Source: Nevskiales bacterium (GTDB lineage Bacteria; Pseudomonadota; Gammaproteobacteria; Nevskiales; Nevskiaceae). From it: DNA of 64,000 nucleotides. The position numbers and the translations under genes were made by a program. Below are positions 1-64,000 of the stretch, piece by piece (positions within the stretch are counted from its first letter, which is position 1; each line of letters starts with the position of its first letter). The stretch spans positions 1 through 64,000 of the forward strand of contig JAQVDP010000015.1 of NCBI GenBank assembly GCA_028698335.1. The letters are read 5' to 3'. Below the pieces are notes generated by a model. That model was not told the origin of the DNA, did not search any database, and saw only the letters and a program-made list of their open reading frames with translations.

Positions 1-184
1 TCTGGGCAGAAAATGCCCGGAAACGGCGAAATTCAGCACAGGTGCGCGCCCAGAATCGTCAGAACCATCAAAAATCAAATCAACGCGCCTACGCGCGCCA
101 ATATTCCGCAGTTACGCAGCGGTCTCCCAGCTTCCGCCCGACTTCATTCCCGCGCGCCATCGCCGCAGCGAGACCGCCAGCACC

Positions 185-1345
185 ATGCTCGGCCGCCTGC
201 ACAAGGTGATGCCGTCGATCACCCCACCGGACGCCGCACGCTGGCAGCAGATCGGACGTGCGCTGATGGAGGGCGACCGCCGAATGGATCCGCTGGTCGC
301 CGCGATGACGCGCAACGGCATCCGCGAATCGCGGGCGCAGTTCGAACGCGCGCTGCGGGACGGGATCGATACGGTCCCGGATGCGCTGCCCGAACTGCGC
401 GGCTTCATGAACGCGATCGGCACGCCCCCGCCATGGCTGGACCGGGACCGGCTCGCACGCGGCGCCGCGCTGTTCTGGCGCTGCGGCCGCAACGCGCTCT
501 ACGTCGGTCGCGACGTGGCGCTGATGGGCGGCTATCAGGCGTCCGCATTCAACCGCACGCTGATCCTGACCGGCGCACTGCAGAAAGGCCCGACCCGGCG
601 ACTTGCCGAAACCGTGCAATGGAGCCTGGACTGCACCGCGCAAGGCGGCATGGACGCGCACGGCATCGGCTGGCGCTCGACGCTGACGGTACGCTTCATC
701 CATGCGCTGGTCCGGCGCTCCGTCGCCGCGCGGCCGGACTGGAAAATGACCGAATGGGGCCTGCCGATCAATCAGGCCGACATGGCCGCCACGCTGTACG
801 GCGCCCTGACCGTTCCGATCCTCGGCGCCCGCATGATGGGCATGCCGCAGTCGCGCCAGGACCGCGACGCCGCCGCACACCTGACCCGCTACGTCGGCTG
901 GCTGATCGGCGTCGACGAAACCTGGCTGACGGACAGCGAGGACGCCGCGGCCGCCCAGCTCATGCAACTGCTCCTGAGCCTCAACAATCCCGACGAGACC
1001 AGCGCCCTGATGGCACGGCCGCTCGCCGAGGAACCACTGCAGCGGCCGTACCCGAACTTCGCCTGGTTGCGGGGACGCCTGCAGCACTCCAAGCACCTGT
1101 CGATCAGCCGCGCGTTTCTCGGCAAGGCGGCGATGACGCGGCTGGGGCTGCCGGCGAACGGACTGCCGTGGTATCCGCTGCTGACGATGCCGCTCACACT
1201 GGGGTATCACGGCATCGCCGGACTGCTGCCCGGCGGCAAATCGCGTGTCGCGACGGCAGGCCGCGCCGCACAGGAGGCCTATGTCCGCCAGCTCGTCGCC
1301 GACAGCCCGGCCGTGATCGGCCAGTCGGCGACGGCGGCCGCCTGA
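185..1345 (+). CDS. Oxygenase MpaB family protein (DUF2236)
   Basis: Predicted heme-dependent oxygenase of the MpaB/latex-clearing protein superfamily, substrate unknown. The 386-residue product shows the family landmarks in order: ILTGALQKGPTRRLAET in the N-terminal third, STLTVRFIHALVRRS with the conserved Arg/His region, and WGLPINQADMAATLYG. No signal peptide is visible. The ATG is the first start in the frame; there is no strong Shine-Dalgarno sequence just before it, so the exact start is uncertain. It stands alone, followed after 120 bases by a secreted CSSCH protein on the same strand. The family assignment is by recalled motif similarity; the heme ligand cannot be proven here. Confidence 0.8.
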   Translation: MLGRLHKVMPSITPPDAARWQQIGRALMEGDRRMDPLVAAMTRNGIRESRAQFERALRDGIDTVPDALPELRGFMNAIGTPPPWLDRDRLARGAALFWRCGRNALYVGRDVALMGGYQASAFNRTLILTGALQKGPTRRLAETVQWSLDCTAQGGMDAHGIGWRSTLTVRFIHALVRRSVAARPDWKMTEWGLPINQADMAATLYGALTVPILGARMMGMPQSRQDRDAAAHLTRYVGWLIGVDETWLTDSEDAAAAQLMQLLLSLNNPDETSALMARPLAEEPLQRPYPNFAWLRGRLQHSKHLSISRAFLGKAAMTRLGLPANGLPWYPLLTMPLTLGYHGIAGLLPGGKSRVATAGRAAQEAYVRQLVADSPAVIGQSATAAA

Positions 1346-1390
1346 ACCCGGGCAGCGGACACGACGGCAAGCCTTACCCGCCGACCGCGC

Positions 1391-1404
1391 TTGACCGGGG
1401 TCAA
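1391..1404 (+). promoter_or_regulatory. FNR/ANR-type box
   Basis: TTGACCGGGGTCAA fits the TTGAY-N4-RTCAA pattern recognised by FNR/ANR/DNR regulators. Its centre is about 68 bases before the start of the CSSCH protein gene, and a -10-like TACCTA/TAGGCT region lies 25-35 bases downstream, which suits a class II activation site. No binding data; inference from pattern and position. Confidence 0.5.
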
Positions 1405-1465
1405 TGCGACCGGCACCGCCTCTACCTAGGCTTTCGCGCATTCCATTCATGCCGAAAGCCCTCCC

Positions 1466-2248
1466 ATGCACCGTGCCGCGCTCCGTCGAATCCTGCTCCT
1501 GTTGTCGATGCTCATCGCGCCCGCCATCACCTTCGGCGCCACCGACCCCACGGCACCGCCGGCGCTGAAGGCGGAGACGGTGCTCACGGATCTGCAGCAG
1601 CGAATCGACGAACTGCAGCGGTTGCTCACCGGCGTGCGCGCCGCCGACGGTGAACCGCAGCGCCAGCCGGCGATGCTGCGCCACTGGACCGAGATGCAGG
1701 ACTACATGGCCGCATCGTTGGCACGGGTCGTCCGCGAGCCGGGAACCGCAGCGACGGATTGCCGCGTGATCGCCGGCACCTGGAAGGGTCTCCCATTCCC
1801 GGGCCATATCCGCTCGGACGACTACCTCAAGGCCATGCAGGGCCAGATGGACCGCATGCGTGGCGACCTCGCCAGCCTGCGCGCCGTGGCGCAGGATCCC
1901 GAAGCGCTCGATGCCGCACTTCGGAGCCAGTGGCAGGCGAACTACCAGTTTCTGCAATCGATGCGCGGACTGGACTGGATGTTCAGCGGATGGACGCCGG
2001 ACAGCCCCGGAGACCGGACCCTGCCGGACTCGCAATCGGAAGGGGCGCAGTTGACCTCAGCCTATTGCTCGAGCTGCCACGCCGTACCGGACACGCGCCT
2101 GCACAGCGCCGAGGAATGGAATCTGATCATGTCGAAGATGGCCCAGCACATCACCCGCTCCGACAGCAGCTTCCCGGTCTGCGTCCGCATCCCGACCGCG
2201 GCGGAGCTTCAGGCCATCAGCGACTATCTGGTCAAGTACGCACGCTGA
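1466..2248 (+). CDS. Secreted protein with a single CXXCH heme-c motif (cytochrome c-like)
   Basis: Exported 260-residue protein of unknown role. Residues 1-26 form a signal peptide (basic n-region, then LLLLSMLIAPAITFG). The middle, about 30-180, looks helical and has no recognised domain. Near the C terminus C201-S-S-C204-H205 is a covalent heme-c attachment motif, followed by a helix EEWNLIMSKMAQHI whose Met residues could supply the sixth ligand and by a final helix typical of small monoheme domains. An FNR-like box lies upstream, which suits a redox protein. It could be a periplasmic electron carrier or heme sensor; the function is not established. Confidence 0.65.
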   Translation: MHRAALRRILLLLSMLIAPAITFGATDPTAPPALKAETVLTDLQQRIDELQRLLTGVRAADGEPQRQPAMLRHWTEMQDYMAASLARVVREPGTAATDCRVIAGTWKGLPFPGHIRSDDYLKAMQGQMDRMRGDLASLRAVAQDPEALDAALRSQWQANYQFLQSMRGLDWMFSGWTPDSPGDRTLPDSQSEGAQLTSAYCSSCHAVPDTRLHSAEEWNLIMSKMAQHITRSDSSFPVCVRIPTAAELQAISDYLVKYAR

Positions 2249-2264
2249 TCCGGCGACAACCGGC

Positions 2265-3191
2265 TCAGGCGGCGCGCGCCTGCTCCGGCTGCGCCGCGGC
2301 GAGACGGGCATAGCGCCCCGGCGGTTGCCCCACGCTGCGACGGAAGGCGGTGCTGAAGGCGCTGGCCGACCCGTAGCCGACGCGCTCCGCGATATGGGCA
2401 AGGCCGAGGTCTTTGCGCTGAAGCAGGCGCTTGGCCACCGCCATGCGCCACGCCAGCAGATACTCCATCGGCGGCATGCCCACCGTCTGCACGAATCGCT
2501 CGAAAAAGGCCGAGCGTGACAGTGCCGCGGATTTCGCCAGCGTCGCGATCGTCCACGGCCGGTCCGGATGCTGGTGCATGTCGCGCAGGGCCAGGGCCAC
2601 GCGCGGATCCGCGAGTCCGCGCAGCAACCCGGGCGGCGCTCCGTCGGATGGCGCCACGCGCAGCGCCTCGATCAGCAGCACTTCCACCAGACGGGTCAGC
2701 ACCAGCTCGCGGCTGGCGCGCTGCTGCTTCGATTCCTCGCCGATCAGCTGCACCAGCATCGCCAGCCGCTGCGCATTGCGCACATGCACCAGTCGCGGCA
2801 GCAACGACACCAGCAGCGCCGCGTCCGGCGAGTCGAATTCGAAGTAGCCGCCGAGCAGGCGGACATCAACCGGCCCCTCCGGCGATCCATGCCGGACCTC
2901 ATCCGTTGCGGTCGGATCGATGTGCGGATCCATCGGGGTCGGCGTCACCGGCTCGAAGCCGGACAAGGTGAAGGCCGGCGTCGCCGGCAGCAGCACGACG
3001 TCGCCCGCATCCAGGGTGACGGCGGCCTCACCGTCCACCTGCAGGCGGCAACAGCCCTCCAGCACGACGCAGAAACTCGGCTGGCCGAACGGCGTATAGC
3101 GCACGCCCCACCGCCCGGCGCCACTGATGCCCTTGGCGTACACGGCGCTCGGCTGCAGCAGCGCAATGACCTCGGAGAGTGCATCGGCCAT
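2265..3191 (-). CDS. AraC family regulator with N-terminal cupin
   Basis: DNA-binding regulator of 308 residues. Residues about 20-190 resemble the cupin_6 ligand-binding domain of the AraC group, and the last 100 residues hold the two helix-turn-helix motifs, the second recognisable as LAHIAERVGYGSASAFSTAF. The gene is convergent with the cytochrome-like gene and divergent from an SDR gene. The shared intergenic region carries three AGGACT/AGTCCT half-sites, so the SDR gene is the probable target. The effector is unknown. The ATG at the 5' end is followed directly by MADALSEV. Confidence 0.88.
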   Translation of the reverse strand: MADALSEVIALLQPSAVYAKGISGAGRWGVRYTPFGQPSFCVVLEGCCRLQVDGEAAVTLDAGDVVLLPATPAFTLSGFEPVTPTPMDPHIDPTATDEVRHGSPEGPVDVRLLGGYFEFDSPDAALLVSLLPRLVHVRNAQRLAMLVQLIGEESKQQRASRELVLTRLVEVLLIEALRVAPSDGAPPGLLRGLADPRVALALRDMHQHPDRPWTIATLAKSAALSRSAFFERFVQTVGMPPMEYLLAWRMAVAKRLLQRKDLGLAHIAERVGYGSASAFSTAFRRSVGQPPGRYARLAAAQPEQARAA

Positions 3192-3194
3192 TTC

Positions 3195-3240
3195 AGGACT
3201 CTCGATAAATTAAATAGGACTATGCGTTGTATTTAGTCCT
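3195..3240. promoter_or_regulatory. Triple AGGACT/AGTCCT half-site between AraC and SDR genes
   Basis: AGGACT occurs at 3195-3200 and 3216-3221, exactly 21 bases apart (two helical turns), and its inverse AGTCCT at 3235-3240. The region is AT-rich against the local background. Direct repeats two turns apart are usual for AraC-family dimers. Likely autoregulatory and SDR operator; inferred. Confidence 0.5.
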
Positions 3241-3288
3241 GCATGCAATCGTTATCGTGGCGACATGGCCATCACCACGGAGTCCCCC

Positions 3289-4032
3289 ATGAAAACCGCC
3301 CTCATCACCGGCTGCTCATCCGGCTACGGCCTGAAGACCGCACGCCATTTCCACGCGAACGGCTGGAACGTCATCGCCACCATGCGCACGCCGCGCGAGG
3401 ACCTGCTGCCACGTTCACCGCGCATGCAGGTGCGCCGGCTCGACGTCACCCGCCCCGACAGCATCGCCGCGGTCGTCGAGGCCAGCGGACCGGTCGATGT
3501 CCTCGTCAACAACGCCGGGATCGGCCTGTTCGGCGCGGTCGAAGCCACACCGATGGCCACGATCCGGGAGGTCTTCGAAACCAATACCTTCGGCGTGATC
3601 GCGATGACGCGGGCCGTGTTGCCGCAGTTCCGCGCCCGTGGCACCGGCGTCATCATCAACGTCACCTCCAGCACGACGCTGGCGCCGATGCCGCTGGTCG
3701 CCGTCTACACGGCGAGCAAGACCGCGATCGAGGGCTTCACCGGTTCGCTCGCGCATGAACTGGGCGCCTTCGGCATCCGCGCTAAACTGGTCGAGCCCGG
3801 CTACGGCCCGGGCACGCGCTTCTCGCAGAATTCTGGCACGCGCCTTGAAGGCCTGATTCCCGAGGCCTATGCCCCTTTCGCGCAGTCCGTGTTCGAAGCC
3901 TTCACGCGGGTGAGCACCGTCACCACCGCGACCGATGTCGCCGAAACCGTCTGGCAGGCGGCGCACGACGAATCCGCCCGACTCCGGTATCCGGCCGGGC
4001 CGGATGCCGTCGCCCTGTCCGCAGCCGCGTGA
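3289..4032 (+). CDS. SDR family NAD(P)-dependent oxidoreductase
   Basis: Classical short-chain dehydrogenase/reductase of 247 residues. It has the cofactor motif TGCSSGYG at the N terminus, VNNAGIG in the middle, a catalytic Ser in NVTSSTT and the YTASK catalytic Tyr/Lys pair. An in-frame ATG 24 bases upstream exists, but the start at 3289 has GGAG at proper distance and begins right at the Rossmann fold. The substrate is unknown; close relatives are often annotated as broad-specificity carbonyl reductases. Probably controlled by the divergent AraC regulator. Confidence 0.85.
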   Translation: MKTALITGCSSGYGLKTARHFHANGWNVIATMRTPREDLLPRSPRMQVRRLDVTRPDSIAAVVEASGPVDVLVNNAGIGLFGAVEATPMATIREVFETNTFGVIAMTRAVLPQFRARGTGVIINVTSSTTLAPMPLVAVYTASKTAIEGFTGSLAHELGAFGIRAKLVEPGYGPGTRFSQNSGTRLEGLIPEAYAPFAQSVFEAFTRVSTVTTATDVAETVWQAAHDESARLRYPAGPDAVALSAAA

Positions 4033-4125
4033 TCCCCGCCGACGGACCCCGCCCCGTCGCCGCAGGAGTTGCGAGCGGCGATGCACCGGAACCGCGACCC
4101 GGGACCAGGGTCCGGAAACGGCGCG

Positions 4126-4809
4126 CTACCCGGCGACCCGGTCCGGCTGTCGGGGAAGGCGGGCCTGCAAATACGCCTCGGCCGCGCGGCAGGCCTCGGC
4201 CACGTAATCCGGCCGGATCTGCCGGTGCCGGCGTTCGGACAGCGCGAACAACGCGGTGACGATCTCGACGGCGATGATGTAGGGATCCGGTTCGCGCGGC
4301 AGCTCCGGCACACCGGCGCGCGATTCGAACAGCTGCCGGATCGTGCGGCCGAGGCGGTCGATCGTCGCGCGCTGCGCGGCGGCGACTTCCGGGCTCATCC
4401 CCCAGTGCAACAGCACCGCCCGCGCTGCCGGGCGATCCGCGTAGTACGCCGCCGCCGCGTGCACCAGACGCCGCAGTCCGGTATGCCAGCTCCGGGTCCG
4501 CCCCCAGGCTGCTGGGATCAGCTGTTCGCGCTGCGCGAGGTACTGCTCCGCGAGCGCCAGCAACAGCGCCTCCGCACTCGGGAAGTGGCGGTAGACGCCC
4601 GCTCGGGGCACGCCCAGACGCTCGGCCAGCTGTGGCAGGGACAGGGCCGCGACGCCACCCGCCGCGATCATGCGTTCGGCTTCCGCCAGCATCGCGTGTA
4701 CCCGTTCGCGCGTCCGCGCCTGCAACGGCGGCACCGGCAGCATGGCCGCCCGATCCCGACCCGCTGCGACCGCGGCCGGCTTCTTGACCCCCTTGCGCAG
4801 CTTTGCCAT
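4126..4809 (-). CDS. TetR/AcrR family regulator
   Basis: Repressor-type protein of 227 residues. A basic N terminus leads into the TetR helix-turn-helix, seen as LAERLGVPRAGVYRHF about 80 residues in. The C-terminal helical ligand domain is not matched to a known subfamily. The frame is open further upstream, but MAKLRKGVKK is the sensible start because the extension crosses the intergenic dyad. Divergent from the epimerase gene that begins at 4992, its likely target. Confidence 0.82.
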   Translation of the reverse strand: MAKLRKGVKKPAAVAAGRDRAAMLPVPPLQARTRERVHAMLAEAERMIAAGGVAALSLPQLAERLGVPRAGVYRHFPSAEALLLALAEQYLAQREQLIPAAWGRTRSWHTGLRRLVHAAAAYYADRPAARAVLLHWGMSPEVAAAQRATIDRLGRTIRQLFESRAGVPELPREPDPYIIAVEIVTALFALSERRHRQIRPDYVAEACRAAEAYLQARLPRQPDRVAG

Positions 4810-4817
4810 ATTGAAAA

Positions 4818-4831
4818 CGAACTTTTGTTCG
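4818..4831. promoter_or_regulatory. Candidate TetR operator
   Basis: CGAAC-TTTT-GTTCG is a perfect 5-base inverted repeat 9 bases upstream of the TetR start codon, in an AT-rich patch. The position suits autorepression. Inferred. Confidence 0.45.
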
Positions 4832-4991
4832 ATTATTGCCTTCGAGCCATCGCCACCCATGATGCGTATGGCCCGGCCCGTCGGCAAGTTCCTTCCGCGG
4901 CCAGAACCGGCCCGACCTCTGGCACATGACAGATGACCAAAGCCCAACCCGCCCCGACAGCACCACTGCACCGGCCCCGAGGACCTCGCAC

Positions 4992-5990
4992 ATGACCGAC
5001 GCGCGATCCACTCCGCGCCGCGCCTTCGTCACCGGCGCCACCGGCTTCGTCGGCAAAGCGCTCTGCGCGGAGCTGATCCGCGACAACTGGCAGGTGACCG
5101 CACTGGTCCGCACGCCGGCCGCCGCCCAGTCTCTGAATGCGCTGGGCGTCACCCTGGCACCCGGGGACATTCTCGACTCGGCGTCGCTGAGCACCGCCAT
5201 TCCGGCCGGGGTGGACACGGTGTTCCACGTCGCCGGCGACACCAGCCTGTGGCGCAAGCGCGACGCGATACAGACGCGGATCAACGTCGACGGCACCCGC
5301 AACGTATTGCGCGCCGCCGTGGCCGCCGGTGCCGGGCGATTCATCCAGACCTCGACGCTCTCCGCCTACGGACGGCACGAGGACCGCATCACCGAAACCA
5401 CCCCGAGCCGCGCCGCGGCCTCTGCCCTCAACTACGAGCGCAGCAAGTGGGCGGCCGAGCAGGAGGTTCGCAACGCGGTCGCCCAGGGGCTCGACGCGGT
5501 GATCCTGCAACCCGGCGCCATCATCGGCCCCGGGGACCGCAGCAACTGGGGCCGCATGTTCCTGATGCTCCGCGCGGGCAAGCTGCCGTTCCTGACCCGC
5601 GGGCGCATTTCGTTCAACCACGTCACCCAGATCGCACGCGCGCACATCGCCGCAGCCGCGGTCGGACGCAGCGGCGAAAGCTACCTGCTGGGCGGTGACG
5701 ACACGTCGATGGCGGACATGATCGTCGGGATGTGCGAACTGCTCGGCAAGCGCCCGCCGCGCCTGAGCGTGCCGGAAGGACTGCTGCGCGCGCTGGCCGC
5801 CCCGGTCGCCGCGCTGACGCCGTCGAGCGTGTCGGAACCGATGATCTCACCAGAGCTGGCACAGCTGATGTCCGCCCGTACCGTCTGCAGCAGCGCCAAG
5901 GCCGAACGCGAACTGGGCCTGCAGCCGACGCCGCTGCAGGACTGCCTGCGCGACTGTCACGACTGGCTCAAACAACAGGCACTCCTGTGA
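4992..5990 (+). CDS. NAD-dependent epimerase/dehydratase (extended SDR)
   Basis: Extended short-chain dehydrogenase of 332 residues. The N-terminal Rossmann motif is TGATGFVG and the active-site Tyr/Lys pair is in NYERSKWAAE, with Ser/Thr in TSTLSAYG. It resembles dihydroflavonol-4-reductase and 3-beta-hydroxysteroid dehydrogenase-like proteins. The ORF stays open to an ATG at 4926, but that start has no ribosome site, while 4992 follows GAGG at 9 bases and begins near the fold. Its TGA overlaps the GTG start of a small membrane protein gene, so the two are translationally coupled. Confidence 0.82.
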   Translation: MTDARSTPRRAFVTGATGFVGKALCAELIRDNWQVTALVRTPAAAQSLNALGVTLAPGDILDSASLSTAIPAGVDTVFHVAGDTSLWRKRDAIQTRINVDGTRNVLRAAVAAGAGRFIQTSTLSAYGRHEDRITETTPSRAAASALNYERSKWAAEQEVRNAVAQGLDAVILQPGAIIGPGDRSNWGRMFLMLRAGKLPFLTRGRISFNHVTQIARAHIAAAAVGRSGESYLLGGDDTSMADMIVGMCELLGKRPPRLSVPEGLLRALAAPVAALTPSSVSEPMISPELAQLMSARTVCSSAKAERELGLQPTPLQDCLRDCHDWLKQQALL

Positions 5991-6394
5991 AAACGATCGA
6001 ACTGACCCCACTGATGCGCGTGATCATCGGCTTCGACCTGCTGGTGACGGCCTGGCTCGCGCTGCCCGGAGCGGCGGGCCTGTTTCTGGATCTGCTCGAT
6101 GCCCTGGGACGCTGGAGCGGCCTGGCGCCACCGATCGCAGCCTTCGACCCGCTGCAACTGTTCATGGTCAACCTTGCCGGCATCCTCGGCGTGACCTGGA
6201 ACTGGACGCGCTGGCACACGGCGTCTTACGACCTGGCAAAGATCGACGCAGTCGCGCGCATCGCCGTCGCCGCACTGATCGTCTACTACGTGGTCGCAAT
6301 GGACGCGACCCCCGTACTGCTGCTGTTCATGGTCAGCGAGCTGTCGGGCAGCGCCGTGGAGTTCCGCCTGCGTCCGCGCGCCGGGTCCGCCTAG
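5987..6394 (+). CDS. Small integral membrane protein, unknown function
   Basis: A 135-residue hydrophobic protein starting at a GTG that overlaps the upstream stop codon (GTGA). Hydrophobic stretches are visible near residues 10-40, 50-70 and 75-120, suggesting three or four membrane helices; the C terminus is basic (RLRPRAGSA). No family recognised. Coupling to the epimerase gene suggests a joint function. Convergent with the TPM-domain gene, only six bases apart. Confidence 0.6.
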   Translation: MKTIELTPLMRVIIGFDLLVTAWLALPGAAGLFLDLLDALGRWSGLAPPIAAFDPLQLFMVNLAGILGVTWNWTRWHTASYDLAKIDAVARIAVAALIVYYVVAMDATPVLLLFMVSELSGSAVEFRLRPRAGSA

Positions 6395-6400
6395 GGTTCG

Positions 6401-7471
6401 CTACCAGCTGGAACTGGCCCCACCGCCCCCGGAACGTCCGCCTCCGGACGACGAGGAACCGGAAGACGAGGACGAGGAGCGGCGGCTGGCGTGATAGGCC
6501 GGCGTGTATTCGTAGACACCCGGCGCCTTCTCCTTCAGATGACCTTTCTTGATCATCGCCGCCCGACGACGGGCGAGATCCTCGAGGAACCGGCGGTAGC
6601 GCTCCGGCGAGGCGTACTTGCGCGCGGGCAGATGGATCATCAGGTACAGGACCAGGAGCGTGGCCGCCACCGTCGCCACGAACGCCAGCACCGACCAGGC
6701 CGCCAGCAGGATCACGAACACGCCCGGATTGACTGACAGAAAGGCCAGCACGAACCAGTGCCCCTTCCCCTCCGACCTGGTGCCGCGCGACGTCGCCACG
6801 TCCTCGTCATCGAATGACAGCGTCGGATCCTGCGCCTGGAGCCGCGCACGCTGACGGGCGACCACGCGCTTGCGGATCGGGCTGCTGAACCAGATCGTGA
6901 TCATCAGCACGCCCCAGGCGATCCAGCCCAGTGTCCAGTTCTCCTCGCCCTCGCCGGACGGACGGTCCAGTTCCTGCAGGGCTTCGGGATCCCGCGCCAC
7001 CAGACGCGACAGGTATCCGAAGCTGTCGACGATCGCACCGACCGTGTCGCCGCTGCGCATCTTCGGGGCAAGGTAGTCGTCGAGCGCGTGCAGCGCGGCA
7101 ACGTCGGTGATGCTGCCTTCCAGGCCGTAGCCGACTTCGAAGCGGGACTTGCGGTCGTCCATCGCCAGCACCAGCAGCAGGCCGTTGTCCACATCCTTCT
7201 GCCCGAGCTGCCACTTCTCGAAGGCCTCGACCGCGACGTTCTCGATCGGCTCGCCGTCGAGCGTGGTGACGATGAACACCGCGCCCCAGATGTGGCTCGT
7301 CTGCCGGATCCCGAGCAACGCGTCATTGACGGTCTGCCGCTCCGATGCCGTCAGGAAGCCGCTGGGGTCGACGACGTTCGGAGTGAACTCGGGAATCTCG
7401 AACGCCAGCGCCGATGCCGGCACCCATGCCAGCGCCAGAACCGTGATGACCAGCCTCCGCAATCTGCGCAT
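6401..7471 (-). CDS. TPM domain membrane protein (YgcG/TLP18.3-like)
   Basis: A 356-residue protein with signal peptide (MRRLRRLVITVLALAWVPAS) followed by a TPM domain (residues about 30-170, LLLVLAMDDRKSRFEVGYGL is typical). Two transmembrane helices near 185-205 and 255-285 follow, and the tail is low-complexity Ser/Gly ending GGGGASSSW, which is usual for this family. Members are linked to membrane or photosystem repair and phosphatase-like activities, but the role in this organism is unknown. The frame is open upstream; the start at 7471 gives the proper signal peptide. Confidence 0.8.
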   Translation of the reverse strand: MRRLRRLVITVLALAWVPASALAFEIPEFTPNVVDPSGFLTASERQTVNDALLGIRQTSHIWGAVFIVTTLDGEPIENVAVEAFEKWQLGQKDVDNGLLLVLAMDDRKSRFEVGYGLEGSITDVAALHALDDYLAPKMRSGDTVGAIVDSFGYLSRLVARDPEALQELDRPSGEGEENWTLGWIAWGVLMITIWFSSPIRKRVVARQRARLQAQDPTLSFDDEDVATSRGTRSEGKGHWFVLAFLSVNPGVFVILLAAWSVLAFVATVAATLLVLYLMIHLPARKYASPERYRRFLEDLARRRAAMIKKGHLKEKAPGVYEYTPAYHASRRSSSSSSGSSSSGGGRSGGGGASSSW

Positions 7472-7604
7472 CGCCCTTCCCCTCGGAGCTCCCGTTCGGA
7501 GAAGCGGATTATGACGCCCACGCACTCCCGGAAACACCGGCGCAGCACGTCCCCCGGCGCGCGTGCGAGACGCCCGTCACGTTGACGCCGTCATCCACAC
7601 CGGA

Positions 7605-8222
7605 TCAGGCGACGATCATCAGCCCCGCGGTCGCGACCAGCATCGCGCAGATCGTCAGGTTGAAGACCGACTGCGCGCGCGGCGTCGTCAGGACGCGCAG
7701 CATCACTACACCGAACGCGGCCCAGAGCAGGACACACGGCAGGGCCACGGCGATGAACAACGCCACGCCGAATGCCGCACGCGAGAAGTCGACACTGCCG
7801 ATCGTGGTCGCCGCCGCCAGCCCCATCATCCAGACCTTTGGATTGACGACCTGGAAGATCGCGGCCTGCGCGAAGGCCACCGGCCGGGCGTTGCCGGACG
7901 CTGCGTCATGCCCGCCCGCGGCAGGCGACGCGCGCGTCAGCCGCCATGCCAGGTAGCACAGATAACCGGCACCGATCAGCTTCAGCGCCGGAATGAGCGC
8001 AGGCCACGCCAGCATCAATGCGCCCAGCCCGACCACGTTCAGCGCGACCAGCGTCGCGGTGCCGAAGATCACGCCGCCCAGATGTGGCAGCGACCGCCGC
8101 AGGCCGAAGCGCGCGCCGGACGCCAGCAGCATCAGATTGTTCGGCCCCGGCGTGATCGCGGAGCTGAACGCGAGCAGCGCCAGTGCCTGCCAGGTCGCAT
8201 CGGTATGCAGTTCAATGTCCAT
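7605..8222 (-). CDS. LysE/RhtB family amino-acid exporter
   Basis: Integral membrane protein of 205 residues with the LysE signature near the N terminus (SSAITPGPNNLMLLASGARF) and five to six hydrophobic segments. The family exports amino acids or their derivatives. The ATG at 8222 is preferred over an in-frame TTG three codons upstream. Divergent from a MocR-type regulator/aminotransferase that probably controls it; the transported compound is not predictable from sequence. Confidence 0.85.
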   Translation of the reverse strand: MDIELHTDATWQALALLAFSSAITPGPNNLMLLASGARFGLRRSLPHLGGVIFGTATLVALNVVGLGALMLAWPALIPALKLIGAGYLCYLAWRLTRASPAAGGHDAASGNARPVAFAQAAIFQVVNPKVWMMGLAAATTIGSVDFSRAAFGVALFIAVALPCVLLWAAFGVVMLRVLTTPRAQSVFNLTICAMLVATAGLMIVA

Positions 8223-8258
8223 GCAGCGCAATCTACCGACGCACGGCGAATCAGCACA

Positions 8259-8289
8259 GATACAATGAACTGGAATTTATACCGATACA
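8259..8289. promoter_or_regulatory. GATACA direct repeat in LysE/MocR intergenic region
   Basis: GATACA occurs at 8259-8264 and 8284-8289, 25 bases apart, within an AT-rich 77-base divergent promoter region. MocR regulators such as GabR and PdxR bind direct repeats in such regions. Candidate operator, inferred. Confidence 0.4.
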
Positions 8290-8299
8290 GATTCAGGGC

Positions 8300-9727
8300 A
8301 TGACCCCCGCCTATCAGCGCATCGCCGACGACATCGCCACCCAGATCCGCAGCGGACGCATCGCCGCCGGCAGCCGCCTGCCGTCGGTGCGCGAGCTTGC
8401 GGCGCAACACCGGGTCAGCGTCGCAACCGCGATCGGCGCCCTGCGCACGCTGGAGTTCCGGGAGCTGGCGGAGGCACGCCCCCGCTCCGGATACTTCGCA
8501 CGCCTGCCGCCCGCATCCGCGCCGGAGCCGCCGATCAGTCGCCCACCCGCCCGCAGCCGCTCGGTCCGGATCAGCGATGTCGTCGCGCAGATGTTCTCGG
8601 CCGGCGCCCCCCGCACCCGAAGCCCGGCGCCGCTGGGCGCCGCGCTCCCGGATCCCGAACTGCTGCCGACCCAGGCCCTGCAGCGCAGCACGGCCCGCCT
8701 CGCCCGGACCGCACCGCGTCTGTTGTCGGGTTACGGCTCGCTCGAGGGATCGCCGCGATTGCGGCGCTGGATCGCCGCACGCTACCTGCGCAGCAGCACC
8801 GCGATCGACGCATCGGAGCTGCTGATCACCAACGGCGGAATGGAGGCGCTGCAACTGGCGCTGCGCGCGGCATGCGAGCCCGGCGATACCGTGGCGGTCG
8901 AGTCCCCGTGCTACTACGGCTTCCTGCAGATCATCGAAGCGCTGAATCTGAAGGCCTGTGAGATCCCGACCCATCCGCGCACCGGACTGTCGGTGGAAGT
9001 GCTGGAGCGCGTGCTGACCAGCCCGACCGGCCGCGCGATCAAGGCCTGCCTGCTGTGCCCCACGCACAGCAATCCCCTCGGCGCGACGATGCCGGACACC
9101 GACAAGGCCGCGCTCGTCGCGCTATGCCGCCAGCATAAGGTGACACTGATCGAAGACGATCTCTACGGCGAGCTGCAGTATGGAGAACGCCGCCCCCTGC
9201 CGCTGCGGCATTTCGACCCTGAGGGCGAAGTGATGCTGTGCAGTTCCTTCTCGAAGACGCTCGCGCCGGGTGCCCGCATCGGCTTCATCGCCGCCGGCGC
9301 GCACACTGAACGCGTGCGTGCGCTCAAGTTCGCCGCCTCGGTCAGCACCGCACCGCTGATGCAGGAAGCCGTGGCCGAACTGTTGGAAGGCAGTCTCTAC
9401 GACCGTCACCTGCGGCGCCTGCGCGCCGCCTGCGAACAGCAGGTGCAACAGGCGATGCGCTACGTTGCCGAATCCTTCCCCGATGGCACCCGCGTGGCCC
9501 AACCCAGCGGCGGCTTTTTGTTATGGGTGCAGCTGCCGGAAGGCGCCAACACACTGGACCTCTACCGGCGTGCCGCGGCGGAAGGCCTGGAGTTCGCACC
9601 CGGTCCGTTGTTCAGCAGCCGCGGCGGTTTCGCCGACTCGCTGCGCCTCAACTGCGGCCACCGCATGACACCCCGGATCGAAGCCGCGTTCCGGCGGCTT
9701 GGAGAACTTGCGCAAGAGCGAAGCTGA
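8300..9727 (+). CDS. MocR family transcriptional regulator (GntR HTH + aminotransferase fold)
   Basis: A 475-residue fusion of an N-terminal GntR winged helix (about 1-70, AGSRLPSVRELAAQHRVSV) and a fold-type I PLP aminotransferase domain (about 110-470). The PLP lysine is in CSSFSKTLAPGARIGF, and the domain has the usual NGGMEALQLAL and LCPTHSNPLG motifs. MocR proteins sense PLP or amino compounds and usually regulate a divergent gene, here the LysE exporter. The start at 8300 is the first ATG that fits the GntR domain; the open frame upstream crosses the promoter. Confidence 0.87.
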   Translation: MTPAYQRIADDIATQIRSGRIAAGSRLPSVRELAAQHRVSVATAIGALRTLEFRELAEARPRSGYFARLPPASAPEPPISRPPARSRSVRISDVVAQMFSAGAPRTRSPAPLGAALPDPELLPTQALQRSTARLARTAPRLLSGYGSLEGSPRLRRWIAARYLRSSTAIDASELLITNGGMEALQLALRAACEPGDTVAVESPCYYGFLQIIEALNLKACEIPTHPRTGLSVEVLERVLTSPTGRAIKACLLCPTHSNPLGATMPDTDKAALVALCRQHKVTLIEDDLYGELQYGERRPLPLRHFDPEGEVMLCSSFSKTLAPGARIGFIAAGAHTERVRALKFAASVSTAPLMQEAVAELLEGSLYDRHLRRLRAACEQQVQQAMRYVAESFPDGTRVAQPSGGFLLWVQLPEGANTLDLYRRAAAEGLEFAPGPLFSSRGGFADSLRLNCGHRMTPRIEAAFRRLGELAQERS

Positions 9728-9924
9728 AGCGGAATTCGCTCAAAGCGCAGGCGCCGGCCGCTCGTACGTCATCGATCACGCGGATCTGCAGCACGCTCCA
9801 ACCACCTGCCTGTATTGTTCCGACGCGAACCGACGGACTTCACAGTCACGCCGTCGTCACGATGCGATACTGGCCGCCCGCATCGAACAATGCGGACAAG
9901 CATGATCCAGGGAGGGGAGATCCC

Positions 9925-11817
9925 GTGCGTCAGACCATTCTCATCAGGCTGTTCAGCGTTTCGCTGCTGGCAGCCGCCATCGCCGGATGCGGCAACGACG
10001 CCAAGGAACAGCGCGTCCCATCCGACGTACCGGACTCGATCGACGTCGTCACCGAGGGTGCGGGCGACCCACCACCACCCGCGGTCGGCCTGACGCTGCC
10101 GGCGCCGACGGATGGCGTCGCGGTTCTTGCCGGCACGTCGATCCCGGTGATGCTGTCCAACCCGTCGGCGCAGACGGTCAGCGCACGACTCAGCGCCGAC
10201 GTCCAGGCCAACGGCGCGTTCGCCAGTGTCGACCTCGGCACCTTCGATCTGAGCCCGGGCGCCATCCTGGAAGTGCCCGCGTCGATGCGCGAACTGGGCA
10301 TCGACCTCGACACGCTGGAAACCCCGGCGGGCATCGGCTTCCGCCTGTTGACGGAAGACTCGACCGGCGAAGCGATCGACGGGCTGGCGCTGGCAACCAT
10401 GTATCTGCACCGCGACGGCGACAGCGTCGTCCTCTATGACCGCGGCACGCTGATCGACCGCTACAACGGCGGCGATCTCACCGGCACCTTCTCCGAACCC
10501 GGCGGCGTCGATCCGTTCCCGGGCGCGATCAAGATCGCCGCCGGCAGCGGCGGCGGTGCACCGGACCCGAACGTCCCGCCACCCGTGCTGACCTCAGGCG
10601 AGCAGACCATCTGTATCCACTGGCAGTACGAGTCGCGCGGCCACAACGCGGGCGAAACCTACTACTCGAAAGCCGAACCGATGGCCGCCTTCGGTGTGCG
10701 GGTCGCGGTGCAGTCGACCTCCGGCACGACATCCCACCTCGCCAACCGCAACAACGGCTGCCTCTCGGTGCCAGTCCCGGACGGGCTGTTCAAGGTCATC
10801 GTTCACGCCCACGCCGTCGTCGGCAACGGCCATGACATCGTCGTGCGCGCCTTCGAGCTGGAGGACGATTCACTCGAGAACAGCAACCTGCCGGATTCGC
10901 TCGAACGCAGCTGGGTATTCAAGGCCGTGACCGGCCCGGATCCGGTTCACATCTACGTCCCGGCCGATGCGTCCTCGACGATGATGGCCTTCGGCACCTT
11001 CAGCGCGGCATCGCTGGACGCGCTCGTGCCGGTCACGAATGCATCGCCGAAACTGGACATCCGCTTGGTCGCCACCCGGGACAATTCCGAATCCAGCACC
11101 GGCTCGATCTACATCGCCCCCAGCCAGCGCGACATCAAGTTCCTCTACGGCCACGAGGTCGGACACTGGTATGGCAACAACAGCACCTTCGGCACCGGGT
11201 CGGCCTATCAGTGGAGCAGCGACGATCCCGATTGCGCATCCAACGACCCCGATCCCGACTACCACGCGCACGATCACCTGCTGCGCGGCACCGAGGTACA
11301 CGGCGCCGCGTTCAAGGAAGGCCTGGCCCATGCCCTGTCGACCTTCGTCTGGAACGGCGTGGCCGCCAGCCAGCCGCGGTTCCGCTACTACAAGGATCTG
11401 GACGACCTCGACGCCTACAATGATCTGCAGGCCGACTACTACCGGGTCGACATGGCCGCGAAAACCGACGGCCCGGATACGCTCGGCGGCGTCCGCGCCT
11501 GGCGCTCGGCAAAGTGTTCAGCGTCGGACGACCCGCATGACAAGGTGTCCGTGGAACTCGACTGGGCCCGCTTCTTCGTCAACTACGTCGACCCATCGAC
11601 GAACGCGCTCTACGGCCCCGCACCGACCTTCGCGCAGCTCGTGCAGTTGCTGCAGGCCGCGCGCGCCTATCAGGGCGAGGTCAACACCAACGCGATCTAC
11701 GTCTACGACATCTACCCGATCCTGATCGACGAGATCAGCGACGAAACGCTGGGGCAGCTTCAGTACGTCGACCGCTTCAAGACGCTGGCGGAGATCTACG
11801 ACATCACCAATCCCTGA
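9925..11817 (+). CDS. Predicted lipoprotein zinc metalloprotease (HEXXH)
   Basis: A 630-residue lipoprotein starting at GTG behind a strong GGAGGGGA site. The lipobox IAGC is at about residues 19-22. Residues 30-370 have no recognised domain, with Gly/Pro-rich linkers. H410-E411-V-G-H414 is a zinc-protease motif (GHEVGHWYG), and 50 residues on, K464-E465-G-L-A-H469 resembles the NEGLA segment that carries the third Glu ligand in gluzincin peptidases, where spacing is normally about 18. Lone gene. Likely anchored to the outer membrane and acting on extracellular protein; the family is unassigned and activity is inferred only from the motif. Confidence 0.65.
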   Translation: MRQTILIRLFSVSLLAAAIAGCGNDAKEQRVPSDVPDSIDVVTEGAGDPPPPAVGLTLPAPTDGVAVLAGTSIPVMLSNPSAQTVSARLSADVQANGAFASVDLGTFDLSPGAILEVPASMRELGIDLDTLETPAGIGFRLLTEDSTGEAIDGLALATMYLHRDGDSVVLYDRGTLIDRYNGGDLTGTFSEPGGVDPFPGAIKIAAGSGGGAPDPNVPPPVLTSGEQTICIHWQYESRGHNAGETYYSKAEPMAAFGVRVAVQSTSGTTSHLANRNNGCLSVPVPDGLFKVIVHAHAVVGNGHDIVVRAFELEDDSLENSNLPDSLERSWVFKAVTGPDPVHIYVPADASSTMMAFGTFSAASLDALVPVTNASPKLDIRLVATRDNSESSTGSIYIAPSQRDIKFLYGHEVGHWYGNNSTFGTGSAYQWSSDDPDCASNDPDPDYHAHDHLLRGTEVHGAAFKEGLAHALSTFVWNGVAASQPRFRYYKDLDDLDAYNDLQADYYRVDMAAKTDGPDTLGGVRAWRSAKCSASDDPHDKVSVELDWARFFVNYVDPSTNALYGPAPTFAQLVQLLQAARAYQGEVNTNAIYVYDIYPILIDEISDETLGQLQYVDRFKTLAEIYDITNP

Positions 11818-11845
11818 GCACCCGCCCGACTTCGGCGCCCAGGGC

Positions 11846-11876
11846 TTGACGTCGTAAATTTACCGCTGTTTACTAA
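11846..11876 (+). promoter_or_regulatory. Promoter with embedded GTAAATTTAC palindrome
   Basis: TTGACG at 11846 and TTTACT/TACTAA near 11869-11876 form a plausible -35/-10 pair. The perfect palindrome GTAAATTTAC (11854-11863) lies in the spacer, as expected for autorepression by the TetR protein starting at 11881. The transcript would have almost no leader. Confidence 0.4.
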
Positions 11877-11880
11877 ATGT

Positions 11881-12528
11881 ATGGCACGCCCCCAGCTCAG
11901 CTCCGAAGAGATCGACGCGATGCGCCGCCGTCTGACGGCGGGCGCGCTGGAGATCTATCGCCGCGAGGGGATCGAAGCGGTGTCGCTGCGCCGCCTGGCC
12001 GAGCACGCCGGAATCAGCCACACGCTGCTGTATCGCTACTTTTCCGACAAGGCCGAACTGCTCGCGGCGCTACGCGCCGAATGCGTCCGCCATTTCGATC
12101 ACATCGTGCGGGAGCACGAGGCCCGACAGTCCGATCCGGTCGCAAAGATTCGAGCGATCGCCACGGCATACGTGGATTTCGTCGGGGCGTTTCCCGACGA
12201 GTACCTGATGATCTTCTCGCCGCACCAGCCGGCGCCGGACCGCCACGCCGAGCTGTACGCCGCGCGCAGCGACCTGTTCGAACATGCGGTCGGCGTGATC
12301 CAGATGGCGATCGACGCCAAGCGGCTGCACGGCGATGCCCGCCAGTTGACCCATCTGTTCTGGGTGTCGATGCACGGACTGTTCACCCTGCATGCCGCGG
12401 GTCAGCTGGTACATGGCTGCGGCCTCGAAGACCTGATCCAGCCGCTGGTCGAACGCATGCTGCAGACCCCCGGCGCATCCGTGCACGCCGTCGACGCCCG
12501 GCGCCGACATCCGCCGCCGTCCACCTAG
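11881..12528 (+). CDS. TetR/AcrR family regulator
   Basis: A 215-residue TetR regulator. The N-terminal helix-turn-helix is clear (LRRLAEHAGISHTLLYRYF), and the rest is the usual helical effector domain with a WHG-type helix (FWVSMHGLFTLHAAGQ) seen in TetR_C domains. The desaturase and rubredoxin genes follow on the same strand 42 bases downstream, so it may govern lipid desaturation. No ribosome site is seen close before the ATG, so translation may be nearly leaderless. Confidence 0.85.
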   Translation: MARPQLSSEEIDAMRRRLTAGALEIYRREGIEAVSLRRLAEHAGISHTLLYRYFSDKAELLAALRAECVRHFDHIVREHEARQSDPVAKIRAIATAYVDFVGAFPDEYLMIFSPHQPAPDRHAELYAARSDLFEHAVGVIQMAIDAKRLHGDARQLTHLFWVSMHGLFTLHAAGQLVHGCGLEDLIQPLVERMLQTPGASVHAVDARRRHPPPST

Positions 12529-12570
12529 GACCAATCGAATCGTCCCAGGACCCGGCACTTGGAGGAGACC

Positions 12571-13464
12571 ATGAGCCTGTCACCGGTATCACTGACCGAA
12601 CTCACCCCTGCGCAGCGGGATCGACTGCGCGCGCTGACCTCGACGCCATCGGTTGCATGGCCGACGGTGATCCTGTGGGTGCTCGTCGTCGGCATCTATG
12701 TCAGCACCTATGTGCTGGCATTCGCCGAGCTGCTGCCGCTGTGGATCGGCATGATCGTCAACAGCGTGATCGGCTATCTCGCCTTCAGCATCGTGCACGA
12801 TTCGATCCACCGCACGATCTCGAGCAACACCCGGCTCAACGACTGGATCGGCCAGTCCGCGGTGCTGCTCGGCGCCCCCTACGTCAACCTCAGGCTGTTC
12901 CGCTGGGCGCACATCCTGCACCACCGCTTTGCCAACGGCCCGCGTGATCCGGACATCGTGCTGCACGGACCGGCGTGGTCGCTGCCGCTGCGCTGGATGC
13001 TGATCGACGTGTTCTATCTGCTGCACAGCATCCGCCATCAGGATCGTGTATCGCGCCCGCATCTGATCACCTCGTGCTGGTGGGCGTTCTGGACCGCGGT
13101 GGTCTTCGGCACCCTGATCGCCATGGGCTACGGCTGGCACGTTCTGATGCTGTGGTTCATTCCGTCGCGGATGATCTTCCTGACCCTCGGCTTCAGCTTC
13201 TTCTGGCTGCCGCACGTCCCGCACGACACCCTGCAGGAAGAGAACTTCACCCGCGCAACCAGCGTGCGACTCGGCCACGAGTGGCTGCTCGGCCCGCTGC
13301 TGCAAAGCCAGAACTTCCACCTGATCCACCACCTGTATCCGATGACGCCGTTCTACAACAACCGCAAGGTGTGGACGCTGCTCGAACCGGAGCTGCGCAG
13401 GCACGAGCTGGCCATCCAGCACGGCTTCGACATCCGCCCGACGATCCATCCGGCGCAGGCCTGA
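12571..13464 (+). CDS. Membrane fatty acid desaturase family protein
   Basis: A 297-residue integral membrane di-iron enzyme. The histidine boxes are H76-DSI-H80, H114-IL-HH118 and H250-LI-HH254, with extra His at 215 and 218; hydrophobic segments lie near 30-75, 140-150 and 165-210. The family desaturates or hydroxylates acyl chains, using electrons from ferredoxin or rubredoxin. GGAGGAG is 4 bases before this ATG, which decides against an ATG 12 bases upstream. The rubredoxin gene 27 bases downstream is the likely electron donor. Regiospecificity cannot be read from the sequence. Confidence 0.85.
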   Translation: MSLSPVSLTELTPAQRDRLRALTSTPSVAWPTVILWVLVVGIYVSTYVLAFAELLPLWIGMIVNSVIGYLAFSIVHDSIHRTISSNTRLNDWIGQSAVLLGAPYVNLRLFRWAHILHHRFANGPRDPDIVLHGPAWSLPLRWMLIDVFYLLHSIRHQDRVSRPHLITSCWWAFWTAVVFGTLIAMGYGWHVLMLWFIPSRMIFLTLGFSFFWLPHVPHDTLQEENFTRATSVRLGHEWLLGPLLQSQNFHLIHHLYPMTPFYNNRKVWTLLEPELRRHELAIQHGFDIRPTIHPAQA

Positions 13465-13491
13465 CCCCACGCCCTTCCCGAGGAGACCCCC

Positions 13492-13668
13492 ATGAGTACC
13501 GCCACCCGACGCTTTCGCTGCCGTTTCTGCTCGCATGTCTACGACGAGGCACTCGGCGACCCCGACAGCGGAATCGCGCCCGGCACCCGCTTCGAGGACA
13601 TCCCGGACGACTGGATGTGCCCGGAATGCGGCGCCGCGAAGGACGACTACGACCTGATCGAGGACTGA
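13492..13668 (+). CDS. Rubredoxin
   Basis: A small 58-residue gene with all four iron-ligand cysteines: C10-R-F-C13 and C43-P-E-C46-GA. The core W41 and the acidic stretch of the rubredoxin fold are also present, and the end is DDYDLIED. It carries single electrons on an Fe(SCys)4 centre. The ATG follows AGGAG at a good distance. Directly downstream of a membrane desaturase, so it most likely feeds electrons to that di-iron enzyme. No rubredoxin reductase is adjacent; the ferredoxin-reductase-like gene at 29.2 kb already carries its own 2Fe-2S domain. Confidence 0.92.
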
Positions 13669-13760
13669 TCGCGACGACGACCGTTCGGGGATCGCCACGA
13701 AGCCGTTACCATGTCGCTCCCATCCGCCGCCGTCGCGGCGATACAGGAGCACGATTTCTG

Positions 13761-14288
13761 ATGAGCAACGACGCCCGCACGGCGAAAAGCGCCGCCGAGT
13801 CCTCGGTTCGGGAGCAGGTCTACATGGTGTTCCCGAACGATCTGAATGCCAACAACACCGTATTCGGCGGTCTGATCATGGCGCAGATGGACCGGTTTGC
13901 CGCCGTCGCCGCCGATCGCCATGCCGGGCGTGTCTGCGTCACCGCCAGCGTCGACGCGGTGCACTTCATCGCCCCCGCCAAGGGCGGCGATGTCCTGATC
14001 TTCAACGTCTCGGTCAATCGCGCCTGGAACACCTCGATGGAAATCGGCTGCAAGGTGGAGGCGGAGACGACTGCCGGCAACGACCGGCGCCATATCCTGT
14101 CCGCGTACCTGACCTTCGTCGCCGTCGACGCGAACGGACGCCCGCAACCGGTGCCGCCGCTGCAGCCCGAGACCCCTGAACAGCTGCGCCGCTACGCCGA
14201 GGCGCAGCTGCGCCGCGAATCGCGCCTGCGCCACGCCAAGGATCTGCGCGAGCTGCGCAGCCGCGCGGCCGGGGACGCGGCGGCATAG
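13761..14288 (+). CDS. Acyl-CoA thioesterase (hotdog fold)
   Basis: A 175-residue single hotdog-domain acyl-CoA thioesterase of the YciA/BFIT group. The core contains NTVFGGLIMAQMD, where N and D/Q residues line the active site, followed by VHFIAPAKGGDVLIF. It would release CoA from acyl-CoA in the cytosol. The reading frame stays open far upstream across the rubredoxin gene; the ATG at 13761 with AGGAG about 11 bases before is the sensible start. The charged C-terminal helix is usual. Convergent with maiA. Confidence 0.82.
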   Translation: MSNDARTAKSAAESSVREQVYMVFPNDLNANNTVFGGLIMAQMDRFAAVAADRHAGRVCVTASVDAVHFIAPAKGGDVLIFNVSVNRAWNTSMEIGCKVEAETTAGNDRRHILSAYLTFVAVDANGRPQPVPPLQPETPEQLRRYAEAQLRRESRLRHAKDLRELRSRAAGDAAA

Positions 14289-14336
14289 GAGCCTGTTGCC
14301 GCTGCGGCCGATCGCAGCGTCGGCCGGCCCTGGCCG

Positions 14337-14981
14337 CTAGCCGCCGGCATCCGGCTGTACGTCCGGATGGGCACGCTGGAACGCCGGCAGCGCCGCGCAG
14401 CGCTCGCCGATGTCGGCCAGCCGGCGGAAGCGCGCCACGTCGCAGTCGAAGCGCGCGGCGGCATAGAGCTGCGGCACCAGGACGCATTCGGCCATGGTCG
14501 GCGCATCGCCGAACACGAAGGCCGCCGCCGTCGCTGCGTACTCCTGCTCCAGCGCCTCCAGGCCGCGCGTGATCCAGTGGCGCAGCCATTCGGTCCGCGC
14601 CGCCTCCGCGACCCCGAGCGGCGCCTCCAGGTATTTCAGGACCGACGTGTTCTGCAGCGGCTGCACATCCGCGGTGATGGTCATGCAGAACGCCCGGATC
14701 CGGGCCTGCTGCCGCATGTCGCCCGGCAGCAGGCTGGGCTGCGGATGCCGGGCCTCCAGGTACTCGAGGATCGCCTGCGACTGGTTGAGCCGGAACGGAC
14801 CGTCGACCAGCAGCGGCACCCGCGACTGCGGATTGATCGCCCGGTAGGCGGCACTGTGCTGCTGCCCGCCGTCGCGAACCAGATGGACCGGCTCGATTTC
14901 GTACGGCAGCCCCTTGAGGTTCAGCGCGATACGGACACGATAGCTCGCGGACGAGCGCCAGTAGGAATAGAGCTTGAGCAT
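14337..14981 (-). CDS. maiA: Maleylacetoacetate isomerase (zeta-class GST)
   Basis: A 214-residue zeta-class glutathione transferase that converts 4-maleylacetoacetate to fumarylacetoacetate. The glutathione-binding signature SSASYRVRIALNLKG is at residues 11-25, and QSQAILEYLE follows. Last gene of the aromatic amino-acid operon, 14 bases after the fumarylacetoacetase gene, so the pathway step order matches the gene order reversed. Length fits the family. Confidence 0.93.
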   Translation of the reverse strand: MLKLYSYWRSSASYRVRIALNLKGLPYEIEPVHLVRDGGQQHSAAYRAINPQSRVPLLVDGPFRLNQSQAILEYLEARHPQPSLLPGDMRQQARIRAFCMTITADVQPLQNTSVLKYLEAPLGVAEAARTEWLRHWITRGLEALEQEYAATAAAFVFGDAPTMAECVLVPQLYAAARFDCDVARFRRLADIGERCAALPAFQRAHPDVQPDAGG

Positions 14982-14995
14982 CGCCGGAACCCGCC

Positions 14996-16030
14996 TCAGG
15001 CGATCGACGGCGGACGACTGCGCGCCACCACCTGTTCGATCGCGCCGAAGATCGACGCGCCGCTGGCATCGAGCATCTCGATGCGGACCTCGTCGCCGAA
15101 ACGCAGGAATGGCGTTCTCGGCTTGCCATGTTGCAGGGTCTCGATCATGCGCACCTCCGCGAGACAGGAATAGCCGACGCCACCCTGGGCGACGGGCTTG
15201 CCCGGCCCGCCGTCGGGACCGCGGTTGGAGATGGTACCGGAGCCGATGATGCTGCCCGCGGCCAGCGGCCGGGTCAGGGCTGCATGCGCGACCAGACGGC
15301 CGAAATCGAAGGTCATGTCGACGCCAGCGTCGGGACAGCCGAGCAGCTGGCCGTTGATGCTGGAGCGCAGCGGCAGGCAGACCCTGGCATCGCGCCACGC
15401 GTCACCGAGCTCGTCCGGCGTCACCGCAACCGGCGAGAACGCCGACGACGGCTTGCTCTGGAAGAAACCGAAGCCCTTGGCCAGCTCGCCGGGAATGAGA
15501 TTGCGCAGCGACACGTCGTTGACCAGCATCAGCAGCCTGATGTGTCCGCATGCCGCCTCCGGCGTCACACCTACCGGGACGTCGCCGGTGATCACCGCGA
15601 TCTCGGCTTCCAGGTCGATTCCGTAGTCTTCCGAAGCCGCTTCGATCGCACCGCAGGGATCGAGAAAGCTGTCGCTGCCGCCCTGGTACATCAACGGATC
15701 GGTCCAGAACGACGGCGGCAATTCCGCACCGCGGGCCTTGCGCACCAGCTCGACGTGATTGACGTAAGCCGATCCGTCCGCCCACTGGTATGCGCGGGGC
15801 AACGGCGAACGGCAATCGACCGCGTGGAAGTCCTGCGCCTGCGTGTCCAGCGTGCCGCTTTCGAGTTGCCGGGCGACCGCCTGCAACTCCGGCTCGACCT
15901 CGGACCAGCGGTCGAGCGCGGCCTGCAGCGTCCGCACGATCCGCGGCACGGCGACACAGCGCCGCAGATCGCGGGATACCACCGCGAGGCTGCCGTCGCG
16001 GGAGCCGTCCTTGAGCGTTGCGAGTTTCAT
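14996..16030 (-). CDS. fahA: Fumarylacetoacetate hydrolase family protein
   Basis: A 344-residue FAH-family hydrolase predicted to cleave fumarylacetoacetate to fumarate and acetoacetate. The C-terminal catalytic domain shows the metal-binding acidic set (DLEAEIAVITG), LLMLVNDVSLRN, FFQSKPSSAFSP and GSGTISNRGPDG. This is the bacterial form, shorter than eukaryotic FAH (about 420 residues). Located between hmgA and maiA, which supports the tyrosine-pathway substrate over other FAH-family reactions. Confidence 0.9.
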   Translation of the reverse strand: MKLATLKDGSRDGSLAVVSRDLRRCVAVPRIVRTLQAALDRWSEVEPELQAVARQLESGTLDTQAQDFHAVDCRSPLPRAYQWADGSAYVNHVELVRKARGAELPPSFWTDPLMYQGGSDSFLDPCGAIEAASEDYGIDLEAEIAVITGDVPVGVTPEAACGHIRLLMLVNDVSLRNLIPGELAKGFGFFQSKPSSAFSPVAVTPDELGDAWRDARVCLPLRSSINGQLLGCPDAGVDMTFDFGRLVAHAALTRPLAAGSIIGSGTISNRGPDGGPGKPVAQGGVGYSCLAEVRMIETLQHGKPRTPFLRFGDEVRIEMLDASGASIFGAIEQVVARSRPPSIA

Positions 16031-16057
16031 GTCGGGCCTGCCCCTGCGCGGTCTGAA

Positions 16058-17206
16058 TCAGCCATCGGCACCATCGGTACGCCAGGACCGATGGTAGTCG
16101 GTTTGCTCGACCCCGGCGGCCGCCGCGGCGACCTCCAGGGCATCGCGCGCGTCGATCATCACCGCGTACTCGTCGGTTGCCGGGCGGGACTGCTCGAACA
16201 TCCGTCCCAGCGCCTTTGGATGCGGGCCATGGGTGATGCCGCAGGGATGCAGCGTGAGCATGCCGGGGCCGATGTTGTCGCGCGAGAAGAAGTCCCCGGC
16301 GTGGTAGAAGATCACTTCGTCGTAATCGTCGTTGTTGTGGAAGAACGGAACCTTCAGCGCGCCGGGGTCGGTCTCGAACGGGCGCGGCACGAAGGTGCAC
16401 ACGACGAAACGCGGGGCGACGAACGTCGTATGCGCCGACGGTGGCAGGTGATAGCGATGCGACATCAGCGGGCGAATGTCGCGGACATTGATGCGGACCG
16501 GCATCAGACTGCCGTGCCAGCCGACCGCATCCAGCGGGTTGAACGGATAGCGCAGCTGCGAAACACGGTTGCCGCGCTTGATGTCGACCCGCCAGTCCCG
16601 TTCCGCATCCGCCCCCTGCTGCTGGGCGATGAACGCATCGTCGATGCGCGGATAGTCGAGCATCGCCGGATCGAAGATCGCGTGCTCGCCGACCATGCCC
16701 TTGTCCGGCAACTGGAAGTGCGACCCGGTGGCCTCGACTGCCAGCCACGTCGTGGGCGCCTGACATTCGATGCGCCACATCGTGCCGCGCGGCAGCACCA
16801 GATAGTCGCCGCGGGCTAGCTGCAGATGGCCGTAGTCGCAATACAGCGTGGCAGCCCCGGCATGCAGGAACAGCAGCTGGTCGCCGTCGGCATTGCGCAG
16901 CAGGCGGTCCATGCTGCGCGCGCAGACCCAGTGCCGCATCTGCACGTTCGCGTTGCCGAGAATCTCCGGCGCCTCCCACAGCGTATCCGCGGCCGTCGTC
17001 AGCCCGGTCAGATCGAACGCGCGCGGCCGCAGCGCGCCTTCGCATTCGGTCCATCCGGTCGGCGGATGGGTATGGAGCATGTGCGTCGCCGGCCCGAAGA
17101 AGCCCTCGCGGCCGAGTTCGCGCTCGAAAGTCCCCGGCGGCAGATCGGCATGCGCCTGCCGCGATGCGCGCCCCTCGACGACCAGACGATAGATCCACTT
17201 GTGCAT
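16058..17206 (-). CDS. hmgA: Homogentisate 1,2-dioxygenase
   Basis: A 382-residue non-heme iron dioxygenase that opens the homogentisate ring to maleylacetoacetate. The cupin metal site is visible as FFHNNDDYDEVIFYHAGDF and TLHPCGITHGPHP, giving probable ligands H290, E297 and H326. It is shorter than the about 430-residue Pseudomonas enzyme, mostly at the N terminus, which matches a compact bacterial subgroup rather than a truncation because the fold core is complete. Middle of the five-gene operon. Confidence 0.92.
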   Translation of the reverse strand: MHKWIYRLVVEGRASRQAHADLPPGTFERELGREGFFGPATHMLHTHPPTGWTECEGALRPRAFDLTGLTTAADTLWEAPEILGNANVQMRHWVCARSMDRLLRNADGDQLLFLHAGAATLYCDYGHLQLARGDYLVLPRGTMWRIECQAPTTWLAVEATGSHFQLPDKGMVGEHAIFDPAMLDYPRIDDAFIAQQQGADAERDWRVDIKRGNRVSQLRYPFNPLDAVGWHGSLMPVRINVRDIRPLMSHRYHLPPSAHTTFVAPRFVVCTFVPRPFETDPGALKVPFFHNNDDYDEVIFYHAGDFFSRDNIGPGMLTLHPCGITHGPHPKALGRMFEQSRPATDEYAVMIDARDALEVAAAAAGVEQTDYHRSWRTDGADG

Positions 17207-17233
17207 GTCCGCCTCCGACCGATCGGCCCCTGT

Positions 17234-18331
17234 TCAGGCCGCCTCGGGCTTGAGTATGCCGCGGCGGATCTGATCTTCCTCGATCGACTCGAACAGGGCC
17301 TTGAAGTTGCCCTCGCCGAATCCCTCGTTGCCCTTGCGCTGGATGATCTCGAAGAAGATCGGACCGATCACGGTGCTGGTGAAGATCTGCAGCAGGATGC
17401 CCTCGACCGGCGCGCCGTCGATCAGAATGCTGAGTTCGCGCAGGCGTGCCAGCGGCTCGCCGTGCCCCGGCACGCGCCGATCGACCTTCTCGTAGTAGGT
17501 GCCTGGCGTTTCCATGAACCGCACGCCACGATCGCGCAGCGCCTCGACGGTCGCGTAGATATCGTTCGTCGACAAGGCGATGTGCTGGATGCCCTCGCCG
17601 CGATACTCGCGCAGGAATTCCTCGATCTGCGACTGCTCGTCGGCACTCTCGTTGATCGGAATCCGGATCCGGCCACATGGCGAGGTCATCGCGCGCGACG
17701 TCAATCCGGTCAGCTTGCCTTCGATGTCGAAATAGCGGATCTCGCGGAAGTTGCCGATACGCTCATAGAACCCGGCCCAGGTGTCCATGTTGCCGCGCGA
17801 GACGTTGTGCGTCAGATGGTCGACCTCGATCAGTCCGACCCCGTGAGGCCGGCGTTCCACGCCGTCGAAGAAGCGGAAGTCGACATCATAGATCGAGTGC
17901 TCGGGCTGACCCGTCGCATCGCCGTTGTCGTAGCGATCGATCAGATACAGCACGCTCGATCCGATCCCGTAGACCGCCGGCAGGTTCAGCTCCATCAGCC
18001 CGGGCTGGGTATCAAACGGAACGGCGCCCTGCGCAAGCGCGTACGCATGCGCGTGCACCGCGTCGCGCACGCGCCAGCCCATCGCGCAGGCGCTGGGGCC
18101 ATGCGCCCGCGCGAACTGCTCGAAATGCGTGTATGGCGTGCCGTTGACGAGAAAGTTGATGTTGCCCTGACGGAACAGCGTGACGTCCTTGCGGCGATGT
18201 CGCGCGATGGCGCTGAACCCCATCATCTCGAACAGGCGATGCAACTCGGCAATGCCATCGGCCGTCGGTGCGGTGAACTCGACGAACTCGAAGCCGTCGG
18301 TGCCCAGCGGATTGGTCGGATTCACGGTCAT
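17234..18331 (-). CDS. hpd: 4-Hydroxyphenylpyruvate dioxygenase
   Basis: A 365-residue Fe(II) enzyme that forms homogentisate from 4-hydroxyphenylpyruvate. Two vicinal-oxygen-chelate halves are visible. Iron ligands are H172 (VDHLTHNV), H250 (IQHIALSTND) and E328 (FFEIIQRKGNEGFGEGNF). The reading frame is open much further upstream; the ATG at 18331 follows AGGAG and matches the family N terminus. The aromatic aminotransferase that supplies its substrate is not encoded in this cluster. Confidence 0.95.
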   Translation of the reverse strand: MTVNPTNPLGTDGFEFVEFTAPTADGIAELHRLFEMMGFSAIARHRRKDVTLFRQGNINFLVNGTPYTHFEQFARAHGPSACAMGWRVRDAVHAHAYALAQGAVPFDTQPGLMELNLPAVYGIGSSVLYLIDRYDNGDATGQPEHSIYDVDFRFFDGVERRPHGVGLIEVDHLTHNVSRGNMDTWAGFYERIGNFREIRYFDIEGKLTGLTSRAMTSPCGRIRIPINESADEQSQIEEFLREYRGEGIQHIALSTNDIYATVEALRDRGVRFMETPGTYYEKVDRRVPGHGEPLARLRELSILIDGAPVEGILLQIFTSTVIGPIFFEIIQRKGNEGFGEGNFKALFESIEEDQIRRGILKPEAA

Positions 18332-18404
18332 GGAATGCTCCTGCCCGCCATGGCGGACGGTGTGGTCTTGAACTCGGACAGTGGCCGGGGGACGCCGCCA
18401 GGCG

Positions 18405-19259
18405 TCACGCCGCCAGGCGCGGCGATGCGCAGCAGGCGACATCCCCCGCGATCGACGCACCGGCCTCGATGTCGGCGACGGTCTCGAGGCGCCGGATGTC
18501 GACCTCGAGATCCGCCTGCATCGTGTCGGCCAGCGCATCGAAGGACGGCAGCACGAAATAGGTCTTCTGGTAGGTATCGATCCGGTAGCGCGTACGCATG
18601 CAGCGCTGCGCCTCGAAACGCAGCCGCTGCGGCGAAGCGTCTGCGACCGCGTAGCGCAGCTCCCCCCCCGACGACAGCAGCCCCGCGCCGTAGGCGCGCA
18701 GCCCGGCCGCGCTTTCGACCAGACCGAATTCGACCGTGTACCAGTACAGCCGCGCGAGGCGCGGCAGTGCGTCCGCATCCAGCGCCGCCAGGCCCTGCTC
18801 GCCGAAGCGCTGCATGCAGTCGCCGAAGCGCGGATCGAACAGCATCGGCACGTGCCCGAAGAAGTCATGGAAGAGGTCGGGCTCGACCAGATAGTCGAAT
18901 TCGTCCGGACGTCGCAGCCAGACCGTGACCGGAAACTGGCGACGCGCCAGGTGCGAAAAGAAAACCGCATCGGGAATGAAGCCGGGCACCGCGACCAGAC
19001 GCCAGCCGCTGGCAGCCGAGAGCGCGGCGCTGACGCGCGCAAGCTCGGGAATGCCGTCGGCGCAGCCGGCCTGCGCCAGGCCGCGGGCAAATGCCTCGCA
19101 GGCATAGTCGTCGATCAATGCGGCCTGGCGTGCATACAGGGCACGCCACAGCGCTTGGTCGGCTTCGCCGTAGGGTTCACGCGCCTGATCGACGGTGAAG
19201 TCGCCGCGCACCTCGCGATAGTCGCCGCGCAGTCCGCTCTGGGTATTGGCGCCGTACAT
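18405..19259 (-). CDS. phhA: Phenylalanine 4-monooxygenase
   Basis: A 284-residue pterin-dependent phenylalanine hydroxylase that makes tyrosine. The iron site is H131-DFFG-H136-VP plus E177 in YWYTVEFGL. The start at 19259 follows GGAGGAGACC, better than an ATG five codons upstream. First gene of the operon and divergent from an Lrp-type regulator. The usual partner phhB (pterin carbinolamine dehydratase) is absent from the neighbourhood, so pterin recycling must be encoded elsewhere. Confidence 0.95.
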   Translation of the reverse strand: MYGANTQSGLRGDYREVRGDFTVDQAREPYGEADQALWRALYARQAALIDDYACEAFARGLAQAGCADGIPELARVSAALSAASGWRLVAVPGFIPDAVFFSHLARRQFPVTVWLRRPDEFDYLVEPDLFHDFFGHVPMLFDPRFGDCMQRFGEQGLAALDADALPRLARLYWYTVEFGLVESAAGLRAYGAGLLSSGGELRYAVADASPQRLRFEAQRCMRTRYRIDTYQKTYFVLPSFDALADTMQADLEVDIRRLETVADIEAGASIAGDVACCASPRLAA

Positions 19260-19274
19260 GGTCTCCTCCATCAC

Positions 19275-19387
19275 GCCATGCTTATGGCATCACTTTAATG
19301 CAGCCTCCAGGGCGAATAGATGCATTATGAGAATACAAAATCACATTTAGCGCATATATTCACCATATATATCGAGAATATTGGTGA
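19275..19387. promoter_or_regulatory. Divergent phhA/lrp control region
   Basis: This AT-rich stretch contains the dyad GCCAT-GCTT-ATGGC (19275-19288), near phhA, and TCACCA...TGGTGA (19360-19387) with an ATATAT core, near the regulator gene. AT-rich dyads are typical binding sites for Lrp/AsnC proteins. Likely the operator for both directions; inferred. Confidence 0.45.
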
Positions 19388-19391
19388 TTCC

Positions 19392-19862
19392 ATGCAAGAC
19401 GGACTCGACCGTATCGATCGGCACATGCTGGAGATCCTCCAGCGCAACGGGCGCATGCCGGTGGTGGAACTGGCCGAACGGGTCGCGCTTTCCGCCACCG
19501 CCTGCCAGCGGCGACTCAAGAAGCTCGAGGACAGCGGTGTCATCCAGCGCTACGCGGCCATCCTCGACCCCGTCGCGCTGGGGCAGCAGATCCACGCCTT
19601 CGTGCGCGTCAGCATCGAGCGCCAGTCCCAGGACGTCACCGAGGCCTTCGAGCGTGCGATCCGCGAGCGCCCCGAGGTCCGCGCCTGCTACGTCATGACC
19701 GGCGACCTCGATTTCCTGCTGCAGGTCTGCACCCCCGACCTGCAGGCATTCGCGGAGTTCTCGATGAAGGTTCTGATCGGCCTGCCCGGGGTCAAGGACG
19801 TCCGCTCCAGCCTGGTCCTCGAGGCGATCAAACAGGACCAGGGCTACGCGCTGCCGCCCTGA
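19392..19862 (+). CDS. Lrp/AsnC family regulator
   Basis: A 156-residue feast/famine regulator. The N-terminal helix-turn-helix spans about residues 5-55 (VALSATACQRRLKKLEDSG), followed by the RAM ligand-binding domain (about 65-150, with VRACYVMTGDLDFLLQV). The upstream open frame is AT-rich promoter DNA, so MQDGLDRID is taken as the start. Divergent from the phenylalanine/tyrosine catabolic operon, so it likely senses an aromatic amino acid and controls that operon, in place of PhhR of pseudomonads. Confidence 0.88.
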   Translation: MQDGLDRIDRHMLEILQRNGRMPVVELAERVALSATACQRRLKKLEDSGVIQRYAAILDPVALGQQIHAFVRVSIERQSQDVTEAFERAIRERPEVRACYVMTGDLDFLLQVCTPDLQAFAEFSMKVLIGLPGVKDVRSSLVLEAIKQDQGYALPP

Positions 19863-19889
19863 GCCCCACCGCTCGCCTGCGCCGGAAAT

Positions 19890-19920
19890 TGATTAGTGCA
19901 CTAATCATTAGTATGCTAAT
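19890..19920. promoter_or_regulatory. Tandem MarR-type operators
   Basis: An 18-base perfect palindrome, TGATTAGTGCACTAATCA (19890-19907), is directly followed by a second dyad ATTAG-TATG-CTAAT (19907-19920) that ends 3 bases before the MarR start codon. The position would block both promoter and ribosome access, as expected for autorepression of the efflux operon. Confidence 0.7.
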
Positions 19921-19923
19921 CAA

Positions 19924-20400
19924 ATGTCCACTCCCCCCAAGAGCCTGACCTTCGGGTCGCTGGTCCTCGACGTCGGCCGCCTGATCCGTCAGGACTTCCG
20001 CCGTCGTGCGCAGCATCTGGGCCTGACCCAGCCACAGTGGTCGGCACTGGCCCAGCTGCACTACCACCCGGGGTTGACCCAGGCCGCGCTGGCCGAACGC
20101 CTGGACGTGCACCCGGTGACCGTCACCCAACTCCTCGAACGCCTCAACAAGGCGGGCTGGATCCGGCGTGAACCGCACGAACAGGATCGCCGTGCGCTGC
20201 GCGTCTTTCTGACCGCCAGCGCCGAGCCGCTGATCGCCGAACTCGCACGGCTCGGCCAGCAGACCCGCGCGCGCGCGTTCGACGGCCTCAGCACTGCGGA
20301 ACGCGAACAACTCGAAACCTTGCTGCTGCGGGTCAAGGCCAATCTGTGCTGCCCGGAAGCAGCGCCTTCAGACGAGTCCTGCGATGACACAAAACACTGA
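19924..20400 (+). CDS. MarR family repressor
   Basis: A 158-residue winged-helix regulator. The core HTH region is LTQAALAERLDVHPVTVTQL and the wing is EPHEQDRRALRVFLT. First gene of a three-gene operon with emrA and emrB: its 3' end overlaps the emrA start by 17 bases. It probably represses the efflux operon through the tandem palindromes immediately upstream and is released by the exported drug or phenolic compound. Confidence 0.9.
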   Translation: MSTPPKSLTFGSLVLDVGRLIRQDFRRRAQHLGLTQPQWSALAQLHYHPGLTQAALAERLDVHPVTVTQLLERLNKAGWIRREPHEQDRRALRVFLTASAEPLIAELARLGQQTRARAFDGLSTAEREQLETLLLRVKANLCCPEAAPSDESCDDTKH

Positions 20401-21484
20401 CTCCGCGATCGAACAGGCCTTCGCCAGACGGCGCCGCTGGCGCCGCCCGCTGATGTGGGGCGCCCCGGCGCTGCTGGCGCTGGCGGCGACCTACGTCTGG
20501 ATCTTCGGCGGACGCTACGTCTCGACCGAGGACGCCTACATCAAGGCCGACCGCGTCAACGTCAGCGCCGAAGTTGCCGCGCCGGTGGCCAACGTGCTGG
20601 TCGATGAAAACCAGCAGGTCCGCGCCGGCACCCCGCTGTTGCAGCTCGACCGGCGCGCCTACGAGGTCGCGGTTCACCAGGCCGAGGCCGCACGCCTGCA
20701 GGTGCGCATCGAGATCGGAGCCTTGCGCTCGAGTTACGGGCAGAAGGCCGCCGCGCTCGACACGGCACGCACCGACCTGGCGTTCGAGAAGACCCGCCAC
20801 GCCCGGACCGAGAAGCTCTACAGCCGCCGCGTCGTGTCCCGCGCAGCGCTCGACGACGCCCAGCAGAGCCTCGAGCGTGCGCAGAAGCGCGTGGTGGAAC
20901 TGCAGCATGACCTCGCCGAGGTACTGGTCCAGCTCGGCGGCGACCTCGATGCTCCGATCGAGGATCATCCGGCCTATCTGGCGGCCCAGGCGGCGCTTGA
21001 AAAGGCGCGCCTCGACCTGGACCGCACGACCATCGTCGCGCCGATCGACGGCGTCGCCAGCAAGGTTCCGGACCCGGGGACCTATGCAATGCCGGGTCTG
21101 CCGCTGCTGAGCGTGGTCGCCGACCGCGCCGCCTGGATCGAGGCCAACTTCAAGGAGTCCGAACTCGGCCGCATCCGCGCCGGACAACCGGTGCGGATCG
21201 CCATCGACGCCTACGACGGCGAACGCTGGGACGGCACTGTCGAGAGCATCGGCCAGGCCACCGGCGCGGAGTTCTCGCTGCTGCCGCCGCAGAATGCCAG
21301 CGGCAACTGGGTCAAGGTCGTGCAGCGCATTCCCGTGCGCATCCGCGTCCTGCACCAGCCTGACGAACCGACGCTGCGTTCCGGCATGAGTGCGGACGTC
21401 CGCGTCGACACGGGCCCCAGCGGGCGCGCCGCGACGCTGATGAGCTGGCTGGGCCTGAATCAGGCGGTGGCCGCCGACCGATGA
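20384..21484 (+). CDS. emrA: HlyD/EmrA-type membrane fusion protein
   Basis: A 366-residue periplasmic adaptor of a tripartite efflux pump. One transmembrane helix near residues 25-45 is followed by the biotinyl-lipoyl segment (STEDAYIKADRVNVSAEVA is typical of EmrA), a coiled-coil hairpin (about 95-210) and the beta-barrel ending DPGTYAMPGLPLLSVVADR. It would connect the EmrB pump to an outer-membrane channel not encoded here. Overlaps marR at its start and emrB at its end (ATGA). Confidence 0.88.
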   Translation: MTQNTDSAIEQAFARRRRWRRPLMWGAPALLALAATYVWIFGGRYVSTEDAYIKADRVNVSAEVAAPVANVLVDENQQVRAGTPLLQLDRRAYEVAVHQAEAARLQVRIEIGALRSSYGQKAAALDTARTDLAFEKTRHARTEKLYSRRVVSRAALDDAQQSLERAQKRVVELQHDLAEVLVQLGGDLDAPIEDHPAYLAAQAALEKARLDLDRTTIVAPIDGVASKVPDPGTYAMPGLPLLSVVADRAAWIEANFKESELGRIRAGQPVRIAIDAYDGERWDGTVESIGQATGAEFSLLPPQNASGNWVKVVQRIPVRIRVLHQPDEPTLRSGMSADVRVDTGPSGRAATLMSWLGLNQAVAADR

Positions 21485-23022
21485 TGTCGGAAGGCCAGCG
21501 GCGGCTGGTGACCGTGGCCCTGATGGCGGCCACGATCATGCAGACCCTCGACACGACGATCGCCAACGTCGCGCTGCCGCACATCCAGGGCAGCCTGTCG
21601 GCGGCACAGGACCAGATCGCCTGGGTGCTGACCTCGTACATCGTCGCGTCGGCGATCGCGACCGCGCCGATCGGCTTCATGGCCCAGCGCTACGGCGGCA
21701 AATGGGTGCTGGTGGCATCGGTGCTCGGGTTCACGATCGCATCCGGCCTGTGCGGCCTGGCGGCGACGCTGGAACAGCTGGTCGTCTTCCGCATCCTGCA
21801 GGGGATTTTCGGCGCCGCGCTGGTGCCGTTGACCCAGAGCATCCTGCTCGATACCTACCCGCGCCATCAGCATGGCTCGGCCATGGCACTGTGGGGCATG
21901 GGAGTGATGATAGGGCCGATTCTGGGCCCCACCCTGGGCGGCTGGCTCACCGAGTCCTACAGCTGGCGCTGGGTGTTCTACATCAACCTGCCGATCGGCG
22001 TGCTGACCGCGCTGGCGCTGGTCGCGATCCTGCCGGCGACCCCCGCGCAGCGCAGCGCGCGCCTGGATGTACTCGGCTTCGTCCTGCTCAGCGTCGCGAT
22101 CGGCAGCCTGCAGCTGATGCTCGATCGCGGGCAGACCCTGGACTGGTTCGACTCGACCGAGATCGTGGTGGAGACCGGGCTCGCCGCCCTCGCGCTGTAT
22201 CTGTTCATCGTGCACTCGCTGACGACGCGCCAGCCGTTTCTGCCGCTGCGCCTGTTCGCCGATCGCAGCTTCATGCTCGGCCTGGTCATGATCGGCGTCG
22301 TCGGTATCGTGCTGCTCGCCACCTCGGCGCTGCTGCCGCCGTTCCTGCAGAACCTCAAGGGCTATCCGGTACTGCTGATCGGCCTGATGCTGGCGCCGCG
22401 CGGCGTCGGCACGATGATCGCGATGAACCTGTCGGGCCGGCTGATGCCGGTGGTCGATCCGCGCCTGCTGATCCTGACCGGCGCCATCCTGATCGCCGCG
22501 TCCCTCGAATGGATGGCGAACTTCAGCCTCGACGTGCAATCGCACAGCATCGTCCTGTCCGGCATGCTGCAGGGCCTGGGACTCGGCCTGGTCTTCGTCC
22601 CCCTGAGCACGCTCGCGTTCGAGACCCTGCCGGCCGCGGACCGCGGTCACGCCACTGCGCTGTTCAGCCTGATCCGCAACATCGGCAGCAGCGTCGGCAT
22701 CGCGTTGTGCTTCGCCTACCTGACCCGCGGCACCCAGATCGAGCACGCGCACCTGGTCGAGCACGTCAATCCGTTCAATCCCGCGGTGATCCAGTATCTG
22801 AGCGCCGATACCGGCCTGCCGCGCGCCGCAACGCTGGCACTGATCGACGGCGAGGTCCAGCGCCAGGCCGGCCTGCTGGCCCTGCTCGCGGACTTCCGGT
22901 TCATGGCGATCGCGGTGCTGCTCTCCGCGCCGCTGGTGTTGCTGTTCCGGCGCGCACCGCGGGGCGCGCTGGCCAGCCCTCCGGACCGGGCGACGGCGGC
23001 ACTGGCAGAGGACGGCGGCTGA
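21481..23022 (+). CDS. emrB: DHA2 family MFS drug transporter (EmrB-type)
   Basis: A 513-residue proton-driven multidrug exporter of the 14-helix DHA2 family. The motif LDTTIANVALPHIQGSL is the characteristic helix-1 signature, and GVMIGPILGPTLGGWLTE is motif C of antiporters in helix 5. Translation is coupled to emrA by the ATGA overlap. Together with EmrA and an outer-membrane channel it would expel hydrophobic compounds. Convergent with pip. Confidence 0.9.
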   Translation: MMSEGQRRLVTVALMAATIMQTLDTTIANVALPHIQGSLSAAQDQIAWVLTSYIVASAIATAPIGFMAQRYGGKWVLVASVLGFTIASGLCGLAATLEQLVVFRILQGIFGAALVPLTQSILLDTYPRHQHGSAMALWGMGVMIGPILGPTLGGWLTESYSWRWVFYINLPIGVLTALALVAILPATPAQRSARLDVLGFVLLSVAIGSLQLMLDRGQTLDWFDSTEIVVETGLAALALYLFIVHSLTTRQPFLPLRLFADRSFMLGLVMIGVVGIVLLATSALLPPFLQNLKGYPVLLIGLMLAPRGVGTMIAMNLSGRLMPVVDPRLLILTGAILIAASLEWMANFSLDVQSHSIVLSGMLQGLGLGLVFVPLSTLAFETLPAADRGHATALFSLIRNIGSSVGIALCFAYLTRGTQIEHAHLVEHVNPFNPAVIQYLSADTGLPRAATLALIDGEVQRQAGLLALLADFRFMAIAVLLSAPLVLLFRRAPRGALASPPDRATAALAEDGG

Positions 23023-23040
23023 ACCCGCGCCGCGCGGGGA

Positions 23041-23988
23041 TCAGCTCCCGGCGTAGCGGTCGGTGGCTTCGAGCAGCTTCGACAGAATGCCCGGTTCGCT
23101 GGCCGCATGGCCGGCATCCGGAACCACCGCGAAGTCGGCCTCCGGCCAGGCCTGGTGCAGATCCCAGGCCGAACGCATCGGGCAGACCACGTCGTAACGA
23201 CCCTGCACGATCACCCCGGGGATGTCGCGAATGCGGTGCACCTGCTTGAGCAGGTAGTCGTCAGACTCGAAAAAGCCCTTGTTGATGAAATAGTGGCACT
23301 CGATGCGGGCGAAAGCCTCGGCGAAGCGGTCCTCGCCGAACCGCGCCGCCATGTCCGGGCTCGGGAACAGCTTGCTGGTGGAACCCTCCCAGATACTCCA
23401 GGCCCTGGCCGCGGCGGCCCGCACCGCGGGATCGGGACTGGTCAGGCGCTTGTAGTAGGCCTGCACCATGTCGCCGCGCTCTTCGACCGGAATCGCGTCG
23501 CGGTAGGCCTCCCAGGCGTCGGGATAGATCCAGCTCGCGCCGTCCTGGTAGAACCAGCGGATCTCCGCCTCGCGCAACAGAAAGATGCCACGCAGGATCA
23601 GGGCCCGGCAGCGGCGTGGATGCGTGACCGCGTAGGCCAGTCCCAGCGTCGATCCCCAGGAGCCGCCGAACACCACCCATTTCTGGATGCCAAGCAGCTC
23701 GCGGATCTTTTCCATGTCCGCGACCAGATCCCAGGTCGTGTTCTCGCGCAGCTCCGCATGCGGCGTCGACCGCCCGCAGCCGCGCTGATCGAACAGGATG
23801 ATGCGATAGCGGTTGGCGTCGAAGAACTGGCGGTGCCACGGTTCGGAACCCCCACCGGGCCCGCCGTGCACGAACACCACCGGCGTCCCTTCCGGATTGC
23901 CGCATTCCTCGACGTGCAGCTCGTGCAGCTCCGACACCTTGAGGCGATGCGTGCAGTACGGCTCGATGGGCGAATAGGGCTGCGGCAT
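23041..23988 (-). CDS. pip: Prolyl iminopeptidase (alpha/beta hydrolase)
   Basis: A 315-residue peptidase of family S33 that removes N-terminal proline. The oxyanion motif VHGGPGGGSEP is at about 40-50, the nucleophile elbow GGS110WGS carries the catalytic Ser, Asp lies in QGRYDVVCP and His in DAGHAASE. The family insert WIYPDAWEAY is present. The frame is open upstream of 23988, but MPQPYSPIEPY matches the usual N terminus. Cytosolic; monocistronic and divergent from the lytic transglycosylase gene. Confidence 0.93.
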   Translation of the reverse strand: MPQPYSPIEPYCTHRLKVSELHELHVEECGNPEGTPVVFVHGGPGGGSEPWHRQFFDANRYRIILFDQRGCGRSTPHAELRENTTWDLVADMEKIRELLGIQKWVVFGGSWGSTLGLAYAVTHPRRCRALILRGIFLLREAEIRWFYQDGASWIYPDAWEAYRDAIPVEERGDMVQAYYKRLTSPDPAVRAAAARAWSIWEGSTSKLFPSPDMAARFGEDRFAEAFARIECHYFINKGFFESDDYLLKQVHRIRDIPGVIVQGRYDVVCPMRSAWDLHQAWPEADFAVVPDAGHAASEPGILSKLLEATDRYAGS

Positions 23989-24115
23989 GGATCGACTGCC
24001 TCGAATCGATGGAGAGGGAACCCGCATAGAGTAGCCGTTCTGGACCGCCTGCAAAGGTGGACATTCTTCACCCATGCGATTGCCGGGCGCGGCGGCGGCG
24101 TCATACCATGAAGCC

Positions 24116-26179
24116 ATGACTGTGCTGTTTGGGCGGCGCCGCCGTCGTGGAAGATCTGTCGTGCCGAACGCCCGGCCAACCCCGCTGAACCTGCTCGCAA
24201 GCCTGCTTCTGGCCGCCTGCGTCGGCGCCCCGGCTGCATTCGCCACCGATCCTGACGCGCCCTCGGTACTGGCTCCGGACGCTTCGCTCGACACCCTCGC
24301 GGAGCCGCAGTCGCTGCCGTTTCCGAAGCTGCCGACGCAGGGCAGTCTGCAGACCGACGTCCTGTTTCCGCGCTACCAGCGCCTGATGCCGGCGGTCAGC
24401 TTCTGGACCCGCATCTTCAGCCACTACTCCGAGCTGCAGAGTGTGGTGCACTCCGCGGCCTACCCGGAGATCACGCTGCAGGTGCTGGATTTCAGAGCCG
24501 AAGCGACCCGGATGAGCGAGGACCGCCTCGCCAGGTACCGGCGCGACCGCGAATCCGACGCCCGCGATGCGATGGAAGCCCTGATCAAGCGCATCCACGC
24601 CAAGCGCCACGCGCCGCAGACGATGACCGCGGAGGAGCAGCGCGTCTTCAGGCTGTTCGAAGACATCGACGATGACGACCGCTTCAAGCGCATGCGGGGC
24701 ACGATCCGCACCCAGCGCGGCCTGAAGGAACGCACCGAGACGGCGCTGCAGGTGTCCGATGCCTATCTGCCCTATATGGAGCAGATCTTTTCCGGTTACG
24801 ACCTGCCGAAACAGCTGACCCGGCTGCCGCTGGTCGAGTCGAGCTTCGACCTGCAGGCCTATTCCAAGGCCGGCGCCGCGGGCATCTGGCAGTTCATTCC
24901 ATCCTCGGCTCGGGTCTACATGCGCCTCAACGAGGTGGTCGATGACCGGCGCGATCCGTGGACGTCGACCGACGCCGCCGCACGTCACCTGCGCGACGAC
25001 TACGACATGCTGCAGGACTGGCCTCTGGCGATCACCGCCTACAACCACGGTCGCTACGGAATCGCCCGCGGACTCAAAAAGGTCGAGGGAAAATCCCTGA
25101 TCGACCTGATCGACCGTTACGACTCGAAACGCTTCGGCTTCGCCGGCAAGAACTATTACGCGGAATTTCTCGCCGCAGTCGACATCGAACGCCGCTGGCG
25201 CGAGATGAAGGAGCGCCCCGAGGGCCTAGAGCCGCTGGAGTTCGAGGTCGTCGAAACCAAGCACTACGTTCCCTACGAGACGCTGCGGCGTCTGTGCGGC
25301 GCGGACGACGAGCTGTTCCGGCGCCTCAACCCGGCCTACAAACCCGAGGTCATCGAGGGCAAGCTCTATGTCCCGCCAGGCCACCTGATCCGTGTGCCGG
25401 CAGGGTCCTCCCGCGCATTCGAGGTCGGTTACGCCAAGCTCGGCGACCACGAGCTGTTCAACCGGCAGCGTGTGTACTTCCTGCTGCATCGCGTCCGCCG
25501 CGGCGACACGCTCAGCGAGATCGCACAGCGCTACGGCACGTCGATCAGCACGATCAAACGCGCCAACGGCCTGCGCTCGTCGCGGATCCGCATCGGCCAG
25601 GTGCTTAAGGTACCGCCGCATCGCGAATCGCGCCCCGGCCCGATCACCGTCGCCATCGGGGAATCCAAACCGTCACTGACGCGCGAGCAGCGCAAAGCGC
25701 TGGAGCTGGAGCGCGGCAGCGAGCGTGTGCATCTGGTGCGCAGCGGCGACACCCTCAGCGAGATCGCGCAGCGTTATCACGTCAGCGTCAGCGCGCTGCG
25801 CAACGCCAACGGTCTGCGCTCGAGTTCGATCCGCGTCGGTCAGTCGCTGACCATCCCCGGCGCCGCCGGCGACCTCGCCGCGGCCAGCGCCCGCAGCCAT
25901 GAGGTCCGGCGCGGCCAGACCCTGATTTCGATCTCCAAACGCTACGGCGTCAGTGTCGACGCGCTCAAGCGCGCCAATGGCCTGACCTCCAGCACCATCC
26001 GCGCCGGGGACACGCTGCGGATTCCGGGCCGCGACGACCGCGTGCACATCGTGCGCAGCGGACAGACGCTCAGCGAGATCGCGCACGAATACGGCGTCAG
26101 CGTCGACGCCCTGCGCCAGGCCAACGGGCTCGGCCGCTCCAGCCTGATCAAGGTCGGCCAGCGCCTGCAGGTCCCGTAA
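24116..26179 (+). CDS. mltD: Lytic transglycosylase MltD-like with four LysM repeats
   Basis: A 687-residue cell-wall enzyme that cleaves peptidoglycan glycan strands. The SLT domain lies around residues 215-330: catalytic E241 in LVESSFDL, GIWQFIPSSA and ITAYNHG. Four clear LysM repeats follow in the C-terminal third, each ending in a segment like IRIGQVLKVP, after a degenerate fifth unit near residues 385-430. The lipobox-like LLLAAC suggests a lipoprotein, as in E. coli MltD. Start is ambiguous: ATG at 24074, ATG at 24116, or GTG at 24161, which has GGAAG before it. Confidence 0.88.
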   Translation: MTVLFGRRRRRGRSVVPNARPTPLNLLASLLLAACVGAPAAFATDPDAPSVLAPDASLDTLAEPQSLPFPKLPTQGSLQTDVLFPRYQRLMPAVSFWTRIFSHYSELQSVVHSAAYPEITLQVLDFRAEATRMSEDRLARYRRDRESDARDAMEALIKRIHAKRHAPQTMTAEEQRVFRLFEDIDDDDRFKRMRGTIRTQRGLKERTETALQVSDAYLPYMEQIFSGYDLPKQLTRLPLVESSFDLQAYSKAGAAGIWQFIPSSARVYMRLNEVVDDRRDPWTSTDAAARHLRDDYDMLQDWPLAITAYNHGRYGIARGLKKVEGKSLIDLIDRYDSKRFGFAGKNYYAEFLAAVDIERRWREMKERPEGLEPLEFEVVETKHYVPYETLRRLCGADDELFRRLNPAYKPEVIEGKLYVPPGHLIRVPAGSSRAFEVGYAKLGDHELFNRQRVYFLLHRVRRGDTLSEIAQRYGTSISTIKRANGLRSSRIRIGQVLKVPPHRESRPGPITVAIGESKPSLTREQRKALELERGSERVHLVRSGDTLSEIAQRYHVSVSALRNANGLRSSSIRVGQSLTIPGAAGDLAAASARSHEVRRGQTLISISKRYGVSVDALKRANGLTSSTIRAGDTLRIPGRDDRVHIVRSGQTLSEIAHEYGVSVDALRQANGLGRSSLIKVGQRLQVP

Positions 26180-26196
26180 GGCCGCGCCGCAGGGCC

Positions 26197-26688
26197 CTAG
26201 TAGAAATAGGCGAAGACGAAGATCCCCAGCATCGCCAGCGACAGCGCCAGCTTCGCGATCGTCCCGAACAGCAGGCCGATCCAGGTGGCGATGCCGACGT
26301 TGGCGGCCTGTCGCATGTTGGAGCGGGCCGACAACTCACCGATCACCGCGCCGACGAAGGGGCCCAGCAGAATCCCCGGCAGGCCGAAGAAAATGCCGAC
26401 GATGCTGCCGAGTACCGAGCCCCAGATCGCCTGCGAGCTGGCGCCGACGCGCTTGGCGCCGAATGCCGACGCGACGAAGTCGACGATGATGGAGATCACC
26501 ACCAGCACCGCGAGCAGGACCAGCGTGGACACGCCGACCCGCTCGTAGTCGTCGATCCAGGCTGCCAGCCACAGCCCCGCAAACACCATCGGCACCCCTG
26601 GCAGCGCCGGCAGGACCGCGCCCGCAAGCCCCACTCCAACCAGGCCGACAACGGCAATCCACAACAAAATCAATACGATCGGGTCCAA
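26197..26688 (-). CDS. DUF456 family membrane protein
   Basis: A 163-residue hydrophobic protein of the DUF456 family, function unknown, with about four to five membrane segments and typical Gly-rich loops (AGAVLPALPGVPMVFAG and FFGLPGILLGPFVGAVIGE). The start is TTG at 26688, supported by a good GGAGG 7 bases upstream; no ATG exists before the first helix. Convergent with the transglycosylase gene. Confidence 0.85.
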   Translation of the reverse strand: MDPIVLILLWIAVVGLVGVGLAGAVLPALPGVPMVFAGLWLAAWIDDYERVGVSTLVLLAVLVVISIIVDFVASAFGAKRVGASSQAIWGSVLGSIVGIFFGLPGILLGPFVGAVIGELSARSNMRQAANVGIATWIGLLFGTIAKLALSLAMLGIFVFAYFY

Positions 26689-26835
26689 CGATCAGCCTCC
26701 GATACACAGTGCCGGGCGCACGTCGCGGTGCCGCCAGTCAGGGCGCCGGGCCCGCTCGGATGACCCGGCGATGGATTTCTTTCGCAATGCAGCAATTCTT
26801 CTTACACTGTCGAACAGATGAGGAATCCGCCACGC

Positions 26836-28311
26836 ATGTCCCGCAAGCTTCTCGCCCAGCGGCGCCGCGATCTGGAGAACGCCCCCGATTATCGGTCCTG
26901 GCGTGAGATCGCGCTCGAGCTCGACCAGCTCGAAGGCGCCGAAGCCTGGAAGCACGACGAAACCAGTGACGATTATGACGCGTTGCTGATCCGGGACCGC
27001 ATGCTCGAGTTGCGCCGCCTGCGCAATCAAGGCAATGCCTGCCGCCTCGCCTTCGAACTGTACGAGGGCCTGCACGGCAATCTCGGCAACATGTCGAATC
27101 CGACGCTGTACAGCGTCGCCCGGGTCGGCACCAAGAAACTGATCGAGGAATACGTCGGCGAAGTGTCCCGCTGCCTCGATTTTCTGTGCGCGGGCGATTT
27201 CGCGGACTTCGGCCTCGAACAGAAGTTGCAGTTCTTCAAGCGCACGGCCACCGCATTCGGGCGCTCGGCCCTGATGCTGTCCGGCGGCGGAACACTAGGC
27301 ATGTTCCACCTCGGCGTCCTCAAGGCGCTGCACGGGGAAGGCCTGATCCCGCGCGTGCTGTCCGGCTCGTCGGCCGGCTCGATCATCGCCGCGACCGTCG
27401 GCACCCGGACCGATGCGGAAATCTCGGATCTGTTCGAACCGGGCGGCCTCAACCTCGACGCGTTCCAGTCCCTGGGGCTGCGCGAAGCCCTCAAGGGCGG
27501 CGCGATGATGTCGGGCGATCAGCTCGAACGCTGTCTGGCGTCGAACATCGGCGAGCAGAGCTTCGCCGAAGCCTTCGATCACTCCGGCCGCATCGTCTGC
27601 GTGACGGTATCGCCCGCCGATCCCCACCAGCAGGGCCGCATCCTCAACTACCTGACGGCGCCGCACGTGCTGATGCGACGCGCGGTCCTGGCCTCCTGCG
27701 CCGTGCCCGGGGTGTTCCCGCCGGTCATGCTCGAAGCCCGCACCTACAGCGGCGACGTCGTGCCCTACATGCCCGGCAAGCGCTGGATCGACGGCACGCT
27801 GTCGTCGGACCTGCCGATGCTGCGCCTGGCGCGCCTGCACAACATCAACCACTACATCGTCAGCCAGACCAACCCGCACATCGTGCCGTTCATGGCGCAG
27901 ATCGACCGCGAACAGCAGCAGCGGCGCGGCCTCGCACCGCTGGCGGCGGAGCTGGTCAAGCACGGCGGCACCGGTGCGCTGCGTCTGGCGCGCAAGCATC
28001 TGGATCCATACGGCGGCGGCCGCGTCCTCCACAAGGTCGACAACATCGTCCGCCAGCGCTATTCGGGCGACATCAACCTGTATCCGCGCAACACGCCGAA
28101 ACGCCTGTTCCGCATCTTCAGCAATCCGCAGCCGCAGGACATCGAGCGCTACATCCGTTCCGGGGAAAAGGCGACCTGGCCGAAGATCGAGCGCATCCGC
28201 AATCAGACCCGCATCTCGCGCACCTTCGAGGACTGCCTGCGCCTGCTCAAGACGCGCGAACACGAGGCACTGAAGCGGCCGCGGCGACCGAAACTCAAGG
28301 CCGCGAGCTGA
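26836..28311 (+). CDS. Patatin-like phospholipase with DUF3336 N terminus
   Basis: A 491-residue predicted lipid acyl hydrolase. Residues about 10-140 match the DUF3336 helical region (LELRRLRNQGNACRLAFELY) found in yeast Tgl-type lipases and bacterial relatives. The patatin domain follows with the oxyanion loop SGGGTLGMFHLG, nucleophile GSS179AG and catalytic D319 in WIDGTLSSD. It may act on triacylglycerol or membrane lipids. An upstream ATG at 26818 is possible, but 26836 has AGGAA at 10 bases. Role in storage-lipid turnover is inference. Confidence 0.88.
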   Translation: MSRKLLAQRRRDLENAPDYRSWREIALELDQLEGAEAWKHDETSDDYDALLIRDRMLELRRLRNQGNACRLAFELYEGLHGNLGNMSNPTLYSVARVGTKKLIEEYVGEVSRCLDFLCAGDFADFGLEQKLQFFKRTATAFGRSALMLSGGGTLGMFHLGVLKALHGEGLIPRVLSGSSAGSIIAATVGTRTDAEISDLFEPGGLNLDAFQSLGLREALKGGAMMSGDQLERCLASNIGEQSFAEAFDHSGRIVCVTVSPADPHQQGRILNYLTAPHVLMRRAVLASCAVPGVFPPVMLEARTYSGDVVPYMPGKRWIDGTLSSDLPMLRLARLHNINHYIVSQTNPHIVPFMAQIDREQQQRRGLAPLAAELVKHGGTGALRLARKHLDPYGGGRVLHKVDNIVRQRYSGDINLYPRNTPKRLFRIFSNPQPQDIERYIRSGEKATWPKIERIRNQTRISRTFEDCLRLLKTREHEALKRPRRPKLKAAS

Positions 28312-28317
28312 TCCGGC

Positions 28318-29196
28318 TCAGGGCTCCAGACAGCTCGGCAGCCCCGACTCGAGATCCGGATAGCGCGGCGCGAAGCCCAGCTCGTCGCGGGCGCGATCGA
28401 TGCGCAGCCGCTTGGATTCCTCGATGAACGACCACATCGCCGCGCTCAGCTCGCGGCGCGCAGCGTCGAGGTCCAGCTCGCGCGGCGGCGGCAGGCCCAG
28501 CAGGCGCGCGCAGCGCAGGAAATAGTCCGCCATCGTCGTCGGGTTGCCGTCGGCCACGTTGTACGCACGGCCGGCTCCGCCACGCTCGGCCGCCAGCACC
28601 GCCACCGCGGCGAGGTCATCGGCGTGAATGCGGTTGCTGCAGGGAGACTGATCCGGACGCAGCACCGGCAGGCCGCGTTCGAGCCGCTGTCGCGGCAACC
28701 GTCCCGGCCCGTAGATTCCGGGGACGCGCAACACCACGATCTCCGCGGCGCTGCGGCGCGACCAGTCGGCCAGGGCGTACTCCGCATCCGCGCGGCGACG
28801 CGCCCGGTCGGTCTGCGGGTTCAACGGCTCGTCCTCGTCGATCCAGCGCCCGGCGCAATCGCCATAGACGCCGGACGTGGAAATGTAGACGACCCGCCCG
28901 ATCCGGCCACGCTGCGCGTCCAGGAATGCACGCAACCGCTCGTCCCGCACCCCCTCGGCCCGGGGCGGCGCGAACCAGAACAGAATGTCCGCGTCGCCGA
29001 TGTCCTCGGGGTGGTCCAGATCCAGCGTGCGCGGCACCGCTGAGCTGCACTCGGCCGCGATCCGCTTTTGCGGCGTTCTTATGATTGCCGTAACCTGCCA
29101 GCCGCGCTGCACCAGGCGCCGCGCGACGCGCCCGCCGATGTCGCCGAAACCGGCGATCACCGCCGTCGGCCCGTTACCGTTTTCGCCGCTGATCAT
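28318..29196 (-). CDS. NAD-dependent epimerase/dehydratase, YeeZ-like
   Basis: A 292-residue extended-SDR-like protein with a Rossmann start VIAGFGDIGGRVARRL, YISTSGVYGDCAGRW in the active-site region and VPGIYGPGRLPRQRL. The usual YxxxK is replaced by DAEYALADW, so catalysis may be altered; this fits the YeeZ group of unassigned nucleoside-diphosphate-sugar epimerase relatives. Its ATG overlaps the ATG of the divergent reductase gene in the sequence CATG (29194-29197). A GTG at 29160 is an alternative start right at the fold. Confidence 0.75.
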   Translation of the reverse strand: MISGENGNGPTAVIAGFGDIGGRVARRLVQRGWQVTAIIRTPQKRIAAECSSAVPRTLDLDHPEDIGDADILFWFAPPRAEGVRDERLRAFLDAQRGRIGRVVYISTSGVYGDCAGRWIDEDEPLNPQTDRARRRADAEYALADWSRRSAAEIVVLRVPGIYGPGRLPRQRLERGLPVLRPDQSPCSNRIHADDLAAVAVLAAERGGAGRAYNVADGNPTTMADYFLRCARLLGLPPPRELDLDAARRELSAAMWSFIEESKRLRIDRARDELGFAPRYPDLESGLPSCLEP

Positions 29197-30217
29197 GACG
29201 CATCAAGTTTACCTGTCCGGCCGTCCCCAGAGCTTCGCCATCGAGGACGGCGAGACCGTGCTTCAGGCCGGCCTGCGTCACCACCTGGCGCTGCCGTTCG
29301 GCTGCCAGTCCGGGGGCTGCGCGTCCTGCCGCGTCCGCCTCGTTTCCGGCACCGTCGCACCCGTGTCGGAAAGCGCCGCGCCGACCCTGTCGCGCGCCGA
29401 GATCGACGCCGGCTACATCCTGATGTGCCAGTCACACGCGCGCAGTGACCTGACCCTCGATCTGCACCAGCCGGAACAGATCGAGCTGTTGCGCCCGCGT
29501 CAGCTGCCGTGCCGCGTGCAGGCGCGGCGCTGGCTGTGCCACGATGTCCTTGGACTGACCCTGAAGCTGCCGAAAGGCGCCCCGTTCCGCTATCTGCCCG
29601 GCCAGTACGTCGATTTTCTGCTCGACGACGGCCGCCGCCGCAGCTTCTCGCTGGCCTGCGCCCCGAACGGCGAAACCGTCGAACTCCACATCCGCGTCAC
29701 GCCCGGTGGGCGCTTTGCGCATTGGGCGGCGCACGAAATGCCGGACAAGGCGATTCTGCGTTTCGAAGGCCCGCTGGGCGCGTTCTATCTGCGCGAGGAC
29801 GAAACGCGGCCGATCCTGATGGTCGCCGGGGGCACCGGCATCGCGCCGATCCGGGCGATGCTGCAACAGCATCTGGGCACCAGCGCACGTCCGGTTCACC
29901 TGTTCTGGGGCGCGCGTGCACAGCGCGATCTGTACCTCGACGACGAGCTGCGCCAGTGGGCCGCGCTGCACCCCGAGTTCCACTACACGCCGGTGCTGTC
30001 CGATGCCGATGCGGGCTGGACCGGTGCCAGCGGCCTGGTGCACAGCTCGGTGCTGGCCGCACTCCCGGATCTGTCCGCTTTCTCCGCTTACCTGTCGGGC
30101 CCGCCGGCGATGGTGCGGGCCGGCAAGGATGCCTTCGTCGGCGCCGGCGTCGATCCCGACCATCTGCACTACGACTCGTTCGACTACGCCCACCAGACCT
30201 GGCCGAGCCTGGGCTGA
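29195..30217 (+). CDS. 2Fe-2S ferredoxin / FAD-NAD(P)H reductase
   Basis: A 340-residue oxidoreductase like CDP-6-deoxy-glucoseen reductase and phenol/toluene oxygenase reductases. The N-terminal ferredoxin domain holds C37, C42, C45 and C78. The FAD domain has RRSFSLACAP and the NAD(P)H domain MVAGGTGIAPIRAML. It moves electrons from NAD(P)H to an oxygenase or desaturase, none of which is adjacent. The desaturase genes at 12.6 and 61.6 kb or the hydroxylase at 38.8 kb are possible partners (speculative). No clear ribosome site; the start overlaps the divergent epimerase start. Confidence 0.85.
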   Translation: MTHQVYLSGRPQSFAIEDGETVLQAGLRHHLALPFGCQSGGCASCRVRLVSGTVAPVSESAAPTLSRAEIDAGYILMCQSHARSDLTLDLHQPEQIELLRPRQLPCRVQARRWLCHDVLGLTLKLPKGAPFRYLPGQYVDFLLDDGRRRSFSLACAPNGETVELHIRVTPGGRFAHWAAHEMPDKAILRFEGPLGAFYLREDETRPILMVAGGTGIAPIRAMLQQHLGTSARPVHLFWGARAQRDLYLDDELRQWAALHPEFHYTPVLSDADAGWTGASGLVHSSVLAALPDLSAFSAYLSGPPAMVRAGKDAFVGAGVDPDHLHYDSFDYAHQTWPSLG

Positions 30218-30239
30218 GCAGCGCCGCCCCGGGACGGCA

Positions 30240-31430
30240 TCAGGGGCGCGCGGCAGACTCCAGACCCTTCTTGTAGAACGCCTGGGCCTCGTCGGGCTTC
30301 TGGGTCTGTTCGCACAGATGCGCCATCTCCAGGTACGCCGAAGCCGACGGCGCCGTCTTCAGCACCGCGTCGAGGTAGCTGCGCGCCTTGCCCCAGAGCC
30401 GGTTGCGCAGGCACGCGCGGCCGCCGGCCACGAGCAGCTCGGGGCGTTCGCCGTAACGGGTCAGCCATTGTTCGATCGAGGCCAGCTGACCGACCGGATC
30501 GGCAACATCGAGGCTGCCGTAGAGCGCCGCGAGATCGGCATCCCACTCCTGCGCCAGCGCATCGGCGGCCAGCGCCGCCGCCTCGGCCTGCGCATTGAGC
30601 CGGACCAGTCCGCGCGCGTATTGCAGGCGGACCGCCGGCCACGCCCGCGCTTCGCGCGGCGTCGCCTGCCACAGCGCCTTGAGCTGGTCGACGCGCGCGC
30701 TGTCCTCGATCGCCCCCAGACGCTCGATCAGGGCACGCTCGAGCATGCTCCGGCGCCGCAGCCCCCCGACCGCGGCGGCGTGGTCGATCAGCAATGTCCG
30801 CAACGCCTCCCACTCTTCCATCCGGAACAGGCATTCGGCGAGCAGTCGAATCGCGCTGACGTTCCTGGGGTCGCGTTCGCGCAGGCGCTCGGCGGTCTGT
30901 CGCGCGCCGATCAACTCACCACGCTCGAGCTGCAGCTCCGCCTGCGTCAGCAGATAGGCCTGCTCGAGCCTCGGATGGCCGACGGCGAGATTGGCCACCT
31001 GGGCGAGATAGTGATCGCGGCGGGCGTCTGCGCCCAGCTGCTGGGCCGCACGGGCCGCCGACAGATAATTCAGCGTCGGCGTCTCGTGGTCCGCCGCCCT
31101 GCGCACCAGCTCGATCTCCGCGCGCTTCCAGCTCCCCGACAGCAGATTGAGCATGCCCGACTCGAACGACTTGCGCGCACGATCCTGCCGGTGCCGTTCG
31201 AGTGCTCCGCGCACGCTGCCCGGCAGCCGCACGCCGACGATGATCAGGCGCGCCAGCAGAAGAACGACCGCGATCAGGAGCACCGCCCCGAGCAACATGC
31301 CCAGCAGCGAGGTCTCCAGAACCCAGTCCTGGAAGCTGATCAGGACGTAACCGTTCTCCGCCCGCAACATGTACGCGGCGCCGGCGCCGAGCACCATGAA
31401 CAGGACGACTGCCAGCAGGGTTCTGATCAT
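30240..31430 (-). CDS. hemY: HemY, TPR membrane protein of heme operon
   Basis: A 396-residue inner-membrane protein with two N-terminal transmembrane helices (residues about 1-20 and 40-62) and a helical TPR-rich remainder. This is the proteobacterial HemY_N family, not the Gram-positive protoporphyrinogen oxidase of the same name. Its role in late heme synthesis is suggested by operon position. The start overlaps the hemX stop by 4 bases, so translation is coupled. Confidence 0.9.
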   Translation of the reverse strand: MIRTLLAVVLFMVLGAGAAYMLRAENGYVLISFQDWVLETSLLGMLLGAVLLIAVVLLLARLIIVGVRLPGSVRGALERHRQDRARKSFESGMLNLLSGSWKRAEIELVRRAADHETPTLNYLSAARAAQQLGADARRDHYLAQVANLAVGHPRLEQAYLLTQAELQLERGELIGARQTAERLRERDPRNVSAIRLLAECLFRMEEWEALRTLLIDHAAAVGGLRRRSMLERALIERLGAIEDSARVDQLKALWQATPREARAWPAVRLQYARGLVRLNAQAEAAALAADALAQEWDADLAALYGSLDVADPVGQLASIEQWLTRYGERPELLVAGGRACLRNRLWGKARSYLDAVLKTAPSASAYLEMAHLCEQTQKPDEAQAFYKKGLESAARP

Positions 31431-32641
31431 TGCGGCGTCGACTCCATCTGCGCCCGCAGCAGACTCAGACTGCTGCCGATATCCGGCAACGGCGGGCTCA
31501 ACCGCACGCTCGCCAGGCGGCGCAGTTCGGAAACCGTGGACTGCACGCCGGCGTCGGCCCCGTTGTAGTAGGTGCCGGTCCAGGCGGCGGCCGATTCACA
31601 CAGGTCGCGGAAGCTGACGGCGTCGCCGCGCAGCAGCGCCGCACGCGCACCCTCGATCCGCAGGGTCAGCACCTGCCCGATCAGCGCCTCCTGCTCGACG
31701 CTGAGCAACTGCGCGCGCGGGCCGGACTCGCGGCGGATCGTGAACATGCGCGACAGCATCTGCTCGACGGCCCCGCGTGCCCGTGCCCAGTAGCCGGCAA
31801 CCGTGGTGTCGTCCGACGCCGGCGCCGGCGCGGCCTCTGCCGGCTCGAAGTGGTCGGGCAACTGCGCCGCCAGCGGCAGCGACGGTGCCCGCGCCATCAG
31901 GCTCGACAGACTCAGCGCGACACCGGTTTCGTCCGGCAGCGGAACTGCGCGCAGCGCCGCACGCTCGTTGGCGATGGCTTCGCGGACGGGGAACAGACGC
32001 GGATCCTGCAAGGCCGCGAGACGCGCATCCGCAGCCTCCAGGGCCGCGATCGCCGCCGGAACGTCGCGGGCGACGTGCAGCCGGTCGCCCGCCAGCACCA
32101 GAAGCTGCTCGACAATGGCCAGCTGCACACGGATCCGTCCACCGCTGAATTCCTCACGCAGCGCCCCTACCGCCGCGTCCTGTGCATCGACACGCTCACC
32201 AAAGCGCGCCAGCGCCGCCGCATTGCGCTGCACCGCCAGCCCCTGGTCCGACAGTTGCTGGCGCGCCCGCTCGGACTGCTGACGCAGCTCCGCGAGCTGC
32301 TGATCGAGCGTCGCGATCGTCTGCTGTTGTGCGTCGAACCGCGCCAGAATCTCGCGCGCGGCCCATCCGCCGGCGACGGCAACACCGACGGCAAGGATCA
32401 GGAACAACACGATCGCCAGCGCACTGCCGCCGCGAGCAGGTGCCGCAGCCGCACGCTTCGGGGCAGCCGCCTGCGGCGCGTCGCCGGCCCTGGGCGCCGT
32501 CTCCTCCGGGGTCGCGGTCACCTCCACAGCGGCCGGCTCCGACTCGACCTTCGGCGCGGCGCCGCCTTCAGCGACGGCGTCGGCGGCGGGGCGATCGGCT
32601 ACGCTGGATTCGGCTGCGGGGGCGTTTTCTTTGTCGGTCAT
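31427..32641 (-). CDS. hemX: HemX, membrane protein of heme operon
   Basis: A 404-residue protein often labelled uroporphyrinogen-III C-methyltransferase but lacking that catalytic domain. A low-complexity Ala/Glu/Pro N terminus (1-80) is followed by one transmembrane helix (SALAIVLFLILAVGVAVAG), a coiled coil (about 110-160) and a helical C-terminal domain. The start at 32641 is the ATG of MTDKENAP, 14 bases after hemD. Conserved in hemCDXY operons; biochemical role unclear. Confidence 0.88.
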   Translation of the reverse strand: MTDKENAPAAESSVADRPAADAVAEGGAAPKVESEPAAVEVTATPEETAPRAGDAPQAAAPKRAAAAPARGGSALAIVLFLILAVGVAVAGGWAAREILARFDAQQQTIATLDQQLAELRQQSERARQQLSDQGLAVQRNAAALARFGERVDAQDAAVGALREEFSGGRIRVQLAIVEQLLVLAGDRLHVARDVPAAIAALEAADARLAALQDPRLFPVREAIANERAALRAVPLPDETGVALSLSSLMARAPSLPLAAQLPDHFEPAEAAPAPASDDTTVAGYWARARGAVEQMLSRMFTIRRESGPRAQLLSVEQEALIGQVLTLRIEGARAALLRGDAVSFRDLCESAAAWTGTYYNGADAGVQSTVSELRRLASVRLSPPLPDIGSSLSLLRAQMESTPQ

Positions 32642-32655
32642 GCACTCTTCTCGGT

Positions 32656-33420
32656 TCAGGTTCCCGCGTACCACCGCTCCAGGCACTTCAGATAGGCCGT
32701 ATCCGAGACCTGCTCGGGCACCAGCGGGGAACGCTTGAATCCCAATCGGGCCGCCTGTTCTACCACACGCCGACTCGGCACAACCAGTTGCAGATCCAGC
32801 AGTGCGGGCCGCCGCGCCGACGGCATCAGTTCGGCCAGCCGTCGCAATGACTCGCCGTTGGTGAGCAACGCGACGTCGGCCGCCGCGACCGCGTTCGCGA
32901 CCGCCTCGGCGTCATGCGGCAGATCGACGCGCCGATAGACCTCGACCCGTTCGACCCGCGCCCCGCGGGCGGCCAGCGTGCTCTGCATCAACTGCCTGCC
33001 ACCTTCCCCCGTCACCAGCAGGATGCGCCGGCCGGAGACGTCGTCGAGCAGCGGCAGGCGCAACACGCCCTCGCTGGTCTGTGCGTCGTCCGGGGCGACC
33101 GCGGTGACGCCGAGCTGCGCGAGCGCCGCCGCCGTCGCCTTGCCCACGGCGATGCAGTCGCCCGGCCAGACCCCCTGGTCGAGCTGACGGGCAAAGCGTA
33201 CGGCGTTGACGCTGGTGAAGATCCAGGTCAGGGCATCCCGGCCCTGCTGCAGCCTGCGCGCCGCCTGCTGCGGTTGGCGGACCGCCTCGATCGCCTGGAT
33301 CGGCAGACGGCTGACCTCCGCGCCATGCGCCAGCAGCAACCGGCACATCGACTCGGCCTGATCGGCCGGACGCGTCACCAGGACATGCAAACCGGCGAGC
33401 GTGGCGGCCAATCCGGTCAT
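32656..33420 (-). CDS. hemD: Uroporphyrinogen-III synthase
   Basis: A 254-residue cytosolic enzyme that cyclises hydroxymethylbilane with inversion of ring D. The two-lobed HemD fold is recognised from LHVLVTRPADQAESMCRLL near the N terminus, TWIFTSVNAVRF and LLTNGESLRRL. Sequence conservation in this family is low, but the place between hemC and hemX is diagnostic. Six bases from hemC. Confidence 0.92.
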   Translation of the reverse strand: MTGLAATLAGLHVLVTRPADQAESMCRLLLAHGAEVSRLPIQAIEAVRQPQQAARRLQQGRDALTWIFTSVNAVRFARQLDQGVWPGDCIAVGKATAAALAQLGVTAVAPDDAQTSEGVLRLPLLDDVSGRRILLVTGEGGRQLMQSTLAARGARVERVEVYRRVDLPHDAEAVANAVAAADVALLTNGESLRRLAELMPSARRPALLDLQLVVPSRRVVEQAARLGFKRSPLVPEQVSDTAYLKCLERWYAGT

Positions 33421-33426
33421 GTCGGC

Positions 33427-34350
33427 TCAGACGGCGATACCCAGATCGCGCAGGATCCCGGACGCGCCGGCATCGAGCAGGCGCTGCGCCATCGCGTCAC
33501 CGATCGCGGCCGCGTCCTCGCCGGCACCCTCGGCCCGGTCCCGCAGCACGCGGCTGCCGTCCGGCGCGCCGACCAGACCGTCAAGAACGAGACGCCCGCC
33601 GGCGACGACGGCGTGACCGGCCACCGGGACCTGGCAGGCACCGCCCAGACGTGCGTTCATCGAGCGCTCGGCCGCCAGACGCACCGCGGAGTCGGCGTCG
33701 TGCAGGACTGCCAGCAGCCCGCGGGTCGACGCATCGTCCTCTCGGCATTCGATCCCGACGATGCCCTGACCGATCGCCGGCAGCATGCGCGCGGGCTCGA
33801 AACGCTCGGCGATCCGGTCTTCCATGCCGAGACGGATCAGGCCCGCCGATGCCAGCAGAATCGCGTCGTACTGGCCTTCGTCGAGCTTGCGCAGACGCGT
33901 CCCGACGTTGCCGCGCAGATCCTCGACCTTCAGATCGGGCCGCAGCGCCCGCAGCTGCGCCTGCCGGCGCAGGCTCGAAGTCCCGACCCGCGCACCGGCC
34001 GGCAGCTCGTCCAGACGGGCATATCGATTCGAGACAAAGGCGTCGCGCGGATCTTCGCCACTGAGAAAGGCGGTCAGGCACAGCCCGGGGGGCTGGGACA
34101 CCGGCACGTCCTTCATCGAATGCACCGCCAGATCGGCGCCACCGTCGAGCATGCACTGCTCGAGTTCCTTGACGAACAGACCCTTGCCGCCGGCGGACGC
34201 CAACGGCGCGGACAGCATCTGATCGCCCTTGGTGGTCATCGGCACCAGCTCGACCGCCAGGCCGGGGTGCGCGTCCTGCAGACGGGACCGAACGTGCTCG
34301 GCCTGCCACAGGGCGAGCGGCGATTCGCGGGTGGCGATACGAAGTTTCAT
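33427..34350 (-). CDS. hemC: Hydroxymethylbilane synthase (porphobilinogen deaminase)
   Basis: A 307-residue enzyme joining four porphobilinogens into hydroxymethylbilane. N-terminal [40 protein letters not shown] and the substrate-binding RRQAQL are present. The dipyrromethane cofactor Cys is in [12 protein letters not shown]. First gene of the hemCDXY operon, 107 bases after the algR-like gene on the same strand, so it may share its transcript. Confidence 0.96.
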
Positions 34351-34457
34351 CAGGGCTCTGCGCCGGTTGGAGCCGCGCCGGAACGCCGCGGCGGTCGAAG
34401 GTTCGACGCAAGTCTAGCGGAACAGGCGCCGGCCGACGGCGGCCGGCCGCCATCGCA

Positions 34458-35198
34458 TCAGGTATCGGTCAGGAACCGGCGCACCTCGGCCAGACGCCGC
34501 CGCGACACCGGCAGCGGCTCGCTGGCGTGCTTGATCTTGAGCCAGTGATGCTGCTCGCCCTGCCGGTCCCGCTCCAGGCCCGCGATGTACCGGGTGTTGA
34601 CCAGCGCCTTGCGGTGCACCCGCAGGAACAGCGGTGCGAAGTCCTGCTCGAGCGTCTTCAGCGACTCCTCGATCAGCACCTCGCCGTGCAGATGGCATAC
34701 GGTCGTGTACTTCTGGTCCGCCAGGAAATAGAGGATCTCGCCGACCGGCACGCGGATCAGACCGTCGCGCGTCGTCGCCAGCACGAATTCGCGCTTGGGG
34801 CTTCCGTCCTCGTCGGCCACCGGGGCCGGCTTCTGCGCCCGCGTCGGCTTGCGCACCCGCTGCAATGCGTCGCGCAGCTTCTCGAGCCGGATCGGCTTGA
34901 GCAGATAACCCTGGGCGCTGGCGTCGAAGGCGGACAGTGCGTGCTCGGAGTACGCCGTCGTGAAGATCACCGCCGGCGGCACGTCCATCTCGGCCAGCTG
35001 CCGCGCGACCTGCAATCCGTCGATGCCGCCCATGCGGATGTCGAGCAGGACCAGATCCGGCTCCTCGTCATCGATGACGTCGAGTGCGGTTTCACCATCA
35101 CCGGCTTCGCCAACCACCTCGTAGCCGGGAAATTCCTGCAGCAGCCGCTTGAGCCGTTCACGCGCCAAAGGTTCATCGTCCACGATCACAACGCGCAT
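34458..35198 (-). CDS. algR: LytTR response regulator, AlgR-like
   Basis: A 246-residue response regulator. The receiver domain has the acidic pair DD at 7-8, phosphoacceptor D53 in LVLLDIRMGG and conserved TAYSEHALSAF. The LytTR DNA-binding domain occupies about residues 140-245 (LRVHRKALVNTRYIAGLERD). Lies between the kinase gene and hemC as in Pseudomonas, where AlgR controls alginate and motility; the targets here are unknown. Confidence 0.9.
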   Translation of the reverse strand: MRVVIVDDEPLARERLKRLLQEFPGYEVVGEAGDGETALDVIDDEEPDLVLLDIRMGGIDGLQVARQLAEMDVPPAVIFTTAYSEHALSAFDASAQGYLLKPIRLEKLRDALQRVRKPTRAQKPAPVADEDGSPKREFVLATTRDGLIRVPVGEILYFLADQKYTTVCHLHGEVLIEESLKTLEQDFAPLFLRVHRKALVNTRYIAGLERDRQGEQHHWLKIKHASEPLPVSRRRLAEVRRFLTDT

Positions 35199-35261
35199 CT
35201 TTCTTTCCCCTTCTAGACCTCAAGCGGCCGCCATCCGTGGCCGCACCCAACCTCGCACCGG

Positions 35262-36434
35262 CTATTGGTCCGGCGCCTGCTCCTTGGTCTCCCGCGGCAG
35301 CACCAGCCGCGCGCGGAACACCCCGCCCTCGAGCCGCATGTCGCGGCCCATTTCGAGCCTCGCCCCCTCACCGTAAATCAGGTTCAGGCGCTGGGCAATG
35401 TTGTCGACCGCAACCCGGTTGCCGCGGCTGGGTTCGCCGTCCTCCGGCGACATCGGATTGGTGACCTCGATCACCAGCCGGTCGAAGATTTCGCGCGCCG
35501 CGATGCGGATGCGCCCCCCCGCCGCGAGCTTCGACACCCCATGATGGACGGCATTTTCGATCAGCGGCTGCACCACCAGCTTCGGCACCGGCCAGTCGAG
35601 CACCTCCTCGGGCACGTCCCACTCGACCCTGAGCCGGTCCTCGCCCAGGCGCAGCTTCTCGATGCGCAGGTAGGCATGGCACAGACCGATCTCCTCCACC
35701 AGCGGCGCGACCTGCCCGCGCTTCTCGAGACTGGCGCGGAACAGGTCGGACAGATCCTCGACCATCATCTCGGCGTCGTCCGGGCGCACCTGGATCAGCG
35801 CGGCGAGACTGTTGAGCGAGTTGAACAGGAAGTGCGGACGGATACGGGCGTTGAGGGCCTGATACCGCGCCTCGCCCTCGGCCTGGACCTGCATCGTCCA
35901 CTGGTTGCGCACCCAGAAGTAGCGCAGCAGCAGCAGGGCCACGATCGCGGCGACCATCGTATGGCGCAGCACGAATTCGAGCCTGGCCTCCGTCGGCAGC
36001 ACGAAATCCCAGCTCAGGTACACGCTGACGCGGTAGGCGATGTCGGCGATCACCATGACCACCAGCGTCAGCATCCCCCAGCAGACGAAGAACACCACGC
36101 CCGGGCGGGCGTAACGCAGCCAGCGCCGGGCCCAGCACATCGCGGCCGCCGACCACAGGCTGATCCACTGCAGGTACATCGAGATCAGCAGCAGCCGGTC
36201 CAGCGCGGCCTCGCCGGTGGTCCCGCCGCCGAGCGTCAGCACGATCGCGACCAGCTCCATCGTGAACGCAAGCGACAGGATCCCGCTGCCCTTGCAGAAG
36301 TTCGGGATCAGGTCGAGCTGGTTGGCGGAAGGCGGATTGATCCGTTGCACGTGGTGCGCGCAAGATTTGTTGTGCCGACAAGCTTCGCAGCGCAGCCCGC
36401 CGCAGGCAAGCACAACGGCGCCGGCCTCCGGCAT
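35262..36434 (-). CDS. algZ: LytS/AlgZ-type membrane sensor histidine kinase
   Basis: Up to 390 residues. About four membrane segments (roughly 55-75, 85-105, 110-135 and 175-195) precede a His_kinase domain with phosphoacceptor His in [19 protein letters not shown] and the N-box [13 protein letters not shown]. Pairs with the AlgR-like regulator 63 bases downstream. The start is uncertain: the first 28 residues are Cys-rich and unlike the family, and a GTG at 36350 (362 residues) would start close to the typical [11 protein letters not shown] segment. Confidence 0.85.
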
Positions 36435-36514
36435 ACGGTCCCGTCACGGCGACCGACGCGCGATCCGACGCGCCGACGATCGACTCCGCACCGCCGCTGC
36501 GGCCGCCAGCCGCC

Positions 36515-36520
36515 TATAAT
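36515..36520 (+). promoter_or_regulatory. -10 element of argH promoter
   Basis: A perfect TATAAT lies 44 bases before the argH ATG, in an otherwise GC-rich intergenic region. No good -35 match is seen 17 bases upstream, so activation or an extended element may be needed. Confidence 0.4.
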
Positions 36521-36563
36521 TTGCGCCTTTTCCACGCGACGAGCGCCAGAGGCACGACACATC

Positions 36564-37946
36564 ATGGCCAGCAGCGGCAACCAGAAACTGTGGGGCGGAC
36601 GCTTCGCCGAATCCACCTCGGCCCTGGTCGAGAAATTCTCCGAGTCGGTCAGTTTCGACGCGCGCCTGTACCGGCAGGACATCCGCGGCTCGCAGGCGCA
36701 CGCGCGCATGCTCGCCAAGGTCGGCGTGCTCAGCGCCGAGGACGCAGACAAGATCGTTTCCGGTCTCGACACCATCCTTGCCCAGATCGAGGCCGGCAGC
36801 TTCGAATGGAGCGAGAAGCTCGAAGACGTGCACATGAACATCGAGGCGCGGCTGACCGAACTGGTCGGCGATGCCGGCAAGCGCCTGCACACCGGACGCT
36901 CGCGCAACGACCAGGTCGCTACCGACATCCGCCTGTACCTGCGTGACGCGATCGACGACCTCGTCGGCATGATCGACCGCATCGCGGCCGGCCTGCTGGA
37001 TCTGGCCGAACGCGAGGCCGACAGCGTGATGCCGGGCTTCACCCATCTGCAGATCGCCCAGCCGGTGACCTTCGGCCACCACATGCTGGCCTGGCGCGAG
37101 CAGATCCTGCGCGACCGCGAGCGCCTGCTCGACGGCCGCAAGCGCCTCAACCGCCTGCCGCTGGGCGCCGCCGCGCTGGCCGGAACGGTCTACCCGATCG
37201 ACCGCCACTACGTCGCCGAGCAGCTCGGCTTCGACGGCGTCACCGAAAACTCACTGGATTCGGTGTCCGACCGCGACTTCATGATCGAATTCTGCGCCAC
37301 CGCCAGCCTGGTCATGGTGCACCTGTCGCGCTGGAGCGAGGAACTGATCCTGTGGGCCTCGCCGATGTTCGCCTTCGTCGACCTGCCCGACCGCTTCTGC
37401 ACCGGCTCGTCGATCATGCCGCAGAAGAAGAATCCGGACGTCCCGGAACTGGTGCGCGGCAAGGCCGGGCGCGTGATCGGCGACCTCAACGCGCTGCTGG
37501 TGCTGATGAAGGGCCAGCCACTGGCCTACAACCGCGACAACCAGGAAGACAAACCGCCGCTGTTCGACGCAATCGACACCCTGAGCCTGTGCCTGCAGGT
37601 CTATGCCGAGATGATCCCGGCGATCGTGGTGCGCCGTGACAATTGCCGGGCGGCCGCCGCCAAGGGCTTCTCCACCGCGACCGATCTCGCCGACTATCTG
37701 GTCAACAAGGGCCTGCCGTTCCGGGACGCGCACCACGTCGTCGGCAGCGCCGTTGCCCACGCCGCACAGAAGGACTGCGATCTGGCGGAGCTGCCGCTGG
37801 CGGAACTGCAGCAGTTCAGTCCGCTGATCGGCGACGACGTCTACGCCCACATCACCCTCGACGCCAGCGTGGCCGCGCGCCGCAGCTACGGCGGCACCGC
37901 GCCCGAACAGGTCCGCGCCGCGATCGCCCGCGCACGCGGCAACTGA
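36564..37946 (+). CDS. argH: Argininosuccinate lyase
   Basis: A 460-residue enzyme of the fumarase/aspartase superfamily that splits argininosuccinate to arginine and fumarate. [10 protein letters not shown] starts the protein, [13 protein letters not shown] and [12 protein letters not shown] are conserved, and the signature loop [12 protein letters not shown] holds the catalytic Ser. The reading frame is open far upstream over the kinase gene; ATG 36564 with AGAGG before it and a TATAAT at 36515 decides the start. Divergent from the algZ-like gene, as in pseudomonads. Confidence 0.97.
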
Positions 37947-38050
37947 TCCCGCCCCGGCCCGGGATCGCCACCGCGATCCCGGCGCCTCCGGGCCGCTCCC
38001 CACAACCGCCCCCGCCCCGATGCGGCCGCATTGCGCCGAATTTTGCTCAC

Positions 38051-38085
38051 TGGTCAGCTGGTCTGATAAGTTGACCATATGACCA
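38051..38085. promoter_or_regulatory. Candidate FadR-type operator cluster
   Basis: Half-sites TGGTCA (38051-38056) and TGGTCT (38059-38064) are followed by TGACCA at 38072-38077 and again at 38080-38085. Together they form nested inverted repeats running into the start codon of the GntR/FadR regulator. GntR-FadR proteins recognise TGGTC/GACCA-type elements. Likely autoregulation; inferred. Confidence 0.5.
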
Positions 38086-38810
38086 ATCCAGCATTTGCCG
38101 CCGTTCACAAGGAATCCCTGTCCGAGTCGGTCTACCGCCAGCTCGCGGACAAGATCCTCAGCGGCGAGCTGCCGGCCGGCGAGCCACTCCCGGCCGAGCG
38201 CGAGCTGTCCGAGGCGCTCTCGGTCAATCGCGGCGCGGTGCGCGAGGCGATCAAGCGCCTGCAGCAGGCCGGACTGGTGTCGGTCCGCCAGGGCGGCAAC
38301 AGCCTGGTACTCGATTATCTGGAGGAGGGGGGACTGGAATTGCTGCCGAAACTGCTGGTGCACAAGGACGGGCGCCTCAACGCCACGGTGGTGCGCTCGA
38401 TCATGGCGATGCGCTCGTCGCTGGCGCCGGACATCGCCGCCACCGCCGCGTCACGCGGCGGGGCGCAGCTGGCCGATGAACTCGAGACCCTGCTCACCCG
38501 GATGCGCGCCGACACCACCGACGTCCGCGCGCTGCAGAACCACGCGATGGCGTTCTGGAAGAAGCTGGTCGAGCGCGGCGGCAACATCGCGTTCCGGCTC
38601 GCCTTCAACTCGATGTCGAAGACCTACACCCAGGTCTGGGACGTGCTGACCGCGGTGCTGGAGCCGGAGTTCCGGGATTTCGACAACCTCAGCACGATCG
38701 CGATGGCGGTCCGCAGCGGTGACGCCGAGGCCGCCCGCGAAGCCGGCCGGCGCCACACCGAGATCGGGCGCCAGTCGCTGGAACGCGCGCTCGACGCCCT
38801 GGATTCCTAG
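38079..38810 (+). CDS. FadR/GntR family regulator
   Basis: A 243-residue regulator with N-terminal winged helix (PAERELSEALSVNRGAVREA, about 35-70) and a FadR-type all-helical ligand domain. The segment LEEGGLELLPKLLVHKDG matches the FadR subgroup that senses acyl-CoA, as opposed to the metal-dependent FCD group. The fatty acid hydroxylase gene starts 14 bases downstream and is the presumptive partner. The inverted TGGTCA/TGACCA repeats overlap its start. The ligand is inferred, not shown. Confidence 0.85.
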   Translation: MTNPAFAAVHKESLSESVYRQLADKILSGELPAGEPLPAERELSEALSVNRGAVREAIKRLQQAGLVSVRQGGNSLVLDYLEEGGLELLPKLLVHKDGRLNATVVRSIMAMRSSLAPDIAATAASRGGAQLADELETLLTRMRADTTDVRALQNHAMAFWKKLVERGGNIAFRLAFNSMSKTYTQVWDVLTAVLEPEFRDFDNLSTIAMAVRSGDAEAAREAGRRHTEIGRQSLERALDALDS

Positions 38811-38824
38811 AGGAGGACGCGACG

Positions 38825-39544
38825 ATGCCGACCGAGCGCCCGACCGACCGTGCGATGCCGACCGCCGAGGAAGCGGCCCGGCGCAATCCGATGCGACCGC
38901 CCGATTCGCTGCCGCGCGACGCCGGGGCGGCGCTGCGCACCTTCGTGTCACACCCCAGCGCGCTGCTGATCGCCGCCTTCGCGTCCGGCTTCGCCGTCTG
39001 GCGCGGCCTCAGCGGCCCGTTCGGCTGGGGCGACATCGCGGTCGCGCTGGCGATCCTGGCGTACTTTCCGTTCAACGAGTGGCTGATCCACGTCGTCATG
39101 CTGCATTACCGGCCGCGTAAGCTGTTCGGCCGGACCATCGACTTCTACCTGCCGGTCACCCACCGCCGCCATCATGCGGCCCCCTGGAACCTGGAATGGG
39201 TCTTCATTCCGCGCCACATCCACGCGCTGGTCCTTCCAGTGACCGGCGTCCTGCTGTGGCTGCTGTGGCCGTGGAAGGAGCTGGCGCTGACCGGGATCGC
39301 CGTCTATCTGCTGCTGGGCCTGCACTACGAATGGGTGCATTACCTGGCCCATATCCCCTGGTGCCCGCGCATCGGCTACTACCAGCGGCGCGTGCGCGAA
39401 CACCGCTACCACCACTTCCGCAACGAGAATTACTGGTGGGGCGTGTCGATGGGCCTGGGCGACCGCGTGTTCCGGACCGCGCCGAAGGTCGAGGACATCG
39501 CGCGCTCGGGGACGACGGCCGACCTGCACGCGTCATCACGCTAG
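38825..39544 (+). CDS. Fatty acid hydroxylase / sterol desaturase family membrane protein
   Basis: A 239-residue di-iron membrane enzyme of the FA_hydroxylase superfamily. The histidine clusters are NEWLIHVVMLHYRP, THRRHHA, EWVHYLAH and REHRYHHFRNENYWWG; membrane helices lie near 45-60, 70-95 and 135-165. GAGGAGG is well placed before the ATG. Probably co-transcribed with the FadR-type regulator, so it may modify acyl chains (2- or 3-hydroxylation) in response to acyl-CoA. Substrate unknown. Confidence 0.85.
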   Translation: MPTERPTDRAMPTAEEAARRNPMRPPDSLPRDAGAALRTFVSHPSALLIAAFASGFAVWRGLSGPFGWGDIAVALAILAYFPFNEWLIHVVMLHYRPRKLFGRTIDFYLPVTHRRHHAAPWNLEWVFIPRHIHALVLPVTGVLLWLLWPWKELALTGIAVYLLLGLHYEWVHYLAHIPWCPRIGYYQRRVREHRYHHFRNENYWWGVSMGLGDRVFRTAPKVEDIARSGTTADLHASSR

Positions 39545-39620
39545 GAGGCGATTGCCGGGGATTCCATTCCGCCGCTACCATCCCGCGGACAATACAAAAA
39601 CCCTTAGGGAGGGTATCGCG

Positions 39621-40148
39621 ATGCGCGCAATCAGCGTGAGTTTTCTCATCGCCGGGAGCACGGCCATCACCGGCTGTGGCTGGATGGAGGGCGACAGCGA
39701 CGGCGGCAATTCCGACCGGATCACCGCAACCAGCGTGTCGATCGAATCCTATTCGGTCACCGGCACCTCGCCGACACTGCTGCCTTCCGCGCCGAAGCCG
39801 ATCAGCGCCAGCAACAACGGCGGCGCCTTCACGATCCAGTGGGACGCCAGCGCCAACGGCATCGTCGACATCGAACTCTCGGTGAAGGAAGCCGACGGCA
39901 CCATCGACTTCTGCGCTGACGGGCCCCACGAGTTCTACGACCGCCCCTGCGGCGGCGACTACGCATGCCAGCTGCAGATGACGCTGGATTGCACGTTCGG
40001 CAACGACAACCGCATCGACTGCACCGGCGGCAAAGGGGTCGACCTGAGCGGCTTTCTCGACCAGATCCCGAAACAGGCGGATCTGCAGATCAAGGTGCGC
40101 GGCCGGAACACCGTGTCCTGCAGCAGCGAGCGCGTCGAATTCCGCTGA
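39621..40148 (+). CDS. Cys-rich predicted lipoprotein, unknown function
   Basis: A 175-residue secreted protein starting at the ATG after a strong GGGAGGG site (39607-39613). Residues 1-19 are a lipoprotein signal with lipobox AITGC. The mature part has an Ig-like or beta-sandwich look (SNNGGAFTIQWDASANGIVD) and six further Cys residues, suggesting disulfides. No family recognised. Follows the hydroxylase gene after 76 bases and is probably an independent unit. Confidence 0.65.
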   Translation: MRAISVSFLIAGSTAITGCGWMEGDSDGGNSDRITATSVSIESYSVTGTSPTLLPSAPKPISASNNGGAFTIQWDASANGIVDIELSVKEADGTIDFCADGPHEFYDRPCGGDYACQLQMTLDCTFGNDNRIDCTGGKGVDLSGFLDQIPKQADLQIKVRGRNTVSCSSERVEFR

Positions 40149-40199
40149 CGCCCCGGATGCGCGTGCAGGGGCGCGCGAATCGCGGCAGAATTCGCCCCG

Positions 40200-40406
40200 A
40201 TGTCCGACACCCCCGAGAAACCCCAGACCGACACGACCCAGGCCGCGCCGCAACTGCCGCCGCGCCCGGAGCCGCCCAATCCGGACGACTGCTGCATGAG
40301 CGGCTGCTCGCCCTGCGTCTACGACACCTACGACCAGGAGCTGGAGCGCTGGCATGCCCTCATCGCCGAACTGAAAAGCGCCGGCGGCAACCCTTCCGGC
40401 GGCTGA
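40200..40406 (+). CDS. Oxidoreductase-like domain small protein
   Basis: A 68-residue protein of the Oxidored-like family. The conserved core is PPNPDDCCMSGCSPCVYD followed by YDQELERW, with four Cys that could bind metal or form disulfides. The N terminus is Pro/Thr-rich. The family is widespread but has no established function. Located between a lipoprotein gene and a YdfG-like SDR gene. Confidence 0.8.
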   Translation: MSDTPEKPQTDTTQAAPQLPPRPEPPNPDDCCMSGCSPCVYDTYDQELERWHALIAELKSAGGNPSGG

Positions 40407-40475
40407 ATCCGGCAGTGGAATGTCATGGCTTCAGTGGACTAGGCTTGCGGTCCGTTTGATGCCGTCGAGCTGCTC

Positions 40476-41225
40476 ATGATCGTTTTCGTCACCGGCGCCA
40501 GCGCCGGATTCGGGGCCGCCATCGCCCGCCGCTTCGCCGCCGATGGCGACCGCATCATCCTCGCCGGGCGCCGCGCCGAACGCATCGAGGCCCTTGCAGC
40601 CGAACTCGGCGATCGCGCGCTGGCACTGACGCTCGACGTCCGCGACCGCGCCGCCATCGAGACCGCGGTCGCCGGCCTGCCGGCGGACTTCGCCGAAGTG
40701 GACATCCTGGTCAACAACGCCGGCCTCGCCCTCGGCCTGGAGCCGGCGCATCAGGCGTCGCTGGACGACTGGGAACAGATGGTCGACACCAATATCAAGG
40801 GCCTGATGACAATGACCCGCGCACTGCTGCCGGGCATGGTCGCACGCAAACGCGGGCACGTGATCAACATCGGCTCGATGGCCGGCGAATGGCCCTACCC
40901 CGGCGGCAACGTCTACGGCGCGACCAAGGCCTTCGTCCGCCAGTTCTCGCTGAATCTGCGCGCCGACCTGCTCGGCACCAAGGTGCGCGTCAGCAACGTC
41001 GAGCCGGGCCTGTGCGGCGGCACCGAGTTCTCCAACGTGCGCTTCCACGGCGACGACGCCAAGGCCGGTCAGGTCTATGCCAATACCACGCCGCTGACCG
41101 CGGACGACATCGCCGATACCGTGCACTGGATCGCCACGCGTCCGCCGCACGTCAACGTCAACACCCTGTCGATGATGCCGGTCGACCAGGCGTTCTCGCC
41201 GCTGTCGATCCATCGCGACGCCTGA
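40476..41225 (+). CDS. ydfG: SDR oxidoreductase, YdfG-like (3-hydroxy acid dehydrogenase)
   Basis: A 249-residue NADP-dependent short-chain dehydrogenase. Motifs: TGASAGFG (cofactor), VNNAGLA, NIGSMAG (Ser) and YGATKAF (Tyr/Lys). The C terminus PVDQAFSPLSIHR resembles the terminal PVxQSFAGLxVHR of E. coli YdfG, which oxidises L-allo-threonine and reduces malonic semialdehyde. Convergent with an AraC-type regulator gene. The specific substrate is inferred by similarity. Confidence 0.85.
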   Translation: MIVFVTGASAGFGAAIARRFAADGDRIILAGRRAERIEALAAELGDRALALTLDVRDRAAIETAVAGLPADFAEVDILVNNAGLALGLEPAHQASLDDWEQMVDTNIKGLMTMTRALLPGMVARKRGHVINIGSMAGEWPYPGGNVYGATKAFVRQFSLNLRADLLGTKVRVSNVEPGLCGGTEFSNVRFHGDDAKAGQVYANTTPLTADDIADTVHWIATRPPHVNVNTLSMMPVDQAFSPLSIHRDA

Positions 41226-41242
41226 CGGCGGCGGCGCTCCGT

Positions 41243-42286
41243 TCAGCCGCCTCCGGCCTGGCTGCGGCGATACTCGCCGGGCCGCACGCCGGTCCATTGC
41301 TTGAATGCCCGATGAAAGGCGCTGGGCTCGGCAAAGCCCAGCTCGGCCGCGATCTCGGGGATCGGAAGGTCGGTATCGGTGAGGTGCCCGATCGCAAGGT
41401 CACGGCGCAGATCGTCCTTGATCGCCCTGAAAGTCGTGCCCTCGCGCTCGAGCCCACGCCGCAGGACCGACGGGCTCAGTTCGAGCGTCTGCGCCAGCGC
41501 ATCGAAGCCCGGCCAGTCCTGCGGGGCGGCATCACGCAGGTACTGCCGCACCTGCGCGGTCAGACTGTTGGTGTCCTTGTACTTCAGCACGATGGTGTAC
41601 GGCGCCTCGCGCAGGAATTCGCGGGCGCTGGCCTCATCCTGCACCACCGGCGCATCCAGGAACTGCGGATCGAACTCGATCCGGGTCATCGGGCAGTCGA
41701 AAACGAGCCGCTGGGCGTACATCACCGTGTATTCGCGCCAGCGTGCCGGGCGCGGGTAGGCGAACTGGGCCTGCGACAGCGGGATGCGACGCCCGATGAT
41801 CCAGCACGCCAGACCGTGCAGCATGATCAGCAGGGTCTCGTGCGCGAAGGGCTTGAGTTCACGCCCCGCCGCCCGCGCCCGCGCCGTCGGCTGCAGCGCC
41901 AGAGCCGCCGCAGCGCCGCCGAAGTCGGGCACCACCTCGGTATCGTCGAGGACGATGCCGAACAGGCGTGCGGCCCGCTTCAGGGCATCGCGCAGCGTGC
42001 GGGCGCCGATCATCAGGTGGCACAGCGTGGCGAAGCTGCCGACCTTCATGCGCCGTGCATCGAGTCCGAAGAACTCGTCGTCCAGCGCCGCCGCCACCGC
42101 CAGCCACAATGCGCTGAAACGTTCTGCGGCGACCCGCGACTGCGCCGATCCGAGCAGTGCCACAGGGATGCCGGCCTGGTCCAGCAGTCCCGCTGGATCC
42201 CGGCCGCGCGCCCGCACGCCGGCGATCGCCTCGACGACGAAGCTGATCGAAACGCTGTCCTTTTCTATGGAATCAGTCCTGGGCAT
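41243..42286 (-). CDS. AraC family regulator (OruR/ArgR-like, Arabinose_bd type)
   Basis: A 347-residue regulator with an N-terminal domain of the PF12625 type (about 20-215, with LCHLMIGARTLRDALKRAA) and a C-terminal AraC double HTH (IPEIAAELGFAEPSAFHRAF, then KQWTGVRPGEYRRS). Divergent from icmF with 271 bases between, so it is a likely activator of acyl-CoA mutase expression. The ATG 42286 is preferred over 13 residues upstream. Ligand unknown. Confidence 0.85.
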   Translation of the reverse strand: MPRTDSIEKDSVSISFVVEAIAGVRARGRDPAGLLDQAGIPVALLGSAQSRVAAERFSALWLAVAAALDDEFFGLDARRMKVGSFATLCHLMIGARTLRDALKRAARLFGIVLDDTEVVPDFGGAAAALALQPTARARAAGRELKPFAHETLLIMLHGLACWIIGRRIPLSQAQFAYPRPARWREYTVMYAQRLVFDCPMTRIEFDPQFLDAPVVQDEASAREFLREAPYTIVLKYKDTNSLTAQVRQYLRDAAPQDWPGFDALAQTLELSPSVLRRGLEREGTTFRAIKDDLRRDLAIGHLTDTDLPIPEIAAELGFAEPSAFHRAFKQWTGVRPGEYRRSQAGGG

Positions 42287-42557
42287 TGCCGGCCGCCGCT
42301 CGCAATCTCCTGTCCGCACTGGCAAATTTTCGCATTGTCGCCGACGGATTTGGGCATCGCCGCCAGCGCCGACTGGCGCCTAGAATCGTGACCACACCGT
42401 CGTCGCCCCTGCGCGAAGCCATTGTCGCAGGACCGACGACGCCGTATCCGACACCCGGACCCGGGGGAGAGCACCGGCCATCGCATGCCGGGACCGGTTG
42501 TCCGAACCACCGGCCACACGCCGTCGCAGGCGTCCCGCCCGATCGAATGAGGAATCG

Positions 42558-45500
42558 ATGAACGATCTTTCCGTCGCCCAGCAGCTGACCCCGTACAAGG
42601 CCAAGAACAAGGTCCGGTTCGTGACCGCGACCTCGCTGTTCGACGGTCACGACGCCTCGGTCAACATCATGCGCCGCATCCTGCAGTCCAGCGGCGCCGA
42701 AGTGATTCACCTCGGCCACAACCGCTCGGCTGGCGAGATCGTCAACGCCGCGCTGCAGGAGGACGTGCAGGGCATCGCCATCACCTCCTACCAGGGCGGC
42801 CACATCGAGTTCTTCAAGTACATCGTCGACCTGCTGCGCGCCCGCGGCGGCGACAACATCAAGGTCTTCGGCGGCGGCGGCGGCGTGATCGTGCCGCCCG
42901 AGATCAAGGAGCTGATGGACTACGGCGTCACCCGCATCTATTCCCCGGAGGACGGCGCCAAGCTCGGCCTGCAGGGCATGATCGACGACGTCATCCAGTC
43001 CAGCGACTATGACCTCGCGCCGCTCGCACCGAAGGCCGGCGAGGCGCTCGACGCGCTGAGCTCCGGCGACCGCCGCCAGCTCGCCCGCGTCATCACCGCG
43101 CTGGAGAACGGAACCTACGACGAGGCGACCCGGCAGCAACTGCGCGATGCCGCGGCGGCGCAGCAGACCCCGGTGCTGGGCATCACCGGCACCGGCGGCG
43201 CCGGCAAGTCGTCGCTGACCGACGAGCTGGTCCTGCGCATGCGCCTGGACCAGGAGGACCGCCTGCGGGTCGCGGTGATCTCGATCGACCCGTCGCGCAA
43301 GCGCACCGGCGGCGCGCTGCTCGGCGACCGTATCCGCATGAACGCGATCGAGCCGTGGACGGAAGGCCGCGACAACATCTACATGCGTTCGCTGGCGACC
43401 CGCGACACCGGCTCGGAAGTCTCGGCCGCGCTGCCGGAGGTCATCGCCGCCTGCAAGCTGTCCGGATTCGACCTGATCATCGTCGAGACCTCGGGCATCG
43501 GCCAGGGCAACGCCGCGATCGTGCCCTTCGTCGACGTCTCGCTGTACGTGATGACGCCGGAATTCGGCGCCGCATCGCAGCTCGAGAAGATCGACATGCT
43601 CGACTTCGCCGATCTGGTGGCGATCAACAAGTTCGACCGCAAGGGCGCCGAAGACGCGCTGCGCGACGTGCGCAAGCAGTATCAGCGCAACCGCGAGCTG
43701 TTCATGCAGGCGCCCGACACGATGCCGGTGTTCGGCACGATGGCGGCGCGCTTCAACGACGACGGCGTCACCGCACTGTACCAGGCGCTGCTGCCCAAGC
43801 TGCAGGCCCTGGGCCTGAAGACCGAAGCCGGCCGGCTGCCGCAGGTGACGGTCAAGGCCTCGTCGCAGAGCCGCGCGATCGTGCCCGCCGACCGCGCCCG
43901 CTACCTGGCAGAGATCGCCGACAGCCTGCGCGGATACCACGCCCAGATCCAGCAGCAGGCCAGGGTCGCGCGCGAGCGCCAGTCGCTGCGCATCGCCAAG
44001 GCCCTGTTCGAGGAAGCGGGCCAGCCGGCCGCGAACTTCGACCAGCTGATCTCGGCCAAGGACGGCGAACTGCTGCCAGTCGCACGCAAGCTGCTCGAAC
44101 AGTGGCCGAAGACGCGCGAGCTGTATGCGCAGGACGAGTACGTCGTCAAGATCCGCGACAAGGAGATCCGCACCAAGCTGACCCACCCGTCGCTGTCCGG
44201 CTCGAAGATCCGCAAGGTGTCGCTGCCGACCTTCGAGGACGAGGGCGAGACCCTGAAGTTCCTGATGAAGGAGAACGTGCCCGGCTCGTTCCCGTTCACC
44301 GGCGGCGTGTTCGCGTTCAAGCGCGAAGGCGAGGACCCGACCCGCATGTTCGCCGGCGAGGGCGACGCCTTCCGCACCAACCGCCGCTTCAAGCGGGTGT
44401 CCGAAGGCATGCCGGCCCATCGCCTGTCGACCGCGTTCGACTCGGTGACGCTGTACGGCTGGGATCCGGACCTGCGTCCGGACATCTACGGCAAGATCGG
44501 CAACTCCGGCGTCTCGATCTGCACGCTCGAGGACATGAAGGTGCTGTACTCGGGCTTCGACCTGTGCGCGCCGTCGACCTCGGTGTCGATGACGATCAAC
44601 GGCCCGGCGCCGATGATCCTGGCGATGTTCATGAACACCGCGATCGACCAGCAGGTCGACAGGTTCAAGGCCGAGAACGGTCGTGATCCAACCGACGACG
44701 AATACGACAAGATCAAGTCGTGGACGCTGTCGGTGGTGCGCGGCACCGTGCAGGCCGACATCCTCAAGGAGGACCAGGGTCAGAACACCTGCATCTTCAG
44801 CACCGAGTTCGCGCTGAAGATGATGGGCGACATCCAGGAATACTTCGTCCACCACAAGGTGCAGAACTTCTACTCGGTGTCGATCTCCGGCTATCACATC
44901 GCCGAGGCCGGCGCGAACCCGATCAGCCAGCTCGCCTTCACGCTCGCCAACGGCTTCACCTACGTGGAGAGCTATCTGGCGCGCGGCATGCACATCGATG
45001 ACTTCGCGCCCAACCTGTCGTTCTTCTTCAGCAACGGCATGGACCCGGAATACTCGGTGATCGGCCGCGTCGCCCGCCGCATCTGGGCGGTGGCGATGAA
45101 GAACAAGTACGGCGCCAACGAGCGCTCGCAGAAGCTGAAGTACCACGTGCAGACCTCCGGGCGTTCGCTGCACGCCCAGGAAATGGCGTTCAACGACATC
45201 CGCACCACCCTGCAGGCGCTGTGCGCGCTGTACGACAACTGCAACTCGCTGCACACCAACGCCTACGACGAGGCGATCACCACGCCGACCGAGGAATCGG
45301 TGCGTCGGGCGATGGCAATCCAGCTGATCATCAACCGCGAGTGGGGTCTGTCGAAGAACGAGAACCCGCTGCAGGGCAGCTTCATCATCGACGAACTCAC
45401 CGATCTGGTCGAGGAGGCGGTGCTCAAGGAGTTCGAGGCGATCGCCAACCGTGGCGGCGTGCTCGGCGCGATGGAGACCGGCTACCAGCGCGGCAAGATC

Positions 45501-45839
45501 CAGGAGGAGTCGCTGGTCTACGAGCACCAGAAGCACGACGGCTCGCTGCCGATCATCGGCGTCAACACCTTCCGCAATCCGCACGGCGACGAGGTCCAGC
45601 AGGAGATCGAGCTGGCACGCTCGACCGAGGACGAGAAGCAGTCGCAGATCAGGCGCCTCGGCGAGTTCCAGCAGCGCAACGGCGGTGCCGCCGAGCAGGC
45701 GCTCGAGCGCCTGCGCCGGGTCGTCATGGAGGACGGCAACACCTTCGAGGTGCTGATGGACGCGGTACGGGTCTGCTCGCTCGGCCAGATCACCCAGACG
45801 CTGTTCGAGGTCGGCGGCCGCTATCGGCGTAATATGTAA
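42558..45839 (+). CDS. icmF: Fused isobutyryl-CoA mutase IcmF
   Basis: A 1093-residue B12-dependent acyl-CoA mutase with its own G-protein chaperone. The order is a cobalamin domain with lower-ligand H31 in [10 protein letters not shown] (residues 15-150), a MeaI-type GTPase with P-loop [12 protein letters not shown] (208-219) and FNKFD-like base motif AINKFD, then the substrate-binding TIM barrel (about 560-1093). Interconverts isobutyryl- and n-butyryl-CoA; some members also use pivalyl- or isovaleryl-CoA. ATG follows AGGAA. A strong terminator lies directly after the gene. Confidence 0.94.
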
Positions 45840-45845
45840 TACCGT

Positions 45846-45875
45846 GCGGGCGCCATGTGGTGCCCGCTCGTTTTT
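45846..45875 (+). terminator. Rho-independent terminator after icmF
   Basis: Inverted repeat GCGGGCGCC/GGTGCCCGC (45846-45854 and 45859-45867) with a four-base loop, followed by TCG and five T. Starts 7 bases after the icmF stop and separates it from the thiolase gene. Confidence 0.8.
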
Positions 45876-45944
45876 CCTGCCGTGCCGGCCCCCCGTCCCG
45901 GTGCACGGCGATTCATTCGGCTTTTCAGAACAAGAGGTCCCCCC

Positions 45945-47129
45945 ATGTCCAAAGAAGTCTTCATCGTCGGCGCCGCACGTACGGCCATCGGCAGCTACGG
46001 CGGCACGCTCAAGGACGTGCCGCTGCCCGAGCTCGCGACGATCCCGGTCAAGGCCGCACTGGAGCGCGCCGGCGTCGCCCCGGAGCTGGTCGGCCACATG
46101 GTGATGGGCACGGTGATCCCGACCGAGCCGCGCGATGCCTACCTGGGTCGCGTCGCCGCGATGCAGGCCGGCATTCCGAAGGAAACCCCGGCGTTCAACG
46201 TCAACCGCCTCTGCGGTTCGGGCCTGCAGGCCATCGTGTCGGCCGCGCAGACGATCCTGCTCGGCGATGCCGACATCGCGGTCGGTGCCGGCGCCGAGTC
46301 GATGAGCCGCGGCCCGTACATGCTGCAGACCGGCCGCTGGGGCGCGCGTCTGGGCAACACCCAGCTGATCGACTACATGAACAGCATCCTGCACGACCCC
46401 TTCGAGGGCATGCACATGGGCGTGACCGCCGAGAACGTGGCCGAGCGCTACGGCATCAGCCGGCAGATGCAGGATGAGGTCGCCGCCACCAGCCAGCAGC
46501 GCGCCGCCAAGGCAATCGCCGAGGGCTACTTCAAGTCGCAGATCGTTCCGGTCGAGATCAAGACCCGCAAGGGCGTGATCAGCTTCGACACCGACGAGGG
46601 CGTGCGCGGCGACACCACCGTCGAGTCCCTCGCCAAGCTCAAGCCGGTCTTCAAGAAGGACGGTGGCCTGGTCACGGCCGGAAACGCGTCGAGCCTCAAC
46701 GACGGTGCCGGCGCCGTGGTGCTGGCCTCCGGCGCCAAGGTCAAGGAGCTGAACCTGAAGCCGCTGGCGCGCCTGGTGGCGTACGCCCACGCCGGCGTGG
46801 AGCCCGCCTACATGGGCATCGGCCCGGTGCCGGCGACCCAGGCGGTGCTCGCCCGTGCCGGTCTGAATGCGCGCGACCTCGACGTGATCGAGGCCAACGA
46901 GGCCTTCGCGGCGCAGGCCTGCGCGGTCACGCGCGAGCTGGACCTGGATCCGGCCAAGGTCAATCCGAACGGCTCCGGCATCTCGCTCGGCCATCCGGTC
47001 GGCGGCACCGGCGCGATCATCACCACCAAGGCGATCTATGAGCTGCAGCGCACCGGCGGCCGCTACGCGCTGGCGACGATGTGCATCGGCGGCGGTCAGG
47101 GCATCGCCGCGATTTTCGAGCGCGTCTAG
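45945..47129 (+). CDS. Acetyl-CoA C-acyltransferase (thiolase)
   Basis: A 394-residue type II thiolase (PhaA/BktB/AtoB group). Acylated C90 is in NRLCGSGLQA, H350 in SLGHPVGGTGA and the acid/base C380 in MCIGGGQG. It condenses two acetyl-CoA or cleaves 3-ketoacyl-CoA. Between icmF and a hydroxyacyl-CoA dehydrogenase gene, with a PHA synthase-like gene nearby, so it could serve both butyryl-CoA oxidation and polyhydroxyalkanoate formation. AGAGG precedes the start. Confidence 0.93.
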   Translation: MSKEVFIVGAARTAIGSYGGTLKDVPLPELATIPVKAALERAGVAPELVGHMVMGTVIPTEPRDAYLGRVAAMQAGIPKETPAFNVNRLCGSGLQAIVSAAQTILLGDADIAVGAGAESMSRGPYMLQTGRWGARLGNTQLIDYMNSILHDPFEGMHMGVTAENVAERYGISRQMQDEVAATSQQRAAKAIAEGYFKSQIVPVEIKTRKGVISFDTDEGVRGDTTVESLAKLKPVFKKDGGLVTAGNASSLNDGAGAVVLASGAKVKELNLKPLARLVAYAHAGVEPAYMGIGPVPATQAVLARAGLNARDLDVIEANEAFAAQACAVTRELDLDPAKVNPNGSGISLGHPVGGTGAIITTKAIYELQRTGGRYALATMCIGGGQGIAAIFERV

Positions 47130-47150
47130 TCCTTACGCCTGCATCAACCG

Positions 47151-47172
47151 ACGCCCCCGCAAGCCGGGGGCG
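47151..47172 (+). terminator. Rho-independent terminator after thiolase gene
   Basis: ACGCCCCCG and CGGGGGCGT pair perfectly (47151-47159, 47164-47172) with a CAAG-type loop, followed by TTTTC. Twenty-two bases past the stop codon; the next gene starts only 27 bases later, so its promoter must overlap or read-through is partial. Confidence 0.75.
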
Positions 47173-47198
47173 TTTTCACGAACGGGAACCCCTCTCCT

Positions 47199-48059
47199 AT
47201 GAGCAACAGCATCCAAACCCTTGGCGTCGTCGGCGCCGGCATGATGGGCAACGGCATCGCCCAGGTCAGCGCCGCGGCCGGAATCAACGTGGTCATGGTC
47301 GACATCAACCAGGCCGCCGTCGACAAGGGCCTGCAGACGGTCGCCGGCAGCCTCGACCGCCTGATCAAGAAAGAGAAGATCAGCGCCGCCGACAAGGACG
47401 CGATCCTTGGTCGCATCAAGGGCAGCACGAACTACGACGACCTGAAGCCGGCGCAGCTGGTGATCGAGGCGGCCACCGAGAACACCGAGATCAAGCTGAA
47501 GATCCTGCAGCAGCTCGACACCCTGCTCGGCCCGGAGGCGGTGATCGCCACCAACACCTCGTCGATCTCGATCACCCAGCTGGCCGCCGTCACCTCGCGC
47601 CCGGACCGGTTCATCGGCATGCACTTCTTCAATCCGGTGCCGCTGATGAAGCTGCTGGAGATCATCCGCGGCCTGCAGACCTCGGACGCGACGCACCAGC
47701 TGGCGATGAACTTCGCCGAGGCGATCGGCAAGAGCCCGATCACGGTCAGGAACAGCCCGGGCTTCGCGGTCAACCGCATTCTGTGCCCGATGCTCAACGA
47801 AGCGATCTTCGCGCTGCAGGAAGGCATCGCCACCGCCGAGGACATCGACACCGGGATGGTGCTCGGCTGCAACCATCCGATCGGCCCGCTGGCGCTGGCC
47901 GACATGGTCGGCCTCGACACGCTGCTGGCGATCATGAAGGTCTACGCCGAGGGCTTCGGTGATCCGAAGTACCGCCCGGCGCCGCTGCTGGTCGAGATGG
48001 TCGCCGCTGGCCACTACGGCCGCAAGACCGGCAAGGGCTTCTACGACTACTCGAAGTAA
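47199..48059 (+). CDS. hbd: 3-Hydroxybutyryl-CoA dehydrogenase
   Basis: A 286-residue NAD-linked dehydrogenase of the HbdA/PaaH type. The Rossmann motif is [18 protein letters not shown], the catalytic His/Glu region [16 protein letters not shown] with Asn in the downstream [11 protein letters not shown], and the C-terminal domain includes [18 protein letters not shown]. Interconverts (S)-3-hydroxybutyryl-CoA and acetoacetyl-CoA; with the thiolase it completes butyryl-CoA oxidation. Flanked by terminators on both sides. Confidence 0.94.
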
Positions 48060-48098
48060 GGCCCGCGCGCGGACCGTCCCGGACCGCATCGCCGCCCG

Positions 48099-48125
48099 AA
48101 AAAGCCCCGCAGTGCGGGGCTTTTT
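48099..48125 (+). terminator. Bidirectional-looking terminator after hbd
   Basis: AAAAAGCCCCGC and GCGGGGCTTTTT pair perfectly (48099-48110 and 48114-48125) around a three-base loop, with A and T runs on both sides. Forty bases past the stop codon and 44 bases before the next gene. Confidence 0.85.
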
Positions 48126-48168
48126 CACGGGACTTCCAACAATCCTGATTGTCGCTAGAGTGCGGTCC

Positions 48169-49062
48169 ATGCCCTATCTCCGCACGCGCGACGGCGCCCG
48201 CCTGCACTATCACGACATCGGTCGCGGCCAGCCGGTGGTGCTGCTGCACGGCTTCGCGATGCCCGCCGCGCTGTGGCTGCCGTTCGCGCTGCCACTGGCA
48301 CGGCGCTACCGCTTCATCCTGCCGGATCTGCGCGGTTTCGGCGGTTCCCATACGACGCGCCTGAGCCAGTCCTGCCTGCTGAGCCAGCACGCCGACGACG
48401 TCGCCGACCTGATGCAGGCGCTGGACCTGCGCAACGTGCTGCTCGGCGGCCTGTCGATGGGCGCCTGCACGGCGCTGCAGTATCACCGCCTCCACGGCTT
48501 CGACCGTGTGCGCCGTTACCTGCACATCGACCAGTCGCCGCGGGTGCGCAACGACGACGACTGGCAGTACGGGCTGCTCGGGCCTGCGCAGCAGGAACGC
48601 CTGGTCCGCTGGCAAGAGCTGATGGCGCAGCTGGATCCGTACCGCACCTTCGCCTACGACGAGCTGCCGCCGGAACTGCGCCGCGAGCTGTGGCTGGCGC
48701 TGAGCGAGTTCTTCGATCACGCCTTCCACCATCGCGGCTGGAAGGCCGTCGGCCGGCTGGCGCGCCACGAGCGCCTGATCCGCCGCATCGCCCCGACACG
48801 CAACTGGCCGATCTACCTCGACTGCGTCCGCTCCTACCTCGAGGACGACTACGACTGGCGCCCGACGCTGCCGCGGCTGCAGGTGCCGATGACGGTGCTG
48901 ATCGGACAGGACTCGGTGATGTACCCGGCCGAGGGTCAGATGGCGATCGCCGATCTCGTACCGCATGCGCGCATCGTCACCTTCGAGCGCTGCGGACACG
49001 CGATCCCGTTCGAGGCGCCGCGCCGGTTCCAGCGCGAACTGCGGCGCTTCGTCTCCGCCTGA
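48169..49062 (+). CDS. Alpha/beta hydrolase
   Basis: A 297-residue esterase-like hydrolase. The oxyanion motif VVLLHGFAMP is at about 22-31, the nucleophile elbow GGLSMGACTA carries Ser, the acid is in LIGQDSVMYP and the base in RCGHAIPFEAP. No signal peptide. The cap region is rich in Arg and aromatic residues. It lies between hbd and a convergent PHA synthase-like gene, so a role in acyl or PHA metabolism is possible, but the substrate is unknown. Confidence 0.85.
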   Translation: MPYLRTRDGARLHYHDIGRGQPVVLLHGFAMPAALWLPFALPLARRYRFILPDLRGFGGSHTTRLSQSCLLSQHADDVADLMQALDLRNVLLGGLSMGACTALQYHRLHGFDRVRRYLHIDQSPRVRNDDDWQYGLLGPAQQERLVRWQELMAQLDPYRTFAYDELPPELRRELWLALSEFFDHAFHHRGWKAVGRLARHERLIRRIAPTRNWPIYLDCVRSYLEDDYDWRPTLPRLQVPMTVLIGQDSVMYPAEGQMAIADLVPHARIVTFERCGHAIPFEAPRRFQRELRRFVSA

Positions 49063-49089
49063 GCCCGCACCGGCGGGCACCCCGCGGCG

Positions 49090-50265
49090 CTAGTCGGAGC
49101 GGGCCTGCAGCCAGTCGCTCGCCAGCGCCCAGGTCGTCGCCGGCGCGGCGCTGCCGGCAAAGACGCCGGCGTGCCCACCCGGCGCGACGACGAAATCCTT
49201 GTCCTCGGATCCGATGATGTCGAGCACCTTGCGGGCGGCCTCGATGGTGACGATCTTGTCGGTGCGCCCGGCGATCGCGAGCAGCGAGCAGTCGATGCGA
49301 TCGAGCAGGGCGGTCTTGCCGTTCTTGCCGCGGCCGAGGCGCAGCTCGCCCCGCGCGAGTTCGTTGGCCAGCCCGACGCGGACGATGAAGTCCTGCACGA
49401 TCCCGCCGGGGTAGTCATGCATCTTGTTGAACCAGGTCGCGGTGGTCTGGTACTCGGTGACGAATTCGCGGTCCCACAGATTCATCAGCAGGTCGATATA
49501 GCTCTGCACCGTGCCGACCGGATTGGTCATCTTGAACACCCACGACGACACCCAGCCGGGGACCCGCAGGTACTTCGGGTCGATGTCGTGCAGCGACAGC
49601 GGGACGTAACGCGCCGCGACCCGCAGCGGGTGGTTCATCATCTGCACCAGGCGGCCGGCGATGCCGATCTGATACGCATCGATCGGACTGGCGACGGTGA
49701 CGATGTTGCGGATCTGCGGATCGTGCGACCAGCCGGCGTAGATCAGGCAGAACAGCCCGCCCATGCAGTAGCCGAACAGCGAAACCTCCTGCTCGCCGCT
49801 GTCGTGGCGCACGGCGGCCAGCGCCTTGGGCAGCATGTCGGTGGTGTAGTCGGCCAGGTCCAGCCGCGAGTGATCGGCATCCGGATCGCCCCAGTCGACC
49901 AGATAGACCGCGAAGCCGCTGGCGAGCAGATACCGCACCAGGCTGCGGTTCGGCAGCAGGTCGAAGTTCAGCGAATTGGCGGCCAGCGGCGGCACCAGCA
50001 GGACCGGGACGCGGTGGCGCGTCGCGGCCACCGGCATGCGCGTCCTGCCGACCTCGATCTCCGTCTCGGTCAGCGGCGCATAGCGGCGCACGCTGGTCAG
50101 GCCGTTGGCATAGATCACCTCGTACGGCGTCTGGTTGGCGGCGATGAAGTTCTCCGCATTCAGGCGCCGCTCGATCGCGTGGCTGATCCACTGCACCGCG
50201 CGGTCGCCGACGGCGGCCGCGCCGCGGACCAGGCCCGGCGCGACCGGCTTGGCGTGTTCGTTCAT
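49090..50265 (-). CDS. phaC: Polyhydroxyalkanoate synthase-like protein (PhaC type)
   Basis: A 391-residue alpha/beta hydrolase with the PHA synthase lipase-like box GYC167MGG, where Ser is replaced by the catalytic Cys, plus Asp in AGRTDKIVT and His in PGGHAGVFAG. The PhaC pattern VDWGDPDADHSRLDLADY is present. Length is close to class III PhaC (about 355), which needs a PhaE partner, yet no phaE is adjacent; it could instead be a stand-alone relative. ATG 50265 follows GGAGG. Probably polymerises hydroxyacyl-CoA. Confidence 0.82.
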   Translation of the reverse strand: MNEHAKPVAPGLVRGAAAVGDRAVQWISHAIERRLNAENFIAANQTPYEVIYANGLTSVRRYAPLTETEIEVGRTRMPVAATRHRVPVLLVPPLAANSLNFDLLPNRSLVRYLLASGFAVYLVDWGDPDADHSRLDLADYTTDMLPKALAAVRHDSGEQEVSLFGYCMGGLFCLIYAGWSHDPQIRNIVTVASPIDAYQIGIAGRLVQMMNHPLRVAARYVPLSLHDIDPKYLRVPGWVSSWVFKMTNPVGTVQSYIDLLMNLWDREFVTEYQTTATWFNKMHDYPGGIVQDFIVRVGLANELARGELRLGRGKNGKTALLDRIDCSLLAIAGRTDKIVTIEAARKVLDIIGSEDKDFVVAPGGHAGVFAGSAAPATTWALASDWLQARSD

Positions 50266-50297
50266 CGGGCTGCCCTCCTCCGGCATGCCTGCGTCCG

Positions 50298-52202
50298 TCA
50301 GTCCGGCGCGACCGACAGGTAGGTGTACCCGGTCAGGCCGGCTTCGAGTTCGGCGAGCAGGTCGGCGCGCAGGGCCTCGTCCGGCTCCACCGCCTCGAGC
50401 TTGCGCCGGTACGCTTCGGCCAGGGCCTCCGGCAGCAGATGCACGTAGCGCAGCAGCTCGTCGGTGCGGTCCCCGCGCTCGGCGCCGCTCAGCGTCCAGC
50501 CGCCGTCGCCGTCGAGCACGACGTTGACGGCGTTGGTGTCGCCGAACAGGTTGTGCATGTCGCCGAGGATTTCCTGGTAGGCGCCGACCATGAAGAAGCC
50601 GATCAGGTAGGGATCGGCCCGGTCCAGGCGATGCATCGGCACCGTCGGCTCGAGGCTGCCGCGATCGACATAGCGGTCGATGCGGCCGTCGGAATCACAG
50701 GTCAGGTCGCACAGGCTGACACGCTGGTCCGGTCGCTCGTCGAGCCGGTGGATCGGCAGGATCGGAAACACCTGGTCGATCGCCCAGGCATCGGGCACCG
50801 ACTGGAACACCGAGAAGTTGCAGAAGTACTTGGCGGCCAGCTTCTCGCGCAGTTCGTCGAGCGCCTCGCGATGCACCCGGATGGTCGGATCGAGCATCGG
50901 CTCGACCGCGCGGCAGACCGCGTAGTAGGTGGTCTCCGCCAACGCGCGCTGGGTCAGGCTCAGAACGCCGTGGGTGTACTGCGCCTGAGCGTCCTGCAAC
51001 AGGGTCGCGGCGTCGTGCAGGCACTCCAGCGGCCCGCGCTCCGCGACCTGGCCCTGCAGTGCGTACAGGTCGTGCAGGATCGCCGGCGCGTCCGGCTCCG
51101 GCGCGTCCACCGCCCGGCTCGGCACCGATTCATGGTCGATCACCGAGGTCACCAGCACGGCGTGGTGGGCGGTCAGGGCGCGCCCGGATTCGGAGATGAC
51201 GTCCGGCTCCGGCTGGCCTGCCTGCCGGCAGACATCCTGCAGTGTGCGCAACACGTTGCGCGCGTACTCGCGCTGCGAATAGTTCATCGAGCAATACGAG
51301 CGGCTGTGGGTGCCCTCGTAGTCGACGCCGAGTCCGCCGCCGATGTCGACCACCTGCACCGGCGCGCCGACCGCGCGCAGCTCGGTGTAGAACCGCGCCG
51401 CCTCGCGCATGCCGCGCGCGATGTCCTGGACATTGGCGACCTGGGAGCCGAGATGGAAGTGGACCATCTGGATCGCGTCGATGAAGCCCGCCTCGCGCAA
51501 CTGCTCGACCGCGGCCAGCACCTGCGCGCAGGACAGGCCGAACTTCGACTTCTCGCCGCCGGTGTTCTGCCACTTGCCCGCGCCGATCGACGACAGGCGC
51601 ACCCGCAGACCGACCCGTGGCGCCACACCGAGACGGCGCGACTCCTCGATCACCAGCGGCAGTTCGGAGCGCTTCTCGACGACGATATAGACGCGATGCC
51701 CGAGTTTCTCGCCGATCAATGCGCGACGGATGTAGGTACGGTCCTTGTAACCGTTGCAGACGATCACGCTGCCCGGCTGCGCCATGCCGAGAACGGCGGC
51801 CAGCTCGGGCTTGCTGCCGGCCTCCAGACCGACGCGCGCGCCGCCGTGCGCGACGATCTCCTGGATCACGTCGCCCTGCTGGTTGACCTTGATCGGATAG
51901 ACCGCGGTATAGCCGCCGCGGTAGCCGAGCTCGTCGATGACCTCGCCGAACGCACCGGTCAGACTGTCGACGCGGTCGTGCAGGATGTTGACGAAACGCA
52001 GCAGCACCGGCAGCGCCAGGCCCTCGTCGACGGCACGCTGCGCGACCTCATGGAGGTCGACCGCCACCGGCGACCGGTCGCGGTACGGCCGCACCAGCAG
52101 ATGGCCGTTGGCTCCGACGTCGAAGTAACCCTCGCCCCAGTGCGGCATGTTGTACAGGGCGCGTGCCTGCTCGACGGTCCAGGCGGGGCGTGTTTCATTC
52201 AT
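50298..52202 (-). CDS. speA: Biosynthetic arginine decarboxylase
   Basis: A 634-residue PLP enzyme (fold III, ODC/DAP-decarboxylase type) making agmatine. The PLP Lys is in AVYPIKVNQQ near residue 105, with VDIGGGLGVDYEGTHS, SESGRALTAHHAVLV and the family C-terminal domain. First step of putrescine synthesis. Divergent from speE. The agmatinase or agmatine deiminase needed next is not in the window. Length matches E. coli SpeA (658). Confidence 0.95.
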   Translation of the reverse strand: MNETRPAWTVEQARALYNMPHWGEGYFDVGANGHLLVRPYRDRSPVAVDLHEVAQRAVDEGLALPVLLRFVNILHDRVDSLTGAFGEVIDELGYRGGYTAVYPIKVNQQGDVIQEIVAHGGARVGLEAGSKPELAAVLGMAQPGSVIVCNGYKDRTYIRRALIGEKLGHRVYIVVEKRSELPLVIEESRRLGVAPRVGLRVRLSSIGAGKWQNTGGEKSKFGLSCAQVLAAVEQLREAGFIDAIQMVHFHLGSQVANVQDIARGMREAARFYTELRAVGAPVQVVDIGGGLGVDYEGTHSRSYCSMNYSQREYARNVLRTLQDVCRQAGQPEPDVISESGRALTAHHAVLVTSVIDHESVPSRAVDAPEPDAPAILHDLYALQGQVAERGPLECLHDAATLLQDAQAQYTHGVLSLTQRALAETTYYAVCRAVEPMLDPTIRVHREALDELREKLAAKYFCNFSVFQSVPDAWAIDQVFPILPIHRLDERPDQRVSLCDLTCDSDGRIDRYVDRGSLEPTVPMHRLDRADPYLIGFFMVGAYQEILGDMHNLFGDTNAVNVVLDGDGGWTLSGAERGDRTDELLRYVHLLPEALAEAYRRKLEAVEPDEALRADLLAELEAGLTGYTYLSVAPD

Positions 52203-52329
52203 TTGGCGTCATCACCCGATATACTCGCGCCGCAATTGTAGGGCCGGCCATGTAGGATTGCAGGCCCGGCATCGAGCCGGTTCCACCGGCCCTGTTCCCG
52301 TCGCCCATTTTCATCGCGCAGAGAATCCC

Positions 52330-53193
52330 ATGACCCTGGATCGCAGCTGGTTTTCAGAATCCGTCGACGCCTCCGGCAGCGCCTTTTCGCTCAAGGCCGC
52401 CAAGATCCACGAGGAGCAGACGCCCTATCAGCGCATCGAGATCTGGAAAACCGAGACTTTCGGTTACCTGATGACCATCGACGGCTGCACGATGGTGTCG
52501 ACCCGCGACAATTTTCTCTACCACGAGATGATGACGCATCCGGCGCTGAACTCGCACCCGCACCCGCGCAAGGTCGTGGTGGTCGGCGGCGGCGACTGCG
52601 GCACCCTGCGCGAGGTCCTCAAGCATCCGGAAGTCGAGTCGGCCACCCAGGTCGAGATCGACGAACGGGTCACCCGGCTCTCGGAGCAGTACTTCCCCGA
52701 ACTCTGCGACAAGAACGACGATCCGCGCGCGACGCTGTTCTTCGGCGACGGCATCCAGTGGATGAAGGACGCCCCGGACGGCAGCATCGACCTGATCATC
52801 ATCGATTCGACCGATCCGGTCGGTCCGGCCGAGGGCCTGTTCGGCCTGCGCTTCTATGTCGACTGCGTGCGCGCGCTGGCACCGAACGGCCTGCTGGTCC
52901 AGCAGTCCGAATCGCCGCTGCTGAACCTCGAACTGATCACCGAGATGCACGAGGCGATGCGCAAGGCCGGCTTCGCCGCCACGCACCTGCTCCACTTCCC
53001 GCAGACGATCTACCCGTCAGGCTGGTGGTCGGCCTCGATCGCGCAGAAGCAGGGCGACAGCCTGACGCCGCGACTCGACGCCGACGCCATCGCCCGGCTC
53101 GACACCCGCTATTACAACGCCGAGATCCATCAGGCCGCGTTCGCGCTGCCGACCTACGTGCGCACGGCGCTGGACGCGATCAAGGGCGTCTGA
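52330..53193 (+). CDS. speE: Spermidine synthase
   Basis: A 287-residue aminopropyltransferase making spermidine from putrescine and decarboxylated S-adenosylmethionine. It has WFSESVDASGSAFSLKAAKI with the N-terminal beta domain, YHEMMTHPAL, the nucleotide site VVGGGDCGTLREVLKH and catalytic D in IIIDSTDPVGPAEGLF. The reading frame is open upstream; ATG 52330 matches the family start. Pairs functionally with speA on the other strand. Confidence 0.96.
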   Translation: MTLDRSWFSESVDASGSAFSLKAAKIHEEQTPYQRIEIWKTETFGYLMTIDGCTMVSTRDNFLYHEMMTHPALNSHPHPRKVVVVGGGDCGTLREVLKHPEVESATQVEIDERVTRLSEQYFPELCDKNDDPRATLFFGDGIQWMKDAPDGSIDLIIIDSTDPVGPAEGLFGLRFYVDCVRALAPNGLLVQQSESPLLNLELITEMHEAMRKAGFAATHLLHFPQTIYPSGWWSASIAQKQGDSLTPRLDADAIARLDTRYYNAEIHQAAFALPTYVRTALDAIKGV

Positions 53194-53214
53194 GCGCGGC
53201 TGCGGCAGGGGGCG

Positions 53215-53631
53215 TCACTCGCCCTCTTCGCCGCAGAGCTCCCGGACCTGCCGCTCGGTCATCTCGATCAGCTTGAGCCGGTCTTCCTCGTTGTACTGGC
53301 GCTCGTTGCCGAGGCTGTCACGCTCGACGATGTTGCTCGCATTGCGGTACGACGCCAGCTGCTCCTTGCGGCGCTGGCACTCGGCGGCGCGCCGCTCGGC
53401 AGCGGCGGCGCCCTCGTCTCCCGACTCGCTCGACGCAACCGGCGCCGCGGCGTCGCCCGCCGGCAGCGGGTTGACGTCGACCGGCTTCCAGCCCGGCTGC
53501 GGCTGGTCGCCGTAGTGGATGCCGCCCGACGGGTCGACCCACTTGTAGATCTGCCCGGCACCGACGGCACCGGACGCGATCAGGAACGCTCCGGACAAAG
53601 CGGGGATGAGGCTCGAACGCAGACTGCGCAT
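53215..53631 (-). CDS. DUF4124 domain-containing secreted protein
   Basis: A 138-residue exported protein. A signal peptide (LRSSLIPALSGAFLIASGAV) precedes a DUF4124 domain, recognisable as IYKWVDPSGGIHYGDQPQPG. The C-terminal half is charged and probably coiled coil, with two Cys. The family is common in gammaproteobacteria and of unknown function. An in-frame ATG four codons upstream (53643) is an alternative start. Convergent with speE. Confidence 0.85.
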   Translation of the reverse strand: MRSLRSSLIPALSGAFLIASGAVGAGQIYKWVDPSGGIHYGDQPQPGWKPVDVNPLPAGDAAAPVASSESGDEGAAAAERRAAECQRRKEQLASYRNASNIVERDSLGNERQYNEEDRLKLIEMTERQVRELCGEEGE

Positions 53632-53736
53632 GCCGAATTCCATGTGACGCGTGTAGACCGGAGTCTAGTACGATTCGGCGACCGGGCTGTACCGCCCGCC
53701 CCGATCGCCCGACCAAACGTCCGCGTGTCCTGACCG

Positions 53737-54051
53737 ATGGCCCTGCTCCGAACCCTGCTCAAACGGCTGTTGCCGTCCCCGCCGACCATTGCCGCCGAGA
53801 CCGGCGGCCCGCGGCCGCAGGTGCCGCAGTGGCTGCCCTACCTGCAGGATCTCCCCGAGGGGCGATACCTCTGGTGCGCCTGCGGGCGCTCCGGCCGCCA
53901 ACCCTTCTGCGACGGGTCCCATGCCGGCTCCGGCATCGAGCCGGTATCGTTCGAGGTCACCCGCAAGACCGGCACGCTGTGGCTGTGCGGCTGCAAGCAC
54001 ACCCGCAACCCGCCGCTCTGCGACGGCGCGCACAACTGGCGCAATCGCTAG
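53737..54051 (+). CDS. Double CDGSH iron-sulfur domain protein
   Basis: A 104-residue protein with two CDGSH-type 2Fe-2S sites: CACGRSGRQPFCDGSH (residues about 47-62) and CGCKHTRNPPLCDGAH (84-99). In each the 3-Cys/1-His ligand set is complete. The N terminus is basic and hydrophobic and might associate with the membrane, though no clear signal peptide is seen. Related bacterial proteins are thought to move electrons or clusters; partner unknown. Divergent from the DUF4124 gene. Confidence 0.9.
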   Translation: MALLRTLLKRLLPSPPTIAAETGGPRPQVPQWLPYLQDLPEGRYLWCACGRSGRQPFCDGSHAGSGIEPVSFEVTRKTGTLWLCGCKHTRNPPLCDGAHNWRNR

Positions 54052-54127
54052 GGCCTGCTGTCAACACTCCGGCAGCAACGCAGCGATCGCCCATGGCGTT
54101 AACAGACCCCAGGACACCGCCCAGCGC

Positions 54128-55936
54128 TCAGCCGCGCCGGGCCATGTAGGCGCGCCAGCCGCCGAACGCAGTGATGTCGGTCGCGCCGTCGACGCCGCAG
54201 GGCTCGCAGATGAAGCCGGGCACCCAGCGTCCGTCGGCCAGTTCGAGCTTGCCGATGCCCAGCGGCGCCGGGATGCCGGCGACGAAGCTGCCGAAATGGC
54301 GCGCCGGCAGTTCCCAGACCTCGACCTCGATCGCCGCGCCGCCTTCGGCCACGCGGATCATGCCCGGCCGGAACGGCGGGCCGCCGGCCAGCGCATAGAA
54401 GCGATACGCCGGCGCCGAATGCGTCGCCTCGACCAGCCGCGCACCGCGTTCGAGCAACTGGTGGTTCAGCGGCAGGCCGGCCAGATGCGCCCCGCAGACG
54501 GCGACCCGTACCTGCCCGCTGGGCACGGCGGACGCCAGCGTCTGCGGGGGTTCCGGCAGCGCCTGCCCGGTCGCCCCCAGCGGCGCGCCCAGCGCGCGCT
54601 GGCAGCGCGCCGCCAGATGCAGCAGCGGCACGTCCTGGTGCGCCGGCGCGAACAGGGTCACACCGAACGGCAGACCGTCTGCGCGAAAACCCGCCGGCAC
54701 CGCGACCGCAGCGTAGTCCAGCAGGTTCATGAAGTTGGTGTAGTGGCCGAGGTCGCTGTTGATCCGCACCGGATCGGCCAGGGTGGCCTCGATCGTCGGA
54801 ATGAAACCCGCGGTCGGCGTCAGCACCACGTCCACCGTGGCCCAGACCGCATCGGCAATGCGCTTGAGTTCGGCCAGCCGGTAGAAGGCGTCGAAGGCAT
54901 CGACGCTGCGCAGCGGCGCAGCGCCGCCGACGATCTGCCGGATCACCGGCAGCAGCGCCTCCGGGCGCTGCTCGATCCACTCCCGAATGGCGTGATAGCG
55001 CTCGGCGACCCACGGCCCCTCGTACAGCAGGCGCGCGGCCTCGAGCATCGGCTGCAGGTCGATCTCCTGCCGGATGCCGCCCAGCGCCTCGAGCCGCGCC
55101 ACGGTTTCGTCGAACAGCCGCGCGTAGTCGGCATCGCCGAAGAACGCGAGCTGCCCGGCGCGCGGCACGCCGAACCGGAAGCTGGGCGCACGCCCGAAAT
55201 CAAACCCATGCGGCTCGACTGCGCGCGCATAGCCGAGATCGCCGTCTCCGCCCAGCGCCACCGCGTAGATCTGCTCGGCGTCCTCGGCGGTCAGCGCGAA
55301 GATCGACACCGTATCCAGCGAGCGGCAGGCCGGCACCACGCCGCGCGTCGAGACCAGCCCGCGCGTCGGCTTCAGCCCGACCAGATTGTTGAAGGCGGCC
55401 GGCACACGACCGGACCCCGCGGTGTCGGTACCCAGCGAGAAGCTGGCCTGGCCCAGCGCCACCGCCACCGCCGAACCGGAGCTGGAGCCGCCGGAGACAT
55501 AGGCCGGATCGAAGGCATTGCGGCAGGCACCATAGGGCGAGCGCGTGCCGTTGAGTCCGGTCGCGAACTGATCGAGATTGGTCTTGCCCAGCGGCAAGGC
55601 GCCGGCCGCGATCAGGCGCTCGACCACCTCGGCGCTGCGCTCGGGCACATGGGCGAAGTCCGGACATGCGGCGGTCGTCGGCAGACCCTCGACATCGATG
55701 TTGTCCTTGATCGCGAACGGCACGCCGTACAGCGGCAGGCTGTCCGGCTCGCGGGCATCGAGCGCCTGCGCCATCGCCCGCAGCCGCTCCACCGGCATCC
55801 GTGCGATCCACGCCTGCTGCGGATCGTCGCCGGCACGCTCGAGCAGGGCCGCGATCAGTGCGCTGGGCTTGAGGCCGTTGCGATACGCCGCGCGCAGGCT
55901 CGCCAGATCGAGGCTCGGGGGAATCAATGCGGTCAT
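54128..55936 (-). CDS. atzF: Allophanate hydrolase (AtzF type)
   Basis: A 602-residue amidase-signature enzyme that hydrolyses allophanate to ammonium and CO2. The catalytic triad is K77 (IKDNID), S151 (VSGGSSSGSA) and nucleophile S175 (GTDTAGSGRVPA). The C-terminal 150 residues form the AtzF_C domain that completes decarboxylation. The start is the ATG at 55936 with GGAG 7 bases upstream, rather than an upstream TTG. Last gene of the guanidine operon, 13 bases after the carboxylase. Confidence 0.94.
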   Translation of the reverse strand: MTALIPPSLDLASLRAAYRNGLKPSALIAALLERAGDDPQQAWIARMPVERLRAMAQALDAREPDSLPLYGVPFAIKDNIDVEGLPTTAACPDFAHVPERSAEVVERLIAAGALPLGKTNLDQFATGLNGTRSPYGACRNAFDPAYVSGGSSSGSAVAVALGQASFSLGTDTAGSGRVPAAFNNLVGLKPTRGLVSTRGVVPACRSLDTVSIFALTAEDAEQIYAVALGGDGDLGYARAVEPHGFDFGRAPSFRFGVPRAGQLAFFGDADYARLFDETVARLEALGGIRQEIDLQPMLEAARLLYEGPWVAERYHAIREWIEQRPEALLPVIRQIVGGAAPLRSVDAFDAFYRLAELKRIADAVWATVDVVLTPTAGFIPTIEATLADPVRINSDLGHYTNFMNLLDYAAVAVPAGFRADGLPFGVTLFAPAHQDVPLLHLAARCQRALGAPLGATGQALPEPPQTLASAVPSGQVRVAVCGAHLAGLPLNHQLLERGARLVEATHSAPAYRFYALAGGPPFRPGMIRVAEGGAAIEVEVWELPARHFGSFVAGIPAPLGIGKLELADGRWVPGFICEPCGVDGATDITAFGGWRAYMARRG

Positions 55937-55949
55937 CGGCAACTCCGGA

Positions 55950-58900
55950 TCACGAAACCTTCAGCGTCAGCACGTCCTGGCCCGCCGCGATCGGTGCGCC
56001 TTCGCGGCACAGCACCGACAGCACCTCGCCGTCCTCCGGCGCGACGACACTGAACTCCATCTTCATCGACTCGACGATCACCAGTGCATCGCCGGCCTGG
56101 ACCCGCTGGCCCGGTGCGACCAGCACCTTCCAGACGCTGCCCGGCACGTGCGCCGCGACCAGGCGCGCCCCCGGCGGCAGGTCCAGCTCGCTGTCGGCAC
56201 CCGCTGCGGCGACGTCCGCCTCGTCGATGTACTCGGCCTGGCCGGCAGCACGCCAGCGCTCGCGCTCGGCATCGAAGGCGGCCTGCTGCCGGGTCTTGAA
56301 CGCGGTGATCGATTCACGCTGCTCGTCGAGAAAGCGCAGGTAGTCGGCCAGCTCGAAACGCCCGTCCTCGACCTTGAGCCGGTAGCGACCGGCGACGAAG
56401 TCCTGGCGGATCTGCAGCAGCTCCTCGGCGCTGACCTCGTAGAAGCGGATCTGGTCGAAGAAGCGCAGCAGCCACGGCTGCGTGAAGTCGGCGGTGCGGC
56501 GCCAGCGGTTCCACATCTGCGCGGTGCGCCCGACGAACTGATAGCCGCCCGGGCCTTCCATGCCGTAGACGCAGAGGTAGGCGCCGCCGATGCCGACCGC
56601 GTTCTCCGGCGTCCAGGTGCGGGCCGGGTTGTACTTGGTGGTGACGAGACGATGCCGCGGGTCCAGCGGCGTCGCCACCGGCGCGCCCAGGTAGACGTCG
56701 CCCAGCCCCATCACCAGATACGCGGCGTCGAACACGATGCGCTTGACCGCGTCGATGCTGTCGAGGCCGTTGATGCGGCGGATGAACTCGATGTTGCTCG
56801 GGCACCACGGTGCGTCCTTGCGCACCGACTGCATGTACTTGTCGATGGCCAGGCGCGTGGCCTCGTCGTCCCAGGACAGCGGCAGATGCACCGTGCGCGT
56901 CGGCACGCTCATCTGCGCCACCGGCGGCAGCCCGTCCTCGAGAAGCTGCAGCTGCTCGATCAGGGCGTCGCGCGACAGCAGTCGCGGATCGTAGTGCACC
57001 TGCAGCGAACGGATGCCCGGCGTCAGATCGATGATGCCGGCGTCGGCCTGCGTATCGCGCCAGGTCTGCAGCGCCTCCATCAGCACATGTGCGCGCATGC
57101 GCAGGGTCAGGTCCAGCTCCAGCGGCCCGTACTCGACCAGCAGGTAGGCGTCGCCGGCCTGGCGATAGACCACCTGCGGCTGTTCGCCGCGCGCCGGCCG
57201 CCGCGCGACGATCGGATCCGGCAGGGCCTCGGCCTGCGGCGCGACCGGCGCCGCGCCGGTGACCAGCGTCTCCTGCTGCGCCGCCAGCAGGCGCGCGGCC
57301 TGCTCGGGCCCGACCGGCACGAAGCGCAGCGTGTCGCCCGGCCGCAACTGGCCGAGCTTCCACAGCTCCGCCTGCACCACCACCGCCGGGCAGACGAAGC
57401 CGCCCAGGCTCGGACCGTCCGGCCCCAGGATCACCGGCATGTCGCCGGTGAAGTCGATCGCGCCGATGGCGTAGGCGTTGTCGTGGATGTTCGACGGATG
57501 CAGGCCGGCCTCGCCGCCGTCGCTGCGCGCCCACTCGGGCCTGGGCCCGATCAGGCGCACGCCGGTGCGGCTGGAGTTGTAGTGCACTTCCCAGTCGGTC
57601 TCGAAGAAGCGCGCGATGTCGGTATCGGTGAAGAAATCAGGGGCGCCGTGCGGCCCGTACAGCACACCGATCTGCCACTGATGGCTGTGCCGTGGCCGTG
57701 CCGCCGGCGGCCACTGCGTGCCCGCCTCGGCCTCACCGCCTTCGCTCGCGGCCAGGTGCAGCACATCGCCGACGCGCAGGGTGCGGCCGGCATGCCCGCC
57801 GAACTGCCCCAGCGTGAACGTGGCTTTCGCGCCGAGGTAGTCCGGCACGTCGAAACCGCCATGCACGCACAGATAGCTGCGGCAGCCGGCGTCGCGCACG
57901 GCACCGAGCTTGAGCACGCTGCCGGCAGTGGCGCGATGGACCTGCCAGGGCGCCAGCGGCGCACCGTCCAGCGTGGCGTCGAGTTCGGCGCCGGCCAGCG
58001 CGAAGGTCGTTTCGCAATTGAAGCGCAGGGTCGGCCCGCTCATCGTGCATTCGAGCGCCGCGGCACCTTCAGAATTACCCAGCAGCCGGTTGCCAATGCG
58101 CAGCGCCAGCGCGTCCATCGGCCCCGACGGCGGCACGCCGACATCCCAGTAGCCGACGCGGCCCGGCCAGTCCTGCACCGAGGTCTGCACGCCGGGTTCG
58201 AGCACGTCCAGCGTGCGCGGGCGGTAGTGGAAGGCGTTCAGGTAGCGCGTGGTCTGCCGCCCTTCGGCGAACACGGCGTCGGCGACGACCTGACGCAGAT
58301 AGTCCAGATTGGTCTCGATACCGGCGATGCGTGTCGCCGCCAGTGCCTCGCGCAGCCGCGCCAGCGCCGCCGCGCGGGTCTCGCCGGTGACGATCAGCTT
58401 GGCCAGCATCGGGTCGTAGTACGGACTGACCTCGGAGCCGGCCGTCACCGCGCTTTCGACGCGAACGCCGTCGGGGAATGCGACCTCGGTCAGCAGACCG
58501 GTCGAGGGCTGGAAGTCCTTGTGCGGGTCCTCGGCGTAGAGGCGCACCTGGATCGACGCGCCGGCCAGGGTCGGCGCGAGTGACGCCAGCGGCGGCAGAT
58601 CGCCCGCGGCGAGCTGCAGCATCCATGCGACCAGATCGACACCGGCGACCTGTTCGGTGACGCCGTGCTCCACCTGCAGCCGGGTGTTGACCTCGAGGAA
58701 ATAGAACGCGCCGCTGTGCGCGTCCATGACGAATTCGACGGTGCCGGCCGAGCGGTAGTCCACCGCCTGCATCAGCCGCACCGCGACCTCGTGCAGATGC
58801 ATACGCTGCGCCGCGCTCAGACCCGGCGCCGGGGTTTCCTCGATCACCTTCTGGTTGCGGCGCTGCACCGAGCAGTCGCGCTCACCCAGCGCCAGCACCG

Positions 58901-59555
58901 CGCCCCGGCCGTCGCCAAAGACCTGCACCTCGATGTGGCGCGCGGCCTCGACGTACTTCTCCAGATAGATACCGGCTTCCTTGAAGTTGGCGCGCGCCAG
59001 ACGCTCGACCGAGGCATAGGCCTCGTCCAGCGCGTCGTCCGACCACACCAGACGCATGCCGATGCCGCCGCCGCCGGCGGTGCTCTTGAGCATCACCGGA
59101 TAGCCGATGCGCGCGGCCTCGGCGCGCGCATGGCCGGCGTCGTTCAGCAGCGCGCTGCCGGGCAGCAGCGGCACCTGGCTGCGCTCGGCCAGTTCGCGCG
59201 CGGTGTGCTTGAGCCCGAACGCGCGCATCTGCGCCGGCGTCGGCCCGATGAAGGCGATGCCGGCCGCGGCGCAGGCCTCGGCGAAGTCCGGGTTCTCCGA
59301 CAGGAAGCCGTAACCGGGATGGATCGCCTCGGCGCCGGTCTGTTGCGCGACCTCGAGCATGCGCTCGGCCCGCAGATAGCTGTCGGCGGCCGGTGCCGGT
59401 CCGATACAGACCGCCTCGTCGGCCAGCTCGACGTGCAGCGCATTGGCATCGGCCTCGGAGTAGACCGCGACCGACTGCACGCCGAGTGCCCTGAGCGTGC
59501 GGATGATGCGGCAGGCAATCGCGCCGCGGTTGGCAATCAGGACCTTCTTGAACAT
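55950..59555 (-). CDS. Urea/guanidine carboxylase (biotin-dependent)
   Basis: A 1201-residue biotin enzyme. The order is biotin carboxylase (1-450, [20 protein letters not shown] start, [12 protein letters not shown]), an AHS2/KipA-like domain (about 465-780, [20 protein letters not shown]), an AHS1/KipI-like domain (about 830-1020) and a biotinyl domain with K1165 in VESMKMEFS. Traditionally called urea carboxylase; enzymes in clusters with UAAP genes and guanidine riboswitches are guanidine carboxylases producing carboxyguanidine. Guanidine use is favoured here because a guanidine-II element directly precedes the gene. Confidence 0.93.
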
Positions 59556-59568
59556 GTCATCGTTTCCG

Positions 59569-59621
59569 CTGGCGGGTCGTCCCGCCGCAGCCCATGATCG
59601 GCAGCGGGTCGTCCCGCTGCC
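59569..59621 (-). ncRNA. Guanidine-II riboswitch (mini-ykkC) before the carboxylase gene
   Basis: In the RNA sense, two hairpins carry identical ACGA loops closed by GGG/CCC: GGCAGCGGG-ACGA-CCCGCTGCC (59600-59621, nine perfect pairs) and GGCGGG-ACGA-CCCGCC (59571-59586, six pairs), joined by a 13-base linker. Paired stems with ACGR loops are the defining feature of the guanidine-II class, whose loops dock when guanidine binds. The second hairpin is directly followed by GGAAAC, the likely ribosome site, and the carboxylase ATG, so control of translation is expected. No covariance test could be run. Confidence 0.87.
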
Positions 59622-59630
59622 GGCGACGCG

Positions 59631-60290
59631 TCAGACCGGATTCCAGACCAGCAGGCGCACCGGCGTCGGGTTGTATGCGTTGCAGGGATTGTTCAGCTGC
59701 GGGCAGTTGGAGATCAGCACCACCACGTCCATCTCGGCGCGCATCTCGACGTACTTGCCGGGCGCGGAGATGCCGTCGTCGAACTTCAGCGCGCCTTCGG
59801 CCGTCACCGGCACGTTCATGAAGAAGTTGATGTTGGCGGTGATGTCACGCTTGCCCAGATTCAGGTGATGCGCACAGTCGCAATGCGACAGCGCGTGCAT
59901 GAAGTTGTCGCGACAGCTGTGCATCGGCCGCTTGTCCAGGGCGTAGCGCACGGTGTTGCTCTCGGCCGCGCAGGCGCCGCCGAGCGTGTCGTGGCGACCG
60001 CAGGTGTCGGCGACGATCGTCAGCATCGGACGGCCCTCGCTCGAGTACAGCACCGAGCCGGCTTCGAGATACAGACGGCCCTGGCGCTGGATCGTGTCGA
60101 CCGCGCTGTAGCGCTCCTCGGCATCGTCGGCGCTGTAGAACAGCGTGTCGACCGCCTGGTTGCCTTCGAGGTCGAGGATGCGGAAGACCTGGCCCTTGCG
60201 GACCGTCGCCATCCACGGCTCGCCGGCCGCACAGACTTCATCCAGAACCGCATTGCTCGGGTCCAGATGGCTTTCAACGATGGTGCTCAT
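59631..60290 (-). CDS. DUF1989 protein UAAP1, carboxyguanidine deiminase subunit
   Basis: A 219-residue DUF1989 protein (urea-amidolyase-associated protein 1). Motifs: [37 protein letters not shown] and [15 protein letters not shown], with conserved Cys and His that can bind metal. With UAAP2 it forms the carboxyguanidine deiminase (CgdAB) that makes allophanate and ammonium from carboxyguanidine in guanidine-degrading bacteria. The start at 60290 follows GGAG; the open frame upstream overlaps UAAP2. Ten bases after UAAP2. Confidence 0.9.
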
Positions 60291-60300
60291 CGGGATCTCC

Positions 60301-61038
60301 TTACTGCGCGAAGTAGCGGTCGGTGTTGGTGAAGGCGCGCGTGTTCTGGCCGCAGTGCTGGCGGCAGACATCGTCCGCACCGGCGACGCCGGCGTGCCAG
60401 GCGCTGAGGCGCACCGGCGCCGGGCGATACTCGCCGGCCGGCGCCAGCGGATGCGGCGCGGCCGACAGCACCACCAGCACGTTCATGTCGAAGCGCAGGT
60501 CGACGGCGGCGCCGGCGGGGCTGTGGCCTTCGACGTAGTGCAGATAGCCGTTGGCGTCCGGCACCACCTTGCTGAAGAAGTTGGCGGTCGCGCCCAGATC
60601 GCGCTTGCCGAGCCCCCACTTGCCGAGCTCGATCAGCAGGCCGTCGCGACCGTTGCGATGCATCGCGTTGCGGTGGGTCTGGTAGCGCGCCTCGCCGTAC
60701 TTGCTGCGGATCAGCTCGGCGTCGGACACGCCGCAGACGGTGTCATGCCAGCCCAGATCGTCGCCGACGATCGAGGCCAGCACGCGGCCCATGTCCGACA
60801 TCAGCACGTTGCCGCGGGTCAGGAAGGCGGTGTGCTGGGCCTTGAGTGTGTCCGGCATGTTGTAGCGCTCGAGCTTCTCCTCCTGGTTGAAGAGCAGCAT
60901 CGAGACATTGGCACCCCCGTCGAGATCGGTCAGGCGCAGCGCACTGCCGCGCCGCATCAGACCGGACCAGTGGGTGCCGCCGGGCAGGGTTTCCTCCCAC
61001 AACACGGTCGCGGGATCGAGCGGGGCCAGCGCGCTCAT
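60301..61038 (-). CDS. DUF1989 protein UAAP2, carboxyguanidine deiminase subunit
   Basis: A 245-residue DUF1989 protein, partner of UAAP1. Motifs: [32 protein letters not shown] and [20 protein letters not shown], ending with a Cys-containing tail ([17 protein letters not shown]). First protein gene of the guanidine operon. Its ATG overlaps the stop of a 20-codon ORF in ATGA, and GGGAG lies 8 bases upstream. Expression should depend on the guanidine-I riboswitch in the leader. Confidence 0.9.
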
Positions 61039-61097
61039 CGCGCGGCTCCCGACACCGGTTTGCGGACGGATCGAGGGATCAGGATGTATCGGATCAT
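61035..61097 (-). CDS. Short Arg-rich leader ORF coupled to UAAP2
   Basis: Twenty codons, [20 protein letters not shown], beginning with ATG behind AGGAGG, the best ribosome site in the operon, and ending in a TGA that overlaps the UAAP2 ATG (ATGA). Four of 20 residues are Arg. It lies between the guanidine-I element and the first enzyme gene. It could serve as a translation enhancer for UAAP2 or as a regulatory leader peptide. Translation is predicted from signals only; no family recognised. Confidence 0.55.
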   Translation of the reverse strand: MIRYILIPRSVRKPVSGAAR

Positions 61098-61156
61098 TGC
61101 AGCCTCCTGCGGGTCAGATCGTAAGCACAGCGAGAGGGCGCCTTGCATCAAAGCGA

Positions 61157-61283
61157 TCCTCCCGGGCTTTTATCCCTCCGTGCAGCGTCCGATCCGCGGG
61201 GCGATCCCGCATCGCAGAGGCCGGCGGCTCTCGGACCAGCCATCCGCGTGCGCGGACCGGAACCCTAGCCACCCTTCGAAGCA
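61157..61283 (-). ncRNA. Guanidine-I riboswitch (ykkC-yxkD leader)
   Basis: Read on the minus strand, the leader holds the conserved ykkC elements in proper order: GGGTGGCTAGGGTTCCGG, then GGCTGGTCCGAGAGCC, then CTGCACGG and GGGATAAAAGCCCGGGAGG. These are the P1/P1a core, the GNRA-like hairpin and the P3 helix that build the guanidinium pocket. Located 120 bases before UAAP2. No clear terminator follows, so it may act through translation or Rho. Downstream guanidine genes confirm the ligand class. Match is by eye. Confidence 0.95.
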
Positions 61284-61326
61284 GCGGGCCGATGCCACCG
61301 GCCTGCCCCTCTCAAGGGGAGATATA

Positions 61327-61341
61327 GCACAACACATGCCA
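61327..61341 (-). promoter_or_regulatory. Candidate sigma-54 promoter of guanidine operon
   Basis: On the minus strand TGGCATGTGTTGTGC keeps the required GG-N10-GC spacing of the sigma-54 -24/-12 element (consensus TGGCACG-N4-TTGC) but has GTGC instead of TTGC. It would start transcription near 61315, about 30 bases before the riboswitch. A sigma-70 reading using TATATC nearby cannot be excluded. Confidence 0.5.
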
Positions 61342-61413
61342 CGGCGCGGACCCCGCGTGGCGGCGCCCCGCCGGGAAAAGCGGGGTCCGACGCGCCAGGA
61401 TGAGGCGTTGCGC

Positions 61414-61428
61414 GCGCCGATGTGGTGC
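61414..61428. promoter_or_regulatory. Candidate NtrC enhancer between divergent sigma-54 promoters
   Basis: GCGCC-GATGT-GGTGC differs in one base from the NtrC dyad GCACC-N5-GGTGC. It lies midway between the minus-strand (61327-61341) and plus-strand (61489-61504) sigma-54 elements, so one enhancer could serve both. In GC-rich DNA a chance match is possible. The rest of 61342-61488 shows nothing else. Confidence 0.4.
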
Positions 61429-61488
61429 GCCCTCCGCCGGCTGCCGTCACGACGATGTGCCGCCGCATAACTAAGGACTGCGACGGCG

Positions 61489-61504
61489 TGGCACGTCGCT
61501 TGCG
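61489..61504 (+). promoter_or_regulatory. Sigma-54 promoter of desaturase/TIM-barrel operon
   Basis: TGGCACGTCGCTTGCG matches the -24 (TGGCACG) and -12 (TTGC) blocks completely with the GG-N10-GC spacing. Predicted start near 61515, 37 bases before the ATG of the desaturase-like gene. Confidence 0.75.
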
Positions 61505-61551
61505 CTGCTGGCGTCGATGCGGCACCCGGCCGCACCGATGGAGCAGCAACG

Positions 61552-62559
61552 ATGGACTGGCCCCAGGCTTGGGCATTGCGCGGCGGCCGCGCGGACTGGC
61601 CGCAACTCGCGGCACTGGGCTACGCCGTCGGCGTGTATGGCGCAGCCGTTGCCGGCCTGTTGTCCGGCAATGCGATCGTGCAGTGCGCGGCAACACTCGC
61701 CCTGGCGCACAGCCTGGTCGTCGCGGCGTATCTGATTCATGAGTGCGCGCACAACGCCGTCTTCGTGTCGCAGACGGCCAACCGCCGCCTCGGCGCGTTG
61801 CTGAGCTGGGGAGTCGGCGCCGGCTACGGCCGCTACGACGATATCCGCCGCAAGCATCTGCGCCACCATTCCGAACGCGCGGACGTCATCGCCTACGACT
61901 ACCGCGCGCTGCTGCGGCGTCACCCGGCCTTGCTGCGCACGGTGCAGGCCGCCGAGTGGGCCTACATTCCGGCGGTCGATCTGCTGATGCACGCGCTGGT
62001 GATCGTGCTGCCGTTCACCTCGCCGACGCGGCGCGACCGCCGTGCGCGGGTGCTGTTCCAGCTCGCGCTGCGCGGCAGCCTGTTCGCCGCCATGGCGTGG
62101 ATCACGCCGACCGCGCCGCTGTTCTACGCGCTGGGATATCTGCTGTTCCTGCATGTGCTGCGCTTCATGGATGTGCACCAGCACACCTATGCCGTCCTCA
62201 CGACGCTGGACGACGGCACGCCAGCCCATGCCGCGGGCGACCGCGCCTACGAGCACCGCAACACCTACTCCAATCCGCTGTCGCCGGCACATCCGGCACT
62301 GGACTGGCTGACGCTGAACTTCGGCTACCACAACGCGCATCACATTCACCCGAGCACGCCGTGGCACCGGTTGCCGGCGCTGCATCGTGCGCAGTCGCCG
62401 ATCACCGCGGACCACGTGCTGCCGTTCACCGCGCTGCTGCGCAGCTATCACCATCATCGCGTCGCGCGCGTGCTGCATGGCGATGCGCCCGATCACGCCA
62501 TCGGCGCGGCGCAGGATTTCATCGGCGTGCTCGGCGTGTCGTTTCTGACCGCGCATTGA
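61552..62559 (+). CDS. Fatty acid desaturase family membrane protein in nitrogen locus
   Basis: A 335-residue membrane protein with the three di-iron histidine boxes of the desaturase superfamily: H63-ECA-H67, H102-LR-HH106 and H260-NA-HH264, plus VHQHTY near 208. Hydrophobic segments lie near 20-70, 80-95 and 145-200. GGAG is 8 bases before the ATG. It is driven by a consensus sigma-54 promoter, unusual for a lipid desaturase, and is coupled with a TIM-barrel gene. It could oxidise or hydroxylate an N-containing compound rather than a fatty acid; this is inference. Confidence 0.8.
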   Translation: MDWPQAWALRGGRADWPQLAALGYAVGVYGAAVAGLLSGNAIVQCAATLALAHSLVVAAYLIHECAHNAVFVSQTANRRLGALLSWGVGAGYGRYDDIRRKHLRHHSERADVIAYDYRALLRRHPALLRTVQAAEWAYIPAVDLLMHALVIVLPFTSPTRRDRRARVLFQLALRGSLFAAMAWITPTAPLFYALGYLLFLHVLRFMDVHQHTYAVLTTLDDGTPAHAAGDRAYEHRNTYSNPLSPAHPALDWLTLNFGYHNAHHIHPSTPWHRLPALHRAQSPITADHVLPFTALLRSYHHHRVARVLHGDAPDHAIGAAQDFIGVLGVSFLTAH

Positions 62560-62569
62560 CGCCGCCGCT

Positions 62570-63415
62570 ATGCAGCTGAAACTGTTCAAGACGCTGTGGG
62601 GCCACATTGGAACCGTCGCAGAAGCCGCCCGGCAGGCGCGGGACGCCGGCTTCGATGGCATCGAGGGACCGGTGCCGCACGGCGCCGCGGAGCAGGCGGC
62701 GCTGGCCCAGGCCTTGGCGGACTACGGGCTGGCGTACATCGCCGAGATCACCACCGCCGGCAGCTACGTGCCCGAGCGCCATGCCAGCGTCGACCAGCAC
62801 CTGCAGGACCTGGATGCCGGTCTGTCCCGCGCCCGCGCGTTGAACCCGCTGCATGTGAACTGCATCGGCGGCTGCGACGCGTGGCCGCTGGCGGACTCGC
62901 TGCGCTTCTTCGAAGCCGGCATCGCGCTGGCGCGGCAGCACGGCCTGTCGTTGAGCTTCGAGACCCACCGCGGGCGCTCGCTGTTCAACCCGTGGACCAC
63001 GCGTGACGTCGTCGCCGCGTTGCCGCAGCTTGCGCTGACCGTGGATTTCAGCCACTGGTGCGTGGTCTGCGAACGCCTGATCGATACCGAACTCGAGATC
63101 CTGCAGACGATCGCGCCCAAGGTGCACCACATCCACGCCCGCGTCGGCTACGACCAGGGCCCGCAGGTCCCGCACCCGGGCGCGCCGGAATACGCCGACG
63201 CCCTTGCAGCCCACCAGCGCTGGTGGGCCCTGATCTGGAGCGCGCAACGCGCCGGCGGCCGGTCGGTGACGACGATGACCCCGGAATTCGGACCGGACGG
63301 CTATCTGCACTGCCTGCCGTTCACGCGGGCGCCGGTCGCGGATCTGTGGGATCTGAACCGCTGGATCGGCACCACCGAGCGCGCGCACTTCGCCGACTTC
63401 CTCGCGGCACGCTGA
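62570..63415 (+). CDS. Xylose isomerase-like TIM barrel protein
   Basis: A 281-residue protein of the AP-endonuclease-2/sugar phosphate isomerase fold. Metal-site candidates along the barrel are E151 in [10 protein letters not shown]179 and H182 in [11 protein letters not shown]207/H209 in VHHIHARVG and E246 in [10 protein letters not shown]. Starts 10 bases after the desaturase stop, so it shares that sigma-54 transcript. These proteins isomerise, hydrolyse or dehydrate small polar molecules; the substrate is unknown, and association with guanidine genes suggests a nitrogen compound. Confidence 0.78.
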
Positions 63416-63428
63416 CGCGGCGCCCGTG

Positions 63429-63465
63429 GCGCGTTGGCGGTGCGCACCGCGCACCTTCGCGGCGC
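63429..63465 (+). promoter_or_regulatory. Two tandem NtrC-like dyads
   Basis: GCGCG-TTGGC-GGTGC (63429-63443, two mismatches) and GCACC-TTCGC-GGCGC (63451-63465, one mismatch) follow the NtrC pattern GCACC-N5-GGTGC. They lie 22 bases apart, on the same helix face, about 100-135 bases upstream of the -24 element at 63564. This is the usual enhancer geometry. Confidence 0.45.
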
Positions 63466-63529
63466 GCCAGTGCGCCTCACAACGCAGCGACGCGCGCCCG
63501 CCTGGAACCCGCCTGCATCGCCAGGCCAC

Positions 63530-63547
63530 GGAATTGTCAGCAATTCC
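63530..63547. repeat. Perfect dyad upstream of transporter promoter
   Basis: GGAATTG-TCAG-CAATTCC, a perfect seven-base inverted repeat between the NtrC-like sites and the sigma-54 promoter. Possible binding site for an additional regulator; no family assigned. Confidence 0.45.
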
Positions 63548-63563
63548 CGCGCAACCGAAACCA

Positions 63564-63579
63564 TGGCACGGCCCTTGCT
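63564..63579 (+). promoter_or_regulatory. Consensus sigma-54 promoter of ABC transporter gene
   Basis: TGGCACGGCCCTTGCT is an exact match to the sigma-54 -24/-12 consensus TGGCACG-N4-TTGCT. Predicted transcription start near 63590, about 41 bases before the ATG of the substrate-binding protein gene. Confidence 0.85.
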
Positions 63580-63584
63580 CAGGT

Positions 63585-63616
63585 CAGTAATACGAATGAG
63601 TGTGTTCGTAATACTG
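63585..63616. repeat. Near-perfect dyad over the transcription start
   Basis: CAGTAATACGAA (63585-63596) and TTCGTAATACTG (63605-63616) pair at 11 of 12 positions around an eight-base centre. The dyad spans the predicted sigma-54 start site, which suits a repressor operator; most of it would also be transcribed as a hairpin leader. Confidence 0.55.
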
Positions 63617-63630
63617 CAAGAGGACCCGCG

Positions 63631-64000
63631 ATGAAAATCGGTATGAAGAAGTTGTTCGCCGCGACGCTGGGTGCGTGGATGCTGTCGCTGTCCGCACACG
63701 CCGCCGAACCCCTGAAGATTGGCTACAGCGACTGGCCGGGCTGGGTCGCATGGCAGGTCGCCATCGAGAAGAACTGGTTCGAAGAGGAAGGCGTCGACGT
63801 CTCCTTCGAGTGGTTCGACTACGTCGCGTCGATGGACGCCTTCGCGGCCGGGCAGCTCGACGCCGTGACGATGACCAATGGCGATGCGCTGGTCACCGGC
63901 GCCACCGGCGCCAAGAGCGTGATGATCGTCATCAACGACTACAGCAACGGCAACGACATGGTCGTCGGCAAGCCGGGCATCGAATCGCTGAAGGACCTGA
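63631..64000 (+). CDS. ABC transporter substrate-binding protein, N-terminal part (runs off window)
   Basis: The first 123 residues are visible, without a stop before the window end. The start follows AAGAGGA. A signal peptide ([20 protein letters not shown], then SAHA-AEP) precedes [20 protein letters not shown], the N terminus of the NrtA/SsuA/TauA-like fold found in urea carboxylase-associated transporters. It should bind a small N-compound in the periplasm, probably guanidine or urea, for an ABC importer encoded further downstream. Ligand is inferred from locus and promoter. Confidence 0.85.

Follow-up and report, generated by a model that had tools for sequence, protein, structure and literature searches.

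A Guanidine-II element between cgdB and gca in a two-riboswitch guanidine operon of a Nevskiales bacterium

Guanidine operons that carry riboswitches of two classes have already been described. In Vreelandella (V.) boliviensis, a Guanidine-I element stands in front of the operon and a Guanidine-II element between cgdB and gca, a case studied with in-line probing, and the latter binds guanidine with a KD of about 93 uM (PMC12508155). In Raoultella, Klebsiella and Erwinia, Guanidine-I is assigned to the importer and deiminase genes and Guanidine-II to the carboxylase and allophanate hydrolase genes; the same review distinguishes guanidine carboxylases by an aspartate from urea carboxylases, which carry an asparagine (PMC12186494). 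For the Guanidine-II class it has been proposed that guanidinium drives kissing of the two loops, which weakens the pairing of the linker with the Shine-Dalgarno (SD) sequence (PMC9300104, PMC9094411).

In our study, a 64,000-nucleotide stretch of DNA from a Nevskiales bacterium (the window) has been analysed, in which a minus-strand operon has the order Guanidine-I, cgdA, cgdB, Guanidine-II, gca, atzF. The Guanidine-II element very probably controls the translation of gca from within this operon.

The operon and its Guanidine-II element

The features of the operon, in the direction of transcription, are as follows.

61157-61279, minus strand: Guanidine-I (ykkC) aptamer at the operon start (RF00442, 83 bits, cut-off 63)
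60301-61038, minus strand: cgdA / UAAP1 (TIGR03425, 346.8 bits)
59631-60290, minus strand: cgdB / UAAP2, carboxyguanidine deiminase subunit (TIGR03424, 349 bits, cut-off 284.7)
59572-59620, minus strand: Guanidine-II (mini-ykkC) aptamer (Rfam RF01068; covariation at 72 homologous sites)
59599-59622, minus strand: hairpin P1, 10 bp, 59622-59613 with 59608-59599, loop ACGA 59612-59609 (sequence and fold)
59587-59598, minus strand: linker between P1 and P2, 12 nt
59571-59586, minus strand: hairpin P2, 6-bp core, 59586-59581 with 59576-59571, loop ACGA 59580-59577 (sequence and fold)
59564-59569, minus strand: putative SD region GCGGAA of gca, the best anti-SD match, 8 nt before the ATG at 59555
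55950-59555, minus strand: gca, guanidine carboxylase, annotated as urea carboxylase type (TIGR02712, 1885 bits; Asp701)
54128-55942, minus strand: atzF, allophanate hydrolase, the last enzyme of the pathway (TIGR02713, 819 bits)

Positions 59572-59620 of the minus strand scored 43 bits with the Rfam model RF01068, above its cut-off of 32, and the E-value was 3.1e-5 when all families were searched over the whole window. At curated thresholds, Rfam gave no matches in the window other than Guanidine-II and Guanidine-I, and a genome scan found one copy of each in the 4.3-Mb genome. A gap of 75 nt separates the UAAP2 stop codon from the gca ATG, and the minus strand from 59633 to 59553 reads UAAP2 stop, P1, 12-nt linker, P2, AGCGGAAACGATGAC and gca ATG at 59555. 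The gap folds with a z-score of -4.8 and was more stable than all 200 shuffled versions. The motif GGGACGACCC has just two occurrences in the window, both of which lie in this gap, and two or more matches anywhere in 64 kb were obtained in 4 of 100 shuffles. The sequence GGAAAC (59567-59562, minus strand) starts 3 nt past P2. Sequence and fold thus reproduce the double hairpin with identical ACGA loops in a 75-nt gap, adjoining GGAAAC, of the preliminary description, and its intra-operonic mini-ykkC element 3' of a Guanidine-I element is borne out by the Rfam matches (RF01068, 43 bits; RF00442, 83 bits). The upstream neighbour of the gap had been named UAAP1; this label is off by one gene, since NCBIfam places the gene before the gap in UAAP2/cgdB (TIGR03424, 349 bits) and it scores below the UAAP1 cut-off.

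UAAP1 and UAAP2 are equivalent to CgdA and CgdB, the subunits of carboxyguanidine deiminase; the primary paper for this function is Schneider 2020, cited in PMC12508155. Asp701 of gca aligns with Asn1330 of the Kluyveromyces lactis urea amidolyase 5i8i, a position which we presume to be the type-marking residue meant in the review. Aspartate, the guanidine type, was found in the carboxylase of the window and in all readable sequences except one. The Guanidine-II element thus stands after cgdAB and before an Asp-type gca, which fits the association of the class with guanidine metabolism genes. An NMT1-type substrate-binding protein gene begins at 63631-64000 on the plus strand and is transcribed away from the operon; the importer of many relatives is found inside the operon, after Guanidine-I.

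Occurrence and conservation in related operons

UAAP2 loci were collected from 146 related genomes and from named genomes (80 loci) and scanned with purpose-built covariance models for both riboswitch classes. The Guanidine-II model was partly built from relatives of the window, so the 80 named loci serve as the independent matches. Among these, Guanidine-II follows cgdB in 51 and Guanidine-I lies upstream of cgdA in 64; of the 51 loci with an internal Guanidine-II, 40 also have Guanidine-I further upstream in that operon, and the remaining 11 include several short contigs. By an automatic rule, 72 of 113 operons with a UAAP2 of this type carry Guanidine-II between cgdB and gca, including weak matches down to 19.9 bits, the least certain being locus L163. 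An internal copy, which had been thought unusual, is therefore the commonest layout among the sampled operons and is already published (PMC12186494, PMC12508155). Beyond the 72 sites, both hairpins are visible in loci L166 and L103 though the rule missed them. In L103 (Thiobacillus denitrificans, 8648-8855, plus strand) P1 and P2 are set apart by a palindromic insert with a length of about 150 nt, and the hairpins look intact.

The element is absent from all 12 Nitrosomonadaceae rows of the UAAP2 tree and from a group of Oxalobacteraceae. In this tree the window and one congener (G004) stand nearest to Methylophilaceae and apart from the rest of their family, on a joining branch that is not strongly supported; transfer of the operon would fit this position. 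A further locus (L188) has two Guanidine-I elements in one operon (605-706 and 5717-5815, plus strand), the second directly before cgdA, with creatininase-like and glutamine synthetase-like genes between them; a hairpin with the loop ACCA is present between its cgdB and gca genes and looks decayed.

In the alignment of the 72 sites, made with MAFFT from sequence only, 94% of the stem cells were paired and 12 of 13 pairs had changes on both sides. The covariation score was 0.524, compared to 0.150 in shuffled controls, which do not keep relatedness, and at most 0.153 in slid controls, which do; none of 500 shuffles equalled the real alignment on all five measures. ACG is invariant in both loops at the 72 sites and both loops are ACGR at 67 of them, the P2 loop being ACGC at 5 (in one case together with ACGT in P1). 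Covariation of the stems in relatives was the test proposed with the preliminary description, and it has been seen; ACGR loops are likewise present in the nearest relative (L149), as well as at the 67 homologous sites.

The distance from the end of P2 to the gca start codon has a median of 19 nt (interquartile range 16-21) and lies between 10 and 26 nt in 66 of the 72 sites, whereas the distance from the cgdB stop codon to P1 ranges from 0 to 275 nt. The element therefore keeps station with gca.

Another placement, with Guanidine-II before cgdA, was found in five congeners (G001, G003, G006, G008 and G010), in one genome of the same family (G021) and in a Hyphomicrobium metagenome-assembled genome (L138). 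The cgdB-gca gap is 2-5 nt in six of these seven operons, the exception being G010 with 342 nt, and at least 62 nt in the 72 sites with Guanidine-II before gca. The tree requires two changes for this state. In G001 (L159) one leader before cgdA contains both Guanidine-II (3324-3376) and Guanidine-I (3572-3672), 196 nt apart on the minus strand. In G006 (L180) an ABC transporter lies between the two elements, and Guanidine-II (7751-7800, minus strand) overlaps the 3' end of an annotated ABC ATPase frame (7734-8585); as this upstream frame runs through the element, its hairpins may also be coding sequence. The idea that these operons have urea-type carboxylases was rejected, as all six relatives carry Asp and Asn was found only in L138. 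The latter Hyphomicrobium carboxylase (10661-10780, plus strand) has the urea mark despite both guanidine riboswitches in its operon. This layout was not found in the literature searched, a 2021 guanidine-utilisation paper lying outside that search, and the placement may be new. It can be tentatively speculated that one Guanidine-II is placed a short way upstream of the leading gene in a compact block of enzyme genes (gca at 72 sites, cgdA at 7), so that two switch classes would act serially on transcription and translation, with at least two separate shifts in the tree and G001 having both in one leader; this rule is considered possible, though not the probable case.

Control of gca and alternative explanations

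The control of gca translation by the element is argued directly from its family membership, covarying stems, fixed spacing to gca and co-occurrence with Guanidine-I. By analogy to published work on the class, guanidinium would bind both ACGA loops, which would then kiss and free the ribosome site of gca. Guanidine-I at the operon start would first determine if a transcript is produced at all, so that gca, whose ATP-consuming enzyme opens the pathway, would be gated twice.

According to the predicted fold, the linker of the element contains a CUGC (59590-59587) that is able to pair with the GCGG at 59569-59566 in the ribosome site. The SD region is 34% unpaired in the predicted ensemble and 70% unpaired with the linker blocked, and an equally strong pairing is reached by 6% of shuffled linkers when the window is taken alone. 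Over 67 sites, however, the linker share of the SD pairing was 0.174, compared to 0.188 +/- 0.023 for shuffled linkers, and a linker anti-SD as a conserved feature was not supported (67 sites, 100 linker shuffles each). As the pairing seen in the window does not generalise over these sites, the SD-release step is adopted from the literature.

Guanidine-I and the cgdAB genes that follow it share one strand. Neither Guanidine-I nor Guanidine-II was found to be followed by an intrinsic terminator in the window, and hence we infer the transcriptional role of Guanidine-I from the published class work. Neither a promoter-like site (scan for the sigma-70 consensus only) nor a terminator was found in 59300-61600, which fits a single transcript running through Guanidine-II. 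Between Guanidine-I and cgdA there is a 20-codon open reading frame (61035-61097, minus strand) with the SD sequence AGGAGG, whose TGA overlaps the cgdA ATG. A short frame with a different peptide occupies the equivalent place in L149; a conserved short frame was rejected, only the position and the SD being kept.

The location of the element between genes would also fit an effect mainly on mRNA continuity, in which the unbound, poorly translated gca mRNA would be terminated by Rho or cleaved by RNases and the element would act as an internal attenuator separating the output of cgdAB from that of gca-atzF. The V. boliviensis paper points out that the level of an mRNA can be closely coupled to the control of its translation (PMC12508155). 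However, the steady spacing of 10-26 nt from the gca start codon suggests that translation is targeted directly, and an intrinsic terminator was not found in the window; this explanation is regarded as unlikely, though it is the likeliest of the alternatives. Less likely still, the internal element may mainly be a second sensor with a wider ligand range, so that methylguanidine would hold gca open. The internal Guanidine-II of V. boliviensis binds guanidine and methylguanidine equally, and its Guanidine-I does not bind methylguanidine (PMC12508155); in the window, however, atzF directly follows gca, without the demethylating mgdH and mgdL that stand between them in V. boliviensis. Hairpins form easily in a GC-rich genome, but generic intergenic processing or stability elements with a chance aptamer match are refuted by the covariation and invariant ACG loops at 72 sites, besides the Rfam score above cut-off and the single genome copy, and are considered extremely improbable.

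Comparison with known guanidine operons

The element resembles the RF01068 class in its two short GC-rich hairpins, ACGR loops with invariant ACG, linker and position just before a ribosome site. No difference was found in the aptamer itself; the window copy differs in lying between genes and not in a 5' leader, which is already known for gca operons. To the layout of two riboswitch classes for one ligand in one operon, our study adds a clean example and a set of 72 sites. This set separates the features that are kept (ACG loops, spacing from P2 to the start codon) from one that is not (linker-SD pairing), a contrast that speaks to the still inferred switching mechanism of Guanidine-II.

As in Raoultella, Klebsiella and Erwinia, Guanidine-I stands over the deiminase genes and Guanidine-II over the carboxylase and allophanate hydrolase genes, whereas the window has no importer genes between Guanidine-I and cgdA. 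The operon shares with V. boliviensis the Guanidine-I element in front, Guanidine-II between cgdB and gca, and the following gca and atzF. On the other hand, mgdH and mgdL are missing from the place between its gca and atzF genes, its Guanidine-I lies directly before cgdA, and the NMT1-type gene is on the opposite strand at 63631. Hence, the window presents the published two-switch layout in another lineage, a sound new example and not a surprise.
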